NCBI GenBank assembly: GCA_902611845.1
Contig: CACMAX010000005.1
Span: forward strand, 1 to 64,000
Origin: an uncultured Pelagibacteraceae bacterium
GTDB taxonomy: Bacteria > Pseudomonadota > Alphaproteobacteria > Pelagibacterales > Pelagibacteraceae
Length of the DNA stretch: 64,000 nucleotides
Direction of reading: 5' to 3'
Shown here: in pieces, positions 1 through 64,000 of the stretch
How positions within the stretch are numbered: the first letter of the stretch is position 1
Layout: every line of letters starts with the position of its first letter
Notes under the pieces: model-generated
The model's input: the letters and a program-made list of their open reading frames with translations, nothing else
Databases searched by the model: none
Told to the model about the DNA's origin: nothing
Position numbers and translations under genes: made by a program

Positions 1-1
1 A

Positions 2-589
2 ATGGAGATATTTAAAGATGACGAAAAAATTGGAGAAAGTATTTTCACATTTAAAAAAGAAGAAAATAAATTTATTGTAAAAAATACAACCAATTTTGAA
101 GTGAAATTGTTGGGTGTTACAGTATTCTCTATAAATAGTAAAGGTACCGAAGAATATATTGGAGACCAATTAATTTCATTCTACTCAGAAACATTTCAAA
201 ACAATAAGAGAAAATATGTAAATTTAATTTTTGATGAAAAAAAAGAGAGGTTTATAATTGATGGATCATCATATAAGGGTGAGGCGGATAGAGAAAATAT
301 AATCGGTCATTGGTGGAATCATAGAATTTTGCAAACTGAGACACAAATAAGTCCATTATCTGGAAGTGTAAAAAAACAAAACATAGAATTTTTAGGTAAA
401 GAAAAAATTAAACTTTATAATAAAGAATATGATGTAGAACATTTTAGACTTTTTTCTACCAACCCAAATCTACCTGATGATAAAAAATTAAATTTTGAAA
501 TATGGTACGATAAAAAAAAAGCATTGATTATAAAAGTGGCTTATAAGAGAATGGGTCTATGGGAATATAGACTAAAAAAAATTCAATAA
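2..589 (+). CDS. DUF6134-like secreted protein, 5'-truncated
   Basis: This is the 3' part of a gene that begins left of the window. The first methionine here (base 2) is probably internal, because the opening residues MEIFKDDEKIGESIFTF resemble the first beta strand of DUF6134-type proteins (a phrase like 'ydGkkIG'), which normally follows a signal peptide. About 195 residues are visible, so only the leader and a few residues should be missing. The rest is beta-rich and polar, with a SPLSG/IEFLGKEKIKL segment and a conserved-looking 'FEIWYD' near the end, as in these lipid-export-style beta proteins of unknown role. The stop codon abuts the stop of the convergent pmbA gene with no spacer. Family assignment is by recollection of motif order and is moderate; no enzymatic function can be inferred. 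Confidence 0.6.
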   Translation: MEIFKDDEKIGESIFTFKKEENKFIVKNTTNFEVKLLGVTVFSINSKGTEEYIGDQLISFYSETFQNNKRKYVNLIFDEKKERFIIDGSSYKGEADRENIIGHWWNHRILQTETQISPLSGSVKKQNIEFLGKEKIKLYNKEYDVEHFRLFSTNPNLPDDKKLNFEIWYDKKKALIIKVAYKRMGLWEYRLKKIQ

Positions 590-1906
590 TTATTTTCCTG
601 CTACTGTCATTTGATTAATCAACAAAGTAGGAGCATTTGTTGAGTACTTCATCTCTAAATCATTTGCCAAAGTAATATTCTTAAACATTTCCTTAAAATT
701 CCCAGCTATAGTTATTTCACTTACTGGGTATGTCAATTCTCCATCCTCAACCATAAATCCCGAAGCTCCAACTGAGTAATCTCCAGTAATGATATTTCCT
801 CCATGGCCTATAGTCTCTGTTATGTATAGAAATTTTTTTTCTGAATTTAACAAATCCTTAAAACTTAAGGTACCGTTTTCAAAGTATAAGTTTGTTGTTC
901 CTCCAGATCTACCATTAGATTTTAAATTTAATTTTTTACCATAATAAGTATCAATTAAATAATTTTTTAAAATACCATTCTCAACTAGTTTCAAAGAATT
1001 GGTTTCAACACCTTCGCTATCAAAGTTTTGAGAGCCTAATCCTTTTTCAATTTTTGGATCATCGATGATATTAATTGAATTTGGAAAAACTTCAGAATTG
1101 ATTTGATCTTTTAAAAAAGAAGTTCCTCTTGCAATAGCACTCGCACTAATTGCACTTGCTAGTGTGCTTAATATTCCTTTGGAAATTCTTTTATCGAATA
1201 TAACGCCAATTTTTTCACTTTTAATTTTTTTTGGTCCTAACTTTTTTATTGCTTTGTCGGCAGCTATTTTTCCAATTTCTTCTGGTTCCATCATATCTTC
1301 CAAGAATCTTGTGCTACCAAACTCATAATCTCTTTCCATTGCACCATTAATTCTTGATACAGCTACGCATGAAGATGAAAAATTTGAGGTTTTGTATCCA
1401 CCTAAAAAACCATTACTGTTTGCGAGTATAAAATTATTTTTATTTTCGGTAAAACCAGCTTCAGTATTAACTATTTTTTCATCTGTTGATGCTGTTTCTT
1501 CAACATTTTTTAAAAATTCAATCTTTTTATCATTTGGATAATGTGTTTCATCATAGAGATTAAGGTCTCTTATCTCTTTAGACATTAAATCTTTATCTGG
1601 TAACGAATTATTTTCATCTGATGGAGTAATTTTTGTAGCATCAATACAACGTTCTATTAGTTTTTCTAAGTTTGATTTAGATAAATCTGATGAATTAATG
1701 CTTGACTTTTTTTTCTCTATATAAGTAGTTAAATTGACAGCAAAACTATCTGCTCTATTTGACTCGTCTAATTTTTTATTTCTAAAACTAACATTTTCTG
1801 AAACGGAGTGAATTACTTTTACACCCACATCCGTAGCTCCTAGTTTTTTAGAGTTTTCAATACAATAAGACGCTATATCTCTTAAAAATTCCTGATCCCT
1901 TATCAT
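590..1906 (-). CDS. pmbA: TldE/PmbA family metallopeptidase subunit
   Basis: The 438-residue product matches the PmbA/TldE half of the TldD-TldE heterodimeric protease, which degrades unfolded or leader-type peptides in the cytoplasm. Visible family features are the central 'VIFDKRISKGILSTLASAISASA' type helix (about residues 238-260), 'SQNFDSEGVETNSLKLVENGILKNYLIDTYYGKKLN' and the C-terminal 'GDYSVGASGFMVEDGELTYPVSEITIAGN' block. It has no HExxxH motif, as expected for the non-catalytic partner. It lies 5 bp downstream of tldD on the same strand, so the two are surely co-transcribed and their products pair. Length is typical of the family (about 440-450). Confidence 0.93.
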   Translation of the reverse strand: MIRDQEFLRDIASYCIENSKKLGATDVGVKVIHSVSENVSFRNKKLDESNRADSFAVNLTTYIEKKKSSINSSDLSKSNLEKLIERCIDATKITPSDENNSLPDKDLMSKEIRDLNLYDETHYPNDKKIEFLKNVEETASTDEKIVNTEAGFTENKNNFILANSNGFLGGYKTSNFSSSCVAVSRINGAMERDYEFGSTRFLEDMMEPEEIGKIAADKAIKKLGPKKIKSEKIGVIFDKRISKGILSTLASAISASAIARGTSFLKDQINSEVFPNSINIIDDPKIEKGLGSQNFDSEGVETNSLKLVENGILKNYLIDTYYGKKLNLKSNGRSGGTTNLYFENGTLSFKDLLNSEKKFLYITETIGHGGNIITGDYSVGASGFMVEDGELTYPVSEITIAGNFKEMFKNITLANDLEMKYSTNAPTLLINQMTVAGK

Positions 1907-1911
1907 TTAGA

Positions 1912-3324
1912 TTAAAGTTTTGTTCCACCAACAGTCATCTTATTTATAAGAATTGATGGCTGAGCTACTCCTACTGGAACACCCTGTCCAGCTTTCCCAC
2001 ATGTTCCAATACCAGGATCTAATTTCATATCATTACCCACCAATGAAACTTCTTTTAAAATTGATGGTCCATCTCCAATTAATGTAGCACCTTTGATTGG
2101 TGATCCAATTTTACCATTATTAATTTCGTATGCTTCTGTGCAGTTAAAGACAAATTTTCCTGAAGTTATGTCTACTTGCCCTCCTCCGAAACTTACAGCA
2201 AAAATACCTTTGTCAACTGAACTTATCATTTCATCTTGTGAATATTTACCTGACAGCATCATTGTGTTTCTCATTCTTGGTAAAACCACATGTTTATAAC
2301 TTTCTCTTCTTCCACTACCTGTTGACTTAGTTCCCATCAAACGAGCGTTTAAACGGTCTTGCATATAGTTTTTTAAAATTCCATTTTCTATTAAAACTGT
2401 ATTTTCAGTAGGCGTTCCTTCATCATCTATCGTTAAACTTCCTCTTCTTTGATGTAAGGTGCCGTCATCTACAATCGTAACTCCTTCGCTAGCTACTTGC
2501 TGCCCCATTAAATTATGAAAAGCTGAAGTTTTTTTTCTATTGAAATCACCCTCAAGACCATGGCCGATTGCTTCGTGAATTAAAATTGCCGGCCATCCAG
2601 GACCTAAAACAACTTTCATTTCTCCTGCTGGCGCTGGTTTGCTTTCTAAATTCACATTTGCGATTCTAAAAGCTTCATCACAAACATCTTTCCAGCTTCC
2701 ATCTTTTAGATAATCATCATAACTTTGTCTTCCTCCAACTCCATAAACACCTGTTTCTTTTTTTCCATCTTTCTCTAGTACGACAGAAACATTGAATCTG
2801 ACTAATGGTCTATCATCTTTCAAGACTTGATTATCAGACCTAATAATTTCTATTGATTTATGTTCACCTAAAAAATTTGCAGTTACTTGATTTACAATTG
2901 AGCCTTTTGATCTTAAATAGTTATTAACACTGTTCAGCAAATCTATCTTTGAGTCGAAAGTCTTGCTTTCAATAGGATTAATATTTTCGTAATATTTGTT
3001 GTTAGTTTTAGGAATTTCACGATTATAGGTTCCTTTTTTTGACTTTAATGTATCTTTTAAATTATCGCTTGATTTTCTTAATGATTCTTTTGAAATATCA
3101 TTAGAATGAGAGTAGGCAACAACCTCTCCTGTAACAGCTCTGAAACCATATCCTTGATCAGAATTATAAGTTGAACTCTTTATTTTATTATCGTCTAAAA
3201 CAATAGACTCAGATTTTTGATTTTCTAAATATAATTCTCCGTCATCACAATTTTTTAAGGTTTCAGTAACAATTGCTTCAGCTTGCGATGTATCTATATC
3301 TGTTTCTTTGAAGAAATTTGACAT
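1912..3324 (-). CDS. tldD: TldD metalloprotease
   Basis: The 470-residue product is the catalytic subunit of the TldD/TldE protease. The zinc motif HEAIGH (H250, E251, H255) sits in 'ILIHEAIGHGLEGD', followed by 'GTLHQRRGSLTIDDEGTPTENTVLIENGILKNYMQDRLNARLMG', a strongly conserved TldD block. The C-terminus 'TCGKAGQGVPVGVAQPSILINKMTVGGT' is also diagnostic. It is the first gene of a two-gene operon with pmbA. The upstream 85 bp to the divergent gene at 3410 must hold both promoters. Start is ATG at 3324; no earlier start is plausible. Confidence 0.95.
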   Translation of the reverse strand: MSNFFKETDIDTSQAEAIVTETLKNCDDGELYLENQKSESIVLDDNKIKSSTYNSDQGYGFRAVTGEVVAYSHSNDISKESLRKSSDNLKDTLKSKKGTYNREIPKTNNKYYENINPIESKTFDSKIDLLNSVNNYLRSKGSIVNQVTANFLGEHKSIEIIRSDNQVLKDDRPLVRFNVSVVLEKDGKKETGVYGVGGRQSYDDYLKDGSWKDVCDEAFRIANVNLESKPAPAGEMKVVLGPGWPAILIHEAIGHGLEGDFNRKKTSAFHNLMGQQVASEGVTIVDDGTLHQRRGSLTIDDEGTPTENTVLIENGILKNYMQDRLNARLMGTKSTGSGRRESYKHVVLPRMRNTMMLSGKYSQDEMISSVDKGIFAVSFGGGQVDITSGKFVFNCTEAYEINNGKIGSPIKGATLIGDGPSILKEVSLVGNDMKLDPGIGTCGKAGQGVPVGVAQPSILINKMTVGGTKL

Positions 3325-3409
3325 TCGAAGAATGTAGTAGTGATTATTAATATATCAACTGCTTATTTGGCACATTTGTAAAAATAAAATATTCAAATAT
3401 AGTTTAATT

Positions 3410-3754
3410 ATGAAGGTTTTTTTTAACAATTCATGCAAAATCTGCAGAGCAGAAATTAATATTTATAAGAAAGAAAACATAGAAAATTTGAATTGGATAG
3501 ACATAACTAAAAATAAAAATGCTGAATTAGAAACAAAAAAAACTGATAAAGAGCTTCTAAGAAGACTTCATGTAGAACAAGATGGAAAAATCTATGTAGG
3601 TATTGATGCTTTTTTACTTATTTGGAAAAGTATTCCAAAATACAAGTTTCTTTATAAATTTTTTAAACTCCCGGTCATTTACCAATTATTTTATGTCGGA
3701 TATGAAATTGTAGCGTTTTTTTTGTATTTAAAAAATAGACACCAACTAAACTAA
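3410..3754 (+). CDS. DCC-family (DUF393) thiol-disulfide protein
   Basis: This small protein (114 residues) begins with a thioredoxin-like strand and the CxxC pair C9/C12 in 'FFNNSCKICRAEI', the position used by the DCC/DUF393 family ('YDGDCPLC'). The middle 'GKIYVGIDAFLLIWKSIPKYKFLYKFFKLP' matches the family's 'G..y.G..Af..iw...p.y..l.......P' pattern, and the C-terminus is hydrophobic and may touch the membrane. Its redox partner is unknown. It overlaps the convergent gene at 3751 by the four bases CTAA, which supply both stops. Confidence 0.8.
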   Translation: MKVFFNNSCKICRAEINIYKKENIENLNWIDITKNKNAELETKKTDKELLRRLHVEQDGKIYVGIDAFLLIWKSIPKYKFLYKFFKLPVIYQLFYVGYEIVAFFLYLKNRHQLN

Positions 3755-4044
3755 TGTTGAATAGCGTATAAAATCTGGGTTACAAAAGATAAAAATATAA
3801 AAAAAGAGAAAAATAAAATAAAATACATAACTGTAACCGCTCTATTCCTCTTTCTTCTTAAAATAACGAATTTTTTATCATCGAGAAAAGAAATATCTCT
3901 ATCACCTGGCACTGGATAATCATAACTCCATCTCCATAAAGATGAACCAAATCTTTTATCTAGTTTATTGTAATAATTTACCCAAGCCAATGACCACATA
4001 AACATTAAAAATAAAAATGTTAAAGCTAAAAAAGTTGAGAACAT
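3751..4044 (-). CDS. Small two-helix membrane protein, unknown function
   Basis: The 97-residue product has a hydrophobic helix at about residues 2-22, a polar middle containing 'NKLDKRFGSSLWRWSYDYPVPGDRDISFLDDKK' and a second helix at about 70-93. The aromatic- and charge-rich loop is not what a random reading frame in AT-rich DNA would give, which supports a real gene. I do not recognise a family. It converges on the DCC-family gene and is divergent from the DnaJ-domain gene at 4077, only 32 bp away. Confidence 0.6.
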   Translation of the reverse strand: MFSTFLALTFLFLMFMWSLAWVNYYNKLDKRFGSSLWRWSYDYPVPGDRDISFLDDKKFVILRRKRNRAVTVMYFILFFSFFIFLSFVTQILYAIQH

Positions 4045-4076
4045 AAATATATTAAATTATATTAAATTTTTTTTAT

Positions 4077-4802
4077 ATGTCTATCTGGGGAAGTTTAATT
4101 GGTGGGATGATCGGTTTTTCTTTAGGAGGGCCGTTTGGAATGCTATTAGGTTCCTTAATTGGTGGAAAAGTATCAAGATCAAGATCAAGATCATCATTTA
4201 AATCTTTTGCACAACCTCAACAAGTTTTTGCATTAGCTCTTATAGTTTTATCGGCGAAACTGAGTAAAGCAGACGGTCAGGTTAGTAGAGAGGAATTAAT
4301 AGCAGTAAAAGATAAACTCAAAATTCCAGAACATGAATTAGATCAAGTTGGAAAAATTTTTAATAAAGCTAAAGAAGAAAGCACTGGTTACGAGCCATAT
4401 GCGAAACAAATATCTCAGATTTATCAAGGAAATATAAATGTATTGGAAGAAGTCATTAATATATTATTTTATATTGCAGAAGCTGATGGAAATATAAGTG
4501 ATCAAGAATTTAGAATGATACAACATGTTTCTCAATTATTTGGTCTTAGTAACGCCCAGTTCAATGGAATAGTTGAGGGTAGAAAATCATCAGATAAACT
4601 CAATCCATATGTGGTATTAGAGAGCAAACCTGATGATAATCTTACAGATATTAGAAAAAGATATTTAAAATTAAGTAAAGAACATCATCCTGACTTACTT
4701 CTAAGTAAAGGAGTTCCTCAGGAAGTTATTGAGGAAAGTAAAAAGAAAATGAGAGCTATTAATTCAGCCTGGGATCAAATCCAAAAGCTAAAGAGTAATT
4801 AA
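4077..4802 (+). CDS. DjlA-like co-chaperone: TerB-type domain plus J domain
   Basis: The N-terminus (about residues 5-30) is a glycine-rich hydrophobic segment (GxxxG repeats) that could anchor the protein in the inner membrane as in DjlA. Residues 50-160 form an all-helical TerB-like region ('[20 protein letters not shown]' and '[20 protein letters not shown]', two acidic metal-binding-style loops). The C-terminal J domain (about 175-241) carries HPD near residues 204-206 in 'KEHHPDLL', the motif that stimulates DnaK ATPase. Length (241) is close to DjlA (about 270). It converges on aceA with a four-base TTAA overlap. Confidence 0.85.
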
Positions 4803-6073
4803 AATTGCTCAGATTCTGTTGAGCCTTCCATTGCTGTTGTGGAGCTTTTTCCAGAACTTATTGTATTGGAAACTGCATCAAAATAAGAAGTGCCAACTTC
4901 TCGTTGATGTTTAACACTTGTATATCCATCTTTTTCTCTAGCAAATTCATTTTGTTGTATTCTAGAGTAAGCAGTCATACCTTCCTTTTTATACTTTTCT
5001 GCAAGCTCGAAAATAGCAATATTTTGCGTATGAAAACCTGCTAAAGTTATAAATTGAAATTTATATCCCATCATTCCAATTTTAGTTTGAAATGTTGCAA
5101 TCTCATCATCAGATAAATGTTTCTTCCAATTAAATGATGGGGAGCAATTATAAGCTAACATCTTACCAGGAAATTTTGCATGTATTGAATCAGCAAACTT
5201 TTTTGCTTCATCTAAATTAGGTGTTGCAGTTTCACACCATATTAAATCCGCGTAAGGTGCATAAGCTAACCCTCTTGAGATTGCTTGATCAATACCATCT
5301 TTTACATAATAAAAGCCTTCAGGTGACCTTTCTCCGGTTAAAAACGGTTTATCATTTTCATCAAAATCGTTTGTTATTAGTTTCGCAGCGTTGGCATCTG
5401 TTCTTGCAAGAATAATGAGAGGAACGTCGGCAATATCAGCTGCCAATCTTGCTGCTTTTAGATTTCGGACCATGGTTCCAGTAGGAACAAGTACCTTACC
5501 ACCCATATGTCCACATTTTTTTTCACTAGCTAGTTGGTCTTCAAAGTGAACTCCGGCTGCGCCAGCTTTTATAAATTTTTTTGTTAGCTCAAATACATTT
5601 AATGGCCCACCAAATCCTGCTTCACCATCTGCAATAATTGGCAACATGTAATCAGTTCTTTCGCTGCTATTCATATCTCCATCTGCTATTTCCATATGCT
5701 GAATTTGATCAGCTCTAATTAAAGAATTATTCATAGACTCAACTAATTTAGGTGCGCTGTCGTAAGGATATAAAGATTGATCAGGATACATTTCACCAGC
5801 ACTGTTTGCGTCAGCTGCAACTTGCCAACCACTTAAGTAGATCGCTTTTAAACCTGCTTTTGCATGTTGAACAGCTTGATTTCCTGATAAAGAACCAAGT
5901 GTGTTTACATACGGCTCTGTATTCAACAATCTCCAGAGTTTTTGAGATTGCTGTTTACACATTGAATACTCAATTCTAATAGATCCTCTTAGCCTTTCTA
6001 CTTCATCAGGCTTATAATCCCTTTGTATTCCTGCAAATCTTTTCAACTCGTACGAGATTTTCTCGGCTGACAT
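4799..6073 (-). CDS. aceA: Isocitrate lyase
   Basis: The enzyme cleaves isocitrate to glyoxylate and succinate, the first step of the glyoxylate bypass, which lets cells grow on acetate and acyl units. The active-site loop KKCGH is at residues 185-189 (catalytic C187), preceded by '[10 protein letters not shown]' and '[12 protein letters not shown]' Mg-binding blocks. '[13 protein letters not shown]' and the C-terminal '[12 protein letters not shown]' are also typical. At 424 residues it is the short bacterial type. A strong ribosome-binding site (AGGGGG) lies just before the ATG at 6073. A 53-residue gene begins the transcript 29 bp upstream, and the divergent ScfR-type regulator at 6374 is the likely controller. 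Malate synthase is not in this window. Confidence 0.96.
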
Positions 6074-6102
6074 TATTCCCCCTTTAAAAAAACTAATTCT
6101 TT

Positions 6103-6264
6103 TTACTTTTCGTTATATTCTTCTGTAAACTCATTCATTCCACTTGATCCCCAATCGCAGTGGTCATCTCTTAAATAAACCCCTCTGCTTCTATGCTCTT
6201 GGTGCTCTTGTTGATTTGTAGTTTGAGAACTAGTTTCAATGTTTTTTATAGTATTTTTGTCCAT
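6103..6264 (-). CDS. 53-residue hydrophilic protein upstream of aceA
   Basis: I choose the ATG at 6264 ([14 protein letters not shown]...). An in-frame GTG at 6300 would run through the repeat cluster and is less likely. The predicted protein is highly polar, with '[33 protein letters not shown]', and its codons are richer in G and C than the flanking spacer, which argues for coding. There is no signal peptide or membrane segment. The clustered D-D-H-C-D could bind metal, but that is speculation. It is 29 bp upstream of aceA on the same strand, so it is probably the first gene of the aceA transcript. I do not recognise a family. Confidence 0.6.
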
Positions 6265-6367
6265 GTAAACTTTATAATTTACAATATTTACAAAATCCAC
6301 TAAAAATGTTAAAATTCTAGTAAATACAATAAATTTTTTGTAAATAATAATTTACAAAGTTTACAAA
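6265..6367. promoter_or_regulatory. Cluster of TTTACAAA half-sites, probable ScfR operator
   Basis: The 109 bp between the divergent 53-residue gene and the regulator hold repeated copies of TTTACAA(A). They are TTTACAA at 6278-6284, TTTACAAAA at 6287-6295, TTTACAAA at 6351-6358 and 6360-6367, and the inverse TTTGTAAA at 6337-6344. The copies at 6337-6344 and 6351-6358 form a perfect inverted repeat with a 6-bp spacer. GTAAA at 6265-6269 pairs with TTTAC at 6278-6282. Two groups, one near each start codon, suit a regulator that controls both itself and aceA. Binding by the adjacent regulator is inferred, not shown. Confidence 0.6.
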
Positions 6368-6373
6368 TAGTAA

Positions 6374-7798
6374 ATGAGTCAAGTAGAATTAAACATTGGT
6401 CCAAAAATAAAAGCTTTTAGAAGACAGCTAGGTATGCAGGCAAACAAACTAGCCTCACAACTTAACATTTCACCAAGTTATTTAGCTTTAATCGAGGGTG
6501 GTAAAAGAAAAATTGACGGGGAATTACTTTTAAAAATTTGTGAGGAGTTAAGCATCAACATTAGCGATCTAACAAATAAATCAGATATCAATATGGTCAA
6601 CACAATTTCAGAGTTGCTTGATGATCAACTTTTTGAAGATTTGGATATAGTTGGTCCAGAAGTTAAAGATCTAGCAAATAGTAATCCTAAAATTGGTAAA
6701 GCTCTAATAAGATTAGGAGACATTTTGAAAAAAAAAGATCATGAATTGGTTAACAAAATTGAAAAACTTTCAGGAAAAATTGTTGATAATAGAAAAAACT
6801 CATTTCCTGGAGAAGTAATTTCAGATTTTTTGCAAGAAAATAGAAATTTTTTTCCAAAACTAGAGGAATTTGCAAATCAAATCTTTGAACAAATAAAACA
6901 AAATAATAGAACAAGATATATTGCTTTATGTGATTATTTAAAATCAGAGTATAAAATTGAAGTACAAGATATAATTCCTGAGGAAGGAAAACCCTTTTCA
7001 AAAATTTATGATAACAAAAATAGAAAGTTGCTATTATCTGATTATTTGTCTTTGGAAACAAAGAAATTACATGCTGCAGCTCAAATTGCACAAGAAGGGG
7101 CTAGTGACATAATAAATTCTTATCTTGATACTTTTAATTATCCAAATGAAGAATCGAAAAAATTAACAAAAGTTGCTTTATTAAATTATTGCGGAGCAGC
7201 AATTTTAATGCCCTACAAATTATTTCATTATGAATGTAAAAAACTTAAATATGATTTAGAGTTATTGCAAAATACTTTTGCAACTTCGTTCGAACAAGTC
7301 ACACATAGAGTAACATGTTTGAATGATCCAAAATTACCTGGGGTTCCATTTCATTTTTTGAGAGTTGATGTAGCTGGTAATATTTCAAAAAGATTTTCAT
7401 TGTCAGGTATAGAAATACCACGTTATGGTGGTGCTTGTCCTCGATGGAATGTATATTCAGCTTTTTCTAGACCTGGTGTTATACAGGCTGCAGTAAGTAA
7501 AATGACTAATGGTGAAAAGTATGTATGTATAGCAAGAACTGTTGAAAAAGGTATAGGAAGATATGGACAAAAAAAAAGTATGTTATCTATTGGACTTGGA
7601 TGTGAAGCCAAATATGCAAGAGATTTTGTTTATACGGAAAACTTAGATTTGAATGATAAAAAATCAGAGATACCTGTAGGGGTTTCATGTAGAACTTGTG
7701 ATAGACTAGATTGTTCTCAAAGAGCTTTTCCACCATTGCATAAAAAATTTGATGTAGACATTAATTCTAGAGGAGTATCTGTATATGTCAGTGATTAA
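6374..7798 (+). CDS. Short-chain fatty-acyl XRE-family transcriptional regulator (ScfR/RamB type)
   Basis: The 474-residue protein has an N-terminal XRE helix-turn-helix (about residues 8-62: 'IKAFRRQLGMQANKLASQLNISPSYLALIEGGKRKIDGELLLKI'), a middle IrrE-like region ('LNYCGAAILMPYKLFHYECKKL') and a C-terminal DUF2083-type domain with the cysteine motif 'CRTCDRLDCSQRAFPPL'. This layout defines regulators such as RamB and PrpC-type activators that sense acyl-CoA or acetate and control isocitrate lyase, citrate synthase or methylcitrate genes. Its position divergent from aceA across shared repeats strongly suggests it regulates aceA and itself. Length is standard for the family. Confidence 0.9.
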   Translation: MSQVELNIGPKIKAFRRQLGMQANKLASQLNISPSYLALIEGGKRKIDGELLLKICEELSINISDLTNKSDINMVNTISELLDDQLFEDLDIVGPEVKDLANSNPKIGKALIRLGDILKKKDHELVNKIEKLSGKIVDNRKNSFPGEVISDFLQENRNFFPKLEEFANQIFEQIKQNNRTRYIALCDYLKSEYKIEVQDIIPEEGKPFSKIYDNKNRKLLLSDYLSLETKKLHAAAQIAQEGASDIINSYLDTFNYPNEESKKLTKVALLNYCGAAILMPYKLFHYECKKLKYDLELLQNTFATSFEQVTHRVTCLNDPKLPGVPFHFLRVDVAGNISKRFSLSGIEIPRYGGACPRWNVYSAFSRPGVIQAAVSKMTNGEKYVCIARTVEKGIGRYGQKKSMLSIGLGCEAKYARDFVYTENLDLNDKKSEIPVGVSCRTCDRLDCSQRAFPPLHKKFDVDINSRGVSVYVSD

Positions 7799-8333
7799 AA
7801 AATATGTAAGTTTTATAATTATATTTTTATTTGTAAGTACAAATAATGTGTATTCAGACAATTTAAATATATTGTTTAAAGAATTGCTTAATGCAAGAAA
7901 TTTACAACAAGCAGAAAAGCTAGAAGATCAAATTTGGAATAAATGGTTAAGACACCCGAACAATGATTATCTGACGAACAAATTAGAGAACGGAACTTAT
8001 TCCATGTACCATCAGCAGTATAGAATGGCATTAAAACTATTTACAGATGTGATTAATGAGGACCCAAAATGGGCGGAGGGTTGGAATAAGAGAGCAACAT
8101 TACTATTTATATTGGGTGATTATGAGAAATCGTTAGATGATATTGAAAAAGTTTTAGATCTAGAGCCAAGACATTTTGGAGCATTATCAGGACGAGCGCA
8201 AATATACTTAAGCTTAAAGGAATATGAAAAAGCAGTTGATGACTTGAGAAAAGCAAAATCTATTTATCCATTAATCAAAAGTGGAGAAAATATAAAGTTA
8301 ATAGAAAAAATTATCAAAGACCAACAAATTTAG
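7785..8333 (+). CDS. Exported tetratricopeptide-repeat protein
   Basis: The 182-residue product starts with a Sec signal peptide (about residues 1-24, hydrophobic core 'FIIIFLFVST'). It then has helical TPR units: 'QQYRMALKLFTDVINEDPKWAEGWNKRATLLFILGDYEKSLDDIEKVLDLEPRHFGALSGRAQIYLSLKEYEKAVDDLRKA' covers about two and a half repeats (residues 80-165). It is a periplasmic scaffold of unknown partner; similar proteins occur widely in alphaproteobacteria. Its ATG lies 14 bp inside the end of the regulator gene, so it is translationally coupled to it, and it shares a four-base TTAG stop overlap with the next, convergent gene. Confidence 0.8.
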   Translation: MSVIKKYVSFIIIFLFVSTNNVYSDNLNILFKELLNARNLQQAEKLEDQIWNKWLRHPNNDYLTNKLENGTYSMYHQQYRMALKLFTDVINEDPKWAEGWNKRATLLFILGDYEKSLDDIEKVLDLEPRHFGALSGRAQIYLSLKEYEKAVDDLRKAKSIYPLIKSGENIKLIEKIIKDQQI

Positions 8334-9508
8334 TTGTTCTTAGATCTTTTTTTTGCAATCAGCTGGGTTAATGAATCTACCATTAAATCTGAGGCTTTAA
8401 AAATTTCACTTGGTTTAAATTCATGTGAAATATTTTTTTCTTCATTTGTTTTATCTTCAATGACTATACCTTCATCTGGAGAATTATTTTTAATATAAAT
8501 TAGTATTAACCACTCATCATCAATTGTCTCATCCCATTTTATAAATATCTCTCCGGTTTCGAATCTTCTGTCTATGCATCTCAAGATAGACATATGTTTA
8601 GTTATATATCTTTTATTAAGTTGAAAAACTAAACTATTCGCACTTCTGTAAAAGCTTTCAAGTGCAAACTCAATTTTTTGCCTAGCTAAAGTATACTCCC
8701 TTTCTCTTTGAAGTAATTTTGCTCTATCGTCTCCTTCTTGTGTTTCTACGCCTAACGCTTCAACTCGTTCTCTTATTTTCTGATCTCTTATTTGTTGATA
8801 TTTTAATTTTAGTTTTTCGATACGCTCTTGTAATCCTGAATAATCCTCTCTCTTTTCTCTTAAGGCTAATTTTTCTAGTTGTTCTAATTCTTTTACCTCT
8901 CTTATTCTAAACTTTTCTATTTGCTTTTCTAATTTTAATTCTTGTAAAAATTTCTTTTGTCTCTCCGCCTGCTCTTTTCTTAGTATAGCCTGTTCTTTTC
9001 TTAAGAATAATTTTATATCTTTTGCTCTTTCTCTTTCTAATTTTTGTTCTTGTTTTAACTGGATTTCTTTTTCTTTTAAAAAAGCTAACTCATCTGCTTT
9101 CTTCTGTTTTTCAATTTCGATTTTTTCCTTTTCTGCTTGCTCAATTTTCTCAAGTTTAATTTGCCTTTTTTCCTCAGCTCTTATTTCTTTAAAACGAATT
9201 AATCTAAATTCTATACTTTGAAAAAATTTTTGTATTAATTTATCAATTGCTAATAAATTAAAACTAAATTTAAAAGAAAACTTATTTTTTAAATCTTCCT
9301 CAAGTCTGACCGTTCTTGAAATAATACCCTTTTCAGTACTTGTCTTTAACTTAACTTTTTTTATTTTTTTTCTTCGATTTAATCTTTTTGTTATTTTTTT
9401 TTTTAATTTTGGTCTTTTTTTCTTTATTTTTGACTTGGATTTATTTTTTGATTTTTTAACCTTTGTTTTTAAATTTTTTTTTTTAGGTTTTTTTTTCTTT
9501 TTTTTCAT
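8330..9508 (-). CDS. Lysine-rich coiled-coil protein, unknown function
   Basis: The 392-residue product has three parts. Residues 1-60 are about half lysine with arginine ('MKKKKKKPKKKNLKTK...'), like a histone H1 tail. Residues about 105-275 are an unbroken E/K/Q/L/R-rich stretch predicted to form a long coiled coil. Residues about 280-392 look globular ('FALESFYRSANSLVFQLNKRYI', 'GEIFIKWDETIDDEWLILIYIKN'). No signal peptide is present, so it is probably cytoplasmic and could bind nucleic acid or the ribosome through the basic tail. I do not recognise the C-terminal domain. The poly-lysine tract is encoded by long A runs that could cause slippage in replication or expression. It is followed on the same strand by nothing (convergent stop overlap TTAG). 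Confidence 0.75.
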   Translation of the reverse strand: MKKKKKKPKKKNLKTKVKKSKNKSKSKIKKKRPKLKKKITKRLNRRKKIKKVKLKTSTEKGIISRTVRLEEDLKNKFSFKFSFNLLAIDKLIQKFFQSIEFRLIRFKEIRAEEKRQIKLEKIEQAEKEKIEIEKQKKADELAFLKEKEIQLKQEQKLERERAKDIKLFLRKEQAILRKEQAERQKKFLQELKLEKQIEKFRIREVKELEQLEKLALREKREDYSGLQERIEKLKLKYQQIRDQKIRERVEALGVETQEGDDRAKLLQREREYTLARQKIEFALESFYRSANSLVFQLNKRYITKHMSILRCIDRRFETGEIFIKWDETIDDEWLILIYIKNNSPDEGIVIEDKTNEEKNISHEFKPSEIFKASDLMVDSLTQLIAKKRSKNN

Positions 9509-9537
9509 TTAAGAAATACAGCTTTATCAGCTAATTT

Positions 9538-10725
9538 TTAATAAATATAGTCTCTAGTATTAGGAACAGATCTAATATCTTTAGTTAGCTGAAGTTGAAA
9601 TACAACTTGATCTCCCCATTTAAAAGCCATTTCACAACTTGTAAGATAAAATTCCCACATCCTTAAAAATTTTTCATCAAACATTTCTAAAACTTGATCT
9701 TTTTTTGATAGAAATCTTTCTTTCCAATTTCTTAATGTGTGAGCATAGTGCATCCTTAAAATCTCTATATCTGTAGCTATAAGTCCAGAATCCTCTATTG
9801 GCCTTGTTATTTCGCTTAAACTAGGGGTATATCCACCAGGAAATATATATTTTGTTATCCAGGGCTGAGGGTCTCTAGGTGGTAGATTTGATCCAATTGT
9901 GTGTATCAAAGCTACTCCATCCTTTTTTAACATTTGAGACACTCTATTAAAATAGGTTTGATAGAATTTTTTTCCAACATGCTCAAACATTCCAACACTA
10001 ACTATCCTATCAAATTTTTCATTCAATTGTCTGTAATCTATTAATTTAAATTCAACTTGATTATCTAAATTTAATTCTTTGGCTTTTTCTTGGCTATATT
10101 TTAATTGATTTTCTGAAAGTGTAATTCCGGTAACTGAAGCTTTTGTTTTTTTTGCAATGTCAATTGCAAGTGTTCCCCAACCAGATCCAATATCTAAAAC
10201 TTTTTGGTTAGGTTGTATGTGAAGTTTTTTAATTATGTGATCAATTTTATTTTCTTGAGCAGTTTCCAAGGTATCATTCTCATTTTTGAAGTATGCACAT
10301 GAATATTGTCTTTTTTTATCAAGAAATAAATCGTATAATTTTTCTGAAATATCATAATGGTGTGCTACATTTTGTTTAGATTTAAGAATTTTATTAAAAC
10401 TTGTTAAATATTTTAAAGTTCCCTTTATTTTATTTAATGTCTTTCCATAAATATTAATATCTGCTCTTCCAATATTTTTAAAAGCTATATCAAGAAATTC
10501 CGTCAAGGTTCCATTTTTTAATCTTAAAGAGCCATTGGTATATGCTTCACCAAAATATAAATCAGGATGGAAAAGTAATTTTTTATGCAAACTTTTGTCT
10601 AACAATTGTAATTCTATAGGAATTTCTTTCAAAGGCTTTCCTATAACATATCTGTTAGAATTATAATCTATTAAGATAAAACCATCTTCTTTGAACAAAT
10701 CATTTAAAAAATTTATAAGTTTCAT
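9538..10725 (-). CDS. cfa: Cyclopropane-fatty-acyl-phospholipid synthase
   Basis: The protein (395 residues, normal length) transfers a methylene from SAM to unsaturated phospholipid acyl chains in the inner membrane. Visible landmarks are 'AHHYDISEKLYDLFLD' (from residue 121), 'YSCAYF' (141-146), the SAM-binding loop 'VLDIGSGWG' (176-184), 'GITLSENQLKYS', 'RIVSVGMFEHVG' and 'FPGGYTPSL'. The N-terminal domain (1-110) matches the lipid-binding part. It overlaps the DapA-family gene by one base at 10725, so the two form an operon. Confidence 0.92.
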   Translation of the reverse strand: MKLINFLNDLFKEDGFILIDYNSNRYVIGKPLKEIPIELQLLDKSLHKKLLFHPDLYFGEAYTNGSLRLKNGTLTEFLDIAFKNIGRADINIYGKTLNKIKGTLKYLTSFNKILKSKQNVAHHYDISEKLYDLFLDKKRQYSCAYFKNENDTLETAQENKIDHIIKKLHIQPNQKVLDIGSGWGTLAIDIAKKTKASVTGITLSENQLKYSQEKAKELNLDNQVEFKLIDYRQLNEKFDRIVSVGMFEHVGKKFYQTYFNRVSQMLKKDGVALIHTIGSNLPPRDPQPWITKYIFPGGYTPSLSEITRPIEDSGLIATDIEILRMHYAHTLRNWKERFLSKKDQVLEMFDEKFLRMWEFYLTSCEMAFKWGDQVVFQLQLTKDIRSVPNTRDYIY

Positions 10726-11603
10726 TACGCTGCTTTTAAGTGCTTAAAGTCAAAATCAAGTTTTTGAAGTTCTGCAAAAAATATTTTTTTTTCGTTTTCA
10801 TTTAACAGTTTCAATGGTGGAATTAAATTCTGGTAGTCATGGTCAATTTGTGCCATGAAAGTATGTAAACCTGAAATCAAATTAAATTTATCGAAAATAC
10901 TTCTTACTAAACATAACTTTTCGTTAGAAGATTGATCTGAGCCATTTTGAAATTTATCGTAAACATCTCTTGCTAAAATTGAAGTAACATTTGTTGTTGC
11001 TGTAATTATTCCAGAACAACCTAATTCTAATCCTTTTAATAATTTTGACTCTGAACCAGGCATAACTGAAAAATTATCAATTTTCAAATTTTCATACAAA
11101 TTATAAGAACTGTCTTTTACTCCAACAATTTGACTTGGAAATTTTTTTACTAACTCCTCAACACAATCAATACTAAATTTATATCCTGAGAGTTTTTCGA
11201 AATTATATAAAATTATTTTACATTCATTAATTTCATCTATTATTCTTGAGTAAAAATTAATCACATCGTCATCGCTATACTTATAATAGGCAGGAGGCAT
11301 AATTAAAAATTTATTAAACCCATTTGATTTGGCTATTTTTATCAAATTAATATTGTCAACTAGCGAATTAAGACCAGTTCCAATTATAAATTTATCCCTA
11401 TAATTACTTTTTGGTAACAAATTGATTAATTGAATTTTTTCCGAAAGAGATATCAGTTGTGATTGTCCAGTACTTCCAAAAAAAACTACACCGTGGCAAC
11501 CTTTGTCGATTAAGTTTTCTGCATATTTAATCGTTTTTTCAGTATTTAAAGCCAGATTTTTATCTAATACTGACAATGTAGCTGCATATATTCCATTAAT
11601 CAT
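10725..11603 (-). CDS. DapA/NanA-superfamily aldolase
   Basis: This is a (beta/alpha)8 class I aldolase of the dihydrodipicolinate synthase superfamily, 292 residues. It has the substrate loop 'GSTGQ' (43-47), Y133 in 'ILYNF', and the Schiff-base lysine K163 in 'IVGVKDSS'. The GSTGQ loop differs from the 'GTTGE' of true DapA, so the substrate is more likely another 2-oxo acid adduct than aspartate semialdehyde. The partner gene downstream is cfa, which gives no pathway clue. Reaction type is well supported; the specific substrate is not. Confidence 0.8.
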   Translation of the reverse strand: MINGIYAATLSVLDKNLALNTEKTIKYAENLIDKGCHGVVFFGSTGQSQLISLSEKIQLINLLPKSNYRDKFIIGTGLNSLVDNINLIKIAKSNGFNKFLIMPPAYYKYSDDDVINFYSRIIDEINECKIILYNFEKLSGYKFSIDCVEELVKKFPSQIVGVKDSSYNLYENLKIDNFSVMPGSESKLLKGLELGCSGIITATTNVTSILARDVYDKFQNGSDQSSNEKLCLVRSIFDKFNLISGLHTFMAQIDHDYQNLIPPLKLLNENEKKIFFAELQKLDFDFKHLKAA

Positions 11604-11676
11604 AACTTAATTATATGAGTATATTTATAGAATAGATTTAAGAAAAAAATAATAAAAAAATATATTCTAAATACTT

Positions 11677-12612
11677 ATGAAAGTTTGTGTTTATCTTAGC
11701 TATATTGGTCTTGGAGCAAATTTGTTACATCTAAGTTATGTTCATCAATTATCTGAAAAGTTTGGACCTATAACAATTTTTACATTATGCAAGAATTTGT
11801 CGGATGCATTGGAGGATGATCCTAAAATTAAAGAAGTCATAGTAATAGATAAAAAATATAATAAATTTAAAAATATATTAAGTTTTTCATCGGAAATAAA
11901 AAAATACAATTTTGATAAAATATTTATTTATTATCCAAGTCCTAGAATATTTGTTGCATGTAAGTTGGCTGGAATAAAAGATATTTATCACTATCCTTTA
12001 TTTAAAAAGAAAAATCTTCATTTAATCAACACAGCAAAAAAATTCACTGCTAGCGTATTAAATATGGAGAAATGTCGAACTTATACAAAAATTCATATAA
12101 ATGAAAATAAACTTAAAGGTGTCTCAAATTATTTTGATAAGTCAAAATTTAATATTGTAATAGGTGCTGGATCTTCAGGTCCAACAACAAAATGGGGTAC
12201 TGATAATTACTCAAATCTAATAAATGAGTTGAATAAACTAAATAAATTTAATTTTTTTATTTTGTGTGGTCCTAATGAAAAATTAATTGCTCAAGAAATA
12301 ATTGATAAGGTTGAAAGAGACAATATTACAGATCTTAGTGACAAAAATATCTCAGAGGTAATTCCTTTCATAGCATCTTCAGATATGTATGTGGGGAATG
12401 ATTCATTTGGTTCACATATTTCATCACAATCTGGCAAACCAAGCTTAGTAATTTTATTAGATACTCCAAAGGCATATACAGATTATACTCCTAATCATAT
12501 TAGAATTATTCCTGAAGGTTATGATATTAATAATATTACACATGGAAGTGAAATTGATCCGAATTTAATTAAGGTCGAACAAGTATACAAATCAATATTA
12601 AGTTATACTTAA
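11677..12612 (+). CDS. GT9-like glycosyltransferase (heptosyltransferase family)
   Basis: The 311-residue protein has the two-Rossmann layout of ADP-heptose:LPS heptosyltransferases. Its N-terminal half has 'YLSYIGLGANLLHLSYVHQLSEKFGPITIFT'. Its C-terminal half starts with 'FNIVIGAGSSGPTTKWGTDNYSNLINELNKL', the GT9 'kxW..e.y..L' pattern, and has 'IASSDMYVGNDSFGSHISSQSGKPSLVILLDTP', the acceptor/donor-site block. It probably adds a sugar to an envelope polysaccharide or lipid. It starts 74 bp from the divergent DapA-family gene and converges on the next gene with a four-base TTAA overlap. Confidence 0.75.
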   Translation: MKVCVYLSYIGLGANLLHLSYVHQLSEKFGPITIFTLCKNLSDALEDDPKIKEVIVIDKKYNKFKNILSFSSEIKKYNFDKIFIYYPSPRIFVACKLAGIKDIYHYPLFKKKNLHLINTAKKFTASVLNMEKCRTYTKIHINENKLKGVSNYFDKSKFNIVIGAGSSGPTTKWGTDNYSNLINELNKLNKFNFFILCGPNEKLIAQEIIDKVERDNITDLSDKNISEVIPFIASSDMYVGNDSFGSHISSQSGKPSLVILLDTPKAYTDYTPNHIRIIPEGYDINNITHGSEIDPNLIKVEQVYKSILSYT

Positions 12613-13118
12613 ACAACCGATTTTAAGACTGTGTCTTTGGCTTGGTTCACTAAAGTAGCAATATTATTCAATTCCGGACTTCTATCTGGATGAATTTTTT
12701 TCATAATTTTTTTATAAGAATTCATCACTTCATCTTTTGTATATTTTTTTTTGGGATCTAAATTTAAAATTCTATATGCCTCATCCAAACTCATATTCTG
12801 AGATGACATATTTTGATTAAATTGATTAAAATTAAATCTGCCAGAATTTTTTAGAACTCTAAAAAGCCCCCATAATCTAAATAGCTGAAATAAAGAAATG
12901 CCAGCTTTTGTTTTAATTAAAGGCAAAATAGCCAACATAAATGGTAAGGAAAATATATATCTTCCTGCATATGCCATTATTACCGCTAACAATATTGAAG
13001 AAATTATAATAAATGTTCTTACAAATTTTGATATTTTTTTTGTTGAGGTTTTGGCAAACCAATTGAGTAAAATATAAAGAATTATAAAGATTATTAGTAT
13101 TGCAAAAAAAATATTCAT
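12609..13118 (-). CDS. Membrane-anchored J-domain protein
   Basis: The 169-residue product has an N-terminal transmembrane helix (residues 3-20), one or two more hydrophobic segments at about 33-75, and a C-terminal J domain (about 110-169) with HPD at 143-145 in 'KKIHPDRSPELNNIATLVNQAKD'. The arrangement is that of TIM14/Pam18-like DnaJ-type membrane proteins common in alphaproteobacteria, thought to recruit DnaK to the inner membrane. It is divergent from the oligopeptidase B gene with only 17 bp between start codons. Confidence 0.8.
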   Translation of the reverse strand: MNIFFAILIIFIILYILLNWFAKTSTKKISKFVRTFIIISSILLAVIMAYAGRYIFSLPFMLAILPLIKTKAGISLFQLFRLWGLFRVLKNSGRFNFNQFNQNMSSQNMSLDEAYRILNLDPKKKYTKDEVMNSYKKIMKKIHPDRSPELNNIATLVNQAKDTVLKSVV

Positions 13119-13135
13119 AAATTAATTAAATTTAA

Positions 13136-15217
13136 ATGAAAATACCACAGCTTAAAAAAAAACCAGAATTAAAATCTTGTCACAATGTAACCTGGGAAGA
13201 CGATTATAGTTGGATACATCAGGAAAATATACTTGAAGTATTGAAAGATAGTTCAAAATTATTACCAGAGGTGAGAAAATATCTTGAAGATGAAAATGAT
13301 TATTTCAGTTATCAAATGTCAGATACAAAAGAAATTCAAAAAGTTTTATTCGACGAGATTAAAGGAAGAATTAAACTTGATGATGAGTCTCTTCCGTTTA
13401 AGGATGTAAGATATAGTTACTGGACAAAAACAACAACTAGAGGAAATTATTCTATAAAGTTAAGAAAAAAAATTGACTCTGATGAAGTAGAGGAAATTTG
13501 GAATGGCGATTTAGAAAAAGAAAAGCTTAAAACAGAATATTTTGGGCTTGGAGACTTGGAAGTTAGCTATAATGATAAATTACTAGCTTATTCATTAGAT
13601 TTAAAAGGATCTGAATATTATACCATACATATAAGAGATATTAAAAGTCGAGAGCAAGTTGGTGGAAAGATTGAAAATACTAGTGGCGGAATAACATTTA
13701 GCTTAGATGACAAATATATTTTTTACTCAAAGCTTGATGACAATCACAGACCAAGAGAAATTTACAGGCACGAAATTGGAGCTCCTACTAGTAAAGATAT
13801 TCTTATATTTAAAGAAGAAAGTGAAGCATTTACTGTAGGGATAGGACTTAGCTCTGATGAAAAGTATTTTTTTATTACGTCATCTGATCATAATACGTCC
13901 GAACAGTATTATTTTAAAGCAGATGAAATAATTCCAAAACCGAAACTAATTGATAAAAGAAAAAGAGGGATAATATATTCAGTTAATTCATGGAATGGGA
14001 ATTTCTATAAACATACAAATGAGGATGCGGAAGATTTTAAAATTGAAAAAACAACTGATTTAGAAAAAAAAAACTGGGAAACATTTATACCTGCACGAGA
14101 AGAGGTTTTAATTGGTGGATTAATTTTCTTAGATAATTGGATAATTAGATCTGAAACTTCTAATGCATTATCAAAATTAATATTAAGAAATCCAAAAAAT
14201 AATGAAGAAGAAGAAATATTTTTTTCAGATGAAAAAGTTATAGTACCCGGTGTGTCGTTAACCCAAAGAGATAGAAATACTGATACCGTTTATTTATCAT
14301 ATTCATCACCAAAAACTCCTGGAAGGACATACCTATACAATCTTAAAACAAAGGAGAAAAAATTAGTTAAAGAACAAGAGATTCCTAGTGGTCATAATTC
14401 TGATGACTACATAGTTGAAAGATTAGAGTGTGCCTCTCATGACGGAAGAATGGTTCCTATTACAATAACAAGACATAAAAAAACTAAATTAGATGGATCT
14501 GCAAAATTATTATTATATGGATACGGATCATACGGAAGTTCTATGTCACCAAGTTTTTCTTCAACCAGAATAAGTTTAATAGAGCGAGATATTATATGGG
14601 TAACTTCTCATATTAGAGGTGGTATGGAAAAAGGAATGAAATGGTGGAAAGAAGGAAAATTATTAAACAAGAAAAATACATTTGAAGATTACATTGCTTC
14701 TGCAAAATTTTTAATTGAAAAAAAGTTTACGTCTAAAGGTAATATTATTGGAATGGGTGGATCTGCTGGAGGTCTTTTGATGGGAGCCGTTGTTAACCAA
14801 GCTCCTGATTTATTTTTGGGCATTGTTATGGCTGTTCCTTTCGTTGACTCGTTGACTACGAACTTAGACCATTCGTTACCATTAACAGTCGGCGAATTTG
14901 ATGAATTTGGAAATGCTAAAGATAAAAAAGAACACTTTGATTACATATTTTCATATGCACCTTATAACAATATTAAAAAGATGGATTACCCAAACATTTT
15001 GATAACCACAAGTCTAAGTGATAACAGGGTATTATTTGATGAGCCAGCAAAATTTACTGCAAAATTAAGGGATTACAAAACTGATAACAATTTACTTTTA
15101 TTAAAAACAGAAATGAATGCAGGTCATGGAGGAAAATCTGGAAGAGATGGAGCAATTGAGGAGATTGCAGTTGACTACGCGTTCGCTTTGAAAATAGCTG
15201 GAAAATTAAACACTTGA
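13136..15217 (+). CDS. ptrB: Oligopeptidase B (prolyl oligopeptidase family, S9A)
   Basis: The 693-residue protein has an N-terminal beta-propeller (about 70-410) and a C-terminal alpha/beta hydrolase domain. The nucleophile is S543 in 'GMGGSAGGLLMG', preceded by 'HIRGGMEKGMKWWKEGKL' and followed by 'LDHSLPLTVGEFDEFGN' and 'NAGHGGKSGRDG', which carries the catalytic histidine. These blocks fit oligopeptidase B, a cytoplasmic enzyme that cuts short peptides after basic residues. No signal peptide is seen. Length is typical (about 690). Confidence 0.93.
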   Translation: MKIPQLKKKPELKSCHNVTWEDDYSWIHQENILEVLKDSSKLLPEVRKYLEDENDYFSYQMSDTKEIQKVLFDEIKGRIKLDDESLPFKDVRYSYWTKTTTRGNYSIKLRKKIDSDEVEEIWNGDLEKEKLKTEYFGLGDLEVSYNDKLLAYSLDLKGSEYYTIHIRDIKSREQVGGKIENTSGGITFSLDDKYIFYSKLDDNHRPREIYRHEIGAPTSKDILIFKEESEAFTVGIGLSSDEKYFFITSSDHNTSEQYYFKADEIIPKPKLIDKRKRGIIYSVNSWNGNFYKHTNEDAEDFKIEKTTDLEKKNWETFIPAREEVLIGGLIFLDNWIIRSETSNALSKLILRNPKNNEEEEIFFSDEKVIVPGVSLTQRDRNTDTVYLSYSSPKTPGRTYLYNLKTKEKKLVKEQEIPSGHNSDDYIVERLECASHDGRMVPITITRHKKTKLDGSAKLLLYGYGSYGSSMSPSFSSTRISLIERDIIWVTSHIRGGMEKGMKWWKEGKLLNKKNTFEDYIASAKFLIEKKFTSKGNIIGMGGSAGGLLMGAVVNQAPDLFLGIVMAVPFVDSLTTNLDHSLPLTVGEFDEFGNAKDKKEHFDYIFSYAPYNNIKKMDYPNILITTSLSDNRVLFDEPAKFTAKLRDYKTDNNLLLLKTEMNAGHGGKSGRDGAIEEIAVDYAFALKIAGKLNT

Positions 15218-15218
15218 T

Positions 15219-15246
15219 CTTGAAATATCAAAATTAATTACCATAT
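15219..15246 (+). promoter_or_regulatory. Candidate sigma-32 heat-shock promoter for hsp20
   Basis: CTTGAAA at 15219-15225 matches the -35 element of heat-shock sigma factors. TACCATAT at 15239-15246 matches the last six positions of the CCCCATnT -10 element, and the spacer is 13 bp. Transcription would then start near 15253, immediately before the first leader hairpin. The site lies just after the ptrB stop codon. It is a sequence match only, but its position before a small heat-shock gene makes it likely. Confidence 0.6.
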
Positions 15247-15253
15247 AAATTTT

Positions 15254-15305
15254 GTTAGTCGCCTGATGGGGCTAGCGGTAAATAAACTTGCTTAATTAAA
15301 GGAGG
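15254..15305 (+). promoter_or_regulatory. ROSE-like RNA thermometer in hsp20 leader
   Basis: Two hairpins are visible. The first, 15254-15276, pairs GTTAGTC with GGCTAGC plus CC with GG, nine pairs (some G-U) with bulged G61 (15261) and loop TGAT. The second, 15287-15305, pairs CTTGCT with AGGAGG around the loop TAATTAA; it buries the ribosome-binding site AAGGAGG and contains a G opposite G (15290 and 15302). The TTGCT opposite AGGAG arrangement with an internal G-G is the signature of ROSE elements, which open when the temperature rises. The start codon at 15311 follows directly. Confidence 0.65.
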
Positions 15306-15310
15306 ATAAT

Positions 15311-15757
15311 ATGACAAGTAAGGATCTATCAATTTTCAACTCACTTCGGCCTTTCTCAATTGGTTTTGACGATATGTTTGACCAATTCGAAAGCATGTTG
15401 GGCAATGGTGGTTTAAGTATGCAATCAAACTACCCGCCTTACAACATAAGAAGAACTGGCAAAGATAACTACTCAATTGAGGTTGCTTTAGCTGGTTTTA
15501 GCAAAAAAGATGTTGAGGTAGAGTTTGAAGATAATCTATTGACTGTAAGAACTAAAGAAGTTGATAGAAGTGAAAACAAAAACCAAGATGGAGAGATAAT
15601 CCACAAAGGTATATCGCAAAGACAATTTGCGAGATCATTTACAATTGCTGATGATGTAAAAGTGAATGGTGCAGAGTTAAAAGATGGTCTTTTAACAATT
15701 GCATGTGAAAGGATTATCCCGGAACATAAAAAAAAGAAACTTATTGAAATTAAATAA
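15311..15757 (+). CDS. ibpA: Small heat-shock protein, Hsp20/IbpA family
   Basis: The 148-residue holdase binds unfolding proteins and passes them to DnaK/ClpB. Its short N-terminal arm (1-45, with 'FDDMFDQFESML') is typical of class A alphaproteobacterial Hsp20. The alpha-crystallin domain spans about 45-138: 'YNIRRTGKDNYSIEVALAGFSKKDVEVEFEDNLLTVRTKE' and 'RQFARSFTIADDVKVNGAELKDGLLTIACER'. The C-terminal 'IPEHKKKKLIEIK' holds the family's I-x-P-type tail variant. A very strong ribosome-binding site GGAGG (15301-15305) precedes the start and is likely masked at low temperature. Confidence 0.94.
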   Translation: MTSKDLSIFNSLRPFSIGFDDMFDQFESMLGNGGLSMQSNYPPYNIRRTGKDNYSIEVALAGFSKKDVEVEFEDNLLTVRTKEVDRSENKNQDGEIIHKGISQRQFARSFTIADDVKVNGAELKDGLLTIACERIIPEHKKKKLIEIK

Positions 15758-15765
15758 GTACCTTG

Positions 15766-15788
15766 CTTGTGGGGCTAGTCCCCACAAG
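15766..15788. terminator. Perfect 9-bp hairpin between convergent genes
   Basis: CTTGTGGGG (15766-15774) and CCCCACAAG (15780-15788) pair perfectly around the loop CTAGT. It lies between the hsp20 stop and the stop of the convergent lipoprotein gene. There is no run of T on either side, so it is not a classical intrinsic terminator; it may still stop polymerase or protect the mRNA 3' end. It is one of the most GC-rich short stretches in the window. Confidence 0.55.
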
Positions 15789-15789
15789 A

Positions 15790-16122
15790 CTAAATACATC
15801 CACTAGAGCTAAATCCGATAATAACCCCTGATGCATTCACCTCAAATTTTCTTTCACAAGGAATTCCATATTTTTTTGTTTTGTAGATAAGCATTTCATT
15901 TCCAAGTTCATTGACAAAATCTTCTGAAGGTGAGCCTAATTCTAATCTCATCTCATTAACTTCTTTTCCAACGAATTGACCAAATTTTTCATTCTCTTTT
16001 TCAGCCACTTCATCAGATTTCTTTTTAATTGTTTGGCATCCAGTTAAAAAAATTATTGTTAATGTGATAAACAGAGCAATAAATTTTTTTGATAAAGTAT
16101 TATTTTTAAAAGCAATAATCAT
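15790..16122 (-). CDS. Small lipoprotein, SmpA/OmlA-like
   Basis: The 110-residue product has a signal peptide with lipobox 'LTGC' (cysteine near residue 29), so it is a lipoprotein of the inner or outer membrane. After an acidic/lysine-rich linker ('KKKSDEVAEKENEKFGQFVGKEVNEMRLELGSPSED') comes a short fold 'NEMLIYKTKKYGIPCERKFEVNASGVIIGFSSSGC' that resembles the BamE/SmpA-type 'lG.P........Y......C.r.f.vd..G.i'. The two cysteines near the end could form a disulfide. Function is unknown; BamE-like identity is only a suggestion. Confidence 0.65.
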   Translation of the reverse strand: MIIAFKNNTLSKKFIALFITLTIIFLTGCQTIKKKSDEVAEKENEKFGQFVGKEVNEMRLELGSPSEDFVNELGNEMLIYKTKKYGIPCERKFEVNASGVIIGFSSSGCI

Positions 16123-16180
16123 TAATACATACCTAAAGTTGAATTATGTTAACAATTTGTTCAAAACTTTCATTAAATTG

Positions 16181-16197
16181 TTTGAATTTAATTCAAA
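16181..16197. repeat. Inverted repeat upstream of the BMP transporter operon
   Basis: TTTGAAT (16181-16187) and ATTCAAA (16191-16197) form a perfect palindrome around TTA, 64 bp before the transporter start. A shorter related palindrome TTTGTTCAAA lies at 16156-16165. In a 138-bp spacer these could be operators for a purine or nitrogen-responsive repressor, or simply AT-rich chance. No regulator gene is adjacent. Confidence 0.35.
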
Positions 16198-16260
16198 TTT
16201 GAAAAGATAGGAAATTTTAAAGATTATTGAGTTATTGATTTATTATATTAAAGAAATGCT

Positions 16261-17760
16261 ATGGCAACAGACTTAAGAATATCAAATATATCAAAAATAT
16301 ATCCAGGGTGTATAGCTAATGATAATGTATCCCTTCAATTTAAAAGTGGAAAAATATACGCACTATTAGGAGAGAACGGAGCTGGAAAATCTACGTTGGT
16401 AAAAATTTTGTCTGGTATAATAAGCCCAGATAATGGTGAGGTTTTTTTAAATGAAAAAAATTTAAAATTAAGTTCTCCACTCGATGCCAAAAAAAATAAA
16501 ATTGGAATGGTTTTTCAGCATTTCAATTTATTTGAAACTTTATCAGTATTTGAAAACTTAAGCATAGATGCAACTGAGGATAACAAAAGTTTAAGGGTAA
16601 GAATAAATGAAATATTAAAAAAATATAACTTTAGTATCGACCTTGATGTTCCTGTATTAAATTTATCAGCAGGGCAAAAGCAAAAAGTTGAGATTATAAG
16701 ATGCCTTTTAAGAAGCCCTAAAGTTCTAATCATGGATGAGCCTACATCTGTTTTGACTGAGCAGGAAACAGAGGAATTATTTATATCTTTAAAAAAATTC
16801 TGTGATGAAGGAATATTAATTATTTACATAACTCACAAATTAAAAGAAGTTTTGTCTTTATGCGATGAGGTTGCAGTCATGCGAAAAGGTAAGGTTGTAT
16901 CTGTTAGTCAAACACAAAATGAAAAAGTTGAAACTCTCGCAAGTAAAATGGTTGGTCAAAAACTAGCAAAAATTAAGAAAAAAATTAATACTTCCAAAAA
17001 TAAAGATGAGATATTTAAAGTAAAACATTTAAATTTTTATAGCGATGATCCTTTTGAAACAAATTTAGTTAATCTAAATTTTTCTTTAAAGAAAGGAGAA
17101 TGTTTAGGTATAGCGGGTATTTCTGGCAATGGTCAAAACGAACTCTTTCAAATTTTGAGTGGGGAAATAATTACACCTGATGCATCAATCATTTTTCGAA
17201 ATAAGGAAATTGCTAAACTAAATCCAAAGCAACGCCGTGAGTATTTAATGGCTTTTTCTCCAGAAGATAGAATATCTCAAGCAGCTGTACCTGAATTAAA
17301 AATTTATGAAAACGTAGCTTTAAATAATTTCAAATCATCTAATTTTTTTGAGAAGGGTTTGGTAAATGAAAGAAAAATTAAAGAGCATTCTAAGAAAATA
17401 TTATCTGATTTTTCAGTAAATACTGACAATGTTGAATTAAAAAGTCAATTTCTATCAGGTGGAAATTTACAAAAACTTATTTTAGGGAGAGAGTTAATTA
17501 CAGCTCCAGAATTATTAATTTGTTATAATCCAACATGGGGTCTTGATGTCGGTGCAATCAATTATATTCATGAAACGCTTATAAAAATTAATGATGAAGA
17601 AAAATCAACGATTTTAATTTCTACAGATACGGAGGAACTGTTAAAACTTAGCGATAGAATTGCAGTTATTTATAAAGGTAAACTTTCAAAAATAATGCCT
17701 TCGGTGGAAGTGACTCCAGAAAAATTAGGAATCCTAATGGGTGGAGGATCTATTGATTAA
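16261..17760 (+). CDS. BMP-type nucleoside/nucleobase ABC transporter, ATP-binding protein
   Basis: The 499-residue protein carries two ABC domains. The first has Walker A 'GENGAGKST' (about residues 38-46), signature 'LSAGQKQKVEI' and Walker B 'VLIMDEPTSVLT'. The second has a weakened P-loop 'GISGNGQNEL', signature 'LSGGNLQKLILGREL' and 'ELLICYNPTWGLDVGA', the degenerate site typical of the RbsA/NupO/YufO family. With two permeases and a BMP substrate-binding protein downstream it forms a complete importer for purine nucleosides or related compounds. The next gene's start lies inside its last codons. Confidence 0.92.
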   Translation: MATDLRISNISKIYPGCIANDNVSLQFKSGKIYALLGENGAGKSTLVKILSGIISPDNGEVFLNEKNLKLSSPLDAKKNKIGMVFQHFNLFETLSVFENLSIDATEDNKSLRVRINEILKKYNFSIDLDVPVLNLSAGQKQKVEIIRCLLRSPKVLIMDEPTSVLTEQETEELFISLKKFCDEGILIIYITHKLKEVLSLCDEVAVMRKGKVVSVSQTQNEKVETLASKMVGQKLAKIKKKINTSKNKDEIFKVKHLNFYSDDPFETNLVNLNFSLKKGECLGIAGISGNGQNELFQILSGEIITPDASIIFRNKEIAKLNPKQRREYLMAFSPEDRISQAAVPELKIYENVALNNFKSSNFFEKGLVNERKIKEHSKKILSDFSVNTDNVELKSQFLSGGNLQKLILGRELITAPELLICYNPTWGLDVGAINYIHETLIKINDEEKSTILISTDTEELLKLSDRIAVIYKGKLSKIMPSVEVTPEKLGILMGGGSID

Positions 17761-18832
17761 AATTGAAAAAAGGAATGATGTTCCAACGACATTGTATTTT
17801 TTTACTCCATTTATTGCAATCATTCTAACAATTATAGGTGGTGGTATTATTTTCTATACTTTAGGTTTTAATCCAATTGAAGCACTTAAGTTTTATTTTA
17901 TAACCCCCATTTCTAATTTATATGGTTTTAGTGAATTATTACTTAAAGCAACTCCATTATGTTTAATTGCTATTGGTTTATCATTTTGTTTCAAAAGTAA
18001 TAATTGGAATATTGGTGCTGAAGGACAATTAACTTTTGGAGCAATTGTAGGAGGGGGGGTTGCTCTCTTATTTTATAATCAAGAAGGATTTTACATTTTA
18101 CCTTTAATTATTATCGCAGGAGCAATTGGAGGAATGATTTTTGCACTTATTCCTGCAATTCTTAAAACTTATTTTAATACTAACGAAATTTTAGTTAGTC
18201 TAATGTTAGTTTATGTCTCAAAGTTGATTTTAGATTACTTAGTGGTTGGTCCATGGAGTAATCCAGAGGGATTTAATTTTCCAGAGACAAGACAATTTAG
18301 TGACTCTGCTAGAATGCCACTATTATTTGAGGGTTTAAGAATTCATGCAGGAATATTTATCGCTCTTGCAGCAGTCTTCGTTAGTTGGTTTGTGCTCTAT
18401 AAAACTTATTTAGGTTTTCAGATTAAAGTGTCTGGTCTAAGTTTAAAAACTGCAAAATATGCAGGATTTAAAGGAAAGACAATGATTTTGATTGTTTTCA
18501 TGATTAGTGGTGCTTGTGCCGGAATGGCTGGTGTTGGTGAAATTACTGGGCCTATTGGACAACTACATAGAATGATATCTCCAGATTATGGTTTTACAGC
18601 AATTATTGTTGCTTTTTTAGGTCGTCTTAATCCATTTGGTATAATATTTGCGTCATTAGTAGTTTCTTTGACCTACTTAGGTGCAGAAACGACTCAAATT
18701 TTTTTACAGATACCTCAATACACTGGTCAAGTATTTCAGGGTATGATCTTATTTTTCTTACTCGCATCTGATTATTTACTTTTTTTCAAAATTAAATTTC
18801 AAAATTTTAATAAAAATGAGCTTAGACATTAG
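17753..18832 (+). CDS. BMP-type ABC transporter permease 1 (NupP-like)
   Basis: I place the start at the TTG at 17753, because GGAGG (17743-17747) sits five bases ahead of it; a GTG at 17741 is also in frame but would have no ribosome-binding site. The product (about 359 residues) has roughly nine or ten hydrophobic segments and family blocks 'ATPLCLIAIGLSFCFKSNNWNIGAEGQLTFGAI' and 'SGLSLKTAKYAGFKGKTMILIVFMISGACAGMAGVGEI'. It is one half of the channel that pairs with the permease at 18816. It overlaps the ATPase gene by eight bases and the second permease by 17. Confidence 0.9.
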   Translation: MIKIEKRNDVPTTLYFFTPFIAIILTIIGGGIIFYTLGFNPIEALKFYFITPISNLYGFSELLLKATPLCLIAIGLSFCFKSNNWNIGAEGQLTFGAIVGGGVALLFYNQEGFYILPLIIIAGAIGGMIFALIPAILKTYFNTNEILVSLMLVYVSKLILDYLVVGPWSNPEGFNFPETRQFSDSARMPLLFEGLRIHAGIFIALAAVFVSWFVLYKTYLGFQIKVSGLSLKTAKYAGFKGKTMILIVFMISGACAGMAGVGEITGPIGQLHRMISPDYGFTAIIVAFLGRLNPFGIIFASLVVSLTYLGAETTQIFLQIPQYTGQVFQGMILFFLLASDYLLFFKIKFQNFNKNELRH

Positions 18833-19748
18833 TTTTATTGGTGTTTTAATAGGATCAATTATGGCATCTTCAGTGCCGCTAATTCTAGCTGCATCAGGTG
18901 AATTAATCACTGAAAGATCGGGCGTTTTAAATTTAGGTGTCGAAGGAATGATGATAATAGGAGCAATTTCTGGTTTTGCTTTAATGGTAATAACAGATAA
19001 CCTTTTTATTGCAATTATTGGATCAATGTTGTCTGGTGTTGTAATTTCATTAATATTTGGATTTTTAACACAATCACTGCTGACAAATCATGTTGCAACG
19101 GGATTAGCATTAACAATTTTTGGTATTGGTCTTTCAGCAATGTTAGGAAAAAATTTTGTTGGTATTCCTGGAAAAGATTTTCCAATTTTATTTTCAAGTT
19201 TAAGAGAAAGTATTCCGTTTTTTGGTCCAATATTATTTGGACACTCTATAGTTTTATATTTTGCTTTTGCTTTACCATTTTTAACTAATTATTTTTTGAA
19301 AAAAACTAAATTAGGTTTAGTTGTTAGAGCTGTTGGCGATTCGCCTGTTTCGGCATCAAATCAAGGTATTAATGTTATTTTGGTTAGATACTGTTGTATT
19401 CTTTATGGAGGAGGCATGTGTGGTTTAGCTGGAGCTTATTTATCTTTAATATACACTCCACAGTGGATTGAGAATATGACAGCTGGAAGAGGATGGATAG
19501 CTCTGGCTTTGGTTGTATTTGCAACCTGGAGTCCAATAAAAGTTTTAATTGGTGCAATAATTTTTGGCGGAATATCAATATTACAATTACATATGCAGGC
19601 TGTTGGATTTAGAATTCCAGTTCAATTTTTAATTGCACTACCTTACCTGATGACAATAATAGTTTTAGTTGTAATCTCCCGCGATAGTAGAAAAATAAAA
19701 CTAAACACTCCAACTTCTTTGGGAAGAATATTCTATAAAGAAAAGTAA
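18816..19748 (+). CDS. BMP-type ABC transporter permease 2 (NupQ-like)
   Basis: The 310-residue inner-membrane protein has about eight hydrophobic helices and the family phrases 'LAASGELITERSGVLNLGVEGMMIIGAISGFA', 'ATGLALTIFGIGLSAMLGKNFVGIPG' and 'GGGMCGLAGAYLSLIYTPQWIENMTAGRGWIALALVVFATWSP'. These match the second permease of nucleoside/simple-sugar importers. It forms a heterodimer with the previous gene product. Spacing to the substrate-binding protein gene is 88 bp, AT-rich, so the latter may also be transcribed separately. Confidence 0.9.
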   Translation: MSLDISFIGVLIGSIMASSVPLILAASGELITERSGVLNLGVEGMMIIGAISGFALMVITDNLFIAIIGSMLSGVVISLIFGFLTQSLLTNHVATGLALTIFGIGLSAMLGKNFVGIPGKDFPILFSSLRESIPFFGPILFGHSIVLYFAFALPFLTNYFLKKTKLGLVVRAVGDSPVSASNQGINVILVRYCCILYGGGMCGLAGAYLSLIYTPQWIENMTAGRGWIALALVVFATWSPIKVLIGAIIFGGISILQLHMQAVGFRIPVQFLIALPYLMTIIVLVVISRDSRKIKLNTPTSLGRIFYKEK

Positions 19749-19836
19749 TGTTAGCTATTCGAAAATAAACATTTTTTTTTTTATTTTTTTGATTAACTTA
19801 AAAACATCATAAAAAAAAATTTAAAGGGGAAATCAA

Positions 19837-20901
19837 ATGTATAAAAACTTTTTGAGATACTTAATTTCTGCAATTTTTTTAATTACTTTTAGTATAAGTG
19901 CAAAAGCAGACTTTAAGGTTGGATTCGTTTACATCGGTCCAACAGGAGACCATGGTTGGACATACCAACATGATGAAGGAAGAAAAGCTGTTGAAGCTGC
20001 AGGGATAAAAACTACTTATGTGGAAAGTGTTAAATATGGTGCTGATGCAGAGAGAGTAATCAGACAACTTGCTCAATCAGGCCATGACCTAATATTTACC
20101 ACTAGCTTTGGATATATGGATGCGACGAACAAAGTAGCCAAAGACTTTCCAAACGTGAAATTTGAGCATGCAACTGGATACAAGAGAGAACATTCAAATG
20201 TTTCAACATATTCTGCTAGATTTTACCAAGGAAGAACTATTTTGGGCCATATTGCTGGTAAATTAACAAAAACTAACACTATTGGCTACATAGCATCATT
20301 TCCTATTCCTGAAGTTATAAGAGGAATAAACGCAATGACTTTAGCTGCTCAAAAAGTAAATCCTAATATCAAAACAAAAATAGTTTGGGTATTTAGTTGG
20401 TATGATCCTGGTAAAGAAGCCGAAGCGGCGCAAGCATTAATCGATCAAGGTGCAGACATCATAATGCAACATACAGATAGTACAGCTCCAGTCCAAACTG
20501 CAGAAAAGGCAGGAATTTGGTCTTTTGGACAAGCAAGCGACATGCAGAGATTTGCTCCAAAATCAATTTTAACATCAATTATAGACGATTGGGCTCCTTA
20601 TTATGTTGAAAGAGCGATTGCTGCAAGAGATGGAACATGGAGTCAACAAGATACTTGGCATGGTCTAAAAGAAGGTATGGTTGCGATGTCACCATATAAC
20701 AAAGGAATGGGCGCTGATCTTGTTAAAGAAGCAGAACAGCTTCAAAAAGATCTAGCATCAGGAAAAATTCACTCTTTCACAGGTCCTATATACGATCAAA
20801 AAGGTAACATCCTTGTTGCAGAAGGAAAAGTTGCTGACGATGGAATGTTATTAGGAATGAATGTTTATGTTAAAGGTGTAGAGGGAGATATTCCAAAATA
20901 A
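19837..20901 (+). CDS. BMP-family periplasmic substrate-binding protein
   Basis: The 354-residue protein has a Sec signal peptide cleaved after A24 ('SAKA|DFKVGF'); it lacks a lipobox, so it is soluble in the periplasm, unlike the Gram-positive lipoprotein relatives. Family motifs are 'GFVYIGPTGDHGWTYQHDEGRKAVE', 'FTTSFGYMDATNKVAKDFPNVKFEH', 'GRTILGHIAGKLTKTNTIGYIASFPIPEVIRGINA' and 'QHTDSTAPVQTAEKAG'. It delivers the ligand, probably a purine nucleoside or base, to the upstream transporter. A strong ribosome-binding site AAAGGGG (19823-19829) and higher GC use suggest heavy expression. A bidirectional terminator follows. Confidence 0.92.
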   Translation: MYKNFLRYLISAIFLITFSISAKADFKVGFVYIGPTGDHGWTYQHDEGRKAVEAAGIKTTYVESVKYGADAERVIRQLAQSGHDLIFTTSFGYMDATNKVAKDFPNVKFEHATGYKREHSNVSTYSARFYQGRTILGHIAGKLTKTNTIGYIASFPIPEVIRGINAMTLAAQKVNPNIKTKIVWVFSWYDPGKEAEAAQALIDQGADIIMQHTDSTAPVQTAEKAGIWSFGQASDMQRFAPKSILTSIIDDWAPYYVERAIAARDGTWSQQDTWHGLKEGMVAMSPYNKGMGADLVKEAEQLQKDLASGKIHSFTGPIYDQKGNILVAEGKVADDGMLLGMNVYVKGVEGDIPK

Positions 20902-20920
20902 TTTTAGATAAAAAATTAAA

Positions 20921-20945
20921 AAGGCTAACTAATTAAGTTAGCCTT
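20921..20945. terminator. Bidirectional intrinsic terminator
   Basis: AAGGCTAACT (20921-20930) pairs with AGTTAGCCTT (20936-20945) around the loop AATTA. It is flanked by A runs on the left and T runs on the right, so it has a U-tract on both strands. It separates the convergent BMP-protein gene and the phosphoribosyltransferase gene. It is the clearest intrinsic terminator in the window. Confidence 0.9.
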
Positions 20946-20947
20946 TT

Positions 20948-21484
20948 TTATGAATGTTTTTTCTTTAAACCATTGATGTCTATTTCATCGTAATATTCTG
21001 ATGGTTGAACTATCCACGGATCACCATCTAGTAAAATTGGACAAAAATCTGGTGTAAAAGAAGAAGACTTTTTCTTCCAAAGGCAAGCTGTTTTAATTTC
21101 TTCAATATGGTTTTTTACAGGAGCATATTTTTTTAACCATTTAATACTTTCATTCAAAGTAAGCCCAGTATCAGATAAGTCATCAACTAATAAAACATTT
21201 TTAAAATCTTCATTTTTAGCTATTGAGCTTATGTCTCTTGCAAAAATAAGTTCACCCTGTTTATTTTCTACAGTTTCTCCAGAATAACTCTGAATAACTA
21301 CATAAGCAGTGGGCAATTTAAATATTCTTGATAGCATATCAATTATAGGAGCTGCACCCCTCATTATTCCGACTAAAACAGATGGTTTGTAATTTTTTTC
21401 AATTGTAAGAGCTAACTTTTCAACTGCTAATTTATAATCTTCATAATTGATTATTAATTTTTCTGCCATAAAATTTGGTAACAT
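20948..21484 (-). CDS. Purine-type phosphoribosyltransferase
   Basis: The 178-residue enzyme has the PRPP-binding motif 'VLLVDDLSDTGLTL' (about residues 100-113) and the N-terminal loop 'VLVGIMRGAAPIIDMLSRIF', as in Gpt/hypoxanthine-type phosphoribosyltransferases. 'LLDGDPWIVQPSEY' near the end resembles the xanthine/guanine enzyme hood region. It converts a base plus PRPP to a nucleotide. Its location opposite a nucleoside/nucleobase importer suggests it traps the imported purine. ATG at 21484 or 21469 (MAEKL) could be the start; neither has a clear ribosome-binding site. Confidence 0.82.
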   Translation of the reverse strand: MLPNFMAEKLIINYEDYKLAVEKLALTIEKNYKPSVLVGIMRGAAPIIDMLSRIFKLPTAYVVIQSYSGETVENKQGELIFARDISSIAKNEDFKNVLLVDDLSDTGLTLNESIKWLKKYAPVKNHIEEIKTACLWKKKSSSFTPDFCPILLDGDPWIVQPSEYYDEIDINGLKKKHS

Positions 21485-21511
21485 AAAAAAAAAAAATTAA
21501 AAAGGAGAATT

Positions 21512-21802
21512 ATGAAAGGTTACTGGATTGCAACTTACAGTGAAATTAAAGACCCTGAAAGAATGAAAAAATATGCAGATAAAGCAAAGGAAGCTGTATT
21601 AAAACATTCTGGAAAAATTTTAGCTCGTAGTGCTAATAACATTGCACTTGAGGGCAGAGAAATGGTTAGAATAGCACTTGCAGAGTTCCCTGACGTGGAA
21701 ACTGCTAAAAAATGCTATGATTCTGAAGAATATTTTGAGGCAAGAACATATCTTAAAGACAATGTAATTAGAGAACATATGATATTTGAAGGAATGGAAT
21801 AA
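21512..21802 (+). CDS. DUF1330 family protein, copy 1
   Basis: The 96-residue protein is a ferredoxin-like alpha/beta dimer of the DUF1330 family. The diagnostic phrases are 'KGYWIATYSEIKDPERMKKYADKAKEAVLKHSGKILARS' and 'EFPDVETAKKCYDSEEYFEARTYLKD', matching 'kgYwi....v.dpe.y..Ya', 'EFps...A..wydSpeY..a'. The biochemical role of the family is not established; stress-related or monooxygenase-like functions have been suggested. It has a good ribosome-binding site (AAAGGAGAAT) and is followed after 18 bp by a paralogue. It is divergent from the phosphoribosyltransferase. Confidence 0.85.
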   Translation: MKGYWIATYSEIKDPERMKKYADKAKEAVLKHSGKILARSANNIALEGREMVRIALAEFPDVETAKKCYDSEEYFEARTYLKDNVIREHMIFEGME

Positions 21803-21820
21803 CACAGAAAAGGGGCAAAT

Positions 21821-22117
21821 ATGAAGGCATATTGGGTGAGTTTGTATACAGAGATTTTAGACCAAGATAACTTAAAAAAATATGGTGAAAATGCAATACC
21901 AGTTATAAAAAAATTTGGTGGAACTCCTGTAGTTAGAGGAGGAAAACTAAAATATTATAGTGGTGATAAAGTATTAAGAACCGTCATTTGGGAATTTCCC
22001 AGTTATGACAAAGCCATATCTTGTCATGACTCAGAAGATTATTTAAAAGCTTGGTCTTATGCAGAACAAACCACAAAAAGACATATGTTTATCGTGGAGG
22101 GCGCTAATACTGAATAG
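21821..22117 (+). CDS. DUF1330 family protein, copy 2
   Basis: The 98-residue product repeats the DUF1330 pattern: 'KAYWVSLYTEILDQDNLKKYGENAIPVIKKFGGTPVVRGGKLKYYSGDKVLRTVIWEFPSYDKAISCHDSEDYLKAWSYAEQ'. It is clearly related to copy 1 but diverged (the two share the frame of Y, E, Y, A, EFP, DSE positions), so the pair is an old tandem duplication, perhaps forming a heterodimer. A ribosome-binding site AAGGGG precedes the ATG. It overlaps the convergent DNA glycosylase gene by 14 bp. Confidence 0.85.
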   Translation: MKAYWVSLYTEILDQDNLKKYGENAIPVIKKFGGTPVVRGGKLKYYSGDKVLRTVIWEFPSYDKAISCHDSEDYLKAWSYAEQTTKRHMFIVEGANTE

Positions 22118-22730
22118 TATCATCGTCAATTGAACGCCACAAATACCAAGTTGCAACAGAACAATATGGAGAAAATTTTTTTTGAAGTTTTTTTATAAAA
22201 GTTTCAGGTGGAAAATATTTTTTTTTATAGTTATTTGATATTGCTCTTAATAATCCAATGTCCTGAATTGGCCAGATATTTGACCTATTATAAGTAAATA
22301 ACAAAATCATCTCTGCTGACCATCTTCCTATCTGTCTTAAAGTTGATAGATATATAATGGCTTCTTCATCGTTCATTTTCGGAATTAATCTTGGATTAAA
22401 AGTTTTATCTTTAAATTTTTGAGACATTTCCAAGATACCCCTTATTTTTTGACGACTAAGACCACATTTTTTTAGTTGCGATGTTTTTAGCTTGGAAACA
22501 GTTTTTGGATTAATTTTTTTTTTACATGCCAATTCAAATTTTTTAAAGACAGAGTCTGCAGCAGCAACACTTATTTGTTGTCCTATTATACTTTTGCATA
22601 AAGAATAAAAGACATCTTTTCTAGTAGTTAAATTATTATCTTTATATTTTTTAATCAATGATCTCATGATACTATCTTTTTTTGAAAGATGTTTTCTAGC
22701 TTTTGTCCAATATGGTGGTGCCTTACTCAT
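22104..22730 (-). CDS. AlkA-type DNA-3-methyladenine glycosylase (HhH-GPD)
   Basis: The 208-residue base-excision repair enzyme removes alkylated bases. It has the helix-hairpin-helix and catalytic aspartate in 'LRQIGRWSAEMILLFTYNRSNIWPIQDIGLLRAI' (about residues 129-162), preceded by 'LCKSIIGQQISVAAADSVFKKFE', the typical first helix. It lacks the extra N-terminal domain of E. coli AlkA, as in the compact MAG/AlkA relatives. It overlaps the upstream transporter gene by eight bp and is co-transcribed with it. Confidence 0.88.
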   Translation of the reverse strand: MSKAPPYWTKARKHLSKKDSIMRSLIKKYKDNNLTTRKDVFYSLCKSIIGQQISVAAADSVFKKFELACKKKINPKTVSKLKTSQLKKCGLSRQKIRGILEMSQKFKDKTFNPRLIPKMNDEEAIIYLSTLRQIGRWSAEMILLFTYNRSNIWPIQDIGLLRAISNNYKKKYFPPETFIKKLQKKFSPYCSVATWYLWRSIDDDTIQY

Positions 22731-23604
22731 TTCTACTTACCGTTACTTGTTTATTTAAATATATTTCTCTTCGAAATATAATGATAGATGATATTATTAC
22801 CAGTGAAGCACCCATCAATGTTTTAATTGTAGGAATTTCATCCCAAATAAAATATCCAAAAGATATTGCAAATATTAATCCTAAATATTTAAGAGGTGTA
22901 ACCAAAGAAACCTCAGATAATTTATAAGATTGACTTAACAATAAGTTAGCTGTTCCTCCTAACAAGCCAATTGTACATAAAAGTAAAAAATCATTTAAAG
23001 ATGGCATGATCCAACCAAATGGTATTGATAAAACTCCAACTATTGTAATTGCAAAAGAAAAAAAAAATGAGATCAACCATACTGGTTCTGTGGATGAAAG
23101 TTTTCTAATTGTAATTGCAACGTAAGACATTCCAATACAAAAGATTATTGGAAATAAATAATAAATATTTAAGCTAGAAAATCCTGGTTGGGTAATTACT
23201 AAAACACCAATAAAACCAACAAATACCGCGGCCCATCTATATACTCCTACTTTCTCACTTAGTAAAAATATTGATAGCAAAGTTGTAAATATAGGTGCAG
23301 CAAATGAAATACTTGTCACTGTTGCAAGTGGTAGGTTTCTTAATGCCAAAAATATTGCAGCTAAAGCTATCAGTCCTGAACAACATCTAATTAAATGTAA
23401 TCCTGGTCTATTTGTTTTGTAAAAATCTCTAAATCTTCTCTTGGGAACTAAAAAAATAATTGGCAAAATACCAAATAGACCTCTAAAGAACATTACCTGT
23501 CCAATTGGATAATCTGATGACCACTTGACTATTACATCCATAAATGAAAAGGCACATATTGATAAAAACATGTAAAAAAAGCCTAATTGATTTTTGGAAA
23601 GCAT
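22723..23604 (-). CDS. EamA/DMT-family permease
   Basis: The 293-residue inner-membrane protein has ten predicted helices in two five-helix EamA repeats, e.g. 'FYMFLSICAFSFMDVIVKWSSDYPIGQVMFFRGLFGILPI' and 'LLCTIGLLGGTANLLLSQSYKLSEVSLVTPLKYLGLIFAISFGYFIWDEIP'. It is a drug/metabolite transporter superfamily member, similar in layout to S-adenosylmethionine or amino-acid exporters (RhaT/SAM type). The substrate cannot be told from sequence. It is the first gene of a pair with the DNA glycosylase. Confidence 0.85.
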   Translation of the reverse strand: MLSKNQLGFFYMFLSICAFSFMDVIVKWSSDYPIGQVMFFRGLFGILPIIFLVPKRRFRDFYKTNRPGLHLIRCCSGLIALAAIFLALRNLPLATVTSISFAAPIFTTLLSIFLLSEKVGVYRWAAVFVGFIGVLVITQPGFSSLNIYYLFPIIFCIGMSYVAITIRKLSSTEPVWLISFFFSFAITIVGVLSIPFGWIMPSLNDFLLLCTIGLLGGTANLLLSQSYKLSEVSLVTPLKYLGLIFAISFGYFIWDEIPTIKTLMGASLVIISSIIIFRREIYLNKQVTVSRNE

Positions 23605-23638
23605 GATAATAACTTTAGATTAATTAAAATTTTTAGCA

Positions 23639-24085
23639 ATGGAAATAGCAACTTTAGCACTTGGATGTTTTTGGGGACCTGAAATAAAATTTAGCAAGTT
23701 AGATGGAGTAATAAATACAGAGGTTGGATATTGTGGAGGTAATACTGAGAAGACATCTTATAAAGAAGTATGTTATGGTGACACCAATCACGCAGAAGTA
23801 GTTAAAGTTGAATTTGACAATACTAAAATTTCTTATGAAGAAATAATAAAAAATTTTTTTGAATTTCATGATCCAACTACTTTAAACCGGCAAGGTCCAG
23901 ATATAGGTACTCAGTATAGAAGTGAAATATTTGTTCATGATGAAAATCAAAATAAAATCGCTAATAAAGTATTGAAAGAAATTAATGAAAAATTTAAGGG
24001 TAAAATCGTTACCAAAATATCAAAATCAAAAAATTATAACAAAGCCGAAGATTATCACCAGAAATATTTGGAAAAAAGTTTCTAA
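23639..24085 (+). CDS. msrA: Peptide methionine sulfoxide reductase MsrA
   Basis: The 148-residue enzyme repairs methionine-S-sulfoxide. The catalytic C10 is in 'ALGCFWG', followed by 'LDGVINTEVGYCGGNTEKTSYKEVCYGDTNHAEVVKVEFD' and 'FFEFHDPTTLNRQGPDIGTQYRSEIF', all family hallmarks. There is no clear distal resolving cysteine, so recycling may use C32 or an external thiol. It is the first gene of a four-gene set with sseA and the RND pair; its stop overlaps the sseA start as TAATG. Confidence 0.95.
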   Translation: MEIATLALGCFWGPEIKFSKLDGVINTEVGYCGGNTEKTSYKEVCYGDTNHAEVVKVEFDNTKISYEEIIKNFFEFHDPTTLNRQGPDIGTQYRSEIFVHDENQNKIANKVLKEINEKFKGKIVTKISKSKNYNKAEDYHQKYLEKSF

Positions 24086-24897
24086 TGTCACTTATATCAA
24101 CTGAGTGGCTAGAAAAAAATCTCTCAAATGTAAAAATAATTGATGGTTCTTGGCATATGCCTGCAACAAAAAGAAGTGGTAGAGAAGAATTTAATAAAGA
24201 GCATATACCAAATGCAATTTTTTTTGATATTGACGAAAATTGTAATAAATCAACCGACTTACCACATATGTTAACGAATATTAGTTCTTGGGAAAATATA
24301 CTATCATCTATGGGCATATCTAACAAAGACAAAATTGTGATTTATGATAATTCTGATGTTTTAAGTGCTTGTAGAGTATGGTTTAATTTAATTTACTTTG
24401 GCCATGATAAAAAGAAAGTACATGTTTTAGATGGAGGTTTTAATAAATGGAAAAAAGAAAAAAGAATAACTTCGGATAATAATGAAATTATTCAAACAAC
24501 CAGCTACAAAGCAAAAGAAAATAATGAAATGGTTAAGAGTAAAGATCAGATTGACCAAAATATAATTAAAAAAAAATTTGATTTAGTTGATGCGAGAAGC
24601 AAAGATCGTTTTGATGGCATAACTCCAGACCCAAGAAAAAATGTAGGAAGTGGTTCAATACCTAATTCAATTTGCTTACCATTTAAAACCCTTATCAATG
24701 ACGATTTTACTTTTAAAAGTAAAACTGAAATTTCTTCTTATTTTAACAATTTATCTTTAAATGACCCAGTAAATGTAGTGTTTTCATGCGGTTCTGGGAT
24801 CACAGCTTGTGTTTTGGCACTTGCATATTCTCAAGTAAATAATAAGTATCTTCCAGTCATTTATGATGGTTCATGGGCAGAATATGGTAAAATATAA
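24085..24897 (+). CDS. sseA: 3-mercaptopyruvate/thiosulfate sulfurtransferase
   Basis: The 270-residue protein has two rhodanese domains. The inactive N-terminal one contains 'VKIIDGSWHMPATKRSGREEFNKEHIPNAIFFDID'. The active C-terminal one has 'FDLVDARSKDRFDGITPDPRKNVGSGSIPNSICLPF' and catalytic C235 in 'FSCGSGITA', the CGSG form typical of mercaptopyruvate sulfurtransferases. It moves sulfane sulfur to thiols or cyanide. Being coupled to msrA suggests a sulfur/oxidative-stress unit. Confidence 0.92.
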   Translation: MSLISTEWLEKNLSNVKIIDGSWHMPATKRSGREEFNKEHIPNAIFFDIDENCNKSTDLPHMLTNISSWENILSSMGISNKDKIVIYDNSDVLSACRVWFNLIYFGHDKKKVHVLDGGFNKWKKEKRITSDNNEIIQTTSYKAKENNEMVKSKDQIDQNIIKKKFDLVDARSKDRFDGITPDPRKNVGSGSIPNSICLPFKTLINDDFTFKSKTEISSYFNNLSLNDPVNVVFSCGSGITACVLALAYSQVNNKYLPVIYDGSWAEYGKI

Positions 24898-24900
24898 AAT

Positions 24901-25917
24901 ATGAAAAGATCAACAAAAATTACAAGCATAATAATAATTTTCTTTTTAATTATAGCTACAGTGATTGTTGGTAGAACAATGATTGGAAATCATTTTAAGA
25001 AGAAATTTAGTAAAAGACCACCTCCAGGAATAATTGTTACTGCAGCTGAAAATAGAGTTTTTGAAAATTTAATAAGCACATACGGAACAGCAAGACCATT
25101 TAAAACACAATCCTATAAAATTGAGAAGTATGAAATACTTAAACCTATCAACTTTAATCAAAGAGTAAAAAAAGGTGATGTAATTGCGGAACTTAAAAAT
25201 AGAAAAATTACTGCTCAGTTTGATGGAACAATTGGAAAAAGAGAATTTTCAGAAGATATCGAAGTTTCAAAGTCTTCAATCTTAGTTAATCTCGAAAATA
25301 CTAGTATTATCTATTGTGATGTAGATATACCTGAAATGTTTGTACCATTTATTAAAGTTGGTTTACCTGTTGATATAAAATTTTCTGGATACAAAGATAA
25401 AACCTATAAAGGTGAAGTTGACTCGTTAGCTAGTCGAATTAGTGAGGATACTAGATCATTACCAACTAGGATTAAAATGGATAATACATCTGGTGAAATT
25501 TTGCCTGGCTCATTTTTAGAAATTTCAATAAAATACGATACAAGACAAAGCTTAAGTATACCAGATACCAGCACAATAGTGGAAGGTGATAATATATTTA
25601 TCTATAAAGTTGACGAAAAAAATAAAGCAATAAAAACAAATATAGATACTGGTGATAGATATCTTGGTTTTGTTGAAGTTTTAAGTGGCCTAAATGTTGG
25701 AGACAAAGTAGTTGCTGAAGGAACAAAAAAAGTTAGACCAAACTTAATAATAAGACCTATAAAAAAGGGTGCTAAAATAGCTAATCAAAACAAATCTAGT
25801 TGGGGTGGAAAAAAGAAAAAAGATACTAAAGAAAACAAGAATGGTATGTTTGCCTGGTTACAAAAATTGAATATATTTAAAAAGTCTGACTCTGAAAAAC
25901 AAGAAAATAAAAAATAA
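24901..25917 (+). CDS. RND efflux periplasmic adaptor, hairpin-less
   Basis: The 338-residue adaptor has an N-terminal membrane anchor (residues about 7-30) and then the barrel-sandwich domain. Here the two lipoyl half-motifs are joined almost directly ('QRVKKGDVIAELKNRKITAQFDGTIGKREFSEDIEVSKSS'), with no alpha-helical coiled-coil hairpin, the part that normally contacts TolC. A beta-barrel ('IYCDVDIPEMFVPFIKVGLPVDIKFSGYKDKTYKGEVDSL') and membrane-proximal domain follow. The last 45 residues are lysine/asparagine-rich and unusual. It partners the RND pump seven bp downstream. No outer-membrane channel gene is adjacent. Confidence 0.88.
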   Translation: MKRSTKITSIIIIFFLIIATVIVGRTMIGNHFKKKFSKRPPPGIIVTAAENRVFENLISTYGTARPFKTQSYKIEKYEILKPINFNQRVKKGDVIAELKNRKITAQFDGTIGKREFSEDIEVSKSSILVNLENTSIIYCDVDIPEMFVPFIKVGLPVDIKFSGYKDKTYKGEVDSLASRISEDTRSLPTRIKMDNTSGEILPGSFLEISIKYDTRQSLSIPDTSTIVEGDNIFIYKVDEKNKAIKTNIDTGDRYLGFVEVLSGLNVGDKVVAEGTKKVRPNLIIRPIKKGAKIANQNKSSWGGKKKKDTKENKNGMFAWLQKLNIFKKSDSEKQENKK

Positions 25918-25924
25918 TTAATAC

Positions 25925-28900
25925 ATGTATATAACTGAAGTTAGTATTAAAAGACCTGTCGTTGCATGGGTAATGTCAATGATACTAATTATTTTTGGAA
26001 TTTTTGTATTTTGGGAATTACCTGTTAGGGAATTACCAGATGGCATTCAGCCTCCAGTGGTACAGGTACAAACCGATTATAAATCTGCTTCAGCTGAAAT
26101 TGTTGATGAGGAGATAACACAAAAAATAGAAGATGTTATAGGAGGAGCGGAAGGAATTAAGAACATTGATTCTAGTTCGCTTAATGGGAGAAGTAGAATA
26201 AATATTTATTTTAATACAGATATTGATTTAGACGATGCAGCAAATGACATAAGAGAGAGAGTATCAAGAGTTGCGGACAACTTGCCAGATCAAGCAAACC
26301 CACCTCAAATTTTGAAACAAGCGGCAGGTTTTACAACTACAATGTGGGTTGCGCTATCGTCACCAACTTGGAATGATTTAGATTTGGGTGATTATGCAGA
26401 AAGATATCTTATAGATGCCTTTTCGAGTGTACCAAATGTTGGTAGAATTTTAGTCGGTGGATTAAGAGAGCTAAGTGTAAGAGTTTGGGTAGATCCTATC
26501 AAATTAGCAGCCAATAATCTTACTATTCAGGAAGTCGAGAGAGCATTAAGAAATGAAAACATAAACATCCCCGCTGGAACTTTAGAAGCTAGTAACAAAG
26601 ATTTAACTCTTAATATTGACAAGTCTTACTCTAACATTGAAACAATCAAGCAGCTTCCTCTTAAGAAAAATAAAGATAAAGTCACAACACTTTCAGACAT
26701 TGCAAATGTTGAGCTTGGTCCAGTTTCTGAGAAAACTTTATTTAAAGCTCAAAGAAAAAATGCAGCTAATTTAAAAACAGTTGGGATTGGAATATATGCA
26801 AAAAGTGGAGCATCAACTGTCGAACTTTCAAATCAAATCAAAGAGAAAATAAACATTTTAAATCAATCTTTACCAGATGGTTTAAAATTAGAAATAGCAT
26901 TTAATAGAGCAACTTATGTAGGAACTGCAATACAGGAGGTTTATAAAAGTTTAATTATTGCTTTTATTTTGGTCGTGGTAATAATTTACTTGTTTTTAGG
27001 AAACCTAAAAGCTGTAATTGTACCAGCTGTAGCTTTGCCAGTAAGTTTGATTGGTTCATTTTTAGGTTTATATATATTTGATCTTTCAATAAATATATTT
27101 GTTCTCCTAAGTTTTATTTTAGCAATTGGAATAATAACTGATGATTCTGTAATAATGACAGATGCAATTTATACAAGAATTGAAAAAGGAGAAACACCAC
27201 TTGTAGCTGCTTATAAAGGCTCAAGACAAATAACATTTGCGATAATAGCTACAACTTTAATCTTGGTTGCAGTTTTTTTACCTTTAATTTTTATTGAGGG
27301 TATAGCTGGTACCTTGTTTAAGGAAACTGCAATAGCACTGTCTTTCTCAATAGTTGTTTCTTCATTTGTAGCTTTAACACTTTCGCCAATGTTAGGAAGT
27401 AAGTTTTTAAATAAAAAAGAAAAAATTAATTTTTTTGTAAAAAAATTCAATAATGGATTTAAATCTTTTACAGAATTTTATACTGACACCTTAAAGTTTT
27501 GGATTAATAAACAGAAAACAATTTCGATATTTATAATTCTATTAATTGCAGCTTCAGTTTATTTATTTAACTTTACTAAAAAAGAATTGATACCATTAGA
27601 AGATAGAGGGGCTTATTTAATAATTGGTTCTACAGATGAAGGAAGTTCATTCGAGTACACACAAGAAAAAGCCCAAATAATTGAGGGAAGAATATTAAAA
27701 TTGTTACAAGCAGAAGACAGCCCTTACCAAAGATTAATTATGAGGGTCCCAGGATTTGGTAAATCTGCAACCTCTTATAACTCTTTTATTATAATTGCAC
27801 TTTTAGATGAATGGAAAAATAGAGAAAAGAGTACACAAGTTGTTTTAAGAGAAGCTATTGGAAAAGTTGTTAGTGTGCCTGAGACGTTTGCGTTTCCTAT
27901 ATCACCTCAATCTATAAGAGTTTCTAGCTATAATAAACCAGTTCAAATGGTGATTTATGGGACAAGTTATGAAGAGTTAGAACAAATTCAAAGTCAAGTT
28001 TTAACAGAACTAAGAAGAAATAGAAATATGTTTAGAATTGAAAGTGATTACACAAAAAATAAACCCGAAGTAAAATTAATCACAAATAAAAATCGAGCAA
28101 ATGATTTAGGAGTTTCAATAGAAAATATAGGCAGAACACTAGAAACATTATACGGTGGAAAGAGAGTTACGACATATAATAAAGAAGGAAGAGAATACCC
28201 CATTATTCTTCAGCAGTATTTAGCAGATAGAAGAGATAAAGATGGCTTATCAAAGATTTTTGTAAGATCTGAAACTACTGGAAAATTAGTGTCTGTTGCA
28301 AGTTTGGTAGAATTTGAAGAGAAAGGAACTGCTGAGTCATTACCTAGATATAATAGACAACGAGCAGTAACTATATCGGCAGCTTTATCTGAAGAATACA
28401 CATTGTCTGAAGCTATAAAATATTTAGAAGACGTAATGTTTAGAGTTGCTCCTCAAAATCAAATAACTTGGAAAGGTAAGTCTGAAGAACTAAAAGAGAC
28501 TAGTAACGAAATATTTCTTATTTTCGCTTTAGCATTAATAACTGCATATTTAGTAATGGCTGCTACTTTTAACTCGTTTGTCCATCCTTTTATTATAATA
28601 TTGACTGTGCCTCTTGCAGTTTTTGGAGGTCTTGTATTCATTTTATTTCTAAATAGTTCGATAAATATATTTTCACAAATCGCCTTGATTATATTAATCG
28701 GTATATCCACTAAAAATAGTATTTTAATCGTCGACTATACTAATCAAATTCGAACAACAGGTGCAAAAATTGAGGAAGCATTGATGGAAGCTTGCAAATT
28801 AAGAATAAGACCAATCATAATGACTTCATTAAGCACCATGATTGCAATGTTGCCTCTTATAGTAGGTAACATAGGTCCAGGCGCAGGTGAGGCGTCTAGA

Positions 28901-29053
28901 TTAGCAGTTGGATCAACAATCTTTGGTGGAATGATTATTTCAACATTCTTTACATTATATGTGACGCCAACTATGTATTTAACACTAGCAAAAAATACCA
29001 AGAGAATAGACGCAGTAGATCTGGAGCTAGAAAAGCAATTGATTAAAAAATAA
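25925..29053 (+). CDS. RND-family efflux transporter (HAE1/AcrB-like)
   Basis: The 1042-residue inner-membrane pump has the 12-helix, two-large-loop layout of AcrB. It begins 'ITEVSIKRPVVAWVMSMILIIFG' and has the proton-relay pair in 'LAIGIITDDSVIMTDAI' (equivalent to D407/D408 in helix 4). Helix 10 carries a lysine in 'ISTKNSILIVDYTNQIR', the expected relay lysine. Together with the adaptor it would export lipophilic compounds, fatty acids or toxins; specificity is not evident. Its C-terminus overlaps the convergent SLT lipoprotein gene by 11 bp. Confidence 0.94.
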   Translation: MYITEVSIKRPVVAWVMSMILIIFGIFVFWELPVRELPDGIQPPVVQVQTDYKSASAEIVDEEITQKIEDVIGGAEGIKNIDSSSLNGRSRINIYFNTDIDLDDAANDIRERVSRVADNLPDQANPPQILKQAAGFTTTMWVALSSPTWNDLDLGDYAERYLIDAFSSVPNVGRILVGGLRELSVRVWVDPIKLAANNLTIQEVERALRNENINIPAGTLEASNKDLTLNIDKSYSNIETIKQLPLKKNKDKVTTLSDIANVELGPVSEKTLFKAQRKNAANLKTVGIGIYAKSGASTVELSNQIKEKINILNQSLPDGLKLEIAFNRATYVGTAIQEVYKSLIIAFILVVVIIYLFLGNLKAVIVPAVALPVSLIGSFLGLYIFDLSINIFVLLSFILAIGIITDDSVIMTDAIYTRIEKGETPLVAAYKGSRQITFAIIATTLILVAVFLPLIFIEGIAGTLFKETAIALSFSIVVSSFVALTLSPMLGSKFLNKKEKINFFVKKFNNGFKSFTEFYTDTLKFWINKQKTISIFIILLIAASVYLFNFTKKELIPLEDRGAYLIIGSTDEGSSFEYTQEKAQIIEGRILKLLQAEDSPYQRLIMRVPGFGKSATSYNSFIIIALLDEWKNREKSTQVVLREAIGKVVSVPETFAFPISPQSIRVSSYNKPVQMVIYGTSYEELEQIQSQVLTELRRNRNMFRIESDYTKNKPEVKLITNKNRANDLGVSIENIGRTLETLYGGKRVTTYNKEGREYPIILQQYLADRRDKDGLSKIFVRSETTGKLVSVASLVEFEEKGTAESLPRYNRQRAVTISAALSEEYTLSEAIKYLEDVMFRVAPQNQITWKGKSEELKETSNEIFLIFALALITAYLVMAATFNSFVHPFIIILTVPLAVFGGLVFILFLNSSINIFSQIALIILIGISTKNSILIVDYTNQIRTTGAKIEEALMEACKLRIRPIIMTSLSTMIAMLPLIVGNIGPGAGEASRLAVGSTIFGGMIISTFFTLYVTPTMYLTLAKNTKRIDAVDLELEKQLIKK

Positions 29054-29642
29054 TATATTTTCTAGTAGTCAAAGATTTACTACATTTATTAAGCTGCTTC
29101 TTGAATTTATTTGAATAACCCTCTACTTTTTTTGCCAATACTATAACTTTCTGATTGTTTTTATAATTTTTATAATTTCCCCAGCCTTCATGGTAAGCAA
29201 TATATTGTCTGAAAGCATCTTTTTTTGAAACCTTTAAAATTTTTTCCGTTTTGTTTGTATACCAGCCAATAAAATCAACACTATCTTTAAATCTAGTTCT
29301 TAAAGCATATTTATTTCCAGTCTCATCTTTATATTGTTTCCAAGTACCTTTAATAGCTTGTGAGTACCCAAATGAACTGGAGGGTCTTTTATAAGGTATA
29401 ACTTTAAATAATTTTTGACGCGCAGGCTTAGCAAGCCAGTCAAAATCAGATTCCATTTTTATTATTGCTAGTTGTAAGTTGATTGGTGTTCCCCACTTTT
29501 TTTCAGTTTTTTTTGCGTGTTTATACCAAAGATATCTCTCAGAAAATATTGAACAGCCATCTGCTGTATTTTGTGGTATCGATGAGCAAGCAGTTAAAAA
29601 TAATAGACCAAAAAATAAAAAATACTTTTTAAAAAGAATCAC
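29043..29642 (-). CDS. Lipoprotein with lysozyme-like (SLT) domain
   Basis: The 199-residue product begins at a GTG (29642) with a lipoprotein signal peptide ending in 'FLTACSS'. The lysozyme-like fold shows in 'NLQLAIIKMESDFDWLAK' (catalytic glutamate E in KMES), 'SSSFGYSQAIKGTWKQYKDETG' and 'QYIAYHEGWGNY', the transglycosylase SLT pattern. It is a probable lytic transglycosylase acting on peptidoglycan at a membrane face. It is the last gene of a minus-strand set that begins at 30816. The family is well known in alphaproteobacteria as an uncharacterised 'transglycosylase SLT domain-containing lipoprotein'. Confidence 0.82.
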   Translation of the reverse strand: MILFKKYFLFFGLLFLTACSSIPQNTADGCSIFSERYLWYKHAKKTEKKWGTPINLQLAIIKMESDFDWLAKPARQKLFKVIPYKRPSSSFGYSQAIKGTWKQYKDETGNKYALRTRFKDSVDFIGWYTNKTEKILKVSKKDAFRQYIAYHEGWGNYKNYKNNQKVIVLAKKVEGYSNKFKKQLNKCSKSLTTRKYIIF

Positions 29643-29655
29643 AGTTTAATATAAA

Positions 29656-30168
29656 TTATCTATTATTTTTTCTCCATATCCATGGATAATCAAACTCCAT
29701 ACTCCATAAACCTAACTTATTGTTTTTTGCATAAATTTGATCTTTAGAATATTTTTTTTTTGAATATTTTGGGTAGTCGAAGGCTAATCCATTTCTTACC
29801 ATGTAAGCTGAAACACTCTCATTATTGATAAAACACTCTCCTAAATACCTACCAAAAAAGTCTTTTTCATTCTCGATTATACATTTTAATTTTTTATTTA
29901 TAATTTTTTTTGCAAGAGAATTTTTTGAAATTTCTCCACAATTAATTTTTTTTTTATTTTTTAAGCAAAACTGTTGCTTTCCTTTAAATTTAGTTTCTGG
30001 AGCATCTATTCCTGAAAAACGAATTTTTTTATTGTCTAATGAAATTGTATCACCATCAATAATTTTAATCCTATCTGAAATTAGGATTGTTTCTGATAAT
30101 AAATAATTTGTTGCTACAAATATAAATAGAAATAGAAAACTAACTAACTTCAGTAGTTGCTTTTTCAT
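29656..30168 (-). CDS. Exported staphylococcal-nuclease-like protein
   Basis: The 170-residue protein has an N-terminal hydrophobic segment (signal or anchor, about residues 8-25) and an SNase OB fold: 'RIKIIDGDTISLDNKKIRFSGIDAPET' with the catalytic arginine R in KIRF and aspartates, then 'EKDFFGRYLGECFINNESVSAYMVRNGLAFDYPKYSK', matching 'D.ygR.la.vyv.g..vn..lv..GlA'. It likely cuts nucleic acid in the periplasm, perhaps for phosphorus scavenging. Its ATG lies 29 bp inside the end of the upstream ATPase-zeta gene, in a different frame. Confidence 0.87.
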   Translation of the reverse strand: MKKQLLKLVSFLFLFIFVATNYLLSETILISDRIKIIDGDTISLDNKKIRFSGIDAPETKFKGKQQFCLKNKKKINCGEISKNSLAKKIINKKLKCIIENEKDFFGRYLGECFINNESVSAYMVRNGLAFDYPKYSKKKYSKDQIYAKNNKLGLWSMEFDYPWIWRKNNR

Positions 30169-30448
30169 TACATTCTTGCATTTTTTTTCTTATTTGGTCT
30201 TCAGATATATTTTTGTCTTTTAAATCTGAATAAAGCTTTCTATACACATCTTCATCACCTGCCTCAGCAAAATCAGCTTTGATTACATCTTGAATATATT
30301 GATTTTTTTTTTCCTCGTCATATCCAAGAATTTGTGAGGCCCACTCCCCTAAATATTTATTTTTTCTTGCATTAATTTTAAATTGTTTTTCCTCATCGTG
30401 AGCAAATTTTTTTTCAAATCCTTTTTTTCTCTCATCAAACGTGTTCAT
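30140..30448 (-). CDS. ATP synthase zeta subunit (DUF1476)
   Basis: The 102-residue all-helical protein is a DUF1476 member: 'FDERKKGFEKKFAHDEEKQFKINARKNKYLGEWASQILGYDEEKKNQYIQDVIKADFAEAGDEDVYRKLYSDL' is the family core. In Paracoccus this family is the zeta inhibitor of the F1-ATPase, blocking ATP hydrolysis by inserting its N-terminus; residues 1-20 here fit that role. It overlaps the VanZ-like gene by four bases (30445-30448) and the nuclease gene by 29. It is far from the atpC gene at the right end. Confidence 0.88.
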   Translation of the reverse strand: MNTFDERKKGFEKKFAHDEEKQFKINARKNKYLGEWASQILGYDEEKKNQYIQDVIKADFAEAGDEDVYRKLYSDLKDKNISEDQIRKKMQECNEKATTEVS

Positions 30449-30816
30449 TTAAATATACCCTTGTTATATAATTTTAAGATTAAGATAGATATTATTACAC
30501 CAATAATATTACCAAATAAATCTTCTTTTTGGAATGCTCTGTCTTCAATAAATAAATGGCAAAATTCTAAAAAGAAAGATGCAAAAATCAAATATGTAAT
30601 TATAATTTTCAAATTTTGTTTAAATGCAATTAGACCAATAATAGAAAGCAATATGAAAGTGTATACATGGTTAGATGAAACAATAAAATCATCAGTAATT
30701 TTTGGCTGAAGACTACAATCACCATATAAAATATAACCAAAAATGCTGCAGGGCGATAAATACAAAATTATTATTATTACATTTAATAAAAAAAAAAATT
30801 GTTTCATGAATTTCAT
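30445..30816 (-). CDS. VanZ-like membrane protein
   Basis: The 123-residue protein has four hydrophobic segments and the VanZ family pattern 'DFIVSSNHVYTFILLSIIGLIAF' and 'FLEFCHLFIEDRAFQKEDLFGNIIGVIISILIL' (the 'E..Q..i.gR......D...N..G' block). The name comes from a glycopeptide-resistance cluster but the family is broad and its function is unknown; no resistance should be inferred. A second ATG at 30807 is possible. It is the first gene of the set leading to the zeta, nuclease and SLT genes. Confidence 0.75.
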   Translation of the reverse strand: MKFMKQFFFLLNVIIIILYLSPCSIFGYILYGDCSLQPKITDDFIVSSNHVYTFILLSIIGLIAFKQNLKIIITYLIFASFFLEFCHLFIEDRAFQKEDLFGNIIGVIISILILKLYNKGIFK

Positions 30817-30842
30817 AGTTGATCTATATTTAATTTAAACAA

Positions 30843-31553
30843 ATGAGTCATCTTATTTTAGTTCGACATGGACAGAGCCAATGGAATTTAGAAAATAAAT
30901 TTACAGGATGGGTCGACGTTGAACTCGCACCACAAGGTAAATTAGAAGCCTGTAAAGCTGGGGAGTTTATAAAAAAATTAAATTTAGAAATAAAACATTT
31001 TTATACTTCTTATCAACTAAGATCGATTGATACCTTAAAACTCATTTTAAATACGATCAGATTAAAACCAAATAATATAATTAAGGCCTGGCAATTAAAT
31101 GAAAGGCATTATGGATCACTCACAGGATTAAACAAAGATGAAATGAGAAAAAAATTAGGAGAAGAAGAAGTTCACAAATTCAGAAGATCTTGGGATAATC
31201 CGCCAAAACCATTGAATATAAATAGTCCTTATCATCCAAAAAATATAAGTGTTTATAATGATATACCTCGTAGTTTAATTCCAGATACTGAGTCCTTAAA
31301 AGATACTTATGATAGAGTTGTGCCCTATTTTATTGATAACATAGAGAAAAATTTACACGATAACATAATTATATCTGCTCATGGCAATTCTATTAGATCA
31401 CTTTTAAAATATTTATTTAAAATTGATAATAATGAAATTTCGAAGCTTGAAATACCAACAGGAAATCCTTTAATTTTGAAATTTGAAAAAAAGAATTTAA
31501 AAGAAGCTAAATATCTAGATGAGAGTAGATCTAGAGATTTAATTAAATTCTAA
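30843..31553 (+). CDS. gpmA: 2,3-bisphosphoglycerate-dependent phosphoglycerate mutase
   Basis: The 236-residue glycolytic enzyme interconverts 3- and 2-phosphoglycerate. It starts with 'LILVRHGQSQWNLENKFTGWVDVELAPQGK' carrying the phospho-accepting histidine in RHG, then 'LNERHYGSLTGLNKDEMRKKLGEEEVHKFRRSWDNPPKPL' and 'NIIISAHGNSIRSLLKYLF' with the second catalytic histidine. These are GpmA-specific blocks that separate it from phosphatases of the same fold. It overlaps murU convergently by CTAA. Confidence 0.94.
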   Translation: MSHLILVRHGQSQWNLENKFTGWVDVELAPQGKLEACKAGEFIKKLNLEIKHFYTSYQLRSIDTLKLILNTIRLKPNNIIKAWQLNERHYGSLTGLNKDEMRKKLGEEEVHKFRRSWDNPPKPLNINSPYHPKNISVYNDIPRSLIPDTESLKDTYDRVVPYFIDNIEKNLHDNIIISAHGNSIRSLLKYLFKIDNNEISKLEIPTGNPLILKFEKKNLKEAKYLDESRSRDLIKF

Positions 31554-32242
31554 TCTTTTTTAAAAATTTTTTCATAAATCTCTTTATCTGTTAAATGAAT
31601 AAATTCAATACTACTTTCAAAACCATACAAATTTTCTTTTTCAATGTAATCATCCCAAATTTCATTCATTGAAAATATTTTTTTTGATAAATTTTTAAAT
31701 ATTTTTTTATTTATTATTTGACACCCTGTATAAATATAATTTTTATCATTACTCTTTTTTAAATTATTTCCATCTAGGGAAAAATCACCTTTAAATCTTT
31801 TATCAAAACTTAAATTTTTTTTTACAACCATTAAAATATTTTCTAAGTTATTTTTAAAATATATATTTTCCATCTGCTTAATTTCATTTGCATATTTAGC
31901 TTTCCAAACTGTATCAGGATTAAAAACTATAAAATCTGTTTCAACTGAATTACTTACTACATTTAAAAGACCGCCCCCTGTATCTAATATTTCATCTCCA
32001 TCTTCTATGATTTGAATTTCTAAACCAAAATTATTTGAAAATATAAAATCTTTAATTTTGTCACTTAAATAGAAAGTATTAATTTTTAAAGATTTTATTT
32101 CTAATACTTTTATCAAGTTTATAGTATTTTCTAATAAGCTAATCTCATTAATTTTTAAGAGTGGTTTTGGTGTTTTCTCAGTTAATGGCATTAATCTTTT
32201 TCCAAATCCTGCGCATAAAATTATTGCTGTTTTAATTTTCAT
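31550..32242 (-). CDS. murU: N-acetylmuramate-1-phosphate uridylyltransferase-like nucleotidyltransferase
   Basis: The 230-residue protein opens with the nucleotidyltransferase loop 'AIILCAGFGKRLMPLTEKTPKPLLKI' and has 'DGDEILDTGGGLLNVV' and 'VFNPDTVW', as in MurU, which makes UDP-MurNAc from MurNAc-1-P in peptidoglycan recycling. Its start overlaps the end of the AmgK-like kinase gene by four bases, and that kinase supplies the substrate in the known pathway. This coupling supports MurU over the general sugar-phosphate nucleotidyltransferases it resembles. Confidence 0.85.
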   Translation of the reverse strand: MKIKTAIILCAGFGKRLMPLTEKTPKPLLKINEISLLENTINLIKVLEIKSLKINTFYLSDKIKDFIFSNNFGLEIQIIEDGDEILDTGGGLLNVVSNSVETDFIVFNPDTVWKAKYANEIKQMENIYFKNNLENILMVVKKNLSFDKRFKGDFSLDGNNLKKSNDKNYIYTGCQIINKKIFKNLSKKIFSMNEIWDDYIEKENLYGFESSIEFIHLTDKEIYEKIFKKD

Positions 32243-33171
32243 ATTTTTTTTATTCTTGGGTTTTTTTGTAAAAAATTATTTAAATCGTGAAAATTTGAAT
32301 TATTTTTTATACGATTGTCAATTAATTCCCAAGCATAAGGTATTAATTTTAGATATTTTCTTTTTTTATCTCTTTTTGCAAGTCTTGTGAATATACCAAT
32401 TATTTTTAGATTTCTTAAAACAGATAAAATTTCAAAATCATTAACAAATTGAGATTCATTTTTATACTTAAATTTACCAAGAAATACTTTTAAAATATTT
32501 GACTTAAAACTATTTGAGGTTTTAATTCTTACATCATCTATAAGTGAAGCTAAATCATATGCTGGATTACCTAGGACAGCATCTTGACTATCTATTAAAG
32601 CGATTTTATTTTTATAAAACATCATGTTTGAGACGTGAAAATCTCTATGTACAAACACTTTGTGTTTAATTTTTAAATTTAAATACAAATTATCTATTAT
32701 TTTTTTGAGACTTTTTTTTAAATGTCCTTTTTGAATAATTAATTTATTTGCTGATAAGTACCAATCCAAAAAAAGGTAAGACTCTTTAAGTATTTTAGCT
32801 TTTGAATAAGTTGGTAATTTAAATTTTTTTTCAAGAAAATTTTGGGTTTTAAAATTTTTAATTTTTTGAATTTGATATAAAATTTTTAGTATTTTTTTGT
32901 ACTCATTTAATTTAGTTTTTGAGGATTTAATTTTATCCAACATATTTTTATTACCAAAATCATTAATCTCAATAAAGTTTTTTTTATAATTTTGGCTAAT
33001 TAAACCTGGTGCTAATATTTTATTTTTAATCAATATTTTGTTAACCGCATCATAATTTAACAGGTTTGATCGCTTTTGAATTTTACTATAAACTAATACT
33101 GAATTATTTGTTCTATAAAACTGTCTAAAAGATGCATCTCCTGATAGTTTTTTAAATTTTTTCAAATTCAT
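32239..33171 (-). CDS. amgK: AmgK-like anomeric sugar kinase (aminoglycoside phosphotransferase fold)
   Basis: I take the ATG at 33171 ([20 protein letters not shown]); an upstream in-frame TTG at 33186 would just add five residues. The phosphotransferase fold shows in 'KVFVHRDFHVSNMMFYKNKIALIDSQDAVLGNPAYDLASL', with catalytic aspartate in HRDFH and the metal aspartate in LIDSQDA. 'LSGDASFRxFYR' at the N-terminus is typical of AmgK, the MurNAc/GlcNAc anomeric kinase. It overlaps tsaE by 20 bp and murU by four. The sequence is lysine-rich, like its neighbours. Confidence 0.85.
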   Translation of the reverse strand: MNLKKFKKLSGDASFRQFYRTNNSVLVYSKIQKRSNLLNYDAVNKILIKNKILAPGLISQNYKKNFIEINDFGNKNMLDKIKSSKTKLNEYKKILKILYQIQKIKNFKTQNFLEKKFKLPTYSKAKILKESYLFLDWYLSANKLIIQKGHLKKSLKKIIDNLYLNLKIKHKVFVHRDFHVSNMMFYKNKIALIDSQDAVLGNPAYDLASLIDDVRIKTSNSFKSNILKVFLGKFKYKNESQFVNDFEILSVLRNLKIIGIFTRLAKRDKKRKYLKLIPYAWELIDNRIKNNSNFHDLNNFLQKNPRIKKI

Positions 33172-33634
33172 TAAAATCAAAATCAATATTATTAGATATA
33201 ATTAAGTACCTATTTTCAAGCTTTTCATCATATTCAAATTTTAATGTAAAAGTACTTTCTATATTTTTACCTAAGATTTCAGGCCATTCAATTAATCTAG
33301 CATAATCTTCTAAGTTTTCATTAATTCCTAAATTATTTAATTCTTTTTTATCTTTAATTCTGTAAAGATCAAAATGTCTAACAATCAAAGAATTAATCAC
33401 ATATTCATTTATAATATTAAAAGTTGGACTAGGTATTTCTGTTTTTTGTAAACCATTTTTTGTTTGAAGATAATTGATTAGATACCTAATAAATGTAGTC
33501 TTACCTACTCCGATGTTTCCGTAAAAAAGCAAAGTTGTATTTTTGCTAACTTTGCTTGCAATTTTTTCAGCAATCTTTTGTGTGATAATTTCTTTTGAAA
33601 TATCTATTTTGCTACTTTTAGTAGCGATAGGCAT
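33152..33634 (-). CDS. tsaE: tRNA threonylcarbamoyladenosine ATPase TsaE
   Basis: The 160-residue P-loop protein is needed, with TsaB and TsaD, for the t6A modification at position 37 of ANN-decoding tRNAs. Walker A is '[14 protein letters not shown]' (about residues 40-53), followed by '[13 protein letters not shown]', '[19 protein letters not shown]' and '[10 protein letters not shown]', the TsaE landmarks. It lies between ahcY (17-bp overlap) and amgK (20-bp overlap) in a conserved alphaproteobacterial order. Confidence 0.93.
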
Positions 33635-34904
33635 CTGGTTTATAAGGTCCTTCTGGTGTTACACTTATATATTTTGCTTGATCATCTGATAATTTGGTTA
33701 ATTTAGCTCCAACTTTTTCTAAATGAAGTCTGGCTACTTTCTCATCTAAATGTTTAGGTAAAACATATACTTTTTTCTCATATTTATCTGAGTTAATCCA
33801 TAATTCTATCTGAGCTGTTACTTGATTTGTAAAAGAAGCACTCATTACAAAACTTGGGTGTCCTGTTGCACATCCAAGATTAACCAATCTACCTTCTGCT
33901 AATAAAATAATTCTTTTTCCATCCGGCAATGTAATTTCGTGAACTTGTGGTTTTATTTCATCCCATTTATAATTTTTAAGAGCATCTACTTGTATCTCAT
34001 TGTCAAAGTGACCAATATTGCATAGGATTGCTCTATCTTTCATTTCTCTCATATGGTCAGCTGTCACAATATCTTTATTTCCTGTTGCCGTAACAACAAT
34101 GTCGGCTTCTTTTATCATCTCATCCATTAAAACTACTTCATAACCTTCCATTGCAGCTTGGAGAGCACAAATTGGATCTGTTTCTGTAACCATAACTCTT
34201 GCACCGCTTTGACGAAGAGAAGCAGCGCTTCCCTTTCCAACATCTCCAAATCCAGCTACAATAGCTACCTTACCTGACATCATTACGTCAGTTGCTCTTT
34301 TAATTCCATCAACTAAGCTTTCTCTGCAACCATATAAATTATCGAACTTAGATTTTGTTACTGAGTCATTAACGTTAATTGCTGGGACAAGTAAATTGCC
34401 TTCACTTTCCATTTTTTTTAATGCTAAAACCCCTGTAGTTGTCTCTTCTGATAAACCTTTAACATCATTTAATAATTCTTTATAATCTTTGTGCATCAAA
34501 GCTGTAAGATCGCCACCATCATCAAGTATCATATTTGGTTTCCAGCCATCTTTTCCTTCAATAGTTTGCTTTACACACCACCAATATTCTTCTTCTGTTT
34601 CGCCTTTCCAAGCAAATACAGGAATACCAGCTTTTGCAATTGCTGCTGCTGCATGGTCTTGTGTAGAAAAAATATTACATGAGGACCATCTCACTTCGGC
34701 TCCTAACTCAACTAAAGTTTCTATTAAAACAGCTGTTTGTATTGTCATGTGCAAACAACCAACAATCCGGGCTCCATTTAAAGGTTTCTTACCCTTATAT
34801 TCTTCTCTAAGAGCCATTAATCCTGGCATTTCAGTTTCAGCCAGTGAAATTTCTTTTCTTCCAAATTCCGCTTGGGATATATCTTTTACTTTAAAATCTT
34901 CCAT
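33618..34904 (-). CDS. ahcY: S-adenosylhomocysteine hydrolase
   Basis: The 428-residue cytoplasmic enzyme splits S-adenosylhomocysteine into adenosine and homocysteine, clearing the inhibitor left by methyltransferases and feeding the methionine cycle. Landmarks are '[46 protein letters not shown]', '[14 protein letters not shown]' and the NAD loop '[30 protein letters not shown]', ending '...[10 protein letters not shown]'. The length fits the form lacking the 40-residue plant/mycobacterial insert. It follows chvG by 44 bp and overlaps tsaE. I see no SAH riboswitch in that short gap. Confidence 0.96.
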
Positions 34905-34948
34905 AGAAAGAGGCTTTTAACAATTTCACTTAATATATCAACAAAGAT

Positions 34949-36481
34949 TTATGCTTCTGGGAAAATTATTTCAATTCTTGCCCCTTTATCTTTATTATTA
35001 GATGCGTTGATTTCGCCACCATGAATTTCAACTAAATTTTTGACAATATTTAATCCCAAACCCGAATGTTCTCCAAAGTTTTCAGGTCTATTACTATAAA
35101 ATCTATTAAATATCTTATTTGTATCCTTTTCACTAAATCCAGATCCCTGATCAACTACAACTAATTTAATTTTGTCATTCTTATCTTTTGATATTTCAAC
35201 GGTAATTTCTTGATTATTTTCACTAAAAGAAATTGAGTTTTCTAATAAGTTTGCAATAATTTGTTCAATTCTATTTTCTATCCCTAAGATACTATAATTT
35301 TTAATTCCATTAGATTTCAATTTAATTCCAATCGATTTTTTTGTTTCATATATACTGTTAAAATCATCAACAACAGATTGAGCAATCTCTTTTAAATTTA
35401 ATTTTTGCATTTTCTCAGAGGATATTGCGGCCTCATCTCTTAGCATTTGAGAGTAATCAGTTATTAATCTTTCAATTCTCTCTACGTCATGTGATACTAT
35501 ATTAATTAATTTGTTTCTTTGAGACTTATCACTTGTTTCAGAAATTATCTCAGAGGCACTTTTTAGAGATGCCAAAGGATTTCTGATTTCATGCAAAAGA
35601 TCTGTTGAATAATTTTCTGCTGTAGTAATTCTTTTGTTTAATTCATTAGTCATTTCATCAAGAGAATTTGATAATTTTCCCAATTCGTCATTTCTTTTTT
35701 TTATATTTCCAATATTGGTCTTTTCCTTACTTTTGTTTTTTATAATATTTGTATATTGGACCAAATTTTTAATTGGTTTTAAAAAGTATCTATTTAATAC
35801 ATATGAAAAAATTAAAATTACTAATGCGACAAGCAAAGCAGTTCTGATTATAAAATTTCTTCTTTCATCTATTGCAACCTTTATTTCATTGGCGTTTTCA
35901 GTAATAGCTAAATAGCCTATTGTTTTGTTTTCACTAACTACATTTTTAATAGTTACTAATAAAAATTGATCATAGTTTTCTTTAGAATAAGTTAATGGTT
36001 TTCCATAATCTGATGAATATGAATACTTTTTTAAATCTTCAAATATTTCTTTACTTTCAAAGCTTTTATTAATCTCTTCCAAATTCTTATTTTGAATACT
36101 TTGATTATTTAAGTCACTCATTTCAATTATGTTTAGACTTCGTGAGAAAGCATTTGGATCTAAGTCTAATGTGTCGGTATCTCCTAATAGATTAAATTCA
36201 CTATCAAATATCTGTACTCTATCTATACTTTGAAATAAAAATTTAGTGGAAAACAGAAACTCTCTAATATCTTCGGTTGAGAAATTTATTTTTAAACGAT
36301 CAATATTTTCTGTTGTATTATCAATAATTTTTATATGCGAAGCAGTTTTATTTTTAATGAGAGTAGGTTTTACCGTGTTAAGGTAAAATAAAGTTAATAC
36401 ACCTATCACTAAAAAAACAATAAAGTTGATAACTAAGAATTTTTTTAAAATTGATTGATTATTAGATTTTAAAGTAGACAT
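34949..36481 (-). CDS. chvG: Sensor histidine kinase, ChvG type
   Basis: The 510-residue kinase has a first membrane helix at about 13-34, a periplasmic sensor of about 175 residues, a second helix at about 211-229, a HAMP linker, the phospho-acceptor H297 in 'DLLHEIRNPLASLKSASE' and a catalytic domain ('NLLENSISFSENN', 'VVDQGSGFSEKD', 'FYSNRPENFGEHSGLGLNIVKNLVEIHGG'). This is the ChvG/ExoS pattern, which senses envelope or acid stress in alphaproteobacteria. Start overlaps the chvI stop as TAATG, so both come from one transcript. Downstream is ahcY. Confidence 0.88.
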   Translation of the reverse strand: MSTLKSNNQSILKKFLVINFIVFLVIGVLTLFYLNTVKPTLIKNKTASHIKIIDNTTENIDRLKINFSTEDIREFLFSTKFLFQSIDRVQIFDSEFNLLGDTDTLDLDPNAFSRSLNIIEMSDLNNQSIQNKNLEEINKSFESKEIFEDLKKYSYSSDYGKPLTYSKENYDQFLLVTIKNVVSENKTIGYLAITENANEIKVAIDERRNFIIRTALLVALVILIFSYVLNRYFLKPIKNLVQYTNIIKNKSKEKTNIGNIKKRNDELGKLSNSLDEMTNELNKRITTAENYSTDLLHEIRNPLASLKSASEIISETSDKSQRNKLINIVSHDVERIERLITDYSQMLRDEAAISSEKMQKLNLKEIAQSVVDDFNSIYETKKSIGIKLKSNGIKNYSILGIENRIEQIIANLLENSISFSENNQEITVEISKDKNDKIKLVVVDQGSGFSEKDTNKIFNRFYSNRPENFGEHSGLGLNIVKNLVEIHGGEINASNNKDKGARIEIIFPEA

Positions 36482-37179
36482 TATTTAACATTCCAACGAT
36501 AACCACTACCATATCTGGTTTCTATCGCTGAAAAGTTATTATCTACTTTTTTAAACTTTTTTCTAATCCTTTTTACGTGACTGTCTATTGTTCTATCTTC
36601 AATATCTGTGTCTTCTCTGTAAGCAACATCCATTAATTGAGATCTTTCTTTAATAATTCCAGGTCTTTTTGCTAATTCTTTTACAATTAAGAATTCTGTT
36701 GTTGTTAGCTTATCTGGTAATTGCTTGCCATCCCATTCACATTCTAGCTGTGAAGGGTCAAGTTTTAATTTTCCATGTGAAATTATATTTCTATTATCCT
36801 CTAAATTATTTTCTTTTTTTCTAAGTTGGACACGAATTCTTTCAATAAGAACTTTAGTTGAAAAACCACCTGATTTTTTTACAAAATCATCAGCCCCTAG
36901 TTTTAGTCCTAATAGCTCATCCACCTCCTCATCTTTTGAAGTTAAAAAGATAACAGGCATAGATGTTTTTTTTCTCAATTTTTTTAACAATTCTTCTCCA
37001 TCCATTCTTGGCATTTTAATATCTATAACTGCAAGGTCTGGGGGATTTCTTGACAAACCTATTAAGGCACTTTCTCCATCCAAATAAGTTTGAATATTAA
37101 AACCCTCTTTCTCTAGAGCAATACTTAAACTAGTTAATATATTTCTATCATCATCAACAAGGGCAATTGTTTGTTTCAT
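36481..37179 (-). CDS. chvI: Response regulator, ChvI type
   Basis: The 232-residue OmpR-family regulator has a receiver domain with phospho-acceptor D53 in 'LAVIDIKMPRMDGEELL' and the ChvI-specific 'LTSKDEEVDELLGLKLGADDFVKKSGGFSTKVLIERIRVQLRK', then a winged-helix DNA-binding domain ending 'DRTIDSHVKRIRKKFKKVDNNFSAIETRYGSGYRWNVK'. It would control envelope genes under ChvG. It is the promoter-proximal gene of the chvI-chvG-ahcY-tsaE-amgK-murU series. Confidence 0.9.
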   Translation of the reverse strand: MKQTIALVDDDRNILTSLSIALEKEGFNIQTYLDGESALIGLSRNPPDLAVIDIKMPRMDGEELLKKLRKKTSMPVIFLTSKDEEVDELLGLKLGADDFVKKSGGFSTKVLIERIRVQLRKKENNLEDNRNIISHGKLKLDPSQLECEWDGKQLPDKLTTTEFLIVKELAKRPGIIKERSQLMDVAYREDTDIEDRTIDSHVKRIRKKFKKVDNNFSAIETRYGSGYRWNVK

Positions 37180-37230
37180 GTTTGACTATATAAATACTAA
37201 AATGTTTAAAATTGGGCAATTAAATGTTTA

Positions 37231-39996
37231 TTAATGAAGCTCTCCCCAGTTATCACCTATGTTTACATCTACCGATAATGGTATTGAAAATGAATGCAAA
37301 TCACTATCTTTCACACTTGTCATAATATCTTTAATCTTTTTCGAAGCAGATTTAGTAGCATTATCAATTACCTCAAAAATCAATTCATCATGAATTTGAA
37401 GCAACATATTAAATTCATTTGTTTTTTTAGTATCAAGCTCATCGTTGATTCTAATCATAGCAAGTCGCATTATTTCTGATGCAGATCCTTGGATAGGTGC
37501 ATTTATAGCTGCCCTTTCTTGAAAATTTCTAATATTAAAATTTTTGTCATTGATTCCAGGAATATGAGTTTTTCGACCAAAAATATTTCTTACATATCCA
37601 CTTTTTCTACAGAATTTAATTGTGTTATTCATGTATTCTTTAATTTCTGGAAATTTAATAAAATATGAATTTAGAAATTCTTCGGCTTCATTGTTTGATA
37701 CACCGATTTGTTTGGCCAAACCGTATTGAGAAATTCCATAAATTATTCCAAAATTAATAGCTTTAGCTTTTCTCCTCATATCAGCATCAATTTTTTTTAT
37801 GTCTCTACCAAAAACCTGGCTAGCAGTTAATGAGTGAATATCCTCATTATTTTTGAAAGCTTTTTTTAGTTCCTTTACATCAGCTAGATCAGCCAAAATT
37901 CTCATTTCGATCTGATTATAGTCTGCTGATATAAGTTTTTTATTTTTTTCTGATATGAAGGCCTTACGAATATCTTTACCTTCCTCAGTTTTAATTGGAA
38001 TATTTTGTAAATTTGGATCACTAGATGCAAGTCTACCTGTTGTAGTTGCGGCTAACAGAAAAGATGTATGCACTCTTTTTGTATTGGGATTTAAATGCTC
38101 CGGCAAAGAATCAGAATATGTATTTTTCAATTTACTAGATTGCCTCCATTCTAAAACTAATTTAGGAAATTCATTCCCTTTGTAAGCTAAATCCTCTAGA
38201 ACTGCTGCACCAGTTGCAAAACTGCCTTTTTTAGTCTTTTTTAGCGATGCAATTTTGAGGTCATTGTACATTATTTCACCTAACTGTTTAGTCGATGCAA
38301 TATTAAATTTTTTTTTTGAAATTTTAAAAATTTGTTTTTCTAAATCTTGAAGTTTTTTTTCAAACTTAACAGATAATTTTTTAAGAAAATTATTATCCAA
38401 CTTTATGCCATTAATTTCCATTGATGCTAAAATTTTAATTAAAGGTTTTTCGAAAATTTCATAAATATTTAGTAATTTTTCTGATTTAAGCGATTTCAAA
38501 AATATTTTATATAAACGGTAAGTTATATCAGCATCTTCTGCCGCATAATCTTTTGCAATATTTAACTCTACTTGACTGAATTTAATTTCTTTTTTTCCAG
38601 ATCCAACAAGATCTTTATATTTAATTGTTTTGTGACCAAGATGAATATCTGAAAGGATATCCATATTATGTCTATTTTTCCCAGCATCTAAAACGTATGA
38701 CATCAACATTGTATCTTCCATGCTTTGAATATCTATATCCCTTTTACGAAATATTATGTAATCGAATTTAATATTTTGCCCAATTTTTTTTAAACTTTTA
38801 TCCTCTAAATATGGTTTTAAAATTCTCAAAACATCTTTTTCATTTAGATTATTTTTATCAATATGACCTGTTGGAATGTAACAAGCTTTACCTATTTTGC
38901 TAGAAATTGAGATACCAACTAAATTTGCCTGATGTGGATCAAGAGAGTCTGTTTCAGAATCAATAGAAAATTCACCAGCTTCTTCGGCTTCTTGCATCCA
39001 ATCTTTTATTTCAGATAAATTTTTTATCAAAACATATTTATCTTTTGATATTTTAGATGTTTCTTTTTTGACTTCTATTTCATCACTAAATTTGGATTGA
39101 CCATACGTCGAAATTGCTGAACTCAATAACCTATTAAATTCCATTTCTCTCAAAAAATTGTATAACTTGTCTACATCTACTTTTTTTAGAACAAAGTCAG
39201 TTAATTTGTCTTTCACCGGAACATCATTTTTTAATGTGACTAGTTTTTTACTTACCAGAGCCTTATCTTTATTTTCTAAAAGTGTTTCTCTTCTTTTATT
39301 CTGTTTTATTTTATTTGCGTTTTTGAGAAGGTTTTCTAAATTTCCATATTCCTTAATTAATTCTGCTGCTGTTTTTACTCCAATACCTGGAACGCCAGGT
39401 ACATTATCTGTACTATCCCCTGCTAGTGATTGAACATCAATTACTTTATCCGGACCAACCCCAAATTTATTTATTACATCGTCATTAGATATAAATTTAT
39501 TCTTCATTGGATCGTATATACGAACCTTTTTTTTGAAAAGTTGCATTAAATCTTTATCAGATGATACAATTGTAACCTTTGCACCTTCGTCTAATATTTG
39601 CTCTACATAGGTGGCTATCAAATCATCAGCCTCGTAATTTAACATTTCTATAGAGGGTAAATTGAATGCTAATACTGACTTTCTAATATAATCGAATTGT
39701 GGAATTAGATCATCGGGAGCATCAGACCTATTTCCTTTATAATCTGAATATATTTCGTTTCGAAAATTCTTTCTTGCAGAGTCAAAGATTACTGCGAAAT
39801 GAGTTGGTTTTTCTAAATTTTCGCTAGATTTAGAGTCCTCTAATAATTTAAACAGCATGTTACAAAATCCACTTACTGCTCCTACTGGCAAACCATCACT
39901 TTTTCGTGTTAATGGTGGCAATGCATAATAGGCTCTAAATATGTATCCGGACCCATCAATAAGATAGAAATGATCTGTTTTTTTAATTTTACCCAT
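37231..39996 (-). CDS. polA: DNA polymerase I
   Basis: The 921-residue enzyme has all three domains. Residues 1-290 are the 5' nuclease ('DGSGYIFRAYYALPPL', 'YEADDLIATY', 'SSDKDLMQL'). The 3'-5' proofreading domain has intact motifs: 'FSIDSETDSLD', 'GQNIKFDYIIF' and 'YAAEDADITYRLY'. The polymerase has motif A 'ISADYNQIEMRILADL', motif B 'RRKAKAINFGIIYGISQYGL' and motif C 'LQIHDELIFEV'. It fills gaps and removes RNA primers in the cell. Upstream is a 100-bp spacer shared with the divergent bioY. Confidence 0.96.
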   Translation of the reverse strand: MGKIKKTDHFYLIDGSGYIFRAYYALPPLTRKSDGLPVGAVSGFCNMLFKLLEDSKSSENLEKPTHFAVIFDSARKNFRNEIYSDYKGNRSDAPDDLIPQFDYIRKSVLAFNLPSIEMLNYEADDLIATYVEQILDEGAKVTIVSSDKDLMQLFKKKVRIYDPMKNKFISNDDVINKFGVGPDKVIDVQSLAGDSTDNVPGVPGIGVKTAAELIKEYGNLENLLKNANKIKQNKRRETLLENKDKALVSKKLVTLKNDVPVKDKLTDFVLKKVDVDKLYNFLREMEFNRLLSSAISTYGQSKFSDEIEVKKETSKISKDKYVLIKNLSEIKDWMQEAEEAGEFSIDSETDSLDPHQANLVGISISSKIGKACYIPTGHIDKNNLNEKDVLRILKPYLEDKSLKKIGQNIKFDYIIFRKRDIDIQSMEDTMLMSYVLDAGKNRHNMDILSDIHLGHKTIKYKDLVGSGKKEIKFSQVELNIAKDYAAEDADITYRLYKIFLKSLKSEKLLNIYEIFEKPLIKILASMEINGIKLDNNFLKKLSVKFEKKLQDLEKQIFKISKKKFNIASTKQLGEIMYNDLKIASLKKTKKGSFATGAAVLEDLAYKGNEFPKLVLEWRQSSKLKNTYSDSLPEHLNPNTKRVHTSFLLAATTTGRLASSDPNLQNIPIKTEEGKDIRKAFISEKNKKLISADYNQIEMRILADLADVKELKKAFKNNEDIHSLTASQVFGRDIKKIDADMRRKAKAINFGIIYGISQYGLAKQIGVSNNEAEEFLNSYFIKFPEIKEYMNNTIKFCRKSGYVRNIFGRKTHIPGINDKNFNIRNFQERAAINAPIQGSASEIMRLAMIRINDELDTKKTNEFNMLLQIHDELIFEVIDNATKSASKKIKDIMTSVKDSDLHSFSIPLSVDVNIGDNWGELH

Positions 39997-40096
39997 AATT
40001 TAATTTATAATAAATTGACGTATTATAGTAAGAATAAAACATCCTGTTAATAAATATTAGTGGATTAAACTTTATTAAAATAGTAATTTAAAGCTA

Positions 40097-40648
40097 ATGG
40101 AATTAGTAAATTCAATTTCTAATAATAAAATAATTAAAATCATAATATTTGCATTAATAGGTTCTATTTTATTGACAATATCTGCAAAAATTAAAATACC
40201 TTTTTATCCAGTTCCTATGACTATGCAAACATTTATAGTTTTGTTTTTAGGAATTTCCTTTGGATACAAAGTCGGGGTACTTTCGGTAGTTTTTTATTTG
40301 ATAGAAGGAATTATGGGATTACCGGTATTTTCTAACTCACCAGAGAAAGGAATAGGATTAGCTTATTTTGTTGGTCCCACAATGGGATATTTAATAGGTT
40401 TTATATTTGCATGTCTGATAGCAGGCATATTTACATACGATAAAAACCATATATTAAATTTTTTAAAAATTATAATAGCAACATCAGTTATATATATTTT
40501 GGGTATTTTGTGGCTTGGAAATTTAATCGGTTGGGATAAACCAATATTAGAATTTGGTGTTTACCCATTTCTTTATGCTGAATTATTTAAGATATTATTA
40601 CTAACAGCTTTAGTTAATAAAATAATTAAATTTAGAAAATATATTTAG
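40097..40648 (+). CDS. bioY: Biotin transporter S component BioY
   Basis: The 183-residue membrane protein has six hydrophobic segments and the BioY pattern 'LLTISAKIKIPFYPVPMTMQTFIVLFLGISFGYKVGVLSVVFYLIEGIMGLPVF' and 'GPTMGYLIGFIFACLIAG'. It is the biotin-binding part of an ECF-type transporter; EcfA/T genes are not adjacent, so it may act alone or share energy modules. Streamlined marine bacteria often need vitamins from outside, which fits. It is divergent from polA and converges on regA with a two-base gap. Confidence 0.92.
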   Translation: MELVNSISNNKIIKIIIFALIGSILLTISAKIKIPFYPVPMTMQTFIVLFLGISFGYKVGVLSVVFYLIEGIMGLPVFSNSPEKGIGLAYFVGPTMGYLIGFIFACLIAGIFTYDKNHILNFLKIIIATSVIYILGILWLGNLIGWDKPILEFGVYPFLYAELFKILLLTALVNKIIKFRKYI

Positions 40649-40650
40649 TA

Positions 40651-41214
40651 TTATCTTGGAGATCTTTTTGATAGAATTCTTTGAAGAGTTCTTCGATGCA
40701 TTTTAAGTCTTCTTGCAGTCTCAGATACATTTCTGTTACATAGCTCAAAGACTCTGTGAATATGTTCCCATTTTACTCTATCAGCGGACATTGGATTTTC
40801 TGGTGGAGCAGCTTTTTTATTTGGATCAGCTAAAAGTGCTTTTTCTACGTCATCTGCATCTGCTGGTTTAGCTAGATAATCAATTGCACCCTCTTTAATG
40901 GCTGCAACTGCAGTTGGTATATTTCCATAACCAGTAAGCATCACTATTCTACTTTCTGAGTTATTTTTCTGGATTTCTTTTACAACTTCTAGTCCGTTTC
41001 CATCATTTAGTCTCAAATCAACAACTGCGAAAGCAGGTTTTTTTGATTTCACAGACTCTATTCCAATTTTTACACCCTCTGCTTGTGAAACAGAAAAGCC
41101 CTTTTTCTCCATTGCTCGAGCTAGTCTTTCTCTAAAAGGGTTGTCATCATCTACTATAAGTAGAGATTTATCCTCAAATTCTGTTATTTTTTTTAATACT
41201 TCTGCTTCTGGCAT
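40651..41214 (-). CDS. regA: Response regulator RegA (PrrA/ActR)
   Basis: The 187-residue protein has a receiver domain with phospho-acceptor D66 in 'AFAVVDLRLNDGNGLEVVKEIQ', a proline/alanine linker ('KKAAPPENPMSADRVKWEHIHRVFELCNRNVSETARRLKMHRRTLQRILSKRSPR'), and a Fis-type helix-turn-helix at the C-terminus. The linker and last 40 residues are nearly invariant in RegA/PrrA/ActR, the global redox regulator of alphaproteobacteria. The partner sensor RegB and SenC are not next to it. It is divergent from the polyamine operon, 145 bp away. Confidence 0.93.
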   Translation of the reverse strand: MPEAEVLKKITEFEDKSLLIVDDDNPFRERLARAMEKKGFSVSQAEGVKIGIESVKSKKPAFAVVDLRLNDGNGLEVVKEIQKNNSESRIVMLTGYGNIPTAVAAIKEGAIDYLAKPADADDVEKALLADPNKKAAPPENPMSADRVKWEHIHRVFELCNRNVSETARRLKMHRRTLQRILSKRSPR

Positions 41215-41311
41215 GAATCTTATATGGAAACATTCTAAATTATTTCAAGGGTACATTTTTACTTTACATTGGCTCATTTTCAGCATAAATGCTCGTTTTA
41301 TATAAACTTGC

Positions 41312-41359
41312 ATGGCAGTTATGCGGGTTTTTTTTATTAAATTTTTTTTGGAGCTTTAA
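41312..41359 (+). CDS. Possible 15-codon leader ORF before ornithine decarboxylase
   Basis: An open frame ATG GCA GTT ATG CGG GTT ... CTT TAA encodes MAVMRVFFIKFFLEL and its stop codon is immediately followed by the ATG of the decarboxylase at 41360. It spans the decarboxylase ribosome-binding site GGAG (41350-41353). A promoter guess (TTTTCA 41277-41282, TATAAA 41301-41306) would start transcription right at this ATG. Just upstream is a palindrome AGCAT-AA-ATGCT (41282-41293). Polyamine-responsive leader peptides are known for other ornithine decarboxylases, but this one has not been shown. It may be chance. Confidence 0.3.
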   Translation: MAVMRVFFIKFFLEL

Positions 41360-42538
41360 ATGCAAAAATTTAAATCAGTTGATAAATTAGTAAATCAATT
41401 GAAACCAACAGAACCTGTTTATTGTATTAGAAGAGATTCTATAAACATAGCTTCTAAATTTTTTCAGAATAAATTTCCTGGTAAAATCCTATATGCAGTT
41501 AAAACTAACCCGCATCCATTAGTATTAAAAACTATCGTGGAAAGTGGAATTAATGATTTTGATATCGCTTCAATTAAAGAAGTTGAGGCAATTAGAAGTG
41601 TTAGCCCAGATGCAAAATGCTCCTACATGCATACTGTAAAAAGCAAGGAAAGTATAAACGAAGCATATTTCAAATATAATATTAAGACTTTTTCAATAGA
41701 TACAAAAGATGAATTAATAAAAATTCTTAATAGTACTAATCAAGCTAAGGATTTAGAGTTATTTGTGAGAGTTGCAGTTTCTAATGAACACGCAGAAATA
41801 GATTTATCTAAAAAATTTGGCGCACAAACTTCAGAAGCAATAGGGCTTTATAGATTAACAAAACAGTATGCAAAAAAAATAGGATTAAGTTTTCATGTGG
41901 GTTCGCAATGTATGCATCCAATATCCTATTCAAAAGGGATTAATGAAATTAAATATATAATAAAAAAAACAAAAATAGTTCCAGATGTTATAAATATAGG
42001 TGGAGGATTTCCAACAATCTATCCTGACTTAGTTCCTCAATCATTAGACTCTTATTTTGAGGAAATAAAAAATTCATTAAATAAATTAAAATTAGAAAAA
42101 AAACCAGAAATTATATGTGAGCCAGGTCGAGCAATTGTTGCAGAAAGTGGTTCGACAATTGTGAGAGTAAACTTAAGAAAAAAACAAAAGCTATATATCA
42201 ATGATGGAACATACGGAACTTTATTTGATGCAGGTGTGCCTAATATAGTTTATCCATCAAGAATAATTACAAGTGGAAGAATTATATCAAAAAAATTGAC
42301 TTCATTTGATTTTTATGGACCAACATGTGATAGCATGGATTATATGAAGGGACCTTTTATTCTACCTAATAATATTAAAGAAGGTGATTACATTGAATTA
42401 GGTCAATTAGGAGCATACGGATTGACATTTAGAACTCAATTTAATGGATATTATTCTGAGAGTATTTACGAAGTATGTGATGATCCAATAATGACGATGT
42501 ATGACAAAGAAACAAATAAAGAGTTTCTTGTTGCATAA
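41360..42538 (+). CDS. odc: Ornithine decarboxylase (fold type III PLP, group IV)
   Basis: The 392-residue PLP enzyme makes putrescine from ornithine. The PLP lysine K48 is in 'YAVKTNPHPLVL', the 'FHVGSQC' and 'INIGGGFPTIYPD' blocks follow, and the catalytic C323 is in 'FYGPTCDSMDYM'. The alanine-racemase-like fold and length identify the eukaryote-like group IV decarboxylase common in alphaproteobacteria, which can also accept lysine. It is first of four genes of polyamine metabolism, with TAATG coupling to the next. Ribosome-binding site GGAG is six bases before the ATG. Confidence 0.92.
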   Translation: MQKFKSVDKLVNQLKPTEPVYCIRRDSINIASKFFQNKFPGKILYAVKTNPHPLVLKTIVESGINDFDIASIKEVEAIRSVSPDAKCSYMHTVKSKESINEAYFKYNIKTFSIDTKDELIKILNSTNQAKDLELFVRVAVSNEHAEIDLSKKFGAQTSEAIGLYRLTKQYAKKIGLSFHVGSQCMHPISYSKGINEIKYIIKKTKIVPDVINIGGGFPTIYPDLVPQSLDSYFEEIKNSLNKLKLEKKPEIICEPGRAIVAESGSTIVRVNLRKKQKLYINDGTYGTLFDAGVPNIVYPSRIITSGRIISKKLTSFDFYGPTCDSMDYMKGPFILPNNIKEGDYIELGQLGAYGLTFRTQFNGYYSESIYEVCDDPIMTMYDKETNKEFLVA

Positions 42539-43578
42539 TGTCAGATACAAAAAATCTTAATCATAACAGAAAAAAAGACTTTTTAAGTAAAGAAGTTGAG
42601 CATATTGATATTACATCTTTTGACTCTAGAAAAATTATATCTTCTATGGAAAAAATGTCTTTTGTTTCAAGAGAAACTGCTAATGCATCCAAGATATATA
42701 ATGAAATGCTTAAAGATAAAGATTGTACAATATTCTTAACTCTTGCAGGATCTACTTCTGCCGCTGGATGTATGCATATTTATAGAGATATGGTTAAATA
42801 CAACATGGTAGATGCAATTGTAGCAACTGGAGCATCTATAATAGATATGGATTTTTTTGAAGCGCTTGGATTTAAACATTACCAAGGATCACAATATCAA
42901 AATGATAATGAACTTAGAGACAATTATATAGATAGGATTTATGATACTTACATCGATGAAGAGGAGCTCCAGGTTTGTGATAAAACAATAGGAGAAATAG
43001 CTGACAAACTTGAGCCGAAGTCTTACACATCGAGAGAATTTATTAAAGAGATTGGTAAATATCTAAAAACTAATTCTAAAAAGAAAGGTTCTTTAATTGA
43101 AACAGCTTTTGATAACGATGTACCTATATTCTGTCCTGCATTTACAGACTCAAGTGCAGGTTTTGGATTAGTCATGCATCAAGAGAGAAATCCAAAAAAT
43201 CATATTACAATAGACTCAATTAGAGAATTTAGAGAATTAACAGAGATTAAAATTAAATCTAAAGGTTCGGGATTATTCATGATTGGTGGTGGAGTTCCTA
43301 AAAACTTTATACAAGACACGGTAATTTGTGCTGAACTTTTGGGAAAAAATGTAGATATGCACAAATATGCAATACAAATTACTGTTGCTGACTCAAGAGA
43401 TGGAGCTTGCAGTAGCTCGACATTAAAAGAAGCAAGTTCATGGGGTAAGGTTGATACTACCAAAGAACAAATGGTATTTGCTGAAGCTACCAGTGTTTTA
43501 CCATTAATAGCAAGTGACGCCTATCATACTGGAGAATGGAAAAATAGAGACAGAAAAAACTTTTCCAAAATATTTTGA
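42538..43578 (+). CDS. Deoxyhypusine synthase-like protein, probable polyamine (homospermidine-type) synthase
   Basis: The 346-residue NAD-dependent enzyme has the deoxyhypusine synthase fold: 'IFLTLAGSTSAAGCMHIYRDMVKYNMVDAIVATGASIIDMDFFEALG', 'PIFCPAFTDSSAGFG', 'GLFMIGGGVPKNFIQDT' and the intermediate-forming lysine K304 in 'EASSWGKVDTT'. Bacteria lack eIF5A, so the target cannot be hypusine; related enzymes are known to transfer aminobutyl groups to putrescine, giving homospermidine. Between ornithine decarboxylase and two agmatine-route genes, its substrate is most likely putrescine. The product needs testing. Confidence 0.88.
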   Translation: MSDTKNLNHNRKKDFLSKEVEHIDITSFDSRKIISSMEKMSFVSRETANASKIYNEMLKDKDCTIFLTLAGSTSAAGCMHIYRDMVKYNMVDAIVATGASIIDMDFFEALGFKHYQGSQYQNDNELRDNYIDRIYDTYIDEEELQVCDKTIGEIADKLEPKSYTSREFIKEIGKYLKTNSKKKGSLIETAFDNDVPIFCPAFTDSSAGFGLVMHQERNPKNHITIDSIREFRELTEIKIKSKGSGLFMIGGGVPKNFIQDTVICAELLGKNVDMHKYAIQITVADSRDGACSSSTLKEASSWGKVDTTKEQMVFAEATSVLPLIASDAYHTGEWKNRDRKNFSKIF

Positions 43579-43581
43579 TAG

Positions 43582-44463
43582 ATGATCAAAAAAGTAAAAA
43601 TTGGCATTATTCAAAGTAAAATTTCAGATAATATTCAAAAAAATATAAATTCAGCTATTAAAAATATAAAAAAAGCAGCATCAAAAAAAGCTAAAATAAT
43701 TTGTGTACCAGAACTATTTTTATCAAATTATTTTTGTCAAACAGAAAGTCATTCCAACTTTAAGCTAGCGGAAAAAATACCTGGCAGAACTACAAAAATA
43801 TTTTGTGAATTAGCCAAAGATTTACAAATAGTATTAATGATTTCATTATTTGAAAAAAAAACACATGGCTTCTATCATAATACTAGTATCGTTATTAACG
43901 AGAAAGGTAAAATTTTATCGAAATATAGAAAAATGCATATACCAGATGATCCTGGTTATTATGAAAAATTTTATTTTACTCCTGGAGATTTAGGTTTTAA
44001 ATCTGTTAAAACAAAATTTGGTAAAATTGGACCTTTAATTTGTTGGGATCAATGGTTTCCAGAAGCTGCAAGATTGACTGCACTCAAAGGTGCACAAATA
44101 ATTTTTTACCCTACTGCTATTGGATGGCATCCTAAAGAGAAAAAAAAATTTGGAAAATCTCAACTAGACTCTTGGATAACAATGCAAAAATCTCACGCAA
44201 TCGCAAATGGTACTTATGTGGTTGCTATAAATAGAGTTGGAACAGAAAAAAAAGGTAAGAAGAAAATAGAATTCTGGGGTAACTCAATGATCATAGATCC
44301 TAGTGGGCAAATAATTGGAAAACTTGGGAATAAAAAAGAACAAATTTTAATTCGTGAAATAAACTATAAAAAAATTGATTCAGCCAGAGAGCATTGGCCT
44401 TTTTTAAGAGATAGAAGAATCGATTTTTATAAAGGCATACTAAAAAATCCTGCAGATGAATGA
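43582..44463 (+). CDS. aguB: N-carbamoylputrescine amidase
   Basis: The 293-residue nitrilase-superfamily enzyme hydrolyses N-carbamoylputrescine to putrescine. The catalytic triad is E44 ('CVPELFLSNYFCQ'), K117 ('KYRKMHIPDDPGYYEKFYFTPGD') and C154 ('GPLICWDQWFPEAARL'). These motifs, especially 'HIPDDPGYYEKFYFTPGD', are those of AguB rather than other amidases. It ends eight bp into the start of aguA, its pathway partner. Confidence 0.94.
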   Translation: MIKKVKIGIIQSKISDNIQKNINSAIKNIKKAASKKAKIICVPELFLSNYFCQTESHSNFKLAEKIPGRTTKIFCELAKDLQIVLMISLFEKKTHGFYHNTSIVINEKGKILSKYRKMHIPDDPGYYEKFYFTPGDLGFKSVKTKFGKIGPLICWDQWFPEAARLTALKGAQIIFYPTAIGWHPKEKKKFGKSQLDSWITMQKSHAIANGTYVVAINRVGTEKKGKKKIEFWGNSMIIDPSGQIIGKLGNKKEQILIREINYKKIDSAREHWPFLRDRRIDFYKGILKNPADE

Positions 44464-45508
44464 AAACTTTAATGGATTTAGAATGCCGGCTGAATGGGAG
44501 CCTCAAAATTCAGTTTGGATTGCTTGGCCTTATAATAAAAATGATTGGCCTGGATTATATCAATTTATTCCTGGAGTAATTTTAAAGATTATAAAAAAAA
44601 TTTCAAAAAATCAAAAAATTAACTTAATCGTTAGCAAAAATATAAAAAATATAAAAAAATTAATAAAACTTAATAAAATTAAAAATATCAACTTCCATTA
44701 TATTAAAACTGATAGAATATGGTTAAGAGATTCTGGACCCATATTTATAACAAACAAGGTCGAAAAGAAAAAAGTAATACTAAATTTTGGTTTTAACGGA
44801 TGGTCAAAGTATAAAAATTATAAAAATGACAATAAAATCAAAAATAGTATTAGTAAAATTGCTAATTTTAAAAAGATTGATCCAATAATCAAAAAAAAAG
44901 GCAGAATTAGAAAAATAATCATGGAAGGAGGGGCATTTGATGTAAATGGCTCAGGTACAATTTTATTAACTGAAGAATGTTTGTTAAGCAAAATTCAAGA
45001 AAGAAATAAAAATTTTAAAAAAAAAGACTACGAAGAAATGTTTAATAAATACTTAAATATAAAAAACTTTATATGGCTTAAAAAAGGAATTGCTGGCGAT
45101 GACACGCATGGACATGTTGATGATATATCAAGATTTGTTTCAAGAAATACGATTATGACTGCAGTTGAAAATAATAAAAAAGATATAAATTACAAAAACT
45201 TAAATAAGAATTTAAATATATTGAAAGAAAGTAAATGTGAGAAAGGAAAGAAATTCAAAATTATAAAAGTTCCTATGCCTTCACCAATTTATATTGAGAA
45301 TACAAGAGTTCCTGCAAGTTATATGAATTTTTATATTTGTAATAAAAAAATAATTCTTCCAATATTCAAAGTAAAAGAAGACAATATTGCAATTAAAATT
45401 TTCAAAAATTACTTTAGAAATAGAAAAATCGAAACGGTTGACTGTAGCAAATTGATATGGGGATTTGGTGCAATACATTGCATGACCCAACAAGAACCTA
45501 AAATTTAG
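44456..45508 (+). CDS. aguA: Agmatine deiminase
   Basis: The 350-residue guanidine-modifying enzyme converts agmatine to N-carbamoylputrescine and ammonia. Landmarks are 'GFRMPAEWEPQNSVWIAWPYNKNDWPG' at the N-terminus, 'IWLRDSGPIF', 'MEGGAFDVNGSGTILLTEECLL', 'GDDTHGHVDDISRFV' and the catalytic C342 in 'GAIHCMTQQEP'. With aguB it gives a second route to putrescine besides ornithine decarboxylase. I see no arginine decarboxylase in the window, so agmatine may come from elsewhere in the genome or from seawater. The stop abuts the next, convergent gene. Confidence 0.94.
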   Translation: MNENFNGFRMPAEWEPQNSVWIAWPYNKNDWPGLYQFIPGVILKIIKKISKNQKINLIVSKNIKNIKKLIKLNKIKNINFHYIKTDRIWLRDSGPIFITNKVEKKKVILNFGFNGWSKYKNYKNDNKIKNSISKIANFKKIDPIIKKKGRIRKIIMEGGAFDVNGSGTILLTEECLLSKIQERNKNFKKKDYEEMFNKYLNIKNFIWLKKGIAGDDTHGHVDDISRFVSRNTIMTAVENNKKDINYKNLNKNLNILKESKCEKGKKFKIIKVPMPSPIYIENTRVPASYMNFYICNKKIILPIFKVKEDNIAIKIFKNYFRNRKIETVDCSKLIWGFGAIHCMTQQEPKI

Positions 45509-46057
45509 TTATGCTGCTTTTAGTGTACCGAGTAATAATCTAAAAGGTATCAACATTACAAGAGCTACAAATATTTTTACCGCAAGATCTCCTAACGATA
45601 AAGTTACCCAAGGAATTCCAGTTCCATAGAATGATATTGAGAAAAATAAAAAAGTATCAACAGTTGAACCTATCAAAGAAGATGTTAAAGGTGCTATAAA
45701 CCACTTTTTTTGTCTTAATTGATCAAATATCTGAACATCTAAAAGTTGAGCAGTTATAAAAGCTGTTCCTGAACCAATTGCTATTCTTATGGAAATAAGA
45801 TCAGTAAAATTAGTTGAAAATATTAAAGTAAATAAAATTCCAATTGTGAAGCCTATATAGACAATTTTTCTAGCTACTAATTTTCCAAAGGATCTGTTGG
45901 CTAAATCTGTAATTAAAAATGCAATTGGATAACTAAAAGCACCGTAAGTTAAAATCTCCTCTAAACCGTAATATTTTATAGGAAATTGAACTAAATAATT
46001 AGATGCTAGCACAACCAATCCCATTAAAAATGAGAGAGTAAGGAAAACTTTATTCAT
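45509..46057 (-). CDS. yhhQ: Queuosine precursor transporter (YhhQ/VUT family)
   Basis: The 182-residue membrane protein has about six helices and family phrases 'GAFSYPIAFLITDLANRSFG', 'RIAIGSGTAFITAQLLDVQIFDQLRQKKWFIAPLTSSLIGSTVDTFLFFSISFYG'. YhhQ proteins import 7-cyano-7-deazaguanine or its reduced form for queuosine in tRNA. Such salvage suits a small genome. It follows rpmB with a TAATG overlap. Confidence 0.9.
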   Translation of the reverse strand: MNKVFLTLSFLMGLVVLASNYLVQFPIKYYGLEEILTYGAFSYPIAFLITDLANRSFGKLVARKIVYIGFTIGILFTLIFSTNFTDLISIRIAIGSGTAFITAQLLDVQIFDQLRQKKWFIAPLTSSLIGSTVDTFLFFSISFYGTGIPWVTLSLGDLAVKIFVALVMLIPFRLLLGTLKAA

Positions 46058-46338
46058 TATGCTGTTTTTGCGATTATTGATTTTTTAAGCTTTTTTAATC
46101 TTAACGATAAATCTCTTGATTTTGCAGATTTTAAGAAATTATCAAAGCTACCTTTTTTATCTACAGATCTAACACCTGCATTTGAAACTGTTAATCTCAT
46201 AGATTTTTTTAAAAGTTCACTTTTAAATTTTACTTTCTTTAAATTTGGAAGAAATCTTCTCTTAGTTTTATTGTTAGCGTGACTAACATTATGGCCTTTT
46301 AGAGGGATTTTACCAGTAAGTTCGCATTTTTTAGACAT
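46057..46338 (-). CDS. rpmB: Ribosomal protein bL28
   Basis: I set the start at the ATG at 46338 ([38 protein letters not shown]), since the preceding TTG at 46347 adds only MKF and the family begins 'MskrCeltGk'. The 93-residue product has the bL28 core 'TGK.p..[15 protein letters not shown].pNl', then '[23 protein letters not shown]'. It is a 50S subunit protein. It is followed directly by the queuosine-precursor transporter gene. Confidence 0.96.
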
Positions 46339-46380
46339 AAATTTCAAGATATATATGGTCTTAAAGAATACCAGTCAAGA

Positions 46381-47421
46381 TTAATTTTTTGTTCCAATAG
46401 CTTCAGAAATATTTTTAAAACCTTCTCTTTTTACAATTTCGTCGAGATCTTTATTAATCTTTGAAGCAATAGTTGGTCCTTTATAAACCATACCTGTATA
46501 CAATTGCACAAGAGTTGCACCGCTTACAATTTTATTAAAAACGCCATCGGCAGAGTCAACGCCTCCAACTCCAATTATTAAGATTTTTTTTCCAACTAAT
46601 TTAAAAAATTTATTAATCAATTCATTAGAGATATTTTCGAGTGGTTTTCCAGACAAACCGCCTTTCTCTAATTTATTTATATTAGATATATTTTCTCTAT
46701 TTCTATCTGTCGTATTTGAAACTATAACTATTTTAACATTATATTTTAAAAAAAGTTCTGAGATTTCATCAATACTTTTTTCATCAATATCAGGAGATAC
46801 TTTGACTGCTATTGGCACATTTGAATTTAAATTTTTCTTTTCTTCATTTATGCATTTTAAAAGATTATCTAACTCTTCATTTTTGTGAAAGTTTCTTAAA
46901 TTTTCTGTGTTAGGAGAAGAGATATTAATTGTAATATAGTCTGCTAAATTATGAAATTTTCTGATACAAATTAAATAATCTTCAACTCTGTTTTCAGTAT
47001 CTTTATTAGGTCCTATATTAATACCAAGTAATCCATTAGGTGAATTATTTTCAATATTTTTTTTACTTTCTTCTGATCCAATATTGTTAAATCCAAGTCT
47101 ATTAATTAAAGCCTCATCTTCCTCCAGTCTGAACACTCTTGGCTTCGGATTTCCTATTTGTGGTTTAGGTGTAATTGTACCTACCTCAACAAAACCAAAT
47201 CCTAGTTTGTATAAAGGATTGTAAACTTCTGCATTTTTATCAAATCCAGCAGCAACACCTAGAGGAGAATTTAAGGTTTTGTTTAAAAATTTAGTTTGGA
47301 TAGTAACTCTGGTTGTTTTATCTATAGCTGGTATCTGATTTAACTTTAAAGCCTTTATTGCTAGCGAGTGTGCAACTTCAGGGCTAAATTTAAATATAAA
47401 AGGTCTTATAAGATTAAACAT
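46381..47421 (-). CDS. pyrD: Dihydroorotate dehydrogenase (quinone, class 2)
   Basis: I set the start at the ATG at 47421 (MFNLIRPFIFKFSPEVAHSLAIKAL), overlapping lysK by eight bp; an upstream TTG is weaker. The 346-residue membrane-associated enzyme oxidises dihydroorotate in pyrimidine synthesis and passes electrons to quinone. Landmarks are the N-terminal helix pair typical of class 2, 'SPLGVAAGFDKNAEVYNPLYKLGFGFVEVGTITPKPQIGNPKPRVFRL', the catalytic serine in 'ITINISSPNTENLRNF', and 'GVGGVDSADGVFNKIVSGATLVQLYTGMVYKGP'. Confidence 0.95.
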   Translation of the reverse strand: MFNLIRPFIFKFSPEVAHSLAIKALKLNQIPAIDKTTRVTIQTKFLNKTLNSPLGVAAGFDKNAEVYNPLYKLGFGFVEVGTITPKPQIGNPKPRVFRLEEDEALINRLGFNNIGSEESKKNIENNSPNGLLGINIGPNKDTENRVEDYLICIRKFHNLADYITINISSPNTENLRNFHKNEELDNLLKCINEEKKNLNSNVPIAVKVSPDIDEKSIDEISELFLKYNVKIVIVSNTTDRNRENISNINKLEKGGLSGKPLENISNELINKFFKLVGKKILIIGVGGVDSADGVFNKIVSGATLVQLYTGMVYKGPTIASKINKDLDEIVKREGFKNISEAIGTKN

Positions 47422-48982
47422 TTTCAACCTTTTTTCTTATCAATTCTTTGGTTTCATTTACTCCAAAAAAACTAATGAAGAAGCCCATTCTGGGTCCATT
47501 TTCGTCACCAAATACAACCTCATAGATAAGCTTAAACCATTCTCTTAAATTTTCTTTATAACCATTTTCTTTTCCTACGGTAAAAATATTTGTCTGAATA
47601 TCTTCAGGAGCCATTTTATCATTACAATTATCTAAAGACGTAATTAATGCTTTCAGTGCAACTTTCTCTTTTTCATTTGGAGTTTTGTAAATTTTTTTTG
47701 TTTTTATAACATCATTGAAATATTTTATTGCATATTCAATTAAATTATCAAAAATTGGATGATCATTTTCATTAATTTCTGACTTGTATTTTTTTACAAA
47801 TTTCCAAAGTAATTGTTTGCTGTCGGCATTACTTGTTTCAACTAAATTTAAAAGCATTGAAAAAGTCATAATTGTATTTTCTTCTGGCATTGATCCATTA
47901 TGTACATGCCAAACTGGATTCATTAACTTCTGTAAATCATTTTGAGTTTTTCCTTTTTCTATAAAATCTAGATATTCATCAACAGCTTTTGGAACAACTT
48001 CTCTGTACAATTTTTTTGCTCTTTTTGGATTTTGATACATGTAAAGAGATAGACTTTGAGGAGATGCATAATTCAGCCATTCATCTATAGTTACTCCATT
48101 ACCTTTTGATTTAGATATTTTTTCACCTTTTTCGTCCAAAAAAAGTTCATACGCAAAACCAGATGGGTTAGATTTACCTAATATTTTAATAATCTTAGTT
48201 GAAAGAATTGCACTCTCAATTAAATCCTTTCCATACATTTCAAAATCAACATCTAAAGCGTACCATCTCATTGCCCAATCAACTTTCCATTGCAATTTGC
48301 AGTTCCCGTCTAAAATACTTTGTTCCAATTTTGATCCATTATTATCAAATATGATTTTAGAAGATTTAGAATCAATTTCTAAAACAGGTATTTCAAGAAC
48401 TTTTCCAGTTTCTGGGCATATTGGTAAAAAGGGGGAATAGGTTTTCTGTCTTTCTTTGCCTAAAGTTGGAAGAATTATTTCCATAATTTTTTCATAATTT
48501 TCTAGAACTAATTTTAGGGTGTCATTAAAATAACCAGACTTGTAGAGTTCTGTAGAACTTTTAAATGAATATTTAAATTTAAAATTATCCAGAAATTGTT
48601 TCAACATATTATTATTATGTTCTCCAAAACTACTAAACTTTTCAAATGGATCAGGGACATCCGTTAAAGGTTTGTGAAGATTATTTTTGAGCTTTTCTTG
48701 ATTTGGAACATTTTCAGGTACTTTTCTAAGACCATCCATATCATCAGAAAATGTAATAATTTCCTTTGGAATATCTGTTAAATGATCAAGAGCGTTGACA
48801 ATCATTGTCGTCCTTGCAACTTCTCCAAATGTACCTATATGTGGTAGACCACTAGGACCATAACCAGTTTGTAAAACTATTTTATTTTTTTTCTCTATGT
48901 TCGATTTTCTCTCTCTTAATAGCTTTTTAGCCTCAACAAATGGCCAGGCGTTTGTTTTGTCAAAATTTGTTTTGTCTATCAC
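47414..48982 (-). CDS. lysK: Class I lysyl-tRNA synthetase
   Basis: The 522-residue enzyme is of the archaeal/alphaproteobacterial class I type. It has 'GYGPSGLPHIGTFGEVARTTMIVNAL' (the HIGH signature) and 'GEKISKSKGNGVTIDEWL' (KMSKS). It charges tRNA-Lys and replaces the common class II LysRS. The start is GTG at 48982, as no ATG occurs before the conserved N-terminal block. Its 3' end overlaps pyrD. The divergent trkH start is 86 bp away. Confidence 0.95.
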   Translation of the reverse strand: MIDKTNFDKTNAWPFVEAKKLLRERKSNIEKKNKIVLQTGYGPSGLPHIGTFGEVARTTMIVNALDHLTDIPKEIITFSDDMDGLRKVPENVPNQEKLKNNLHKPLTDVPDPFEKFSSFGEHNNNMLKQFLDNFKFKYSFKSSTELYKSGYFNDTLKLVLENYEKIMEIILPTLGKERQKTYSPFLPICPETGKVLEIPVLEIDSKSSKIIFDNNGSKLEQSILDGNCKLQWKVDWAMRWYALDVDFEMYGKDLIESAILSTKIIKILGKSNPSGFAYELFLDEKGEKISKSKGNGVTIDEWLNYASPQSLSLYMYQNPKRAKKLYREVVPKAVDEYLDFIEKGKTQNDLQKLMNPVWHVHNGSMPEENTIMTFSMLLNLVETSNADSKQLLWKFVKKYKSEINENDHPIFDNLIEYAIKYFNDVIKTKKIYKTPNEKEKVALKALITSLDNCNDKMAPEDIQTNIFTVGKENGYKENLREWFKLIYEVVFGDENGPRMGFFISFFGVNETKELIRKKVENV

Positions 48983-49068
48983 AACTACTTAAATATCCTT
49001 AATATCAGCCTTTTTAATAATTCATATAGAGTTGAAATTTATTTACCATAAAATAATGTCCATTCAAA

Positions 49069-50517
49069 ATGTCCAATTATAAAACTGTCTTTTTTACATT
49101 AGGGGTTTTGCAAATTATTTTAGGTCTTTCAATGATTGTACCTATTTTGGTTCAATTAATATTTGATCAAATTGATGCAGGATTTATCGGATCAATGATT
49201 GTTACTATTGTTTTTGGATTTTTATTTTTCATTTCTAATTATGATCACGATAAAAAGATAAGTTTACCTCAAGCTTTTTTGCTCACAGCACTTTCGTGGT
49301 TAAGTATTGCTATATTTGGTTCTTTACCTTTAATTTTTTCTAGTACGGATTTGAGTTTTACAGATGCATTTTTTGAGAGCATGTCTGGTATTACAACAAC
49401 AGGATCTACAATTATCACGAATCTAAATGAAACGTCTAAAGCGATATTACTTTGGAGAGGAATGTTACAGTGGTTTGGTGGTATTGGAATTATCGTAATG
49501 GCAATCACTTTAATGCCTTTAATGAATATAGGGGGTATGCAACTTTTCAATATTTCATCTAATGATACTTCTGAAAAAATTTTTCCTAAAACTAAAGAAG
49601 TTTCTTTAAGATTATTGTCTATATATTCCTTATTAACTTTAACTTGTGCTTTTTTTTATTTTATATTTGGGATGAGTTTTTTTGATAGCATCGTGCATGC
49701 TATGACAACAATAGCGACTGGAGGTTTTGCAAATTATAATGAATCTATAGGTTATTTTAACAGCTCGTTAATAGAAGTTAATGCAATAATATTTATTATT
49801 CTTGGAAGTATACCTTTTATTAGTTACATCAAATACTTGGCTGGGGATAAGAAAATATTTTTCAAAGACACACAAATAAAAACTTTTATAATTTTGGTTA
49901 TTATTTCAATTCTTTTAATGTTTTTTTATTTATCTGTTATAAATAAAAGCTTAACTGAGATAAGTTTTTTGTCTGTTAGCTTTAATATAATTTCTATTTT
50001 AACTGGAACAGGGTATGCTACAGAAAATTTTAGTAATTGGGGTCAATTCCCATTAGTATACTTCATAATTTTAATGTTCATTGGAGGCTGTGCAGGCTCT
50101 ACAACTTGCGGAATAAAGATTTTTAGAGTTCAAATTTTGTATCAATTCATATCAAACCAGCTGAAAAAAATAATTTACCCTCGAGGAATTTTCAAAATTA
50201 AATATCAAAATAATAATGTGGATGAAAAATTTATGGACTCAATTATTTCTTTTATATTTCTTTATATATTAATATTTTTTGTTGTGACTGCGCTTTTATC
50301 GCTTGATGGATTAAATTTTATTACTGCAATTTCAGCAGCTGCCACGTCAATTTCAAATGTTGGTCCAGGTTTAGGTGATATTATTGGTCCAAACGGAAGT
50401 TTTTCAAGCCTGTCTGATTTTTCTAAATGGGTTCTCAGTGCTGCAATGATACTAGGAAGGTTGGAATTATTTGCAATTCTAGTATTATTTATTCCATCTT
50501 TTTGGAGAAAATATTAA
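49069..50517 (+). CDS. trkH: Trk-type potassium uptake protein TrkH
   Basis: The 482-residue channel-like protein has four P-loop repeats, visible as 'MSGITTTGSTIITN', 'MTTIATGGFANYN', 'SILTGTGYATENF' and 'ATSISNVGPGLGDI', each with a filter glycine. It imports K+ across the inner membrane and normally needs cytoplasmic TrkA, which is not in this window. The second domain has 'IGGCAGSTTCGIKIFRVQIL'. Its stop overlaps the ampG start as TAATG, so the genes are coupled. Confidence 0.94.
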   Translation: MSNYKTVFFTLGVLQIILGLSMIVPILVQLIFDQIDAGFIGSMIVTIVFGFLFFISNYDHDKKISLPQAFLLTALSWLSIAIFGSLPLIFSSTDLSFTDAFFESMSGITTTGSTIITNLNETSKAILLWRGMLQWFGGIGIIVMAITLMPLMNIGGMQLFNISSNDTSEKIFPKTKEVSLRLLSIYSLLTLTCAFFYFIFGMSFFDSIVHAMTTIATGGFANYNESIGYFNSSLIEVNAIIFIILGSIPFISYIKYLAGDKKIFFKDTQIKTFIILVIISILLMFFYLSVINKSLTEISFLSVSFNIISILTGTGYATENFSNWGQFPLVYFIILMFIGGCAGSTTCGIKIFRVQILYQFISNQLKKIIYPRGIFKIKYQNNNVDEKFMDSIISFIFLYILIFFVVTALLSLDGLNFITAISAAATSISNVGPGLGDIIGPNGSFSSLSDFSKWVLSAAMILGRLELFAILVLFIPSFWRKY

Positions 50518-51890
50518 TGTTTGAAAAAAAACAAACCTGGTCAGAATCTATTTTAGTTTACAAGGATATTCGAATGCTAAGAATATTACTTCTTGGTGCA
50601 ATTAGTGGATTTCCTTGGGTTTTAATTGCCAGCAGTTTAAGCCTTTGGCTAAAAGAAGAAGGTTTAAGTAGATCAACTATTGGATGGGCAGGTTTAATAT
50701 TTGGGGTGTACGCCTTTAATTATTTGTGGGCACCAATAATTGATAGAATACAAATTCCATTTTTAACAAAAAGATTAGGGCATCGACGAGGCTGGATTGT
50801 CCTTATGCAAGTTATAATTTTATTTAGTTTAATTGTTTGGAGTTTTATTAACCCTACAGAAAATTTGGCGTTACTAATTAGTGTTGGATTAGTTATAGCA
50901 ATTGCTTCGGCTACACAAGATATTACAGTTGATGCGTTGAGAATCGAACAAATTAATGCTGATGAAGGAAAATCTATGGCAGCAGGTGCTGCTATGGCTG
51001 TAGTTGGATGGTGGACCGGATATAAGTTAGGTGGTGTTATAGCATTGTTTACTGCCGAATTTTTTCAAAACATTGGAATTGAAGATTACTGGCAAACTAC
51101 TTTTTTAGTTCTTGGCGTTGTAGTAATCCTGATGAATATAGGTTTAATGTTTATACACGAGCCTACAACAACAGATAGGCAAAACAAACAAAAAGAAACA
51201 GACGAAATAATACAATCAAAACTTGGATCAAATAATGTAATAACAAAATTTGTTGCTTATATTACTGGTACAATCGGAGGTCCAATAATTAGTTTCTTCA
51301 AAAAAAATGGTTTCTCAATTGCAGTTGGAATCCTTGGCTTTGTCTTTCTTTTTAAAATTGGAGAAGCCTTTCTTGGAAGAATGTCCATAGTTTTTTATAA
51401 AGAGGTAGGATTTTCAAAAGGTGAAATAGCGATATACTCTAAAACTCTAGGCTGGATAACGACAGTTGTATTTACATTATTAGGTGGAATATTTGCTATG
51501 AGAGCTGGCACAATAAAAACAATGTTTGTTGCTGGTGGATTTATGGCAGCAACAAATTTATTATTTGCTGCTCTCGCGTGGTCAGGAAAATCTGAATGGT
51601 TGTTTGCTTTAGCGGTTATCGCTGATGATATATCTGCAGCATTTGCAACTGTTGCTTTCGTAGCCTTTATCTCTCTTTTAGTGGATAGGACATATACCGC
51701 TACACAGTATGCACTTTTAGCTTCAATTGGAACTGCAGGAAGAACGACTCTTGCTTCTTCATCGGGTGCTTTAGTTGATTGGCTAAATGGAGACTGGGGA
51801 ACTTTTTTTATAATTACTACTTTAATGGTCATCCCATCCTTAATTTGTTTATGGTTTATAAGGAATAAAATTAAAATTGGTGCAAAATAG
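50517..51890 (+). CDS. ampG: AmpG-like muropeptide MFS transporter
   Basis: The start is the ATG at 50517 (MFEKKQTWSESILVYKDIRMLRILLLGAISGFPW); a longer open frame upstream lies within trkH and is not used. The 457-residue MFS protein has 12-14 helices and AmpG phrases 'STIGWAGLIFGVYAFNYLWAPIIDRIQIPFLTKRLGHRRGWIVLMQ' and 'ATQDITVDALRIE'. AmpG carries anhydro-muropeptides into the cytoplasm for recycling. It is followed by an NlpC/P60 peptidase gene, and amgK-murU at 31.5-33.2 kb complete a recycling route. Confidence 0.9.
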   Translation: MFEKKQTWSESILVYKDIRMLRILLLGAISGFPWVLIASSLSLWLKEEGLSRSTIGWAGLIFGVYAFNYLWAPIIDRIQIPFLTKRLGHRRGWIVLMQVIILFSLIVWSFINPTENLALLISVGLVIAIASATQDITVDALRIEQINADEGKSMAAGAAMAVVGWWTGYKLGGVIALFTAEFFQNIGIEDYWQTTFLVLGVVVILMNIGLMFIHEPTTTDRQNKQKETDEIIQSKLGSNNVITKFVAYITGTIGGPIISFFKKNGFSIAVGILGFVFLFKIGEAFLGRMSIVFYKEVGFSKGEIAIYSKTLGWITTVVFTLLGGIFAMRAGTIKTMFVAGGFMAATNLLFAALAWSGKSEWLFALAVIADDISAAFATVAFVAFISLLVDRTYTATQYALLASIGTAGRTTLASSSGALVDWLNGDWGTFFIITTLMVIPSLICLWFIRNKIKIGAK

Positions 51891-52623
51891 TTTTTTTTTA
51901 AAAGAGCCTTTTGTCGATATATTAGAGGAACCAAAGAAGAACTCTAATGTTAGCTCTCAACTTATCTACGGTGAGAGTTTTAAAATAATTAGTAAAAAAA
52001 ATAATTATTTTAAAATAAAGACTTCATATGACAAATATTCAGGCTTTATAAAAAAAATTGATAGCTACGAAAAATTCAATCCAACTCACAAAGTTGGAAT
52101 TTTAAAAGCTAGAATTTATTTAGGTAATAAAAAAAAGAAATCAAAAAAGTTTTTACCATTTACGAGCAAAATACAAATTTTAAAAAAGGATCAAAATTTC
52201 ATTATGTATAAAAAAGATAAATGGGTAAGATCAAAAGACATATTTCCAATCCAAAAAAAAAATTCTGATTTTGTAAAGATATTTAAAAGTTTTCTAAATT
52301 GTAAATATAAATGGGGTGGAAAAACATTCGAAGGAGTTGATTGTTCAGCTCTATTGCAAATATTTTATAAATTTAATAATAATTTTTTTCCAAGAGACAC
52401 GATTGATCAAGTTAAATTAAAAAAAGGTGTGGGATACAAAAAAAAATTTAAAAAAGGTGATATTATTTTTTGGAAAGGACATGTTGCTATATGCATCAAT
52501 ACAAATGATCTTATCCACGCTTATGGTCCAAAAAAAAGAGTGATCATAATGCCAATTAAAAAAACGATAAAACTAATTAAAGAAACTGCGAAATTAGATG
52601 TAAAGAAAGTAACAAGGATCTGA
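51880..52623 (+). CDS. NlpC/P60 peptidase with SH3-like domains
   Basis: Translation probably begins at GTG 51880 (TTG 51877 is also possible), overlapping the ampG stop by 11 bp. The product (about 247 residues) has two SH3b-like segments (about 10-60 and 75-115, e.g. 'YGESFKIISKKNNYFKIKTSYDKYSGFIKK') and a C-terminal NlpC/P60 domain with catalytic cysteine in 'WGGKTFEGVDCSALLQIFYKF' and histidine in 'WKGHVAICINTNDLIHAYG'. It cuts peptidoglycan stem peptides. No signal peptide is visible, so it may act on muropeptides imported by AmpG in the cytoplasm. Confidence 0.85.
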   Translation: MQNSFFLKEPFVDILEEPKKNSNVSSQLIYGESFKIISKKNNYFKIKTSYDKYSGFIKKIDSYEKFNPTHKVGILKARIYLGNKKKKSKKFLPFTSKIQILKKDQNFIMYKKDKWVRSKDIFPIQKKNSDFVKIFKSFLNCKYKWGGKTFEGVDCSALLQIFYKFNNNFFPRDTIDQVKLKKGVGYKKKFKKGDIIFWKGHVAICINTNDLIHAYGPKKRVIIMPIKKTIKLIKETAKLDVKKVTRI

Positions 52624-52624
52624 A

Positions 52625-53518
52625 TTACTCTCGACCAAAATCAGGTTTAGAAATATCTTGTTTTTGAGAAATTATTTGTTTTCTTACTACTTTCGAATTG
52701 ATTAATTTTTTTATTATCTTTGAATTTTCTTTCTTACTTATATTCTTCTTAAAATCTTTTAAATTTTTCATAAAAAGATTTATTGCTTCAATCATATTAG
52801 TTTTATTCTCGAAAAATATGTCTCTCCACATTATTTCGTTGGAAGCAGCAATTCTTGAGAAATCTCTTAATCCACCTGCACTAAATTTAATCAAATTTTT
52901 ATTCTTTTTTTTCTGAAAATCCTGAGCAGTTTTTATTAAATTGTAAGCAATCAAGTGAGGTAGATGGCTAGTGACTGAAAAAATTTTATCATGATCATCG
53001 GGGTTCATAATAATTATTTTAGATCCTAAAGATTTCCAAAGTCTCTCTACTTTTTTTTGTTTTAGAGCATTTTTATATTTTATTATTATGCACCACTTGT
53101 TTTTGAACAAATTAGCATTACCATATTTGGGCCCACTAACTTCGGATCCTGAGATAGGATGACTCATCACCCAATCAAGATTTTTTGATAATTTTTTTTT
53201 TTTTAAAGAAATTAGATTTTTTTTTGTTGAACCAACGTCAGTTATAATTGAATTATGATTGAGATTTTTATTTAATGACGAAAAAAATTTAGGATATTCA
53301 CTCATAGGAGTGCTTAAAATCACAAGATCAATTTTATTTAAATTTTTATCTAACCTTGTTAAAAATTTAATTTTTTTGTTAAATTTTTTAATAATAGATT
53401 TATATTTTTTTGATTTTTCAAATACAAAAAAATTTTTAGAAATTTTTTTTTGTATTGAAGCCTTTAATATTGATGAGCCTATTAATCCGCAACCAATAAT
53501 AAGAATATTATTAAACAT
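52625..53518 (-). CDS. tyrA: Prephenate/arogenate dehydrogenase
   Basis: The 297-residue NAD-dependent enzyme works in tyrosine synthesis. It starts with the Rossmann loop 'ILIIGCGLIGSSILKA' (GxGxxG), has 'IDLVILSTPMSEYPKFF', 'ITDVGSTKKNLI', 'HPISGSEVSGPKYGNANLFKNKWCII' and 'VTSHLPHLIAYNLI', the substrate-binding histidine region, and 'SAGGLRDFSRIAASNEIMWRDIFF'. It overlaps hisC by eight bp. The hisC-tyrA pair, divergent from metX-metW, is a conserved alphaproteobacterial arrangement. Confidence 0.94.
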   Translation of the reverse strand: MFNNILIIGCGLIGSSILKASIQKKISKNFFVFEKSKKYKSIIKKFNKKIKFLTRLDKNLNKIDLVILSTPMSEYPKFFSSLNKNLNHNSIITDVGSTKKNLISLKKKKLSKNLDWVMSHPISGSEVSGPKYGNANLFKNKWCIIIKYKNALKQKKVERLWKSLGSKIIIMNPDDHDKIFSVTSHLPHLIAYNLIKTAQDFQKKKNKNLIKFSAGGLRDFSRIAASNEIMWRDIFFENKTNMIEAINLFMKNLKDFKKNISKKENSKIIKKLINSKVVRKQIISQKQDISKPDFGRE

Positions 53519-54593
53519 TTTTAAAAATAGTATTCATTCTTTTAAGGAATATTTGGTTTTCTTTTGTGTTGCCAATTGTAAGTCTTAGACAATTTTTTAT
53601 GCCATATGAATTCATTTCTCTTAGTATAATTCCATATTTCTGTAATTTTTTTAAAGTTGTATCTGCGGTAAATTTTGCTTTTTTGAAATCTAACAAAAAG
53701 AAATTTCCAGATATTTTGTTTGTACCAATATTATATTTTAACATCTCATTTTTAATTTTTTTGCACCATTTAAGATTATGTGTTACTGACTTTTTAACAA
53801 ATTTATCATCTTTAAGTGATTCAACAGCACAAATTTGAGCAAATTTATTTACGTTAAAAGGTGGTTTAATTTTATATAATTCTTTAATTATAGATTTATC
53901 ACCGTATCCCCAGCCTATCCTTAATGAAGCTAGACCATAGATTTTTGAAAATGTTCTTAAAATAAATACATTTTTAGAGTTTTTAAATAACTCAATTCCA
54001 GATTTGTAATCTTTATTCTTCATATATTCAAAATATGCATCATCAACAACCAATAAAATATTTTTATTTAATCTTCTCCTTAAGTCTAATAGCTCGTTTT
54101 TTGTTAAATATGTGCCTGTTGGATTATTTGGATTTGCAATAAAAACAATTTTTGTTTTTTTTGATGTCTTTTTAAGAATTTCTTTAACTGAAACTTTAAA
54201 ATTGATTTCTTTAGCTAATTTTACATTTGCCCCAACGATTTTGGAGTATATCCTATACATGAGGAAACTGTACTGAGGAACAACAACTTCATCATTTTCT
54301 CTAAGGAACAATTGACAAAGCATTTGAATTACTTCGTCAGAACCAGAGCCACAAATTATCTTGAATTTATCACAACCATACTTCTTTGATATTTTTTGTG
54401 TTAATTCCGAAAATTTACTGTCTGGATATTTTGATATATCAAATTTAGACTTAACAATTTTTTCGACATTTTTACTGACACCTAAAGCAGATTCATTTGC
54501 AGATAACTTAATAATATTTTTATTACCAGCCAATAAGGATTTTCCTGGTTTGTAACTCTGTAATTTTATGTTTTTAAATCTTAGCGCTGTCAT
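53511..54593 (-). CDS. hisC: Histidinol-phosphate/aromatic aminotransferase
   Basis: The 360-residue PLP fold type I enzyme has 'KLSANESALGVSKNVEKI', 'CGSGSDEVIQMLCQLF', 'VFIANPNNPTGTYL', 'LLVVDDAYFEYM' and the PLP lysine in 'RTFSKIYGLASLRIGWGYG'. This is HisC. Its coupling to tyrA suggests it also transaminates prephenate or 4-hydroxyphenylpyruvate, a common dual role. The 180-bp spacer upstream holds its promoter and the metX leader with the SAM riboswitch. Confidence 0.93.
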   Translation of the reverse strand: MTALRFKNIKLQSYKPGKSLLAGNKNIIKLSANESALGVSKNVEKIVKSKFDISKYPDSKFSELTQKISKKYGCDKFKIICGSGSDEVIQMLCQLFLRENDEVVVPQYSFLMYRIYSKIVGANVKLAKEINFKVSVKEILKKTSKKTKIVFIANPNNPTGTYLTKNELLDLRRRLNKNILLVVDDAYFEYMKNKDYKSGIELFKNSKNVFILRTFSKIYGLASLRIGWGYGDKSIIKELYKIKPPFNVNKFAQICAVESLKDDKFVKKSVTHNLKWCKKIKNEMLKYNIGTNKISGNFFLLDFKKAKFTADTTLKKLQKYGIILREMNSYGIKNCLRLTIGNTKENQIFLKRMNTIFKNV

Positions 54594-54655
54594 AGTAAAT
54601 ATTTCACTATAAATAGTCTTTTAACTAGATAAAACAATAATTAATTGAGCAATAT

Positions 54656-54684
54656 TTGACATATAAATTCCTTTGAAGTAAAAC
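54656..54684 (+). promoter_or_regulatory. Candidate sigma-70 promoter for metX
   Basis: TTGACA at 54656-54661 is a perfect -35 hexamer. A weaker -10 TAAAAC lies at 54679-54684 after a 17-bp spacer. The predicted start, near 54690, falls at the first base of the riboswitch P1 stem (54691), so the RNA would begin with the aptamer. This alignment supports both calls, though neither is tested. Confidence 0.55.
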
Positions 54685-54688
54685 CTGC

Positions 54689-54739
54689 ATGCGCTGATTT
54701 ATACTGAATTGCGAGCGCTATAAAAAAACCGCTAAAATG
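54689..54739 (+). promoter_or_regulatory. SAM-II family riboswitch
   Basis: The leader contains GCGCTGATTTA (54691-54701) then AGCGC (54714-54718), which pairs with GCGCT as P1, an A-rich joining strand, and CCGCTAAAA (54729-54737), the SAM-II 3' pseudoknot strand. The order GCGCTGATTTA ... GAGCGC ... GCTAAAA is the SAM-II (metA-type) consensus; SAM-V shares the core and is the only real alternative. It should lower metX expression when S-adenosylmethionine is plentiful. An eight-T run follows at once (54740-54747). The start codon is 36 bases downstream and I see no clear ribosome-binding site. Confidence 0.82.
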
Positions 54740-54773
54740 TTTTTTTTCTCACAATTCAATCAGTACAATTATT

Positions 54774-55907
54774 ATGAATAAGAATATTGATACAAAAAAA
54801 ATAATTATATCAAATCCCCTTAAATTGGATTGTGGTAAGGAAATTAATAACTTTCCAATAGCATATGAGACATATGGGGAATTAAACAGTGAAAAAAGTA
54901 ATGCAATATTAGTTTTCCATGCTTTGACTGGAGATCAATATGTTTCTGGAAAAAACCCAATAACTAATAAAGATGGTTGGTGGAGTTATGTTGTTGGAGA
55001 AAATAAGCCAATTGATACAAATAAATTTTTTGTGATTTGTGCAAACGTTATTGGAGGCTGCATGGGATCTTACGGACCTAGCACAATAAATGAGTCCACT
55101 GGTAAACAAATAGGAACTGATTTTCCAATTATAACTATTAACGACATGGTTAACGCTCAATATGAGCTAATTAAATATTTAGAAATTGAAAAACTTTTTG
55201 CTGTAGTAGGTGGTTCAATGGGTGGAATGCAAGTACTTCAATTTGTTGCCAATTTTCCAGATAAAGCAAAACTTGCAATACCGATTGCTTGTACATCTAG
55301 TCACTCGGCACAAAACATAGCGTTTAATGAATTAGGAAGACAGGCAATTATGGCTGACAGTAAGTGGGAAAATGGATTTTATAGTAATTACAAATTAAGT
55401 CCTGACAAAGGGTTAGCGGTAGCAAGAATGGCAGCACATATTACTTATCTTTCTGAAAAAGGATTGCAGGAAAAATTTGGAAGAAAATTGCAAGATAGGG
55501 ATAGCCTAAGATATGGATTTGAGGCAGATTTTCAAATTGAGAGTTATCTTCGATACCAAGGATCTGTGTTTGTTGATAGATTTGATGCTAATAGTTATTT
55601 ATATATAACTCGTGCAATGGATTATTTTGACTTATCCAAACAGTACAAAGGAAACTTATCTGATGCATTCAAAGAAACTAAAACAAAATTTTTTGTAATA
55701 TCATTTACATCAGATTGGTTGTATCCAACATCGGAGAATAGAGAAATAGTTATAGCACTAAATTCTATTGGTGCAGATGTCGGATTTGTAGAAATAGAAT
55801 CTGATAAGGGGCATGACTCATTTTTACTCGATGTTCCAAGTTTCCTAAAGACACTTGGCGATTATATTAATTCAACCTACAAAGTTATAAATGAAAGAAG
55901 AATTTAA
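54774..55907 (+). CDS. metX: Homoserine O-acyltransferase MetX
   Basis: The 377-residue alpha/beta-hydrolase acylates homoserine, the first committed step to methionine. The nucleophile S148 is in '[14 protein letters not shown]'; '[29 protein letters not shown]', '[30 protein letters not shown]', '[16 protein letters not shown]' (Asp) and '[10 protein letters not shown]' (His) complete the triad. Whether it uses acetyl- or succinyl-CoA cannot be read safely. Preceded by a SAM-II type leader and followed by metW with a 17-bp overlap. Confidence 0.95.
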
Positions 55908-56487
55908 CATTATATCTAATTTGATAGAGGAAAATACTAGAGTTCTAGATGTCGGTTGTGGCAATGGAGACTTGATGAAATTTTTACAAGAAAACAAAAC
56001 TAAAGATATTCGTGGATTAGAAATTTCTAAAGAAAAAGTTCAAAATTGTTTATCAAAAGGATTAACTGTAATTGAGGGGAATGCTGAAAGCGATTTAAAA
56101 CAATTTCCTAAATCGTCTTTTGATTACGTTATTTTAAGCCAAACATTACAAGCTTTCCTTAATCCTGAATTAGTAATTAATGAATTACTAAAAGTAGGAA
56201 AAAAAGTAATTGTTACTATACCTAATTTTGGTTACTGGAGAGTTAGACTACAATTATTGTTTAAAGGCACAATGCCTGTAACAGAAAATTTACCTCATGA
56301 ATGGTACAATACACCAAATTTACATATGTGCACAATTAAAGATTTTTATAATTTTTGCAGTAGTAAGAATATTAAAATATTTAAGTCTATCGCTTTAAAA
56401 AAAAGTCGAATTTCAGAAATAAATAAATCAAATTTAAATTATAAAAATCTTGACTCTCATTTAGGTATATTTTTAATAGAAAATTAA
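55891..56487 (+). CDS. metW: MetW, methyltransferase-like methionine biosynthesis protein
   Basis: The 198-residue protein has a SAM-binding loop '[19 protein letters not shown]' (from about residue 18), '[30 protein letters not shown]', '[76 protein letters not shown]'. The last block is almost invariant in MetW. MetW forms a complex with MetX and is needed for its activity in several bacteria. It overlaps metX by 17 bp and touches gloB with no spacer. Confidence 0.95.
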
Positions 56488-57207
56488 ATGAAAGTAGAAA
56501 TTATTAAGTGTCTGGAAGATAATTTTTCTTACATTTTAATTAATGAAGCTAATAGAAATTGTTGTGTTGTTGATCCTGGTGAAGCAGATCCAATTATAAA
56601 TTATTTAAAGAAAAACAAATTAAATTTAAAATATGTATTAAATACACATCATCATCATGACCATGTTGGCGGGAATGAAGAATTAAAAAAAAAATTTAAT
56701 GCAGAAGTAATAGGTTATATTGGAGATAAAAATAGAATACCTCAAATTGATATTTGCTTAAGTGATGGTGAAATTTGGAAGAAGGATATTTTTGAAGCAA
56801 AAATATATCATGTCCCTGGCCATACGATAGGTCATATCTGTTTTCATTTTTTTAAAAATAAGTTAATTTTTACAGGAGATACTTTATTCTCTATGGGATG
56901 TGGAAGAATTTTTGAAGGGAGTTATGAGCAAATGTACAACTCACTACAAGTTTTAAAAAATTTAGATAAAGATACAAAAATTTATTGTGGACATGAATAT
57001 ACTTTAAAGAATTCTGAATTTTGTTTAGCACAAGATTCCAATAACAATGAATTACTAAAGAAAATTAAAGAAATTAAAGAAAAAATTAAACAAGGTAAAA
57101 CTAGTATGCCATCAACGATTGGTGAGGAACTTAATTGTAACATTTTTCTTAAGTCAAACGATCTAGAAAATTTCAAAAAATTGAGGGATTTAAAGGATAA
57201 TTTCTAA
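56488..57207 (+). CDS. gloB: Hydroxyacylglutathione hydrolase (glyoxalase II)
   Basis: The 239-residue metallo-beta-lactamase-fold enzyme hydrolyses S-lactoylglutathione, completing methylglyoxal detoxification. The metal motif 'THHHHDHVGG' lies near residues 52-61; 'FTGDTLFSMGCGRIFEGSYEQMYNSL' and 'IYCGHEYTLKNSEFCL' are GloB-specific. The C-terminal helical domain ('TSMPSTIGEELNCNIFL') that binds glutathione is present. The ATG follows the metW stop directly, so it is in the metX operon. Confidence 0.93.
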   Translation: MKVEIIKCLEDNFSYILINEANRNCCVVDPGEADPIINYLKKNKLNLKYVLNTHHHHDHVGGNEELKKKFNAEVIGYIGDKNRIPQIDICLSDGEIWKKDIFEAKIYHVPGHTIGHICFHFFKNKLIFTGDTLFSMGCGRIFEGSYEQMYNSLQVLKNLDKDTKIYCGHEYTLKNSEFCLAQDSNNNELLKKIKEIKEKIKQGKTSMPSTIGEELNCNIFLKSNDLENFKKLRDLKDNF

Positions 57208-57217
57208 GTTATTAACC

Positions 57218-57245
57218 TTGACTATGATGCAACCCAGACTATATT
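57218..57245 (+). promoter_or_regulatory. Candidate promoter for rplU-rpmA-obgE
   Basis: TTGACT at 57218-57223 and TATATT at 57240-57245 are separated by 16 bp, a good sigma-70 match in the 64-bp space after gloB. Transcription would start near 57252, about 20 bases before the rplU start. The spacer between gloB and rplU is among the few in this region, which fits a new transcript. Confidence 0.5.
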
Positions 57246-57271
57246 GCTGACTATAAAAATTAGGGCTAACT

Positions 57272-57673
57272 ATGTCATTCGCGGTAATTCAAACAGGTGG
57301 TAAACAGTATAAAGTGAAAGCTGGAGAGATTCTCAAAGTTGAAAAGCTCGAAGATTCAAAAGAAAATTCAAAAATAGAGTTTAATGAAATACTAGCTTAC
57401 GGAGATGATAAAAATTTAGAGTTAGGAGAGCCGACAATTAGTGGAGCTAAAGTTGAAGCTGAATTAATAAAAAATGGAAAAAATAGAACAGTCCTTATTT
57501 TTAAAAAAAGGAGAAGGCAAAATTCGAGAAGAAAAAATGGTCATAGACAAAAATTTACAATGGTAAGAATAAGTAAAATCTATTCAAAAGATGGTAAAGT
57601 TATTTCTGAAGCAGAAAAAAGAAAAGAAATACCGTCAAAAAAAACAGTTGAAACTAAGGAAGCAGCTAAATAA
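57272..57673 (+). CDS. rplU: Ribosomal protein bL21 with C-terminal extension
   Basis: The first about 103 residues are a standard bL21: 'MSFAVIQTGGKQYKVKAGEILKVEKLE', 'AKVEAELIKNGKNRTVLIFKKRRRQNSRRKNGHRQKFTMVRISKI'. About 30 extra residues follow, lysine- and glutamate-rich ('DGKVISEAEKRKEIPSKKTVETKEAAK'), a flexible tail seen in some alphaproteobacteria. It is a 50S protein binding 23S rRNA. rpmA starts 10 bp downstream, the usual order. Confidence 0.96.
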   Translation: MSFAVIQTGGKQYKVKAGEILKVEKLEDSKENSKIEFNEILAYGDDKNLELGEPTISGAKVEAELIKNGKNRTVLIFKKRRRQNSRRKNGHRQKFTMVRISKIYSKDGKVISEAEKRKEIPSKKTVETKEAAK

Positions 57674-57683
57674 AAAGTAATTT

Positions 57684-57938
57684 ATGGCAACGAAAAAAGC
57701 AGGTGGATCGTCAAGAAACGGAAGAGATAGTGCAGGTCGTAGACTTGGTGTGAAAAAATATGGTGGCGAGATGGTTGTGCCTGGCAACATTATTGTAAGA
57801 CAAAGGGGAACTAAAATATTTCCTGGAGAAAATGTTGGCATGGGTAAAGACCATTCGATATTTTCAGTTGTTAAAGGTAAAGTAGAGTTTAAAAAATCAA
57901 AATCTGATAGAACTTACGTTTCTGTAAAGCCCAATTAA
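57684..57938 (+). CDS. rpmA: Ribosomal protein bL27
   Basis: The 84-residue protein starts '[69 protein letters not shown]', a textbook bL27 whose N-terminus reaches the peptidyl-transferase centre. It begins directly with MATKKAGG, so no N-terminal cleavage peptide is needed. It follows rplU by 10 bp and precedes obgE; a small imperfect hairpin (ACAAC...GTTGT, 57944-57962) sits in the 27-bp spacer before obgE. Confidence 0.97.
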
Positions 57939-57965
57939 TAGATACAACACTCACATAGTTGTTAT

Positions 57966-58949
57966 ATGAAATTTCTAGATCAAGTTAAGATATATGTAAA
58001 AGCTGGCAACGGAGGGTCGGGATCTCCAAGTTTTCGTAGGGAAAAATTTGTAGAGTTTGGTGGCCCTGATGGCGGCGATGGAGGGAAAGGAGGATCTGTA
58101 ATTCTTATTAGTGAAAGAAATCTTAATACTTTGATTGATTACAGGTATCAACAACACTTCAAAGCTGAAAGAGGAAAGGATGGCGGCGGAAAAAACAAAA
58201 CTGGGAAAGGTGGTGAAGATTTATATTTAAAAGTACCTTTAGGAACACAAGTATTTGAAGAAGATAATAAAACACTTATTTATGATTTTAAAAGTCAGAA
58301 AGAGGAATTTTTAATAGCAAGCGGAGGTGAAGGAGGATTTGGAAATACAAGGTTTAAGTCCTCAACCAATAGAGCCCCAAAGAAATTTACAAAAGGGGGT
58401 CAAGGAGAGGAATTTTGGATTTGGCTTCAACTAAAAACAATTGCTGATATCGGTATCATAGGATTGCCCAATGCTGGGAAATCCAGCTTGCTTGCATCAA
58501 TGACGAGTGCAAATCCAAAAATAGCAAACTATAAATTTACTACAATTAATCCAAATCTTGGTGTTGCTAGTTATGATGACAAAGAAGTTACTTTAGCAGA
58601 TATACCAGGCTTAATTGAGGGCGCTCATAAAGGAACTGGTCTTGGGATAAAATTTTTAAAACACATAGAAAGGTGCAAAACTTTGCTGCATTTAATAGAT
58701 ATAACTAAAGATGATTTATTTATTTCTTACAATCAAGTCAGAAAAGAATTATCAAAATACAGTAAAGATTTAGTTAAAAAAAAAGAAATAATAGTTTTAA
58801 ATAAAACTGACTTGATAGATGAAGAGAAAAAAAAAGAGAAGCTAAAAAAACTTAAGAACAAATTAAAAAAAAATATCTTTTTCATGTCAACAATGGATAA
58901 AAAATCAGTATCAGATATAAAGTCAAAGTTGGTAAACTATGTATCTTAA
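57966..58949 (+). CDS. obgE: Obg/CgtA GTPase
   Basis: The 327-residue protein has the glycine-rich Obg fold (residues 1-158: 'MKFLDQVKIYVKAGNGGSGSPSFRREKFVEFGGPDGGDGGKGG') and a GTPase domain with G1 'GLPNAGKSSLLASM' (about 165-178), G2 'TTINPNLG', G3 'DIPGLIEGAHKGTGLG' and G4 'LNKTDLID'. It has no C-terminal OCT domain. It helps 50S assembly and the stress response. It overlaps proB by 11 bp. No clear ribosome-binding site precedes its ATG. Confidence 0.96.
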   Translation: MKFLDQVKIYVKAGNGGSGSPSFRREKFVEFGGPDGGDGGKGGSVILISERNLNTLIDYRYQQHFKAERGKDGGGKNKTGKGGEDLYLKVPLGTQVFEEDNKTLIYDFKSQKEEFLIASGGEGGFGNTRFKSSTNRAPKKFTKGGQGEEFWIWLQLKTIADIGIIGLPNAGKSSLLASMTSANPKIANYKFTTINPNLGVASYDDKEVTLADIPGLIEGAHKGTGLGIKFLKHIERCKTLLHLIDITKDDLFISYNQVRKELSKYSKDLVKKKEIIVLNKTDLIDEEKKKEKLKKLKNKLKKNIFFMSTMDKKSVSDIKSKLVNYVS

Positions 58950-60045
58950 GGATTCCAAAACTGTAGTAATAAAAATAGGTTCATCTTTATTAATAAATGA
59001 CAATAAAATTATTAGAGAAAAATGGCTTTTGGAATTTGCTAAGGATATTAAAGAGTTACAAAAACTAAAAAAGAACATTGTTATAGTGAGTTCTGGAGCA
59101 ATTGCTTTAGGGTGTAAAAAATTACAATTAAATAAAAAAACTTTAAAGCTTGATAAAAGTCAAGCTGTTGCATCAATTGGACAAATAGAATTAATGAATC
59201 TTTTTAAAAAGACATTTAACTCAAATAAAATAAATATTTCTCAAATTCTAATTACTTTAGAAGATACTGAACAAAGAAGAAGAGCTATAAATGCTAAAAG
59301 AACTTTCGAAAACTTATTTGAGCTTAATTTTGTACCTGTTGTTAATGAAAATGATAGTATTGCAACTTCTGAAATTAAATACGGAGATAATGACAGATTA
59401 GCATCAAGAGTTGCACAAATATCAGGCGCAGATTGCTTAATATTATTGTCTGATGTTGATGGATTGTATTCTAAAAACCCAAAAATTCATAAAAATGCTA
59501 AATTGATTAAAGAAATAAAAAATATTGATTCTAAAATTGAAAATTTTTCAAGTAAAAGCACAAGTGAGTATGGTACTGGTGGAATGAAAACGAAAATTGA
59601 TGCTGCAAAAGTATGTCAAGTCTCGGGTTGCTATATGGCTATTGCAAATGGTTTAATTAAAAGACCAATTAAAAATATACTAGAACATAATTCTGGGACA
59701 TGGTTTTTGCCAAAAGTATCTAAATTAGATGCAAGAAAAAAATGGATAATTAGCTCTATATCTCCAAAAGGAGAAATTATTATAGATGATGGTGCTTTGA
59801 ATGCTTTAAAAAATGGAAAAAGTTTATTAGCTGCAGGTATTAGAAAAGTTTCAGGAAAATTTGTTAAAGGTGATCATGTTAGAATTTTAGATAAAAATAA
59901 CAAAGAATTTGCTAGAGGGTTGAGCAGTTTCACATCTGATGAGATATCCAAAATAAAAGGAGAACATTCTAACAAAATTAGTAATCTTTTAGGCTATGTT
60001 ACAAAGTCTGAAGTTATACATAAAGATGATATGGTTAAAATTTAA
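58939..60045 (+). CDS. proB: Glutamate 5-kinase
   Basis: The 368-residue enzyme phosphorylates glutamate in proline synthesis. The amino-acid kinase domain (1-255) shows 'VVIKIGSSLLIND', 'IVIVSSGAIALGCKKL', 'VPVVNENDSIATSEIKYGDNDRLASRVAQISGADCLILLSDVDGLYSKNP' and 'EYGTGGMKTKIDAAKVCQVSGC'. A C-terminal PUA domain (about 275-368) follows. It is coupled to proA by TAATG, so both steps are made together. Confidence 0.95.
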   Translation: MYLKDSKTVVIKIGSSLLINDNKIIREKWLLEFAKDIKELQKLKKNIVIVSSGAIALGCKKLQLNKKTLKLDKSQAVASIGQIELMNLFKKTFNSNKINISQILITLEDTEQRRRAINAKRTFENLFELNFVPVVNENDSIATSEIKYGDNDRLASRVAQISGADCLILLSDVDGLYSKNPKIHKNAKLIKEIKNIDSKIENFSSKSTSEYGTGGMKTKIDAAKVCQVSGCYMAIANGLIKRPIKNILEHNSGTWFLPKVSKLDARKKWIISSISPKGEIIIDDGALNALKNGKSLLAAGIRKVSGKFVKGDHVRILDKNNKEFARGLSSFTSDEISKIKGEHSNKISNLLGYVTKSEVIHKDDMVKI

Positions 60046-61292
60046 TGAGTAAACTACTTAAAAAAATTGGATTGAATTCTAGAAAAGCTTTGAATTCAAG
60101 TATTAGTCCAAAAAAAAAGAATAAAGTTTTAAAAGATTTTGTAAAATTAATTGAGATTAATAAGAATAAAATTATTAGCGAAAATAAGAAAGATATTTTT
60201 TATGCAAGAGGAAAAAAATTAAAAGAAAACTTAATTCAAAGACTCACTCTTAGTAATAATAAATTAAAAAGTATAATTGACTCTGTTAAAACTATTACTT
60301 CTTTTAAAGATCCTATAGATCAAGTAACTTCCAAATGGAAAAGGCCAAATGGACTTGAAATTAGAAGAGTTACAATACCAATAGGAGTTATAGGTGTAAT
60401 ATTTGAAAGTAGACCCAATGTTACTTCGGATGTATCAGCACTATGTTTTAAATCTGGAAATGCTGTTATATTAAGAGGTGGTTCCGAAGCCTACAATAGT
60501 AATAAAATTTTAGTAAATTTATTTAGGAAAGCTCTAAAAAAAAATAAAGTAAACGAAAATTATGTCCAGTTTATAAATAACAAGAGCAGAAAACTCGTCG
60601 ATTATTTATTATCAAAAATGGAAAACTCCATTGATGTTGTAATACCACGAGGCGGAAAAAATTTAGTAAAAAAAGTTAAACAACTTTCAAAGGTTCCAGT
60701 TATTGGTCATTTGGAAGGAATTTGTCATACGTATATTGATAAAGAGGCAGAAGATAATATGGCAAACAAAATAGTATTAAATGCTAAGTTGAGAAATACT
60801 AGTATATGTGGTGCAACTGAAACTCTCTTAATACATAAAAGTAAATCGAAATCAGTGAATTTAATTTTAAATTCACTAGCTAAAAGCGGTTGTAAAATTT
60901 TAGCTGATAAAAAAATAAGTAAATTATTTAAAGGCAAAACATATCCTGCAAATAATAATACTTGGTCAAAAGAACATCTTTCACCGATTATTTCAGTTAA
61001 ATTAGTGAATAATGTCAAAGAAGCAGTTGCCCATATCAACAAATATGGAACCATGCATACAGATGCAATAGTAACCAAAAACAAAAATACAGCAAAATTC
61101 TTTATTAAGAATGTAAAAAGCTCTATTGCTATTCAAAATTCATCAACACAATTTGCTGACGGAGGAGAATTTGGTTTTGGTGGAGAGGTTGGAATTTCAA
61201 CAAACACCTTGCCACCAAGAGGTCCTGTCGGTCTAAATCAGTTAGTAAGTTATAAATATGAAGTTTATGGTACAGGGCAAATTAGAAAATAA
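60045..61292 (+). CDS. proA: Gamma-glutamyl phosphate reductase
   Basis: The 415-residue NADPH-dependent enzyme makes glutamate semialdehyde, the second proline step. Landmarks are 'EIRRVTIPIGVIGVIFESRPNVTSDVSALCFKSGNAVILRGGSEA', 'DVVIPRGGKNLVKKVKQLSKVPVIGHLEGICHTYID' and the catalytic cysteine in 'NTSICGATETLLIHK'. 'FADGGEFGFGGEVGISTNTLPPRGPVGLNQLVSYKYEVYGTGQ' closes it. It overlaps nadD by 26-35 bp. Confidence 0.95.
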   Translation: MSKLLKKIGLNSRKALNSSISPKKKNKVLKDFVKLIEINKNKIISENKKDIFYARGKKLKENLIQRLTLSNNKLKSIIDSVKTITSFKDPIDQVTSKWKRPNGLEIRRVTIPIGVIGVIFESRPNVTSDVSALCFKSGNAVILRGGSEAYNSNKILVNLFRKALKKNKVNENYVQFINNKSRKLVDYLLSKMENSIDVVIPRGGKNLVKKVKQLSKVPVIGHLEGICHTYIDKEAEDNMANKIVLNAKLRNTSICGATETLLIHKSKSKSVNLILNSLAKSGCKILADKKISKLFKGKTYPANNNTWSKEHLSPIISVKLVNNVKEAVAHINKYGTMHTDAIVTKNKNTAKFFIKNVKSSIAIQNSSTQFADGGEFGFGGEVGISTNTLPPRGPVGLNQLVSYKYEVYGTGQIRK

Positions 61293-61800
61293 AAAGATTG
61301 GTGTACTCGGTGGATCGTTTGATCCAGCGCATGTTGGTCATGTAAGAATTTCTAAATTAGCAAAAAAAAATTATGATTTGAGCCAAGTTATATGGGCTAT
61401 AACAAAACAAAATCCATTTAAAAAAAATAATCCAAATGATCTATATAAAAGAACAGCTTATGCAAAAAAAATTAATAAAAATAATAAATTTATAAAAGTT
61501 AAATGTTTTGAAGAAATAATAAAATCTAATCGTACAGTAGATTTAATTAAATATTTAAAAAAAAAATTTAAACATTCAGAAATATTTTTTTTAATGGGGG
61601 CCGATAACCTAATAAATTTTCATAAATGGAAAGGGTACAATTCAATAACTAAAATGTGCAAAATATTGGTATTTGATCGAAATGGATACAAATCAAAGGC
61701 TTTTAGATCTAAATCATTTAAGAAATATAATAAAAAAGCAGTTGAATTTATAAATTTTAATAAAGTCAATATTTCATCTTCTCAATTAAGAAAAATTTGA
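61258..61800 (+). CDS. nadD: Nicotinate-nucleotide adenylyltransferase, short C-terminus
   Basis: The 180-residue enzyme adenylates nicotinate mononucleotide for NAD synthesis. It has 'IGVLGGSFDPAHVGHVRI' (the GSFDPxHxGH motif), 'WAITKQNPFKKN' and 'FFLMGADNLINFHKWKGYNSI'. The protein ends at 'VNISSSQLRKI', that is at the ISSTxIR-type motif, so the usual 20-25 terminal residues ('..Y....V..YI....LY') are missing. Two starts, 61258 and 61267, are possible and both overlap proA. Confidence 0.88.
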   Translation: MKFMVQGKLENKKIGVLGGSFDPAHVGHVRISKLAKKNYDLSQVIWAITKQNPFKKNNPNDLYKRTAYAKKINKNNKFIKVKCFEEIIKSNRTVDLIKYLKKKFKHSEIFFLMGADNLINFHKWKGYNSITKMCKILVFDRNGYKSKAFRSKSFKKYNKKAVEFINFNKVNISSSQLRKI

Positions 61801-61817
61801 TACTCTTTATTTAATTA

Positions 61818-62168
61818 ATGGAAAAAATATCAGCTCTTAAAGATGAAATAATCAAAACGCTTGATATTAATAAAGCCTTAGACATAGTTTCAATAGATCT
61901 CGAAGGAAAATCATCAGTTGCGGACTTCATGATTATAGCTAGTGGTACATCATCAAGACATATTCAAGCATTATCTGAACAAGTTTTTGAAAAATTAAAA
62001 ATTAATGGTGTGAATAATTGTAAGATTGAAGGAAAAGATAGCAATGATTGGAAGCTTGTAGATGGAATAGACTTAATAGTTCATATTTTTAATCCTGAAA
62101 AAAGAAAATTTTACGAATTAGAAAAAATGTGGTCAGAATTAATTCCTAAAGAAAAACTGATCATATGA
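61818..62168 (+). CDS. rsfS: Ribosomal silencing factor RsfS
   Basis: The 116-residue factor binds bL14 and blocks subunit joining during starvation. The family core 'ALDIVSIDLEGKSSVADFMIIASGTSSRHIQALSEQVFEKLKINGVNNCKIEGKDSNDWKLVDGIDLIVHIFNPEKRKFYELEKMW' is complete. It follows nadD as in most bacteria. Its last four bases overlap the start of ctpA (ATGA), so rlmH, which usually comes next, is absent here. Confidence 0.96.
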   Translation: MEKISALKDEIIKTLDINKALDIVSIDLEGKSSVADFMIIASGTSSRHIQALSEQVFEKLKINGVNNCKIEGKDSNDWKLVDGIDLIVHIFNPEKRKFYELEKMWSELIPKEKLII

Positions 62169-63298
62169 AAAGATTATACTTAATAACTTCTTTATTTTTT
62201 TTCATATTTACAAATCCAATTTTGAGTAATGAAAACGATATTTACAAAAAAATTGATTTATTCAGTGAAGTCTTAGATAAAATTAATAAAGAATATGTTG
62301 ATGAAGTAAATCAGAGTGAAGCAATGGATGCTGCTATAAACGGTGTTTTGCAATCTTTGGATCCCTATTCAGCATATATGTCACCAGACTCGTTTAAAAA
62401 TATGCAAACTGAGACTAGCGGAGAATTTGGAGGATTGGGCATTGAAGTCAGTATGGAGGCTGGTGTCGTAAAAGTAATTTCTCCAATTGATAACTCGCCA
62501 GCTGAGGAGGTTGGTGTCAAAGCCGGAGATTACATCGTTAAAATTGATGATGTTCAAGTTCAAGGAAAAACTCTTTCTGAAGCAGTAGAATTAATGAGAG
62601 GCCCAGTTGGATCTGATATAGAGATTACTGTTAGAAGAAGAGGAGAAAGAAAAGCACTTATATTTACAATTACAAGAGAAATTATACAAGTTGCATCTGT
62701 AAAGTCAGAAATTAAAGATGATCAAACAGCTTATATAAGATTAACATCATTCAATGAGAATAGTAGTAAACAAATAAAAAATAAAATCAAAGAATTTAAA
62801 AAAAATAAGAAAATTAAAAATTACATATTAGATTTAAGAAATAATCCTGGTGGATTGTTATCTCAAGCAATAAAAATTTCAGATTATTTTTTAGAAAATG
62901 GAGAAATAGTTTCTACAAAAAGTAAAAGAAAGTATGAAAATAGAAAATGGTTTGCAAAAAAAGGAGACATTATTGATGGAGAAACGATGGTTATTTTGAT
63001 TAATTATGGGTCTGCATCAGCATCTGAAATTGTTGCAGGAGCACTACAAGATCACAAAAGAGCGATATTAGTAGGAGAGAGTACATATGGAAAAGGGTCA
63101 GTCCAATCAATTATTCCTTTAGAAAATGAAGGTGCCATAAGACTTACTGTTTCTAAATACTATCTCCCATCGGGTAAATCGATTTCAAGAGTAGGTGTAA
63201 ATCCAGATATAGTTATTGCTGAAGGTTCAGATGAATTTAGAATAAATACAGATACTGATAACCAGTTGGAATTTGCTCTTAAATTATTAAATGGTTAA
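62165..63298 (+). CDS. ctpA: C-terminal processing protease, S41 family
   Basis: The 377-residue periplasmic protease has a signal peptide (about 1-21), a PDZ domain (about 85-170: 'GEFGGLGIEVSMEAGVVKVISPIDNSPAEEVGVKAGDYIVKIDD') and the S41 catalytic core with the serine in 'INYGSASASEIVAGALQDHKRA' and the lysine in 'GESTYGKGSVQSIIPL'. CtpA-type enzymes trim exported proteins and peptidoglycan hydrolases at their C-termini. It is downstream of rsfS with a four-base overlap and two bases from rppH. Confidence 0.95.
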   Translation: MKRLYLITSLFFFIFTNPILSNENDIYKKIDLFSEVLDKINKEYVDEVNQSEAMDAAINGVLQSLDPYSAYMSPDSFKNMQTETSGEFGGLGIEVSMEAGVVKVISPIDNSPAEEVGVKAGDYIVKIDDVQVQGKTLSEAVELMRGPVGSDIEITVRRRGERKALIFTITREIIQVASVKSEIKDDQTAYIRLTSFNENSSKQIKNKIKEFKKNKKIKNYILDLRNNPGGLLSQAIKISDYFLENGEIVSTKSKRKYENRKWFAKKGDIIDGETMVILINYGSASASEIVAGALQDHKRAILVGESTYGKGSVQSIIPLENEGAIRLTVSKYYLPSGKSISRVGVNPDIVIAEGSDEFRINTDTDNQLEFALKLLNG

Positions 63299-63300
63299 GA

Positions 63301-63777
63301 ATGAAAGAAAAATTTCAAAAACTTCCATTAAGAAATGGTGTTGGTATCGCAGTCCTAAATAAAGAAAATAAGATATTTGTTGCAAAAAGAATTGATAATC
63401 CTGCTGATTTTTGGCAGATGCCTCAGGGCGGTATTGATGAAGGCGAAAATTATTTTGATGCAGCGTTGAGGGAACTTAAAGAAGAAACAAGCATAAAGTC
63501 AGTAGAACTAGTTAAAGAAATAAGCAAATACACAACTTACGATCTTCCTGATCGCCTTTTAGGAATTATTTGGAAAGGAAAATATAAAGGCCAAAAGCAA
63601 AAGTGGTTTATTGTAAAGTTTAATGGAGAGGAAAATGAGATTAACATTAAAACTAAACATCCTGAATTTTTAGATTGGAAATGGATAGATATTAAAGATT
63701 TAACAACTAAAGTTGTGGATTTCAAACTTCATGTTTATCAAGAAATTCAAAAAGAACTAGAAAAAGTAGTTAATTAA
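63301..63777 (+). CDS. rppH: RNA pyrophosphohydrolase (Nudix)
   Basis: The 158-residue enzyme converts 5'-triphosphate RNA to monophosphate, starting mRNA decay. It opens 'LRNGVGIAVLNKENKIFVAKRI' and has 'WQMPQGGIDEGENYFDAALRELKEETSI', the Nudix box (RELxEE), with a serine in place of the usual glycine. 'KYTTYDLPDRL' and 'GQKQKWFIVKFNGEENEINI' are RppH-type. Its stop lies inside the atpC stop region by eight bases. Confidence 0.93.
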   Translation: MKEKFQKLPLRNGVGIAVLNKENKIFVAKRIDNPADFWQMPQGGIDEGENYFDAALRELKEETSIKSVELVKEISKYTTYDLPDRLLGIIWKGKYKGQKQKWFIVKFNGEENEINIKTKHPEFLDWKWIDIKDLTTKVVDFKLHVYQEIQKELEKVVN

Positions 63778-64000
63778 TACTTATAGATTTTAGAACTTCG
63801 ACTTTGTGGTTTAAAAGAAATCTTTTTTGATCATCAATATTATCTTTTGATAATTCTGCTTCAGCACTGCTTATCGACTCAGATACAAAATTTTTATCAG
63901 CATCTTTTAAATCAAAAATTGAACTAGTTAATACAGATAATGTATTGTCTTTAAATTCGACAATACCATCTTCAACATAGAAACTTTGTTCCTCAGACTC
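63770..64000 (-). CDS. atpC: ATP synthase epsilon subunit, 3' part only
   Basis: Reading the minus strand from the right edge gives 76 residues in one open frame, '...EEQSFYVEDGIVEFKDNTLSVLTSSIFDLKDADKNFVSESISSAEAELSKDNIDDQKRFLLNHKVEVLKSISIN', ending at TAA (63772-63770). 'YVEDGIVEFKDNTLSVLTSSIFDLKDAD' matches the last beta strands and 'ISSAEAELSKDNIDDQKRF' the C-terminal helix of AtpC. The rest of the atp operon would lie to the right, upstream on this strand. The overlap with rppH is eight bp. Confidence 0.88.
   Translation of the reverse strand, partial: ESEEQSFYVEDGIVEFKDNTLSVLTSSIFDLKDADKNFVSESISSAEAELSKDNIDDQKRFLLNHKVEVLKSISIN

Follow-up and report, generated by a model that had tools for sequence, protein, structure and literature searches.

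The hsp20 gene in the window, by which we mean the whole 64,000-nucleotide stretch of DNA analysed here from an uncultured Pelagibacteraceae bacterium, is preceded by a leader that is probably a short, divergent RNA thermometer of ROSE-like type, transcribed from a sigma-32-type promoter; that it senses temperature is what we infer from its sequence. Comparison of related leaders suggests that this ROSE-like element is conserved in both SAR11 families examined and recognisable in a few other alphaproteobacteria. The proposed leader is about 60 bases long. It would begin, behind conserved promoter-like boxes, at the base of the stable hairpin I and continue into a weak hairpin II, in which a UYGCU strand lies across from the Shine-Dalgarno (SD) sequence, a single G being either unpaired or matched with another G. 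At low temperature, hairpin II would block the ribosome-binding site; on warming, RpoH would raise transcription and hairpin II would loosen, so that Hsp20 would be made. In most Pelagibacteraceae, the anti-SD strand would have a second partner in codons 2-4, and the switch would thereby extend into the gene.

The hsp20 open reading frame (ORF) listed for the window spans 15311-15757 on the forward strand (148 aa, ATG at 15311). Its product matches the Pfam HSP20 family (PF00011) with 64.4 bits against a cut-off of 20.8, the single match in the whole genome (1.26 Mb, 91.67% complete), and its nearest named relatives come from uncultured Pelagibacteraceae, SAR11; relatives of the protein were found in 134 of 148 genomes of the order. 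The upstream ORF ends at 15217, and the 93-base gap to hsp20 is wholly taken up by promoter and leader, with the small heat-shock gene directly 3' of the leader as expected of ROSE-like thermometers. Just 3' of hsp20 lies a strong, terminator-like hairpin (15765-15790, forward strand); the interval 15758-15800 folds with -16.5 kcal/mol (z -3.78), a value that none of 200 shuffles reached. For the comparison we parsed 169 leaders of the window's family (f1; 140 unique over positions -62 to +30), made up of the window's own, 79 of the 80 loci from a search for relatives (L069 was too short), 29 loci from genomes of the order and 60 further stretches, some of which may be one genome taken from two sources. 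A second SAR11 family (f2) contributed 20 leaders, and a non-redundant set comprises 49 f1 leaders, none at least 88% identical to another. Motif counts are those of anchored parsing; a MAFFT alignment (A1) put the SD hairpins out of register.

The earlier note had read a heat-shock promoter before hsp20 from CTTGAAA (15219-15225), 13 bases and TACCATAT (15239-15246). These elements are present at those positions and can equivalently be written as a -35-like box CTTGAA (15219-15224) and a -10-like box CCATAT (15241-15246), 16 bases apart on the forward strand. The -35-like box reads CTTGAA in 148 of the 169 f1 leaders and ATTGAA in 19, and is absent from two (L127 and L128, both of genus g3). 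Among the 167 leaders that have it, 159 match YYAHAT at all six positions at the 16-base spacing, and 7 bases separate the end of the -10-like box from hairpin I in 152 f1 leaders, a spacing that would place transcription initiation at the base of hairpin I. The window's genome also encodes RpoH (354.6 bits; cut-off 323.1), which, together with the CTTGAA and -10-like boxes, points to membership of hsp20 in a sigma-32 regulon. Genome-wide, the pattern CTTGAA N12-18 CYAYAT gave 8 matches versus 7 for the reversed pattern and is thus not enriched; the promoter claim therefore rests on the conserved position and on RpoH. With the boxes kept in place and rpoH present, comparison supports the putative heat-shock promoter well. 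The same promoter pattern as that of hsp20 also occurs at 41222-41249 of the window (reverse strand), where it may be a chance occurrence, 7 bases before the ORF MPEAEVLKKITEFEDKSLLIVDDD, presumably that of a response regulator. Elsewhere in the genome, at locus L210 (G000:C2:179999-180027, forward strand), CTTGAAAAATTTAAAATTTATTACTATAT stands a few bases 5' of a protein start, MEFNRDNILNRS, which we take to resemble Bax-inhibitor-1/YbhL proteins; this gene is a possible further RpoH target.

Hairpin I (15254-15276, forward strand) was recovered with the nine pairs originally attributed to it: a 7-bp stem, a bulged G (G15261), two C-G pairs (CC/GG) and a tetraloop. Its conservation was assessed in a gapless 23-base set (A2) of 44 leaders (35 distinct), from which five of the 49 were left out, L125, L128 and L160 having another loop length and L052 and L080 having been parsed at the wrong place. 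In this set 97.1% of cells are paired, against a mean of 87.8% in shuffles (0 of 500 as high) and 25-60% when the partner strand is slid. Two-sided changes occur in six of the nine pairs, a number reached in 1 of 500 shuffles, and the covariation score exceeds all 500 shuffles. In genus g2, the apical CC/GG is replaced by CU/AG. Covariation and folding thus agree on a stable upstream hairpin of the kind found in ROSE-like elements, and its stem, bulged G, CC/GG and loop correspond to the layout of the Rfam model ROSE_3.

In the 3'-proximal hairpin II, the anti-SD strand CUUGCUU (15287-15293, forward strand), which contains the ROSE motif U(U/C)GCU, faces its first partner, the SD sequence AAGGAGG (15299-15305, forward strand); CTTGCT (15287-15292) and AGGAGG (15300-15305) are able to pair, as the earlier note had claimed. 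The motif strand reads CTTGCT in 167 and CTCGCT in two f1 leaders, so that U(U/C)GCU is kept in 169 of 169, with the first C of CUYGCU invariant, and the SD sequence is AAGGAG in 168 leaders and ATGGAG in one. All 20 f2 leaders have TCGCT and 19 of them AAGGAG, the remaining one having TAGGAG. Orthologous leaders thus keep the TTGCT/AGGAG pairing, and the strand is so nearly constant that covariation cannot show in hairpin II. The proposed placement of G opposite G held in part: the energy model predicts it for the window, but in this register the outer pair cannot form in 22 of the 169 leaders, and the two leaders with CUCGCU also count against it as the general form. A register with a bulged G (CUY-G-CU with AG-GAG) appears more general, because it is independent of the base after AAGGAG, which is G in 147 leaders and A or T in 11 each. 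ROSE-like elements characteristically have a G facing the SD sequence that is either bulged or paired with another G, and the motif G is present in 169 of 169 leaders. When five f2 leaders were folded, four were predicted to form a longer hairpin that contains an unpaired G and is built around UCGCUU/GAGGA, and the fifth (L134) adopted another fold.

Among Rfam models, ROSE_3 (RF02523) matched the window's leader over its full length with 19.3 bits (E 0.088 in a piece of 321 bases; gathering score 43). This was the lowest E-value of the four Rfam matches in that piece; the unrelated HIV_GSL3 had a slightly higher bit score and a worse E-value. The scan of the whole window gave no ROSE match at E ≤ 10. 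Over 148 genomes of the order, ROSE_3 gave a single match at E ≤ 0.001 (28.3 bits), exactly at an hsp20 leader, and none above the gathering cut-off. In 19 SAR11 genomes searched at E ≤ 10, the ROSE model (RF00435) likewise produced one match, an hsp20 leader (19.7 bits, E 0.77); it reached its gathering score of 45 in none of the 19 and also matched in 3 of 14 control genomes. The corresponding ROSE_3 search returned 33 matches, only the best of them at hsp20, and matches in all 14 controls; the window's own leader is missing from this list though weaker places are on it, and was evidently passed over at the first look. Forty leaders (35 f1, 5 f2), out of 80 in the group that supplied the 60 further stretches, were scanned against 4227 Rfam families. 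ROSE_3 was reported for 11 of them (all f1, 19.6-28.3 bits), always inside the leader and in its orientation; the other 29, among them all five f2 leaders, had no ROSE line at E ≤ 5, and none of the 40 reached an Rfam gathering score. Both models, which the earlier note had proposed to run, thus place their best SAR11 genome match at an hsp20 leader, but below gathering score. The ROSE_3 alignments run from position 1 to 69, cover both hairpins and include the bulged G of hairpin I, an unpaired G in the SD hairpin and the AUGAC start, whereas the SAR11 leaders score 19-28 bits against a gathering score of 43. For RF00435, the classical ROSE elements have three to four hairpins versus two in the window's family. 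Other models matched elsewhere in the window. A weak SAM_alpha (RF00521) match at 54681-54756 (forward strand; 23.7 bits versus 36) lies directly 5' of an ORF at 54774 that we take to be metX-like, and is possibly a divergent SAM riboswitch. A match of the Rickettsia sRNA47 model at 62993-63060 (reverse strand; E 3.7e-4, 30.9 bits versus 60) is probably conserved coding sequence, because it is antisense within the ORF 62165-63298.

Our own model, R1, was built from 14 leaders. In the window's genome, with 25 of 2198 first-look candidates scored, its only reported match at E ≤ 1 was the hsp20 leader (60.1 bits, E 5.5e-15). It matched all 25 f1 leaders presented to it from outside its training set (36-59 bits). 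Among 11 f2 leaders, four (L152, L148, L144 and L134) had matches that lay within the leader but did not rise above noise (8.9-13 bits, E 0.14-2.7). A search of 240 genomes of the class gave matches at E ≤ 1 in 76, and 17 non-SAR11 loci were kept. Four of these lie in an hsp20 leader (L219, L221, L222 and L224) and the other 13 elsewhere, a proportion that is hardly chance. For L219 the E-value is 1e-7, and the best-matching Rfam family is ROSE_3 (28.6 bits); the matches of L221, L222 and L224 are individually weak (E 0.001-0.003), and these leaders had no ROSE line in the Rfam scan. In L224 the match is through hairpin I, which lies 44 bases upstream of the ATG. The leader of L224 (about 1500-1577) combines an f1-like hairpin I (GUUGCCUAAUGGAAC) with an f2-like SD hairpin (UUAACGCUUAAGGAGGUUAA) and is a possible link between the two SAR11 leader forms. 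ROSE_3 itself gave one match at E ≤ 0.001 over 142 genomes of the class, at L207, where tblastn found no hsp20 within the 3 kb examined.

According to the available parts of the literature, ROSE-like elements carry U(U/C)GCU with a bulged G, and the NMR structure of the Bradyrhizobium element contains a G-G pair (PMC11342760). Classical ROSE elements are described as having three to four hairpins, and the ibpA thermometers of Pseudomonas as having two hairpins in 61-62 nt (PMC3669281). In what we could consult of that article, the Pseudomonas ibpA system resembles the SAR11 leader in its two hairpins, a leader of about 60 nt, a sigma-32-controlled small heat-shock gene, a stable first hairpin and a U(U/C)GCU strand facing the SD sequence in the second; base-pairing between the motif strand and codons, as predicted for SAR11, goes unmentioned there (PMC3669281). 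On this basis, the short ROSE-like elements of Pseudomonas appear to be the nearest described design. For SAR11, Stav (2019) mentions 'a possible RNA thermometer' in strain HIMB5, without detail and without naming the gene in the portion available (PMC6429828), which may be an earlier notice of the hsp20 leader. The main text of Meyer (2009) on P. ubique does not mention heat shock, hsp20 or a thermometer (PMC2704228), and we found no other description in the accessible text of SAR11 and Pelagibacter literature on thermometers, ROSE or small heat shock proteins, including PMC2864753, PMC9111926 and PMC4448311.

A putative second partner of the anti-SD strand is the sequence AAGUAAG in codons 2-4 (15316-15322, forward strand), whose codons are almost frozen. 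In a comparison of 17 hsp20 genes less than 95% identical, codons 2, 3, 4 and 32 were the only ones without synonymous change among 106 codons of invariant residues other than M and W. The analysis behind this comparison used 92 of 110 coding sequences, the 18 in reverse orientation having dropped out. All 164 f1 genes starting with MTS (167 such starts including three from f2) have ACA and AGT, followed by AAG in 161, AGG in two and AGA in one; elsewhere in hsp20, Lys is mostly AAA (codon 140 excepted) and Ser mostly TCN. The anti-SD strand can form at least seven contiguous pairs with codons 2-4 in 44 of the 49 non-redundant leaders (the exceptions are L127, L128, L076, L132 and L181), compared with 3.4% of 1424 cases for other leader 10-mers. 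Genus g2 has a different N-terminus, yet anti-SD pairing is predicted over 13 bases in seven of its eight genomes. When the synonymous choices are ordered by pairing strength, the codons actually present come 6th to 8th out of 48 in the eight leaders tested and 10th out of 288 in genus g2, and the stronger-pairing choices listed mostly use AGC. Modelled pairing with codons 2-4 thus seems favoured, though below the maximum. At the start of the outgroup gene at L219, no such complement of the anti-SD strand was seen. We dropped a rule by which Y=C would go with a missing complement on the coding strand (g3 and f2 versus the rest), since L219 has Y=U and no such complement was seen in its start. 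In the window's family, the second partner would be a feature that is new, conserved and unexplained. We tentatively entertain a variant ROSE switch whose anti-SD strand has two mutually exclusive conserved partners, the SD sequence and hsp20 codons 2-4; in such a variant, the coding sequence would serve either as an additional lock on the start region or as a warm-state trap freeing the SD sequence.

Predictions of SD accessibility depend strongly on these codons. We used nearest-neighbour models, which leave out co-transcriptional folding, and as controls the 22 window ORFs of at least 100 aa with an SD-like motif, their start positions being presumed. With the leader cut at +4, warming from 5 to 45 °C increases the mean unpaired fraction of the SD sequence only from 0.19 to 0.30 (controls 0.34 to 0.44); at 25 °C this fraction averages 0.22 over the 49 leaders versus 0.36 in the 22 control genes; the window's own SD sequence is matched or exceeded in closure by 6 of the 22. 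When 22 coding bases are included, the mean rises from 0.56 to 0.71 over the same range (controls 0.33 to 0.42), and the window's SD sequence is predicted to be 0.94 open at 25 °C, with all 22 controls at or below this value, owing to the pairing of the anti-SD strand with codons 2-4. Pairing with the coding sequence exceeds that with the SD sequence in 38, 39, 44 and 44 of 49 leaders at 5, 15, 25 and 35 °C, respectively. The mean energy for opening the ribosome footprint is 10.3 kcal/mol at 25 °C versus 11.5 in controls, and thus not above them. In the energy model, then, the SD sequence is masked if the leader ends at +4 and mostly open with 22 coding bases. Folding of the leader, suggested as a check, yields the G-G form of hairpin II for the window, and a mostly open SD sequence once coding bases are included; the idea that accessibility or footprint energy single out hsp20 as masked fails against the 22 window genes once codons are included. 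The model neither proves nor refutes a thermometer, and its predictions speak against SD masking as the sole resting state. The claim of dual control, by a heat-shock sigma factor and by RNA melting, is therefore qualified: the sequence comparisons support ROSE-like identity and promoter well, but the SD sequence is predicted to be 94% open with codons.

These predictions also bear on the reading that the leader is not a temperature sensor. Hairpin I would then protect the 5' end of the mRNA, the strong SD sequence would give high translation, and sigma-32 would be the sole temperature control; the promoter by itself could explain heat induction, and both the open SD sequence and the control-like footprint energy would fit. 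We nevertheless regard this as unlikely, as it leaves unexplained the invariant CUYGCU strand, the ROSE_3 matches and non-SAR11 hsp20 leaders, and the frozen codons 2-4. It is quite improbable that a protein or small RNA binds the leader instead, for example Hsp20 in autocontrol, and that conservation of the leader reflects this binding site: the GCC and U-GG of hairpin I are indeed kept as sequence, beyond pairing, and the frozen codons could belong to such a site, but the facing UYGCU and SD strands and the ROSE layout are explicable without a ligand. It is highly improbable that both hairpins are products of chance in an AT-rich spacer, given a motif kept in 169 leaders and a hairpin I covariation that exceeds shuffles and slides, even though the 91-nt leader has an ordinary folding energy (z -0.27), which was dropped as evidence for an element.

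SAR11 bacteria are among the most abundant marine cell types and have few regulators. If the ROSE-like thermometer before hsp20 is real, it would be a conserved thermometer missed by Rfam thresholds, and direct RNA temperature sensing would have survived strong genome reduction. The frozen codons ACA AGU AAG would, if the two-partner switch is true, be its signature, and they offer a testable twist on how ROSE elements may work. The leader would provide one defined RNA for asking at what temperature ocean bacteria start their heat response.
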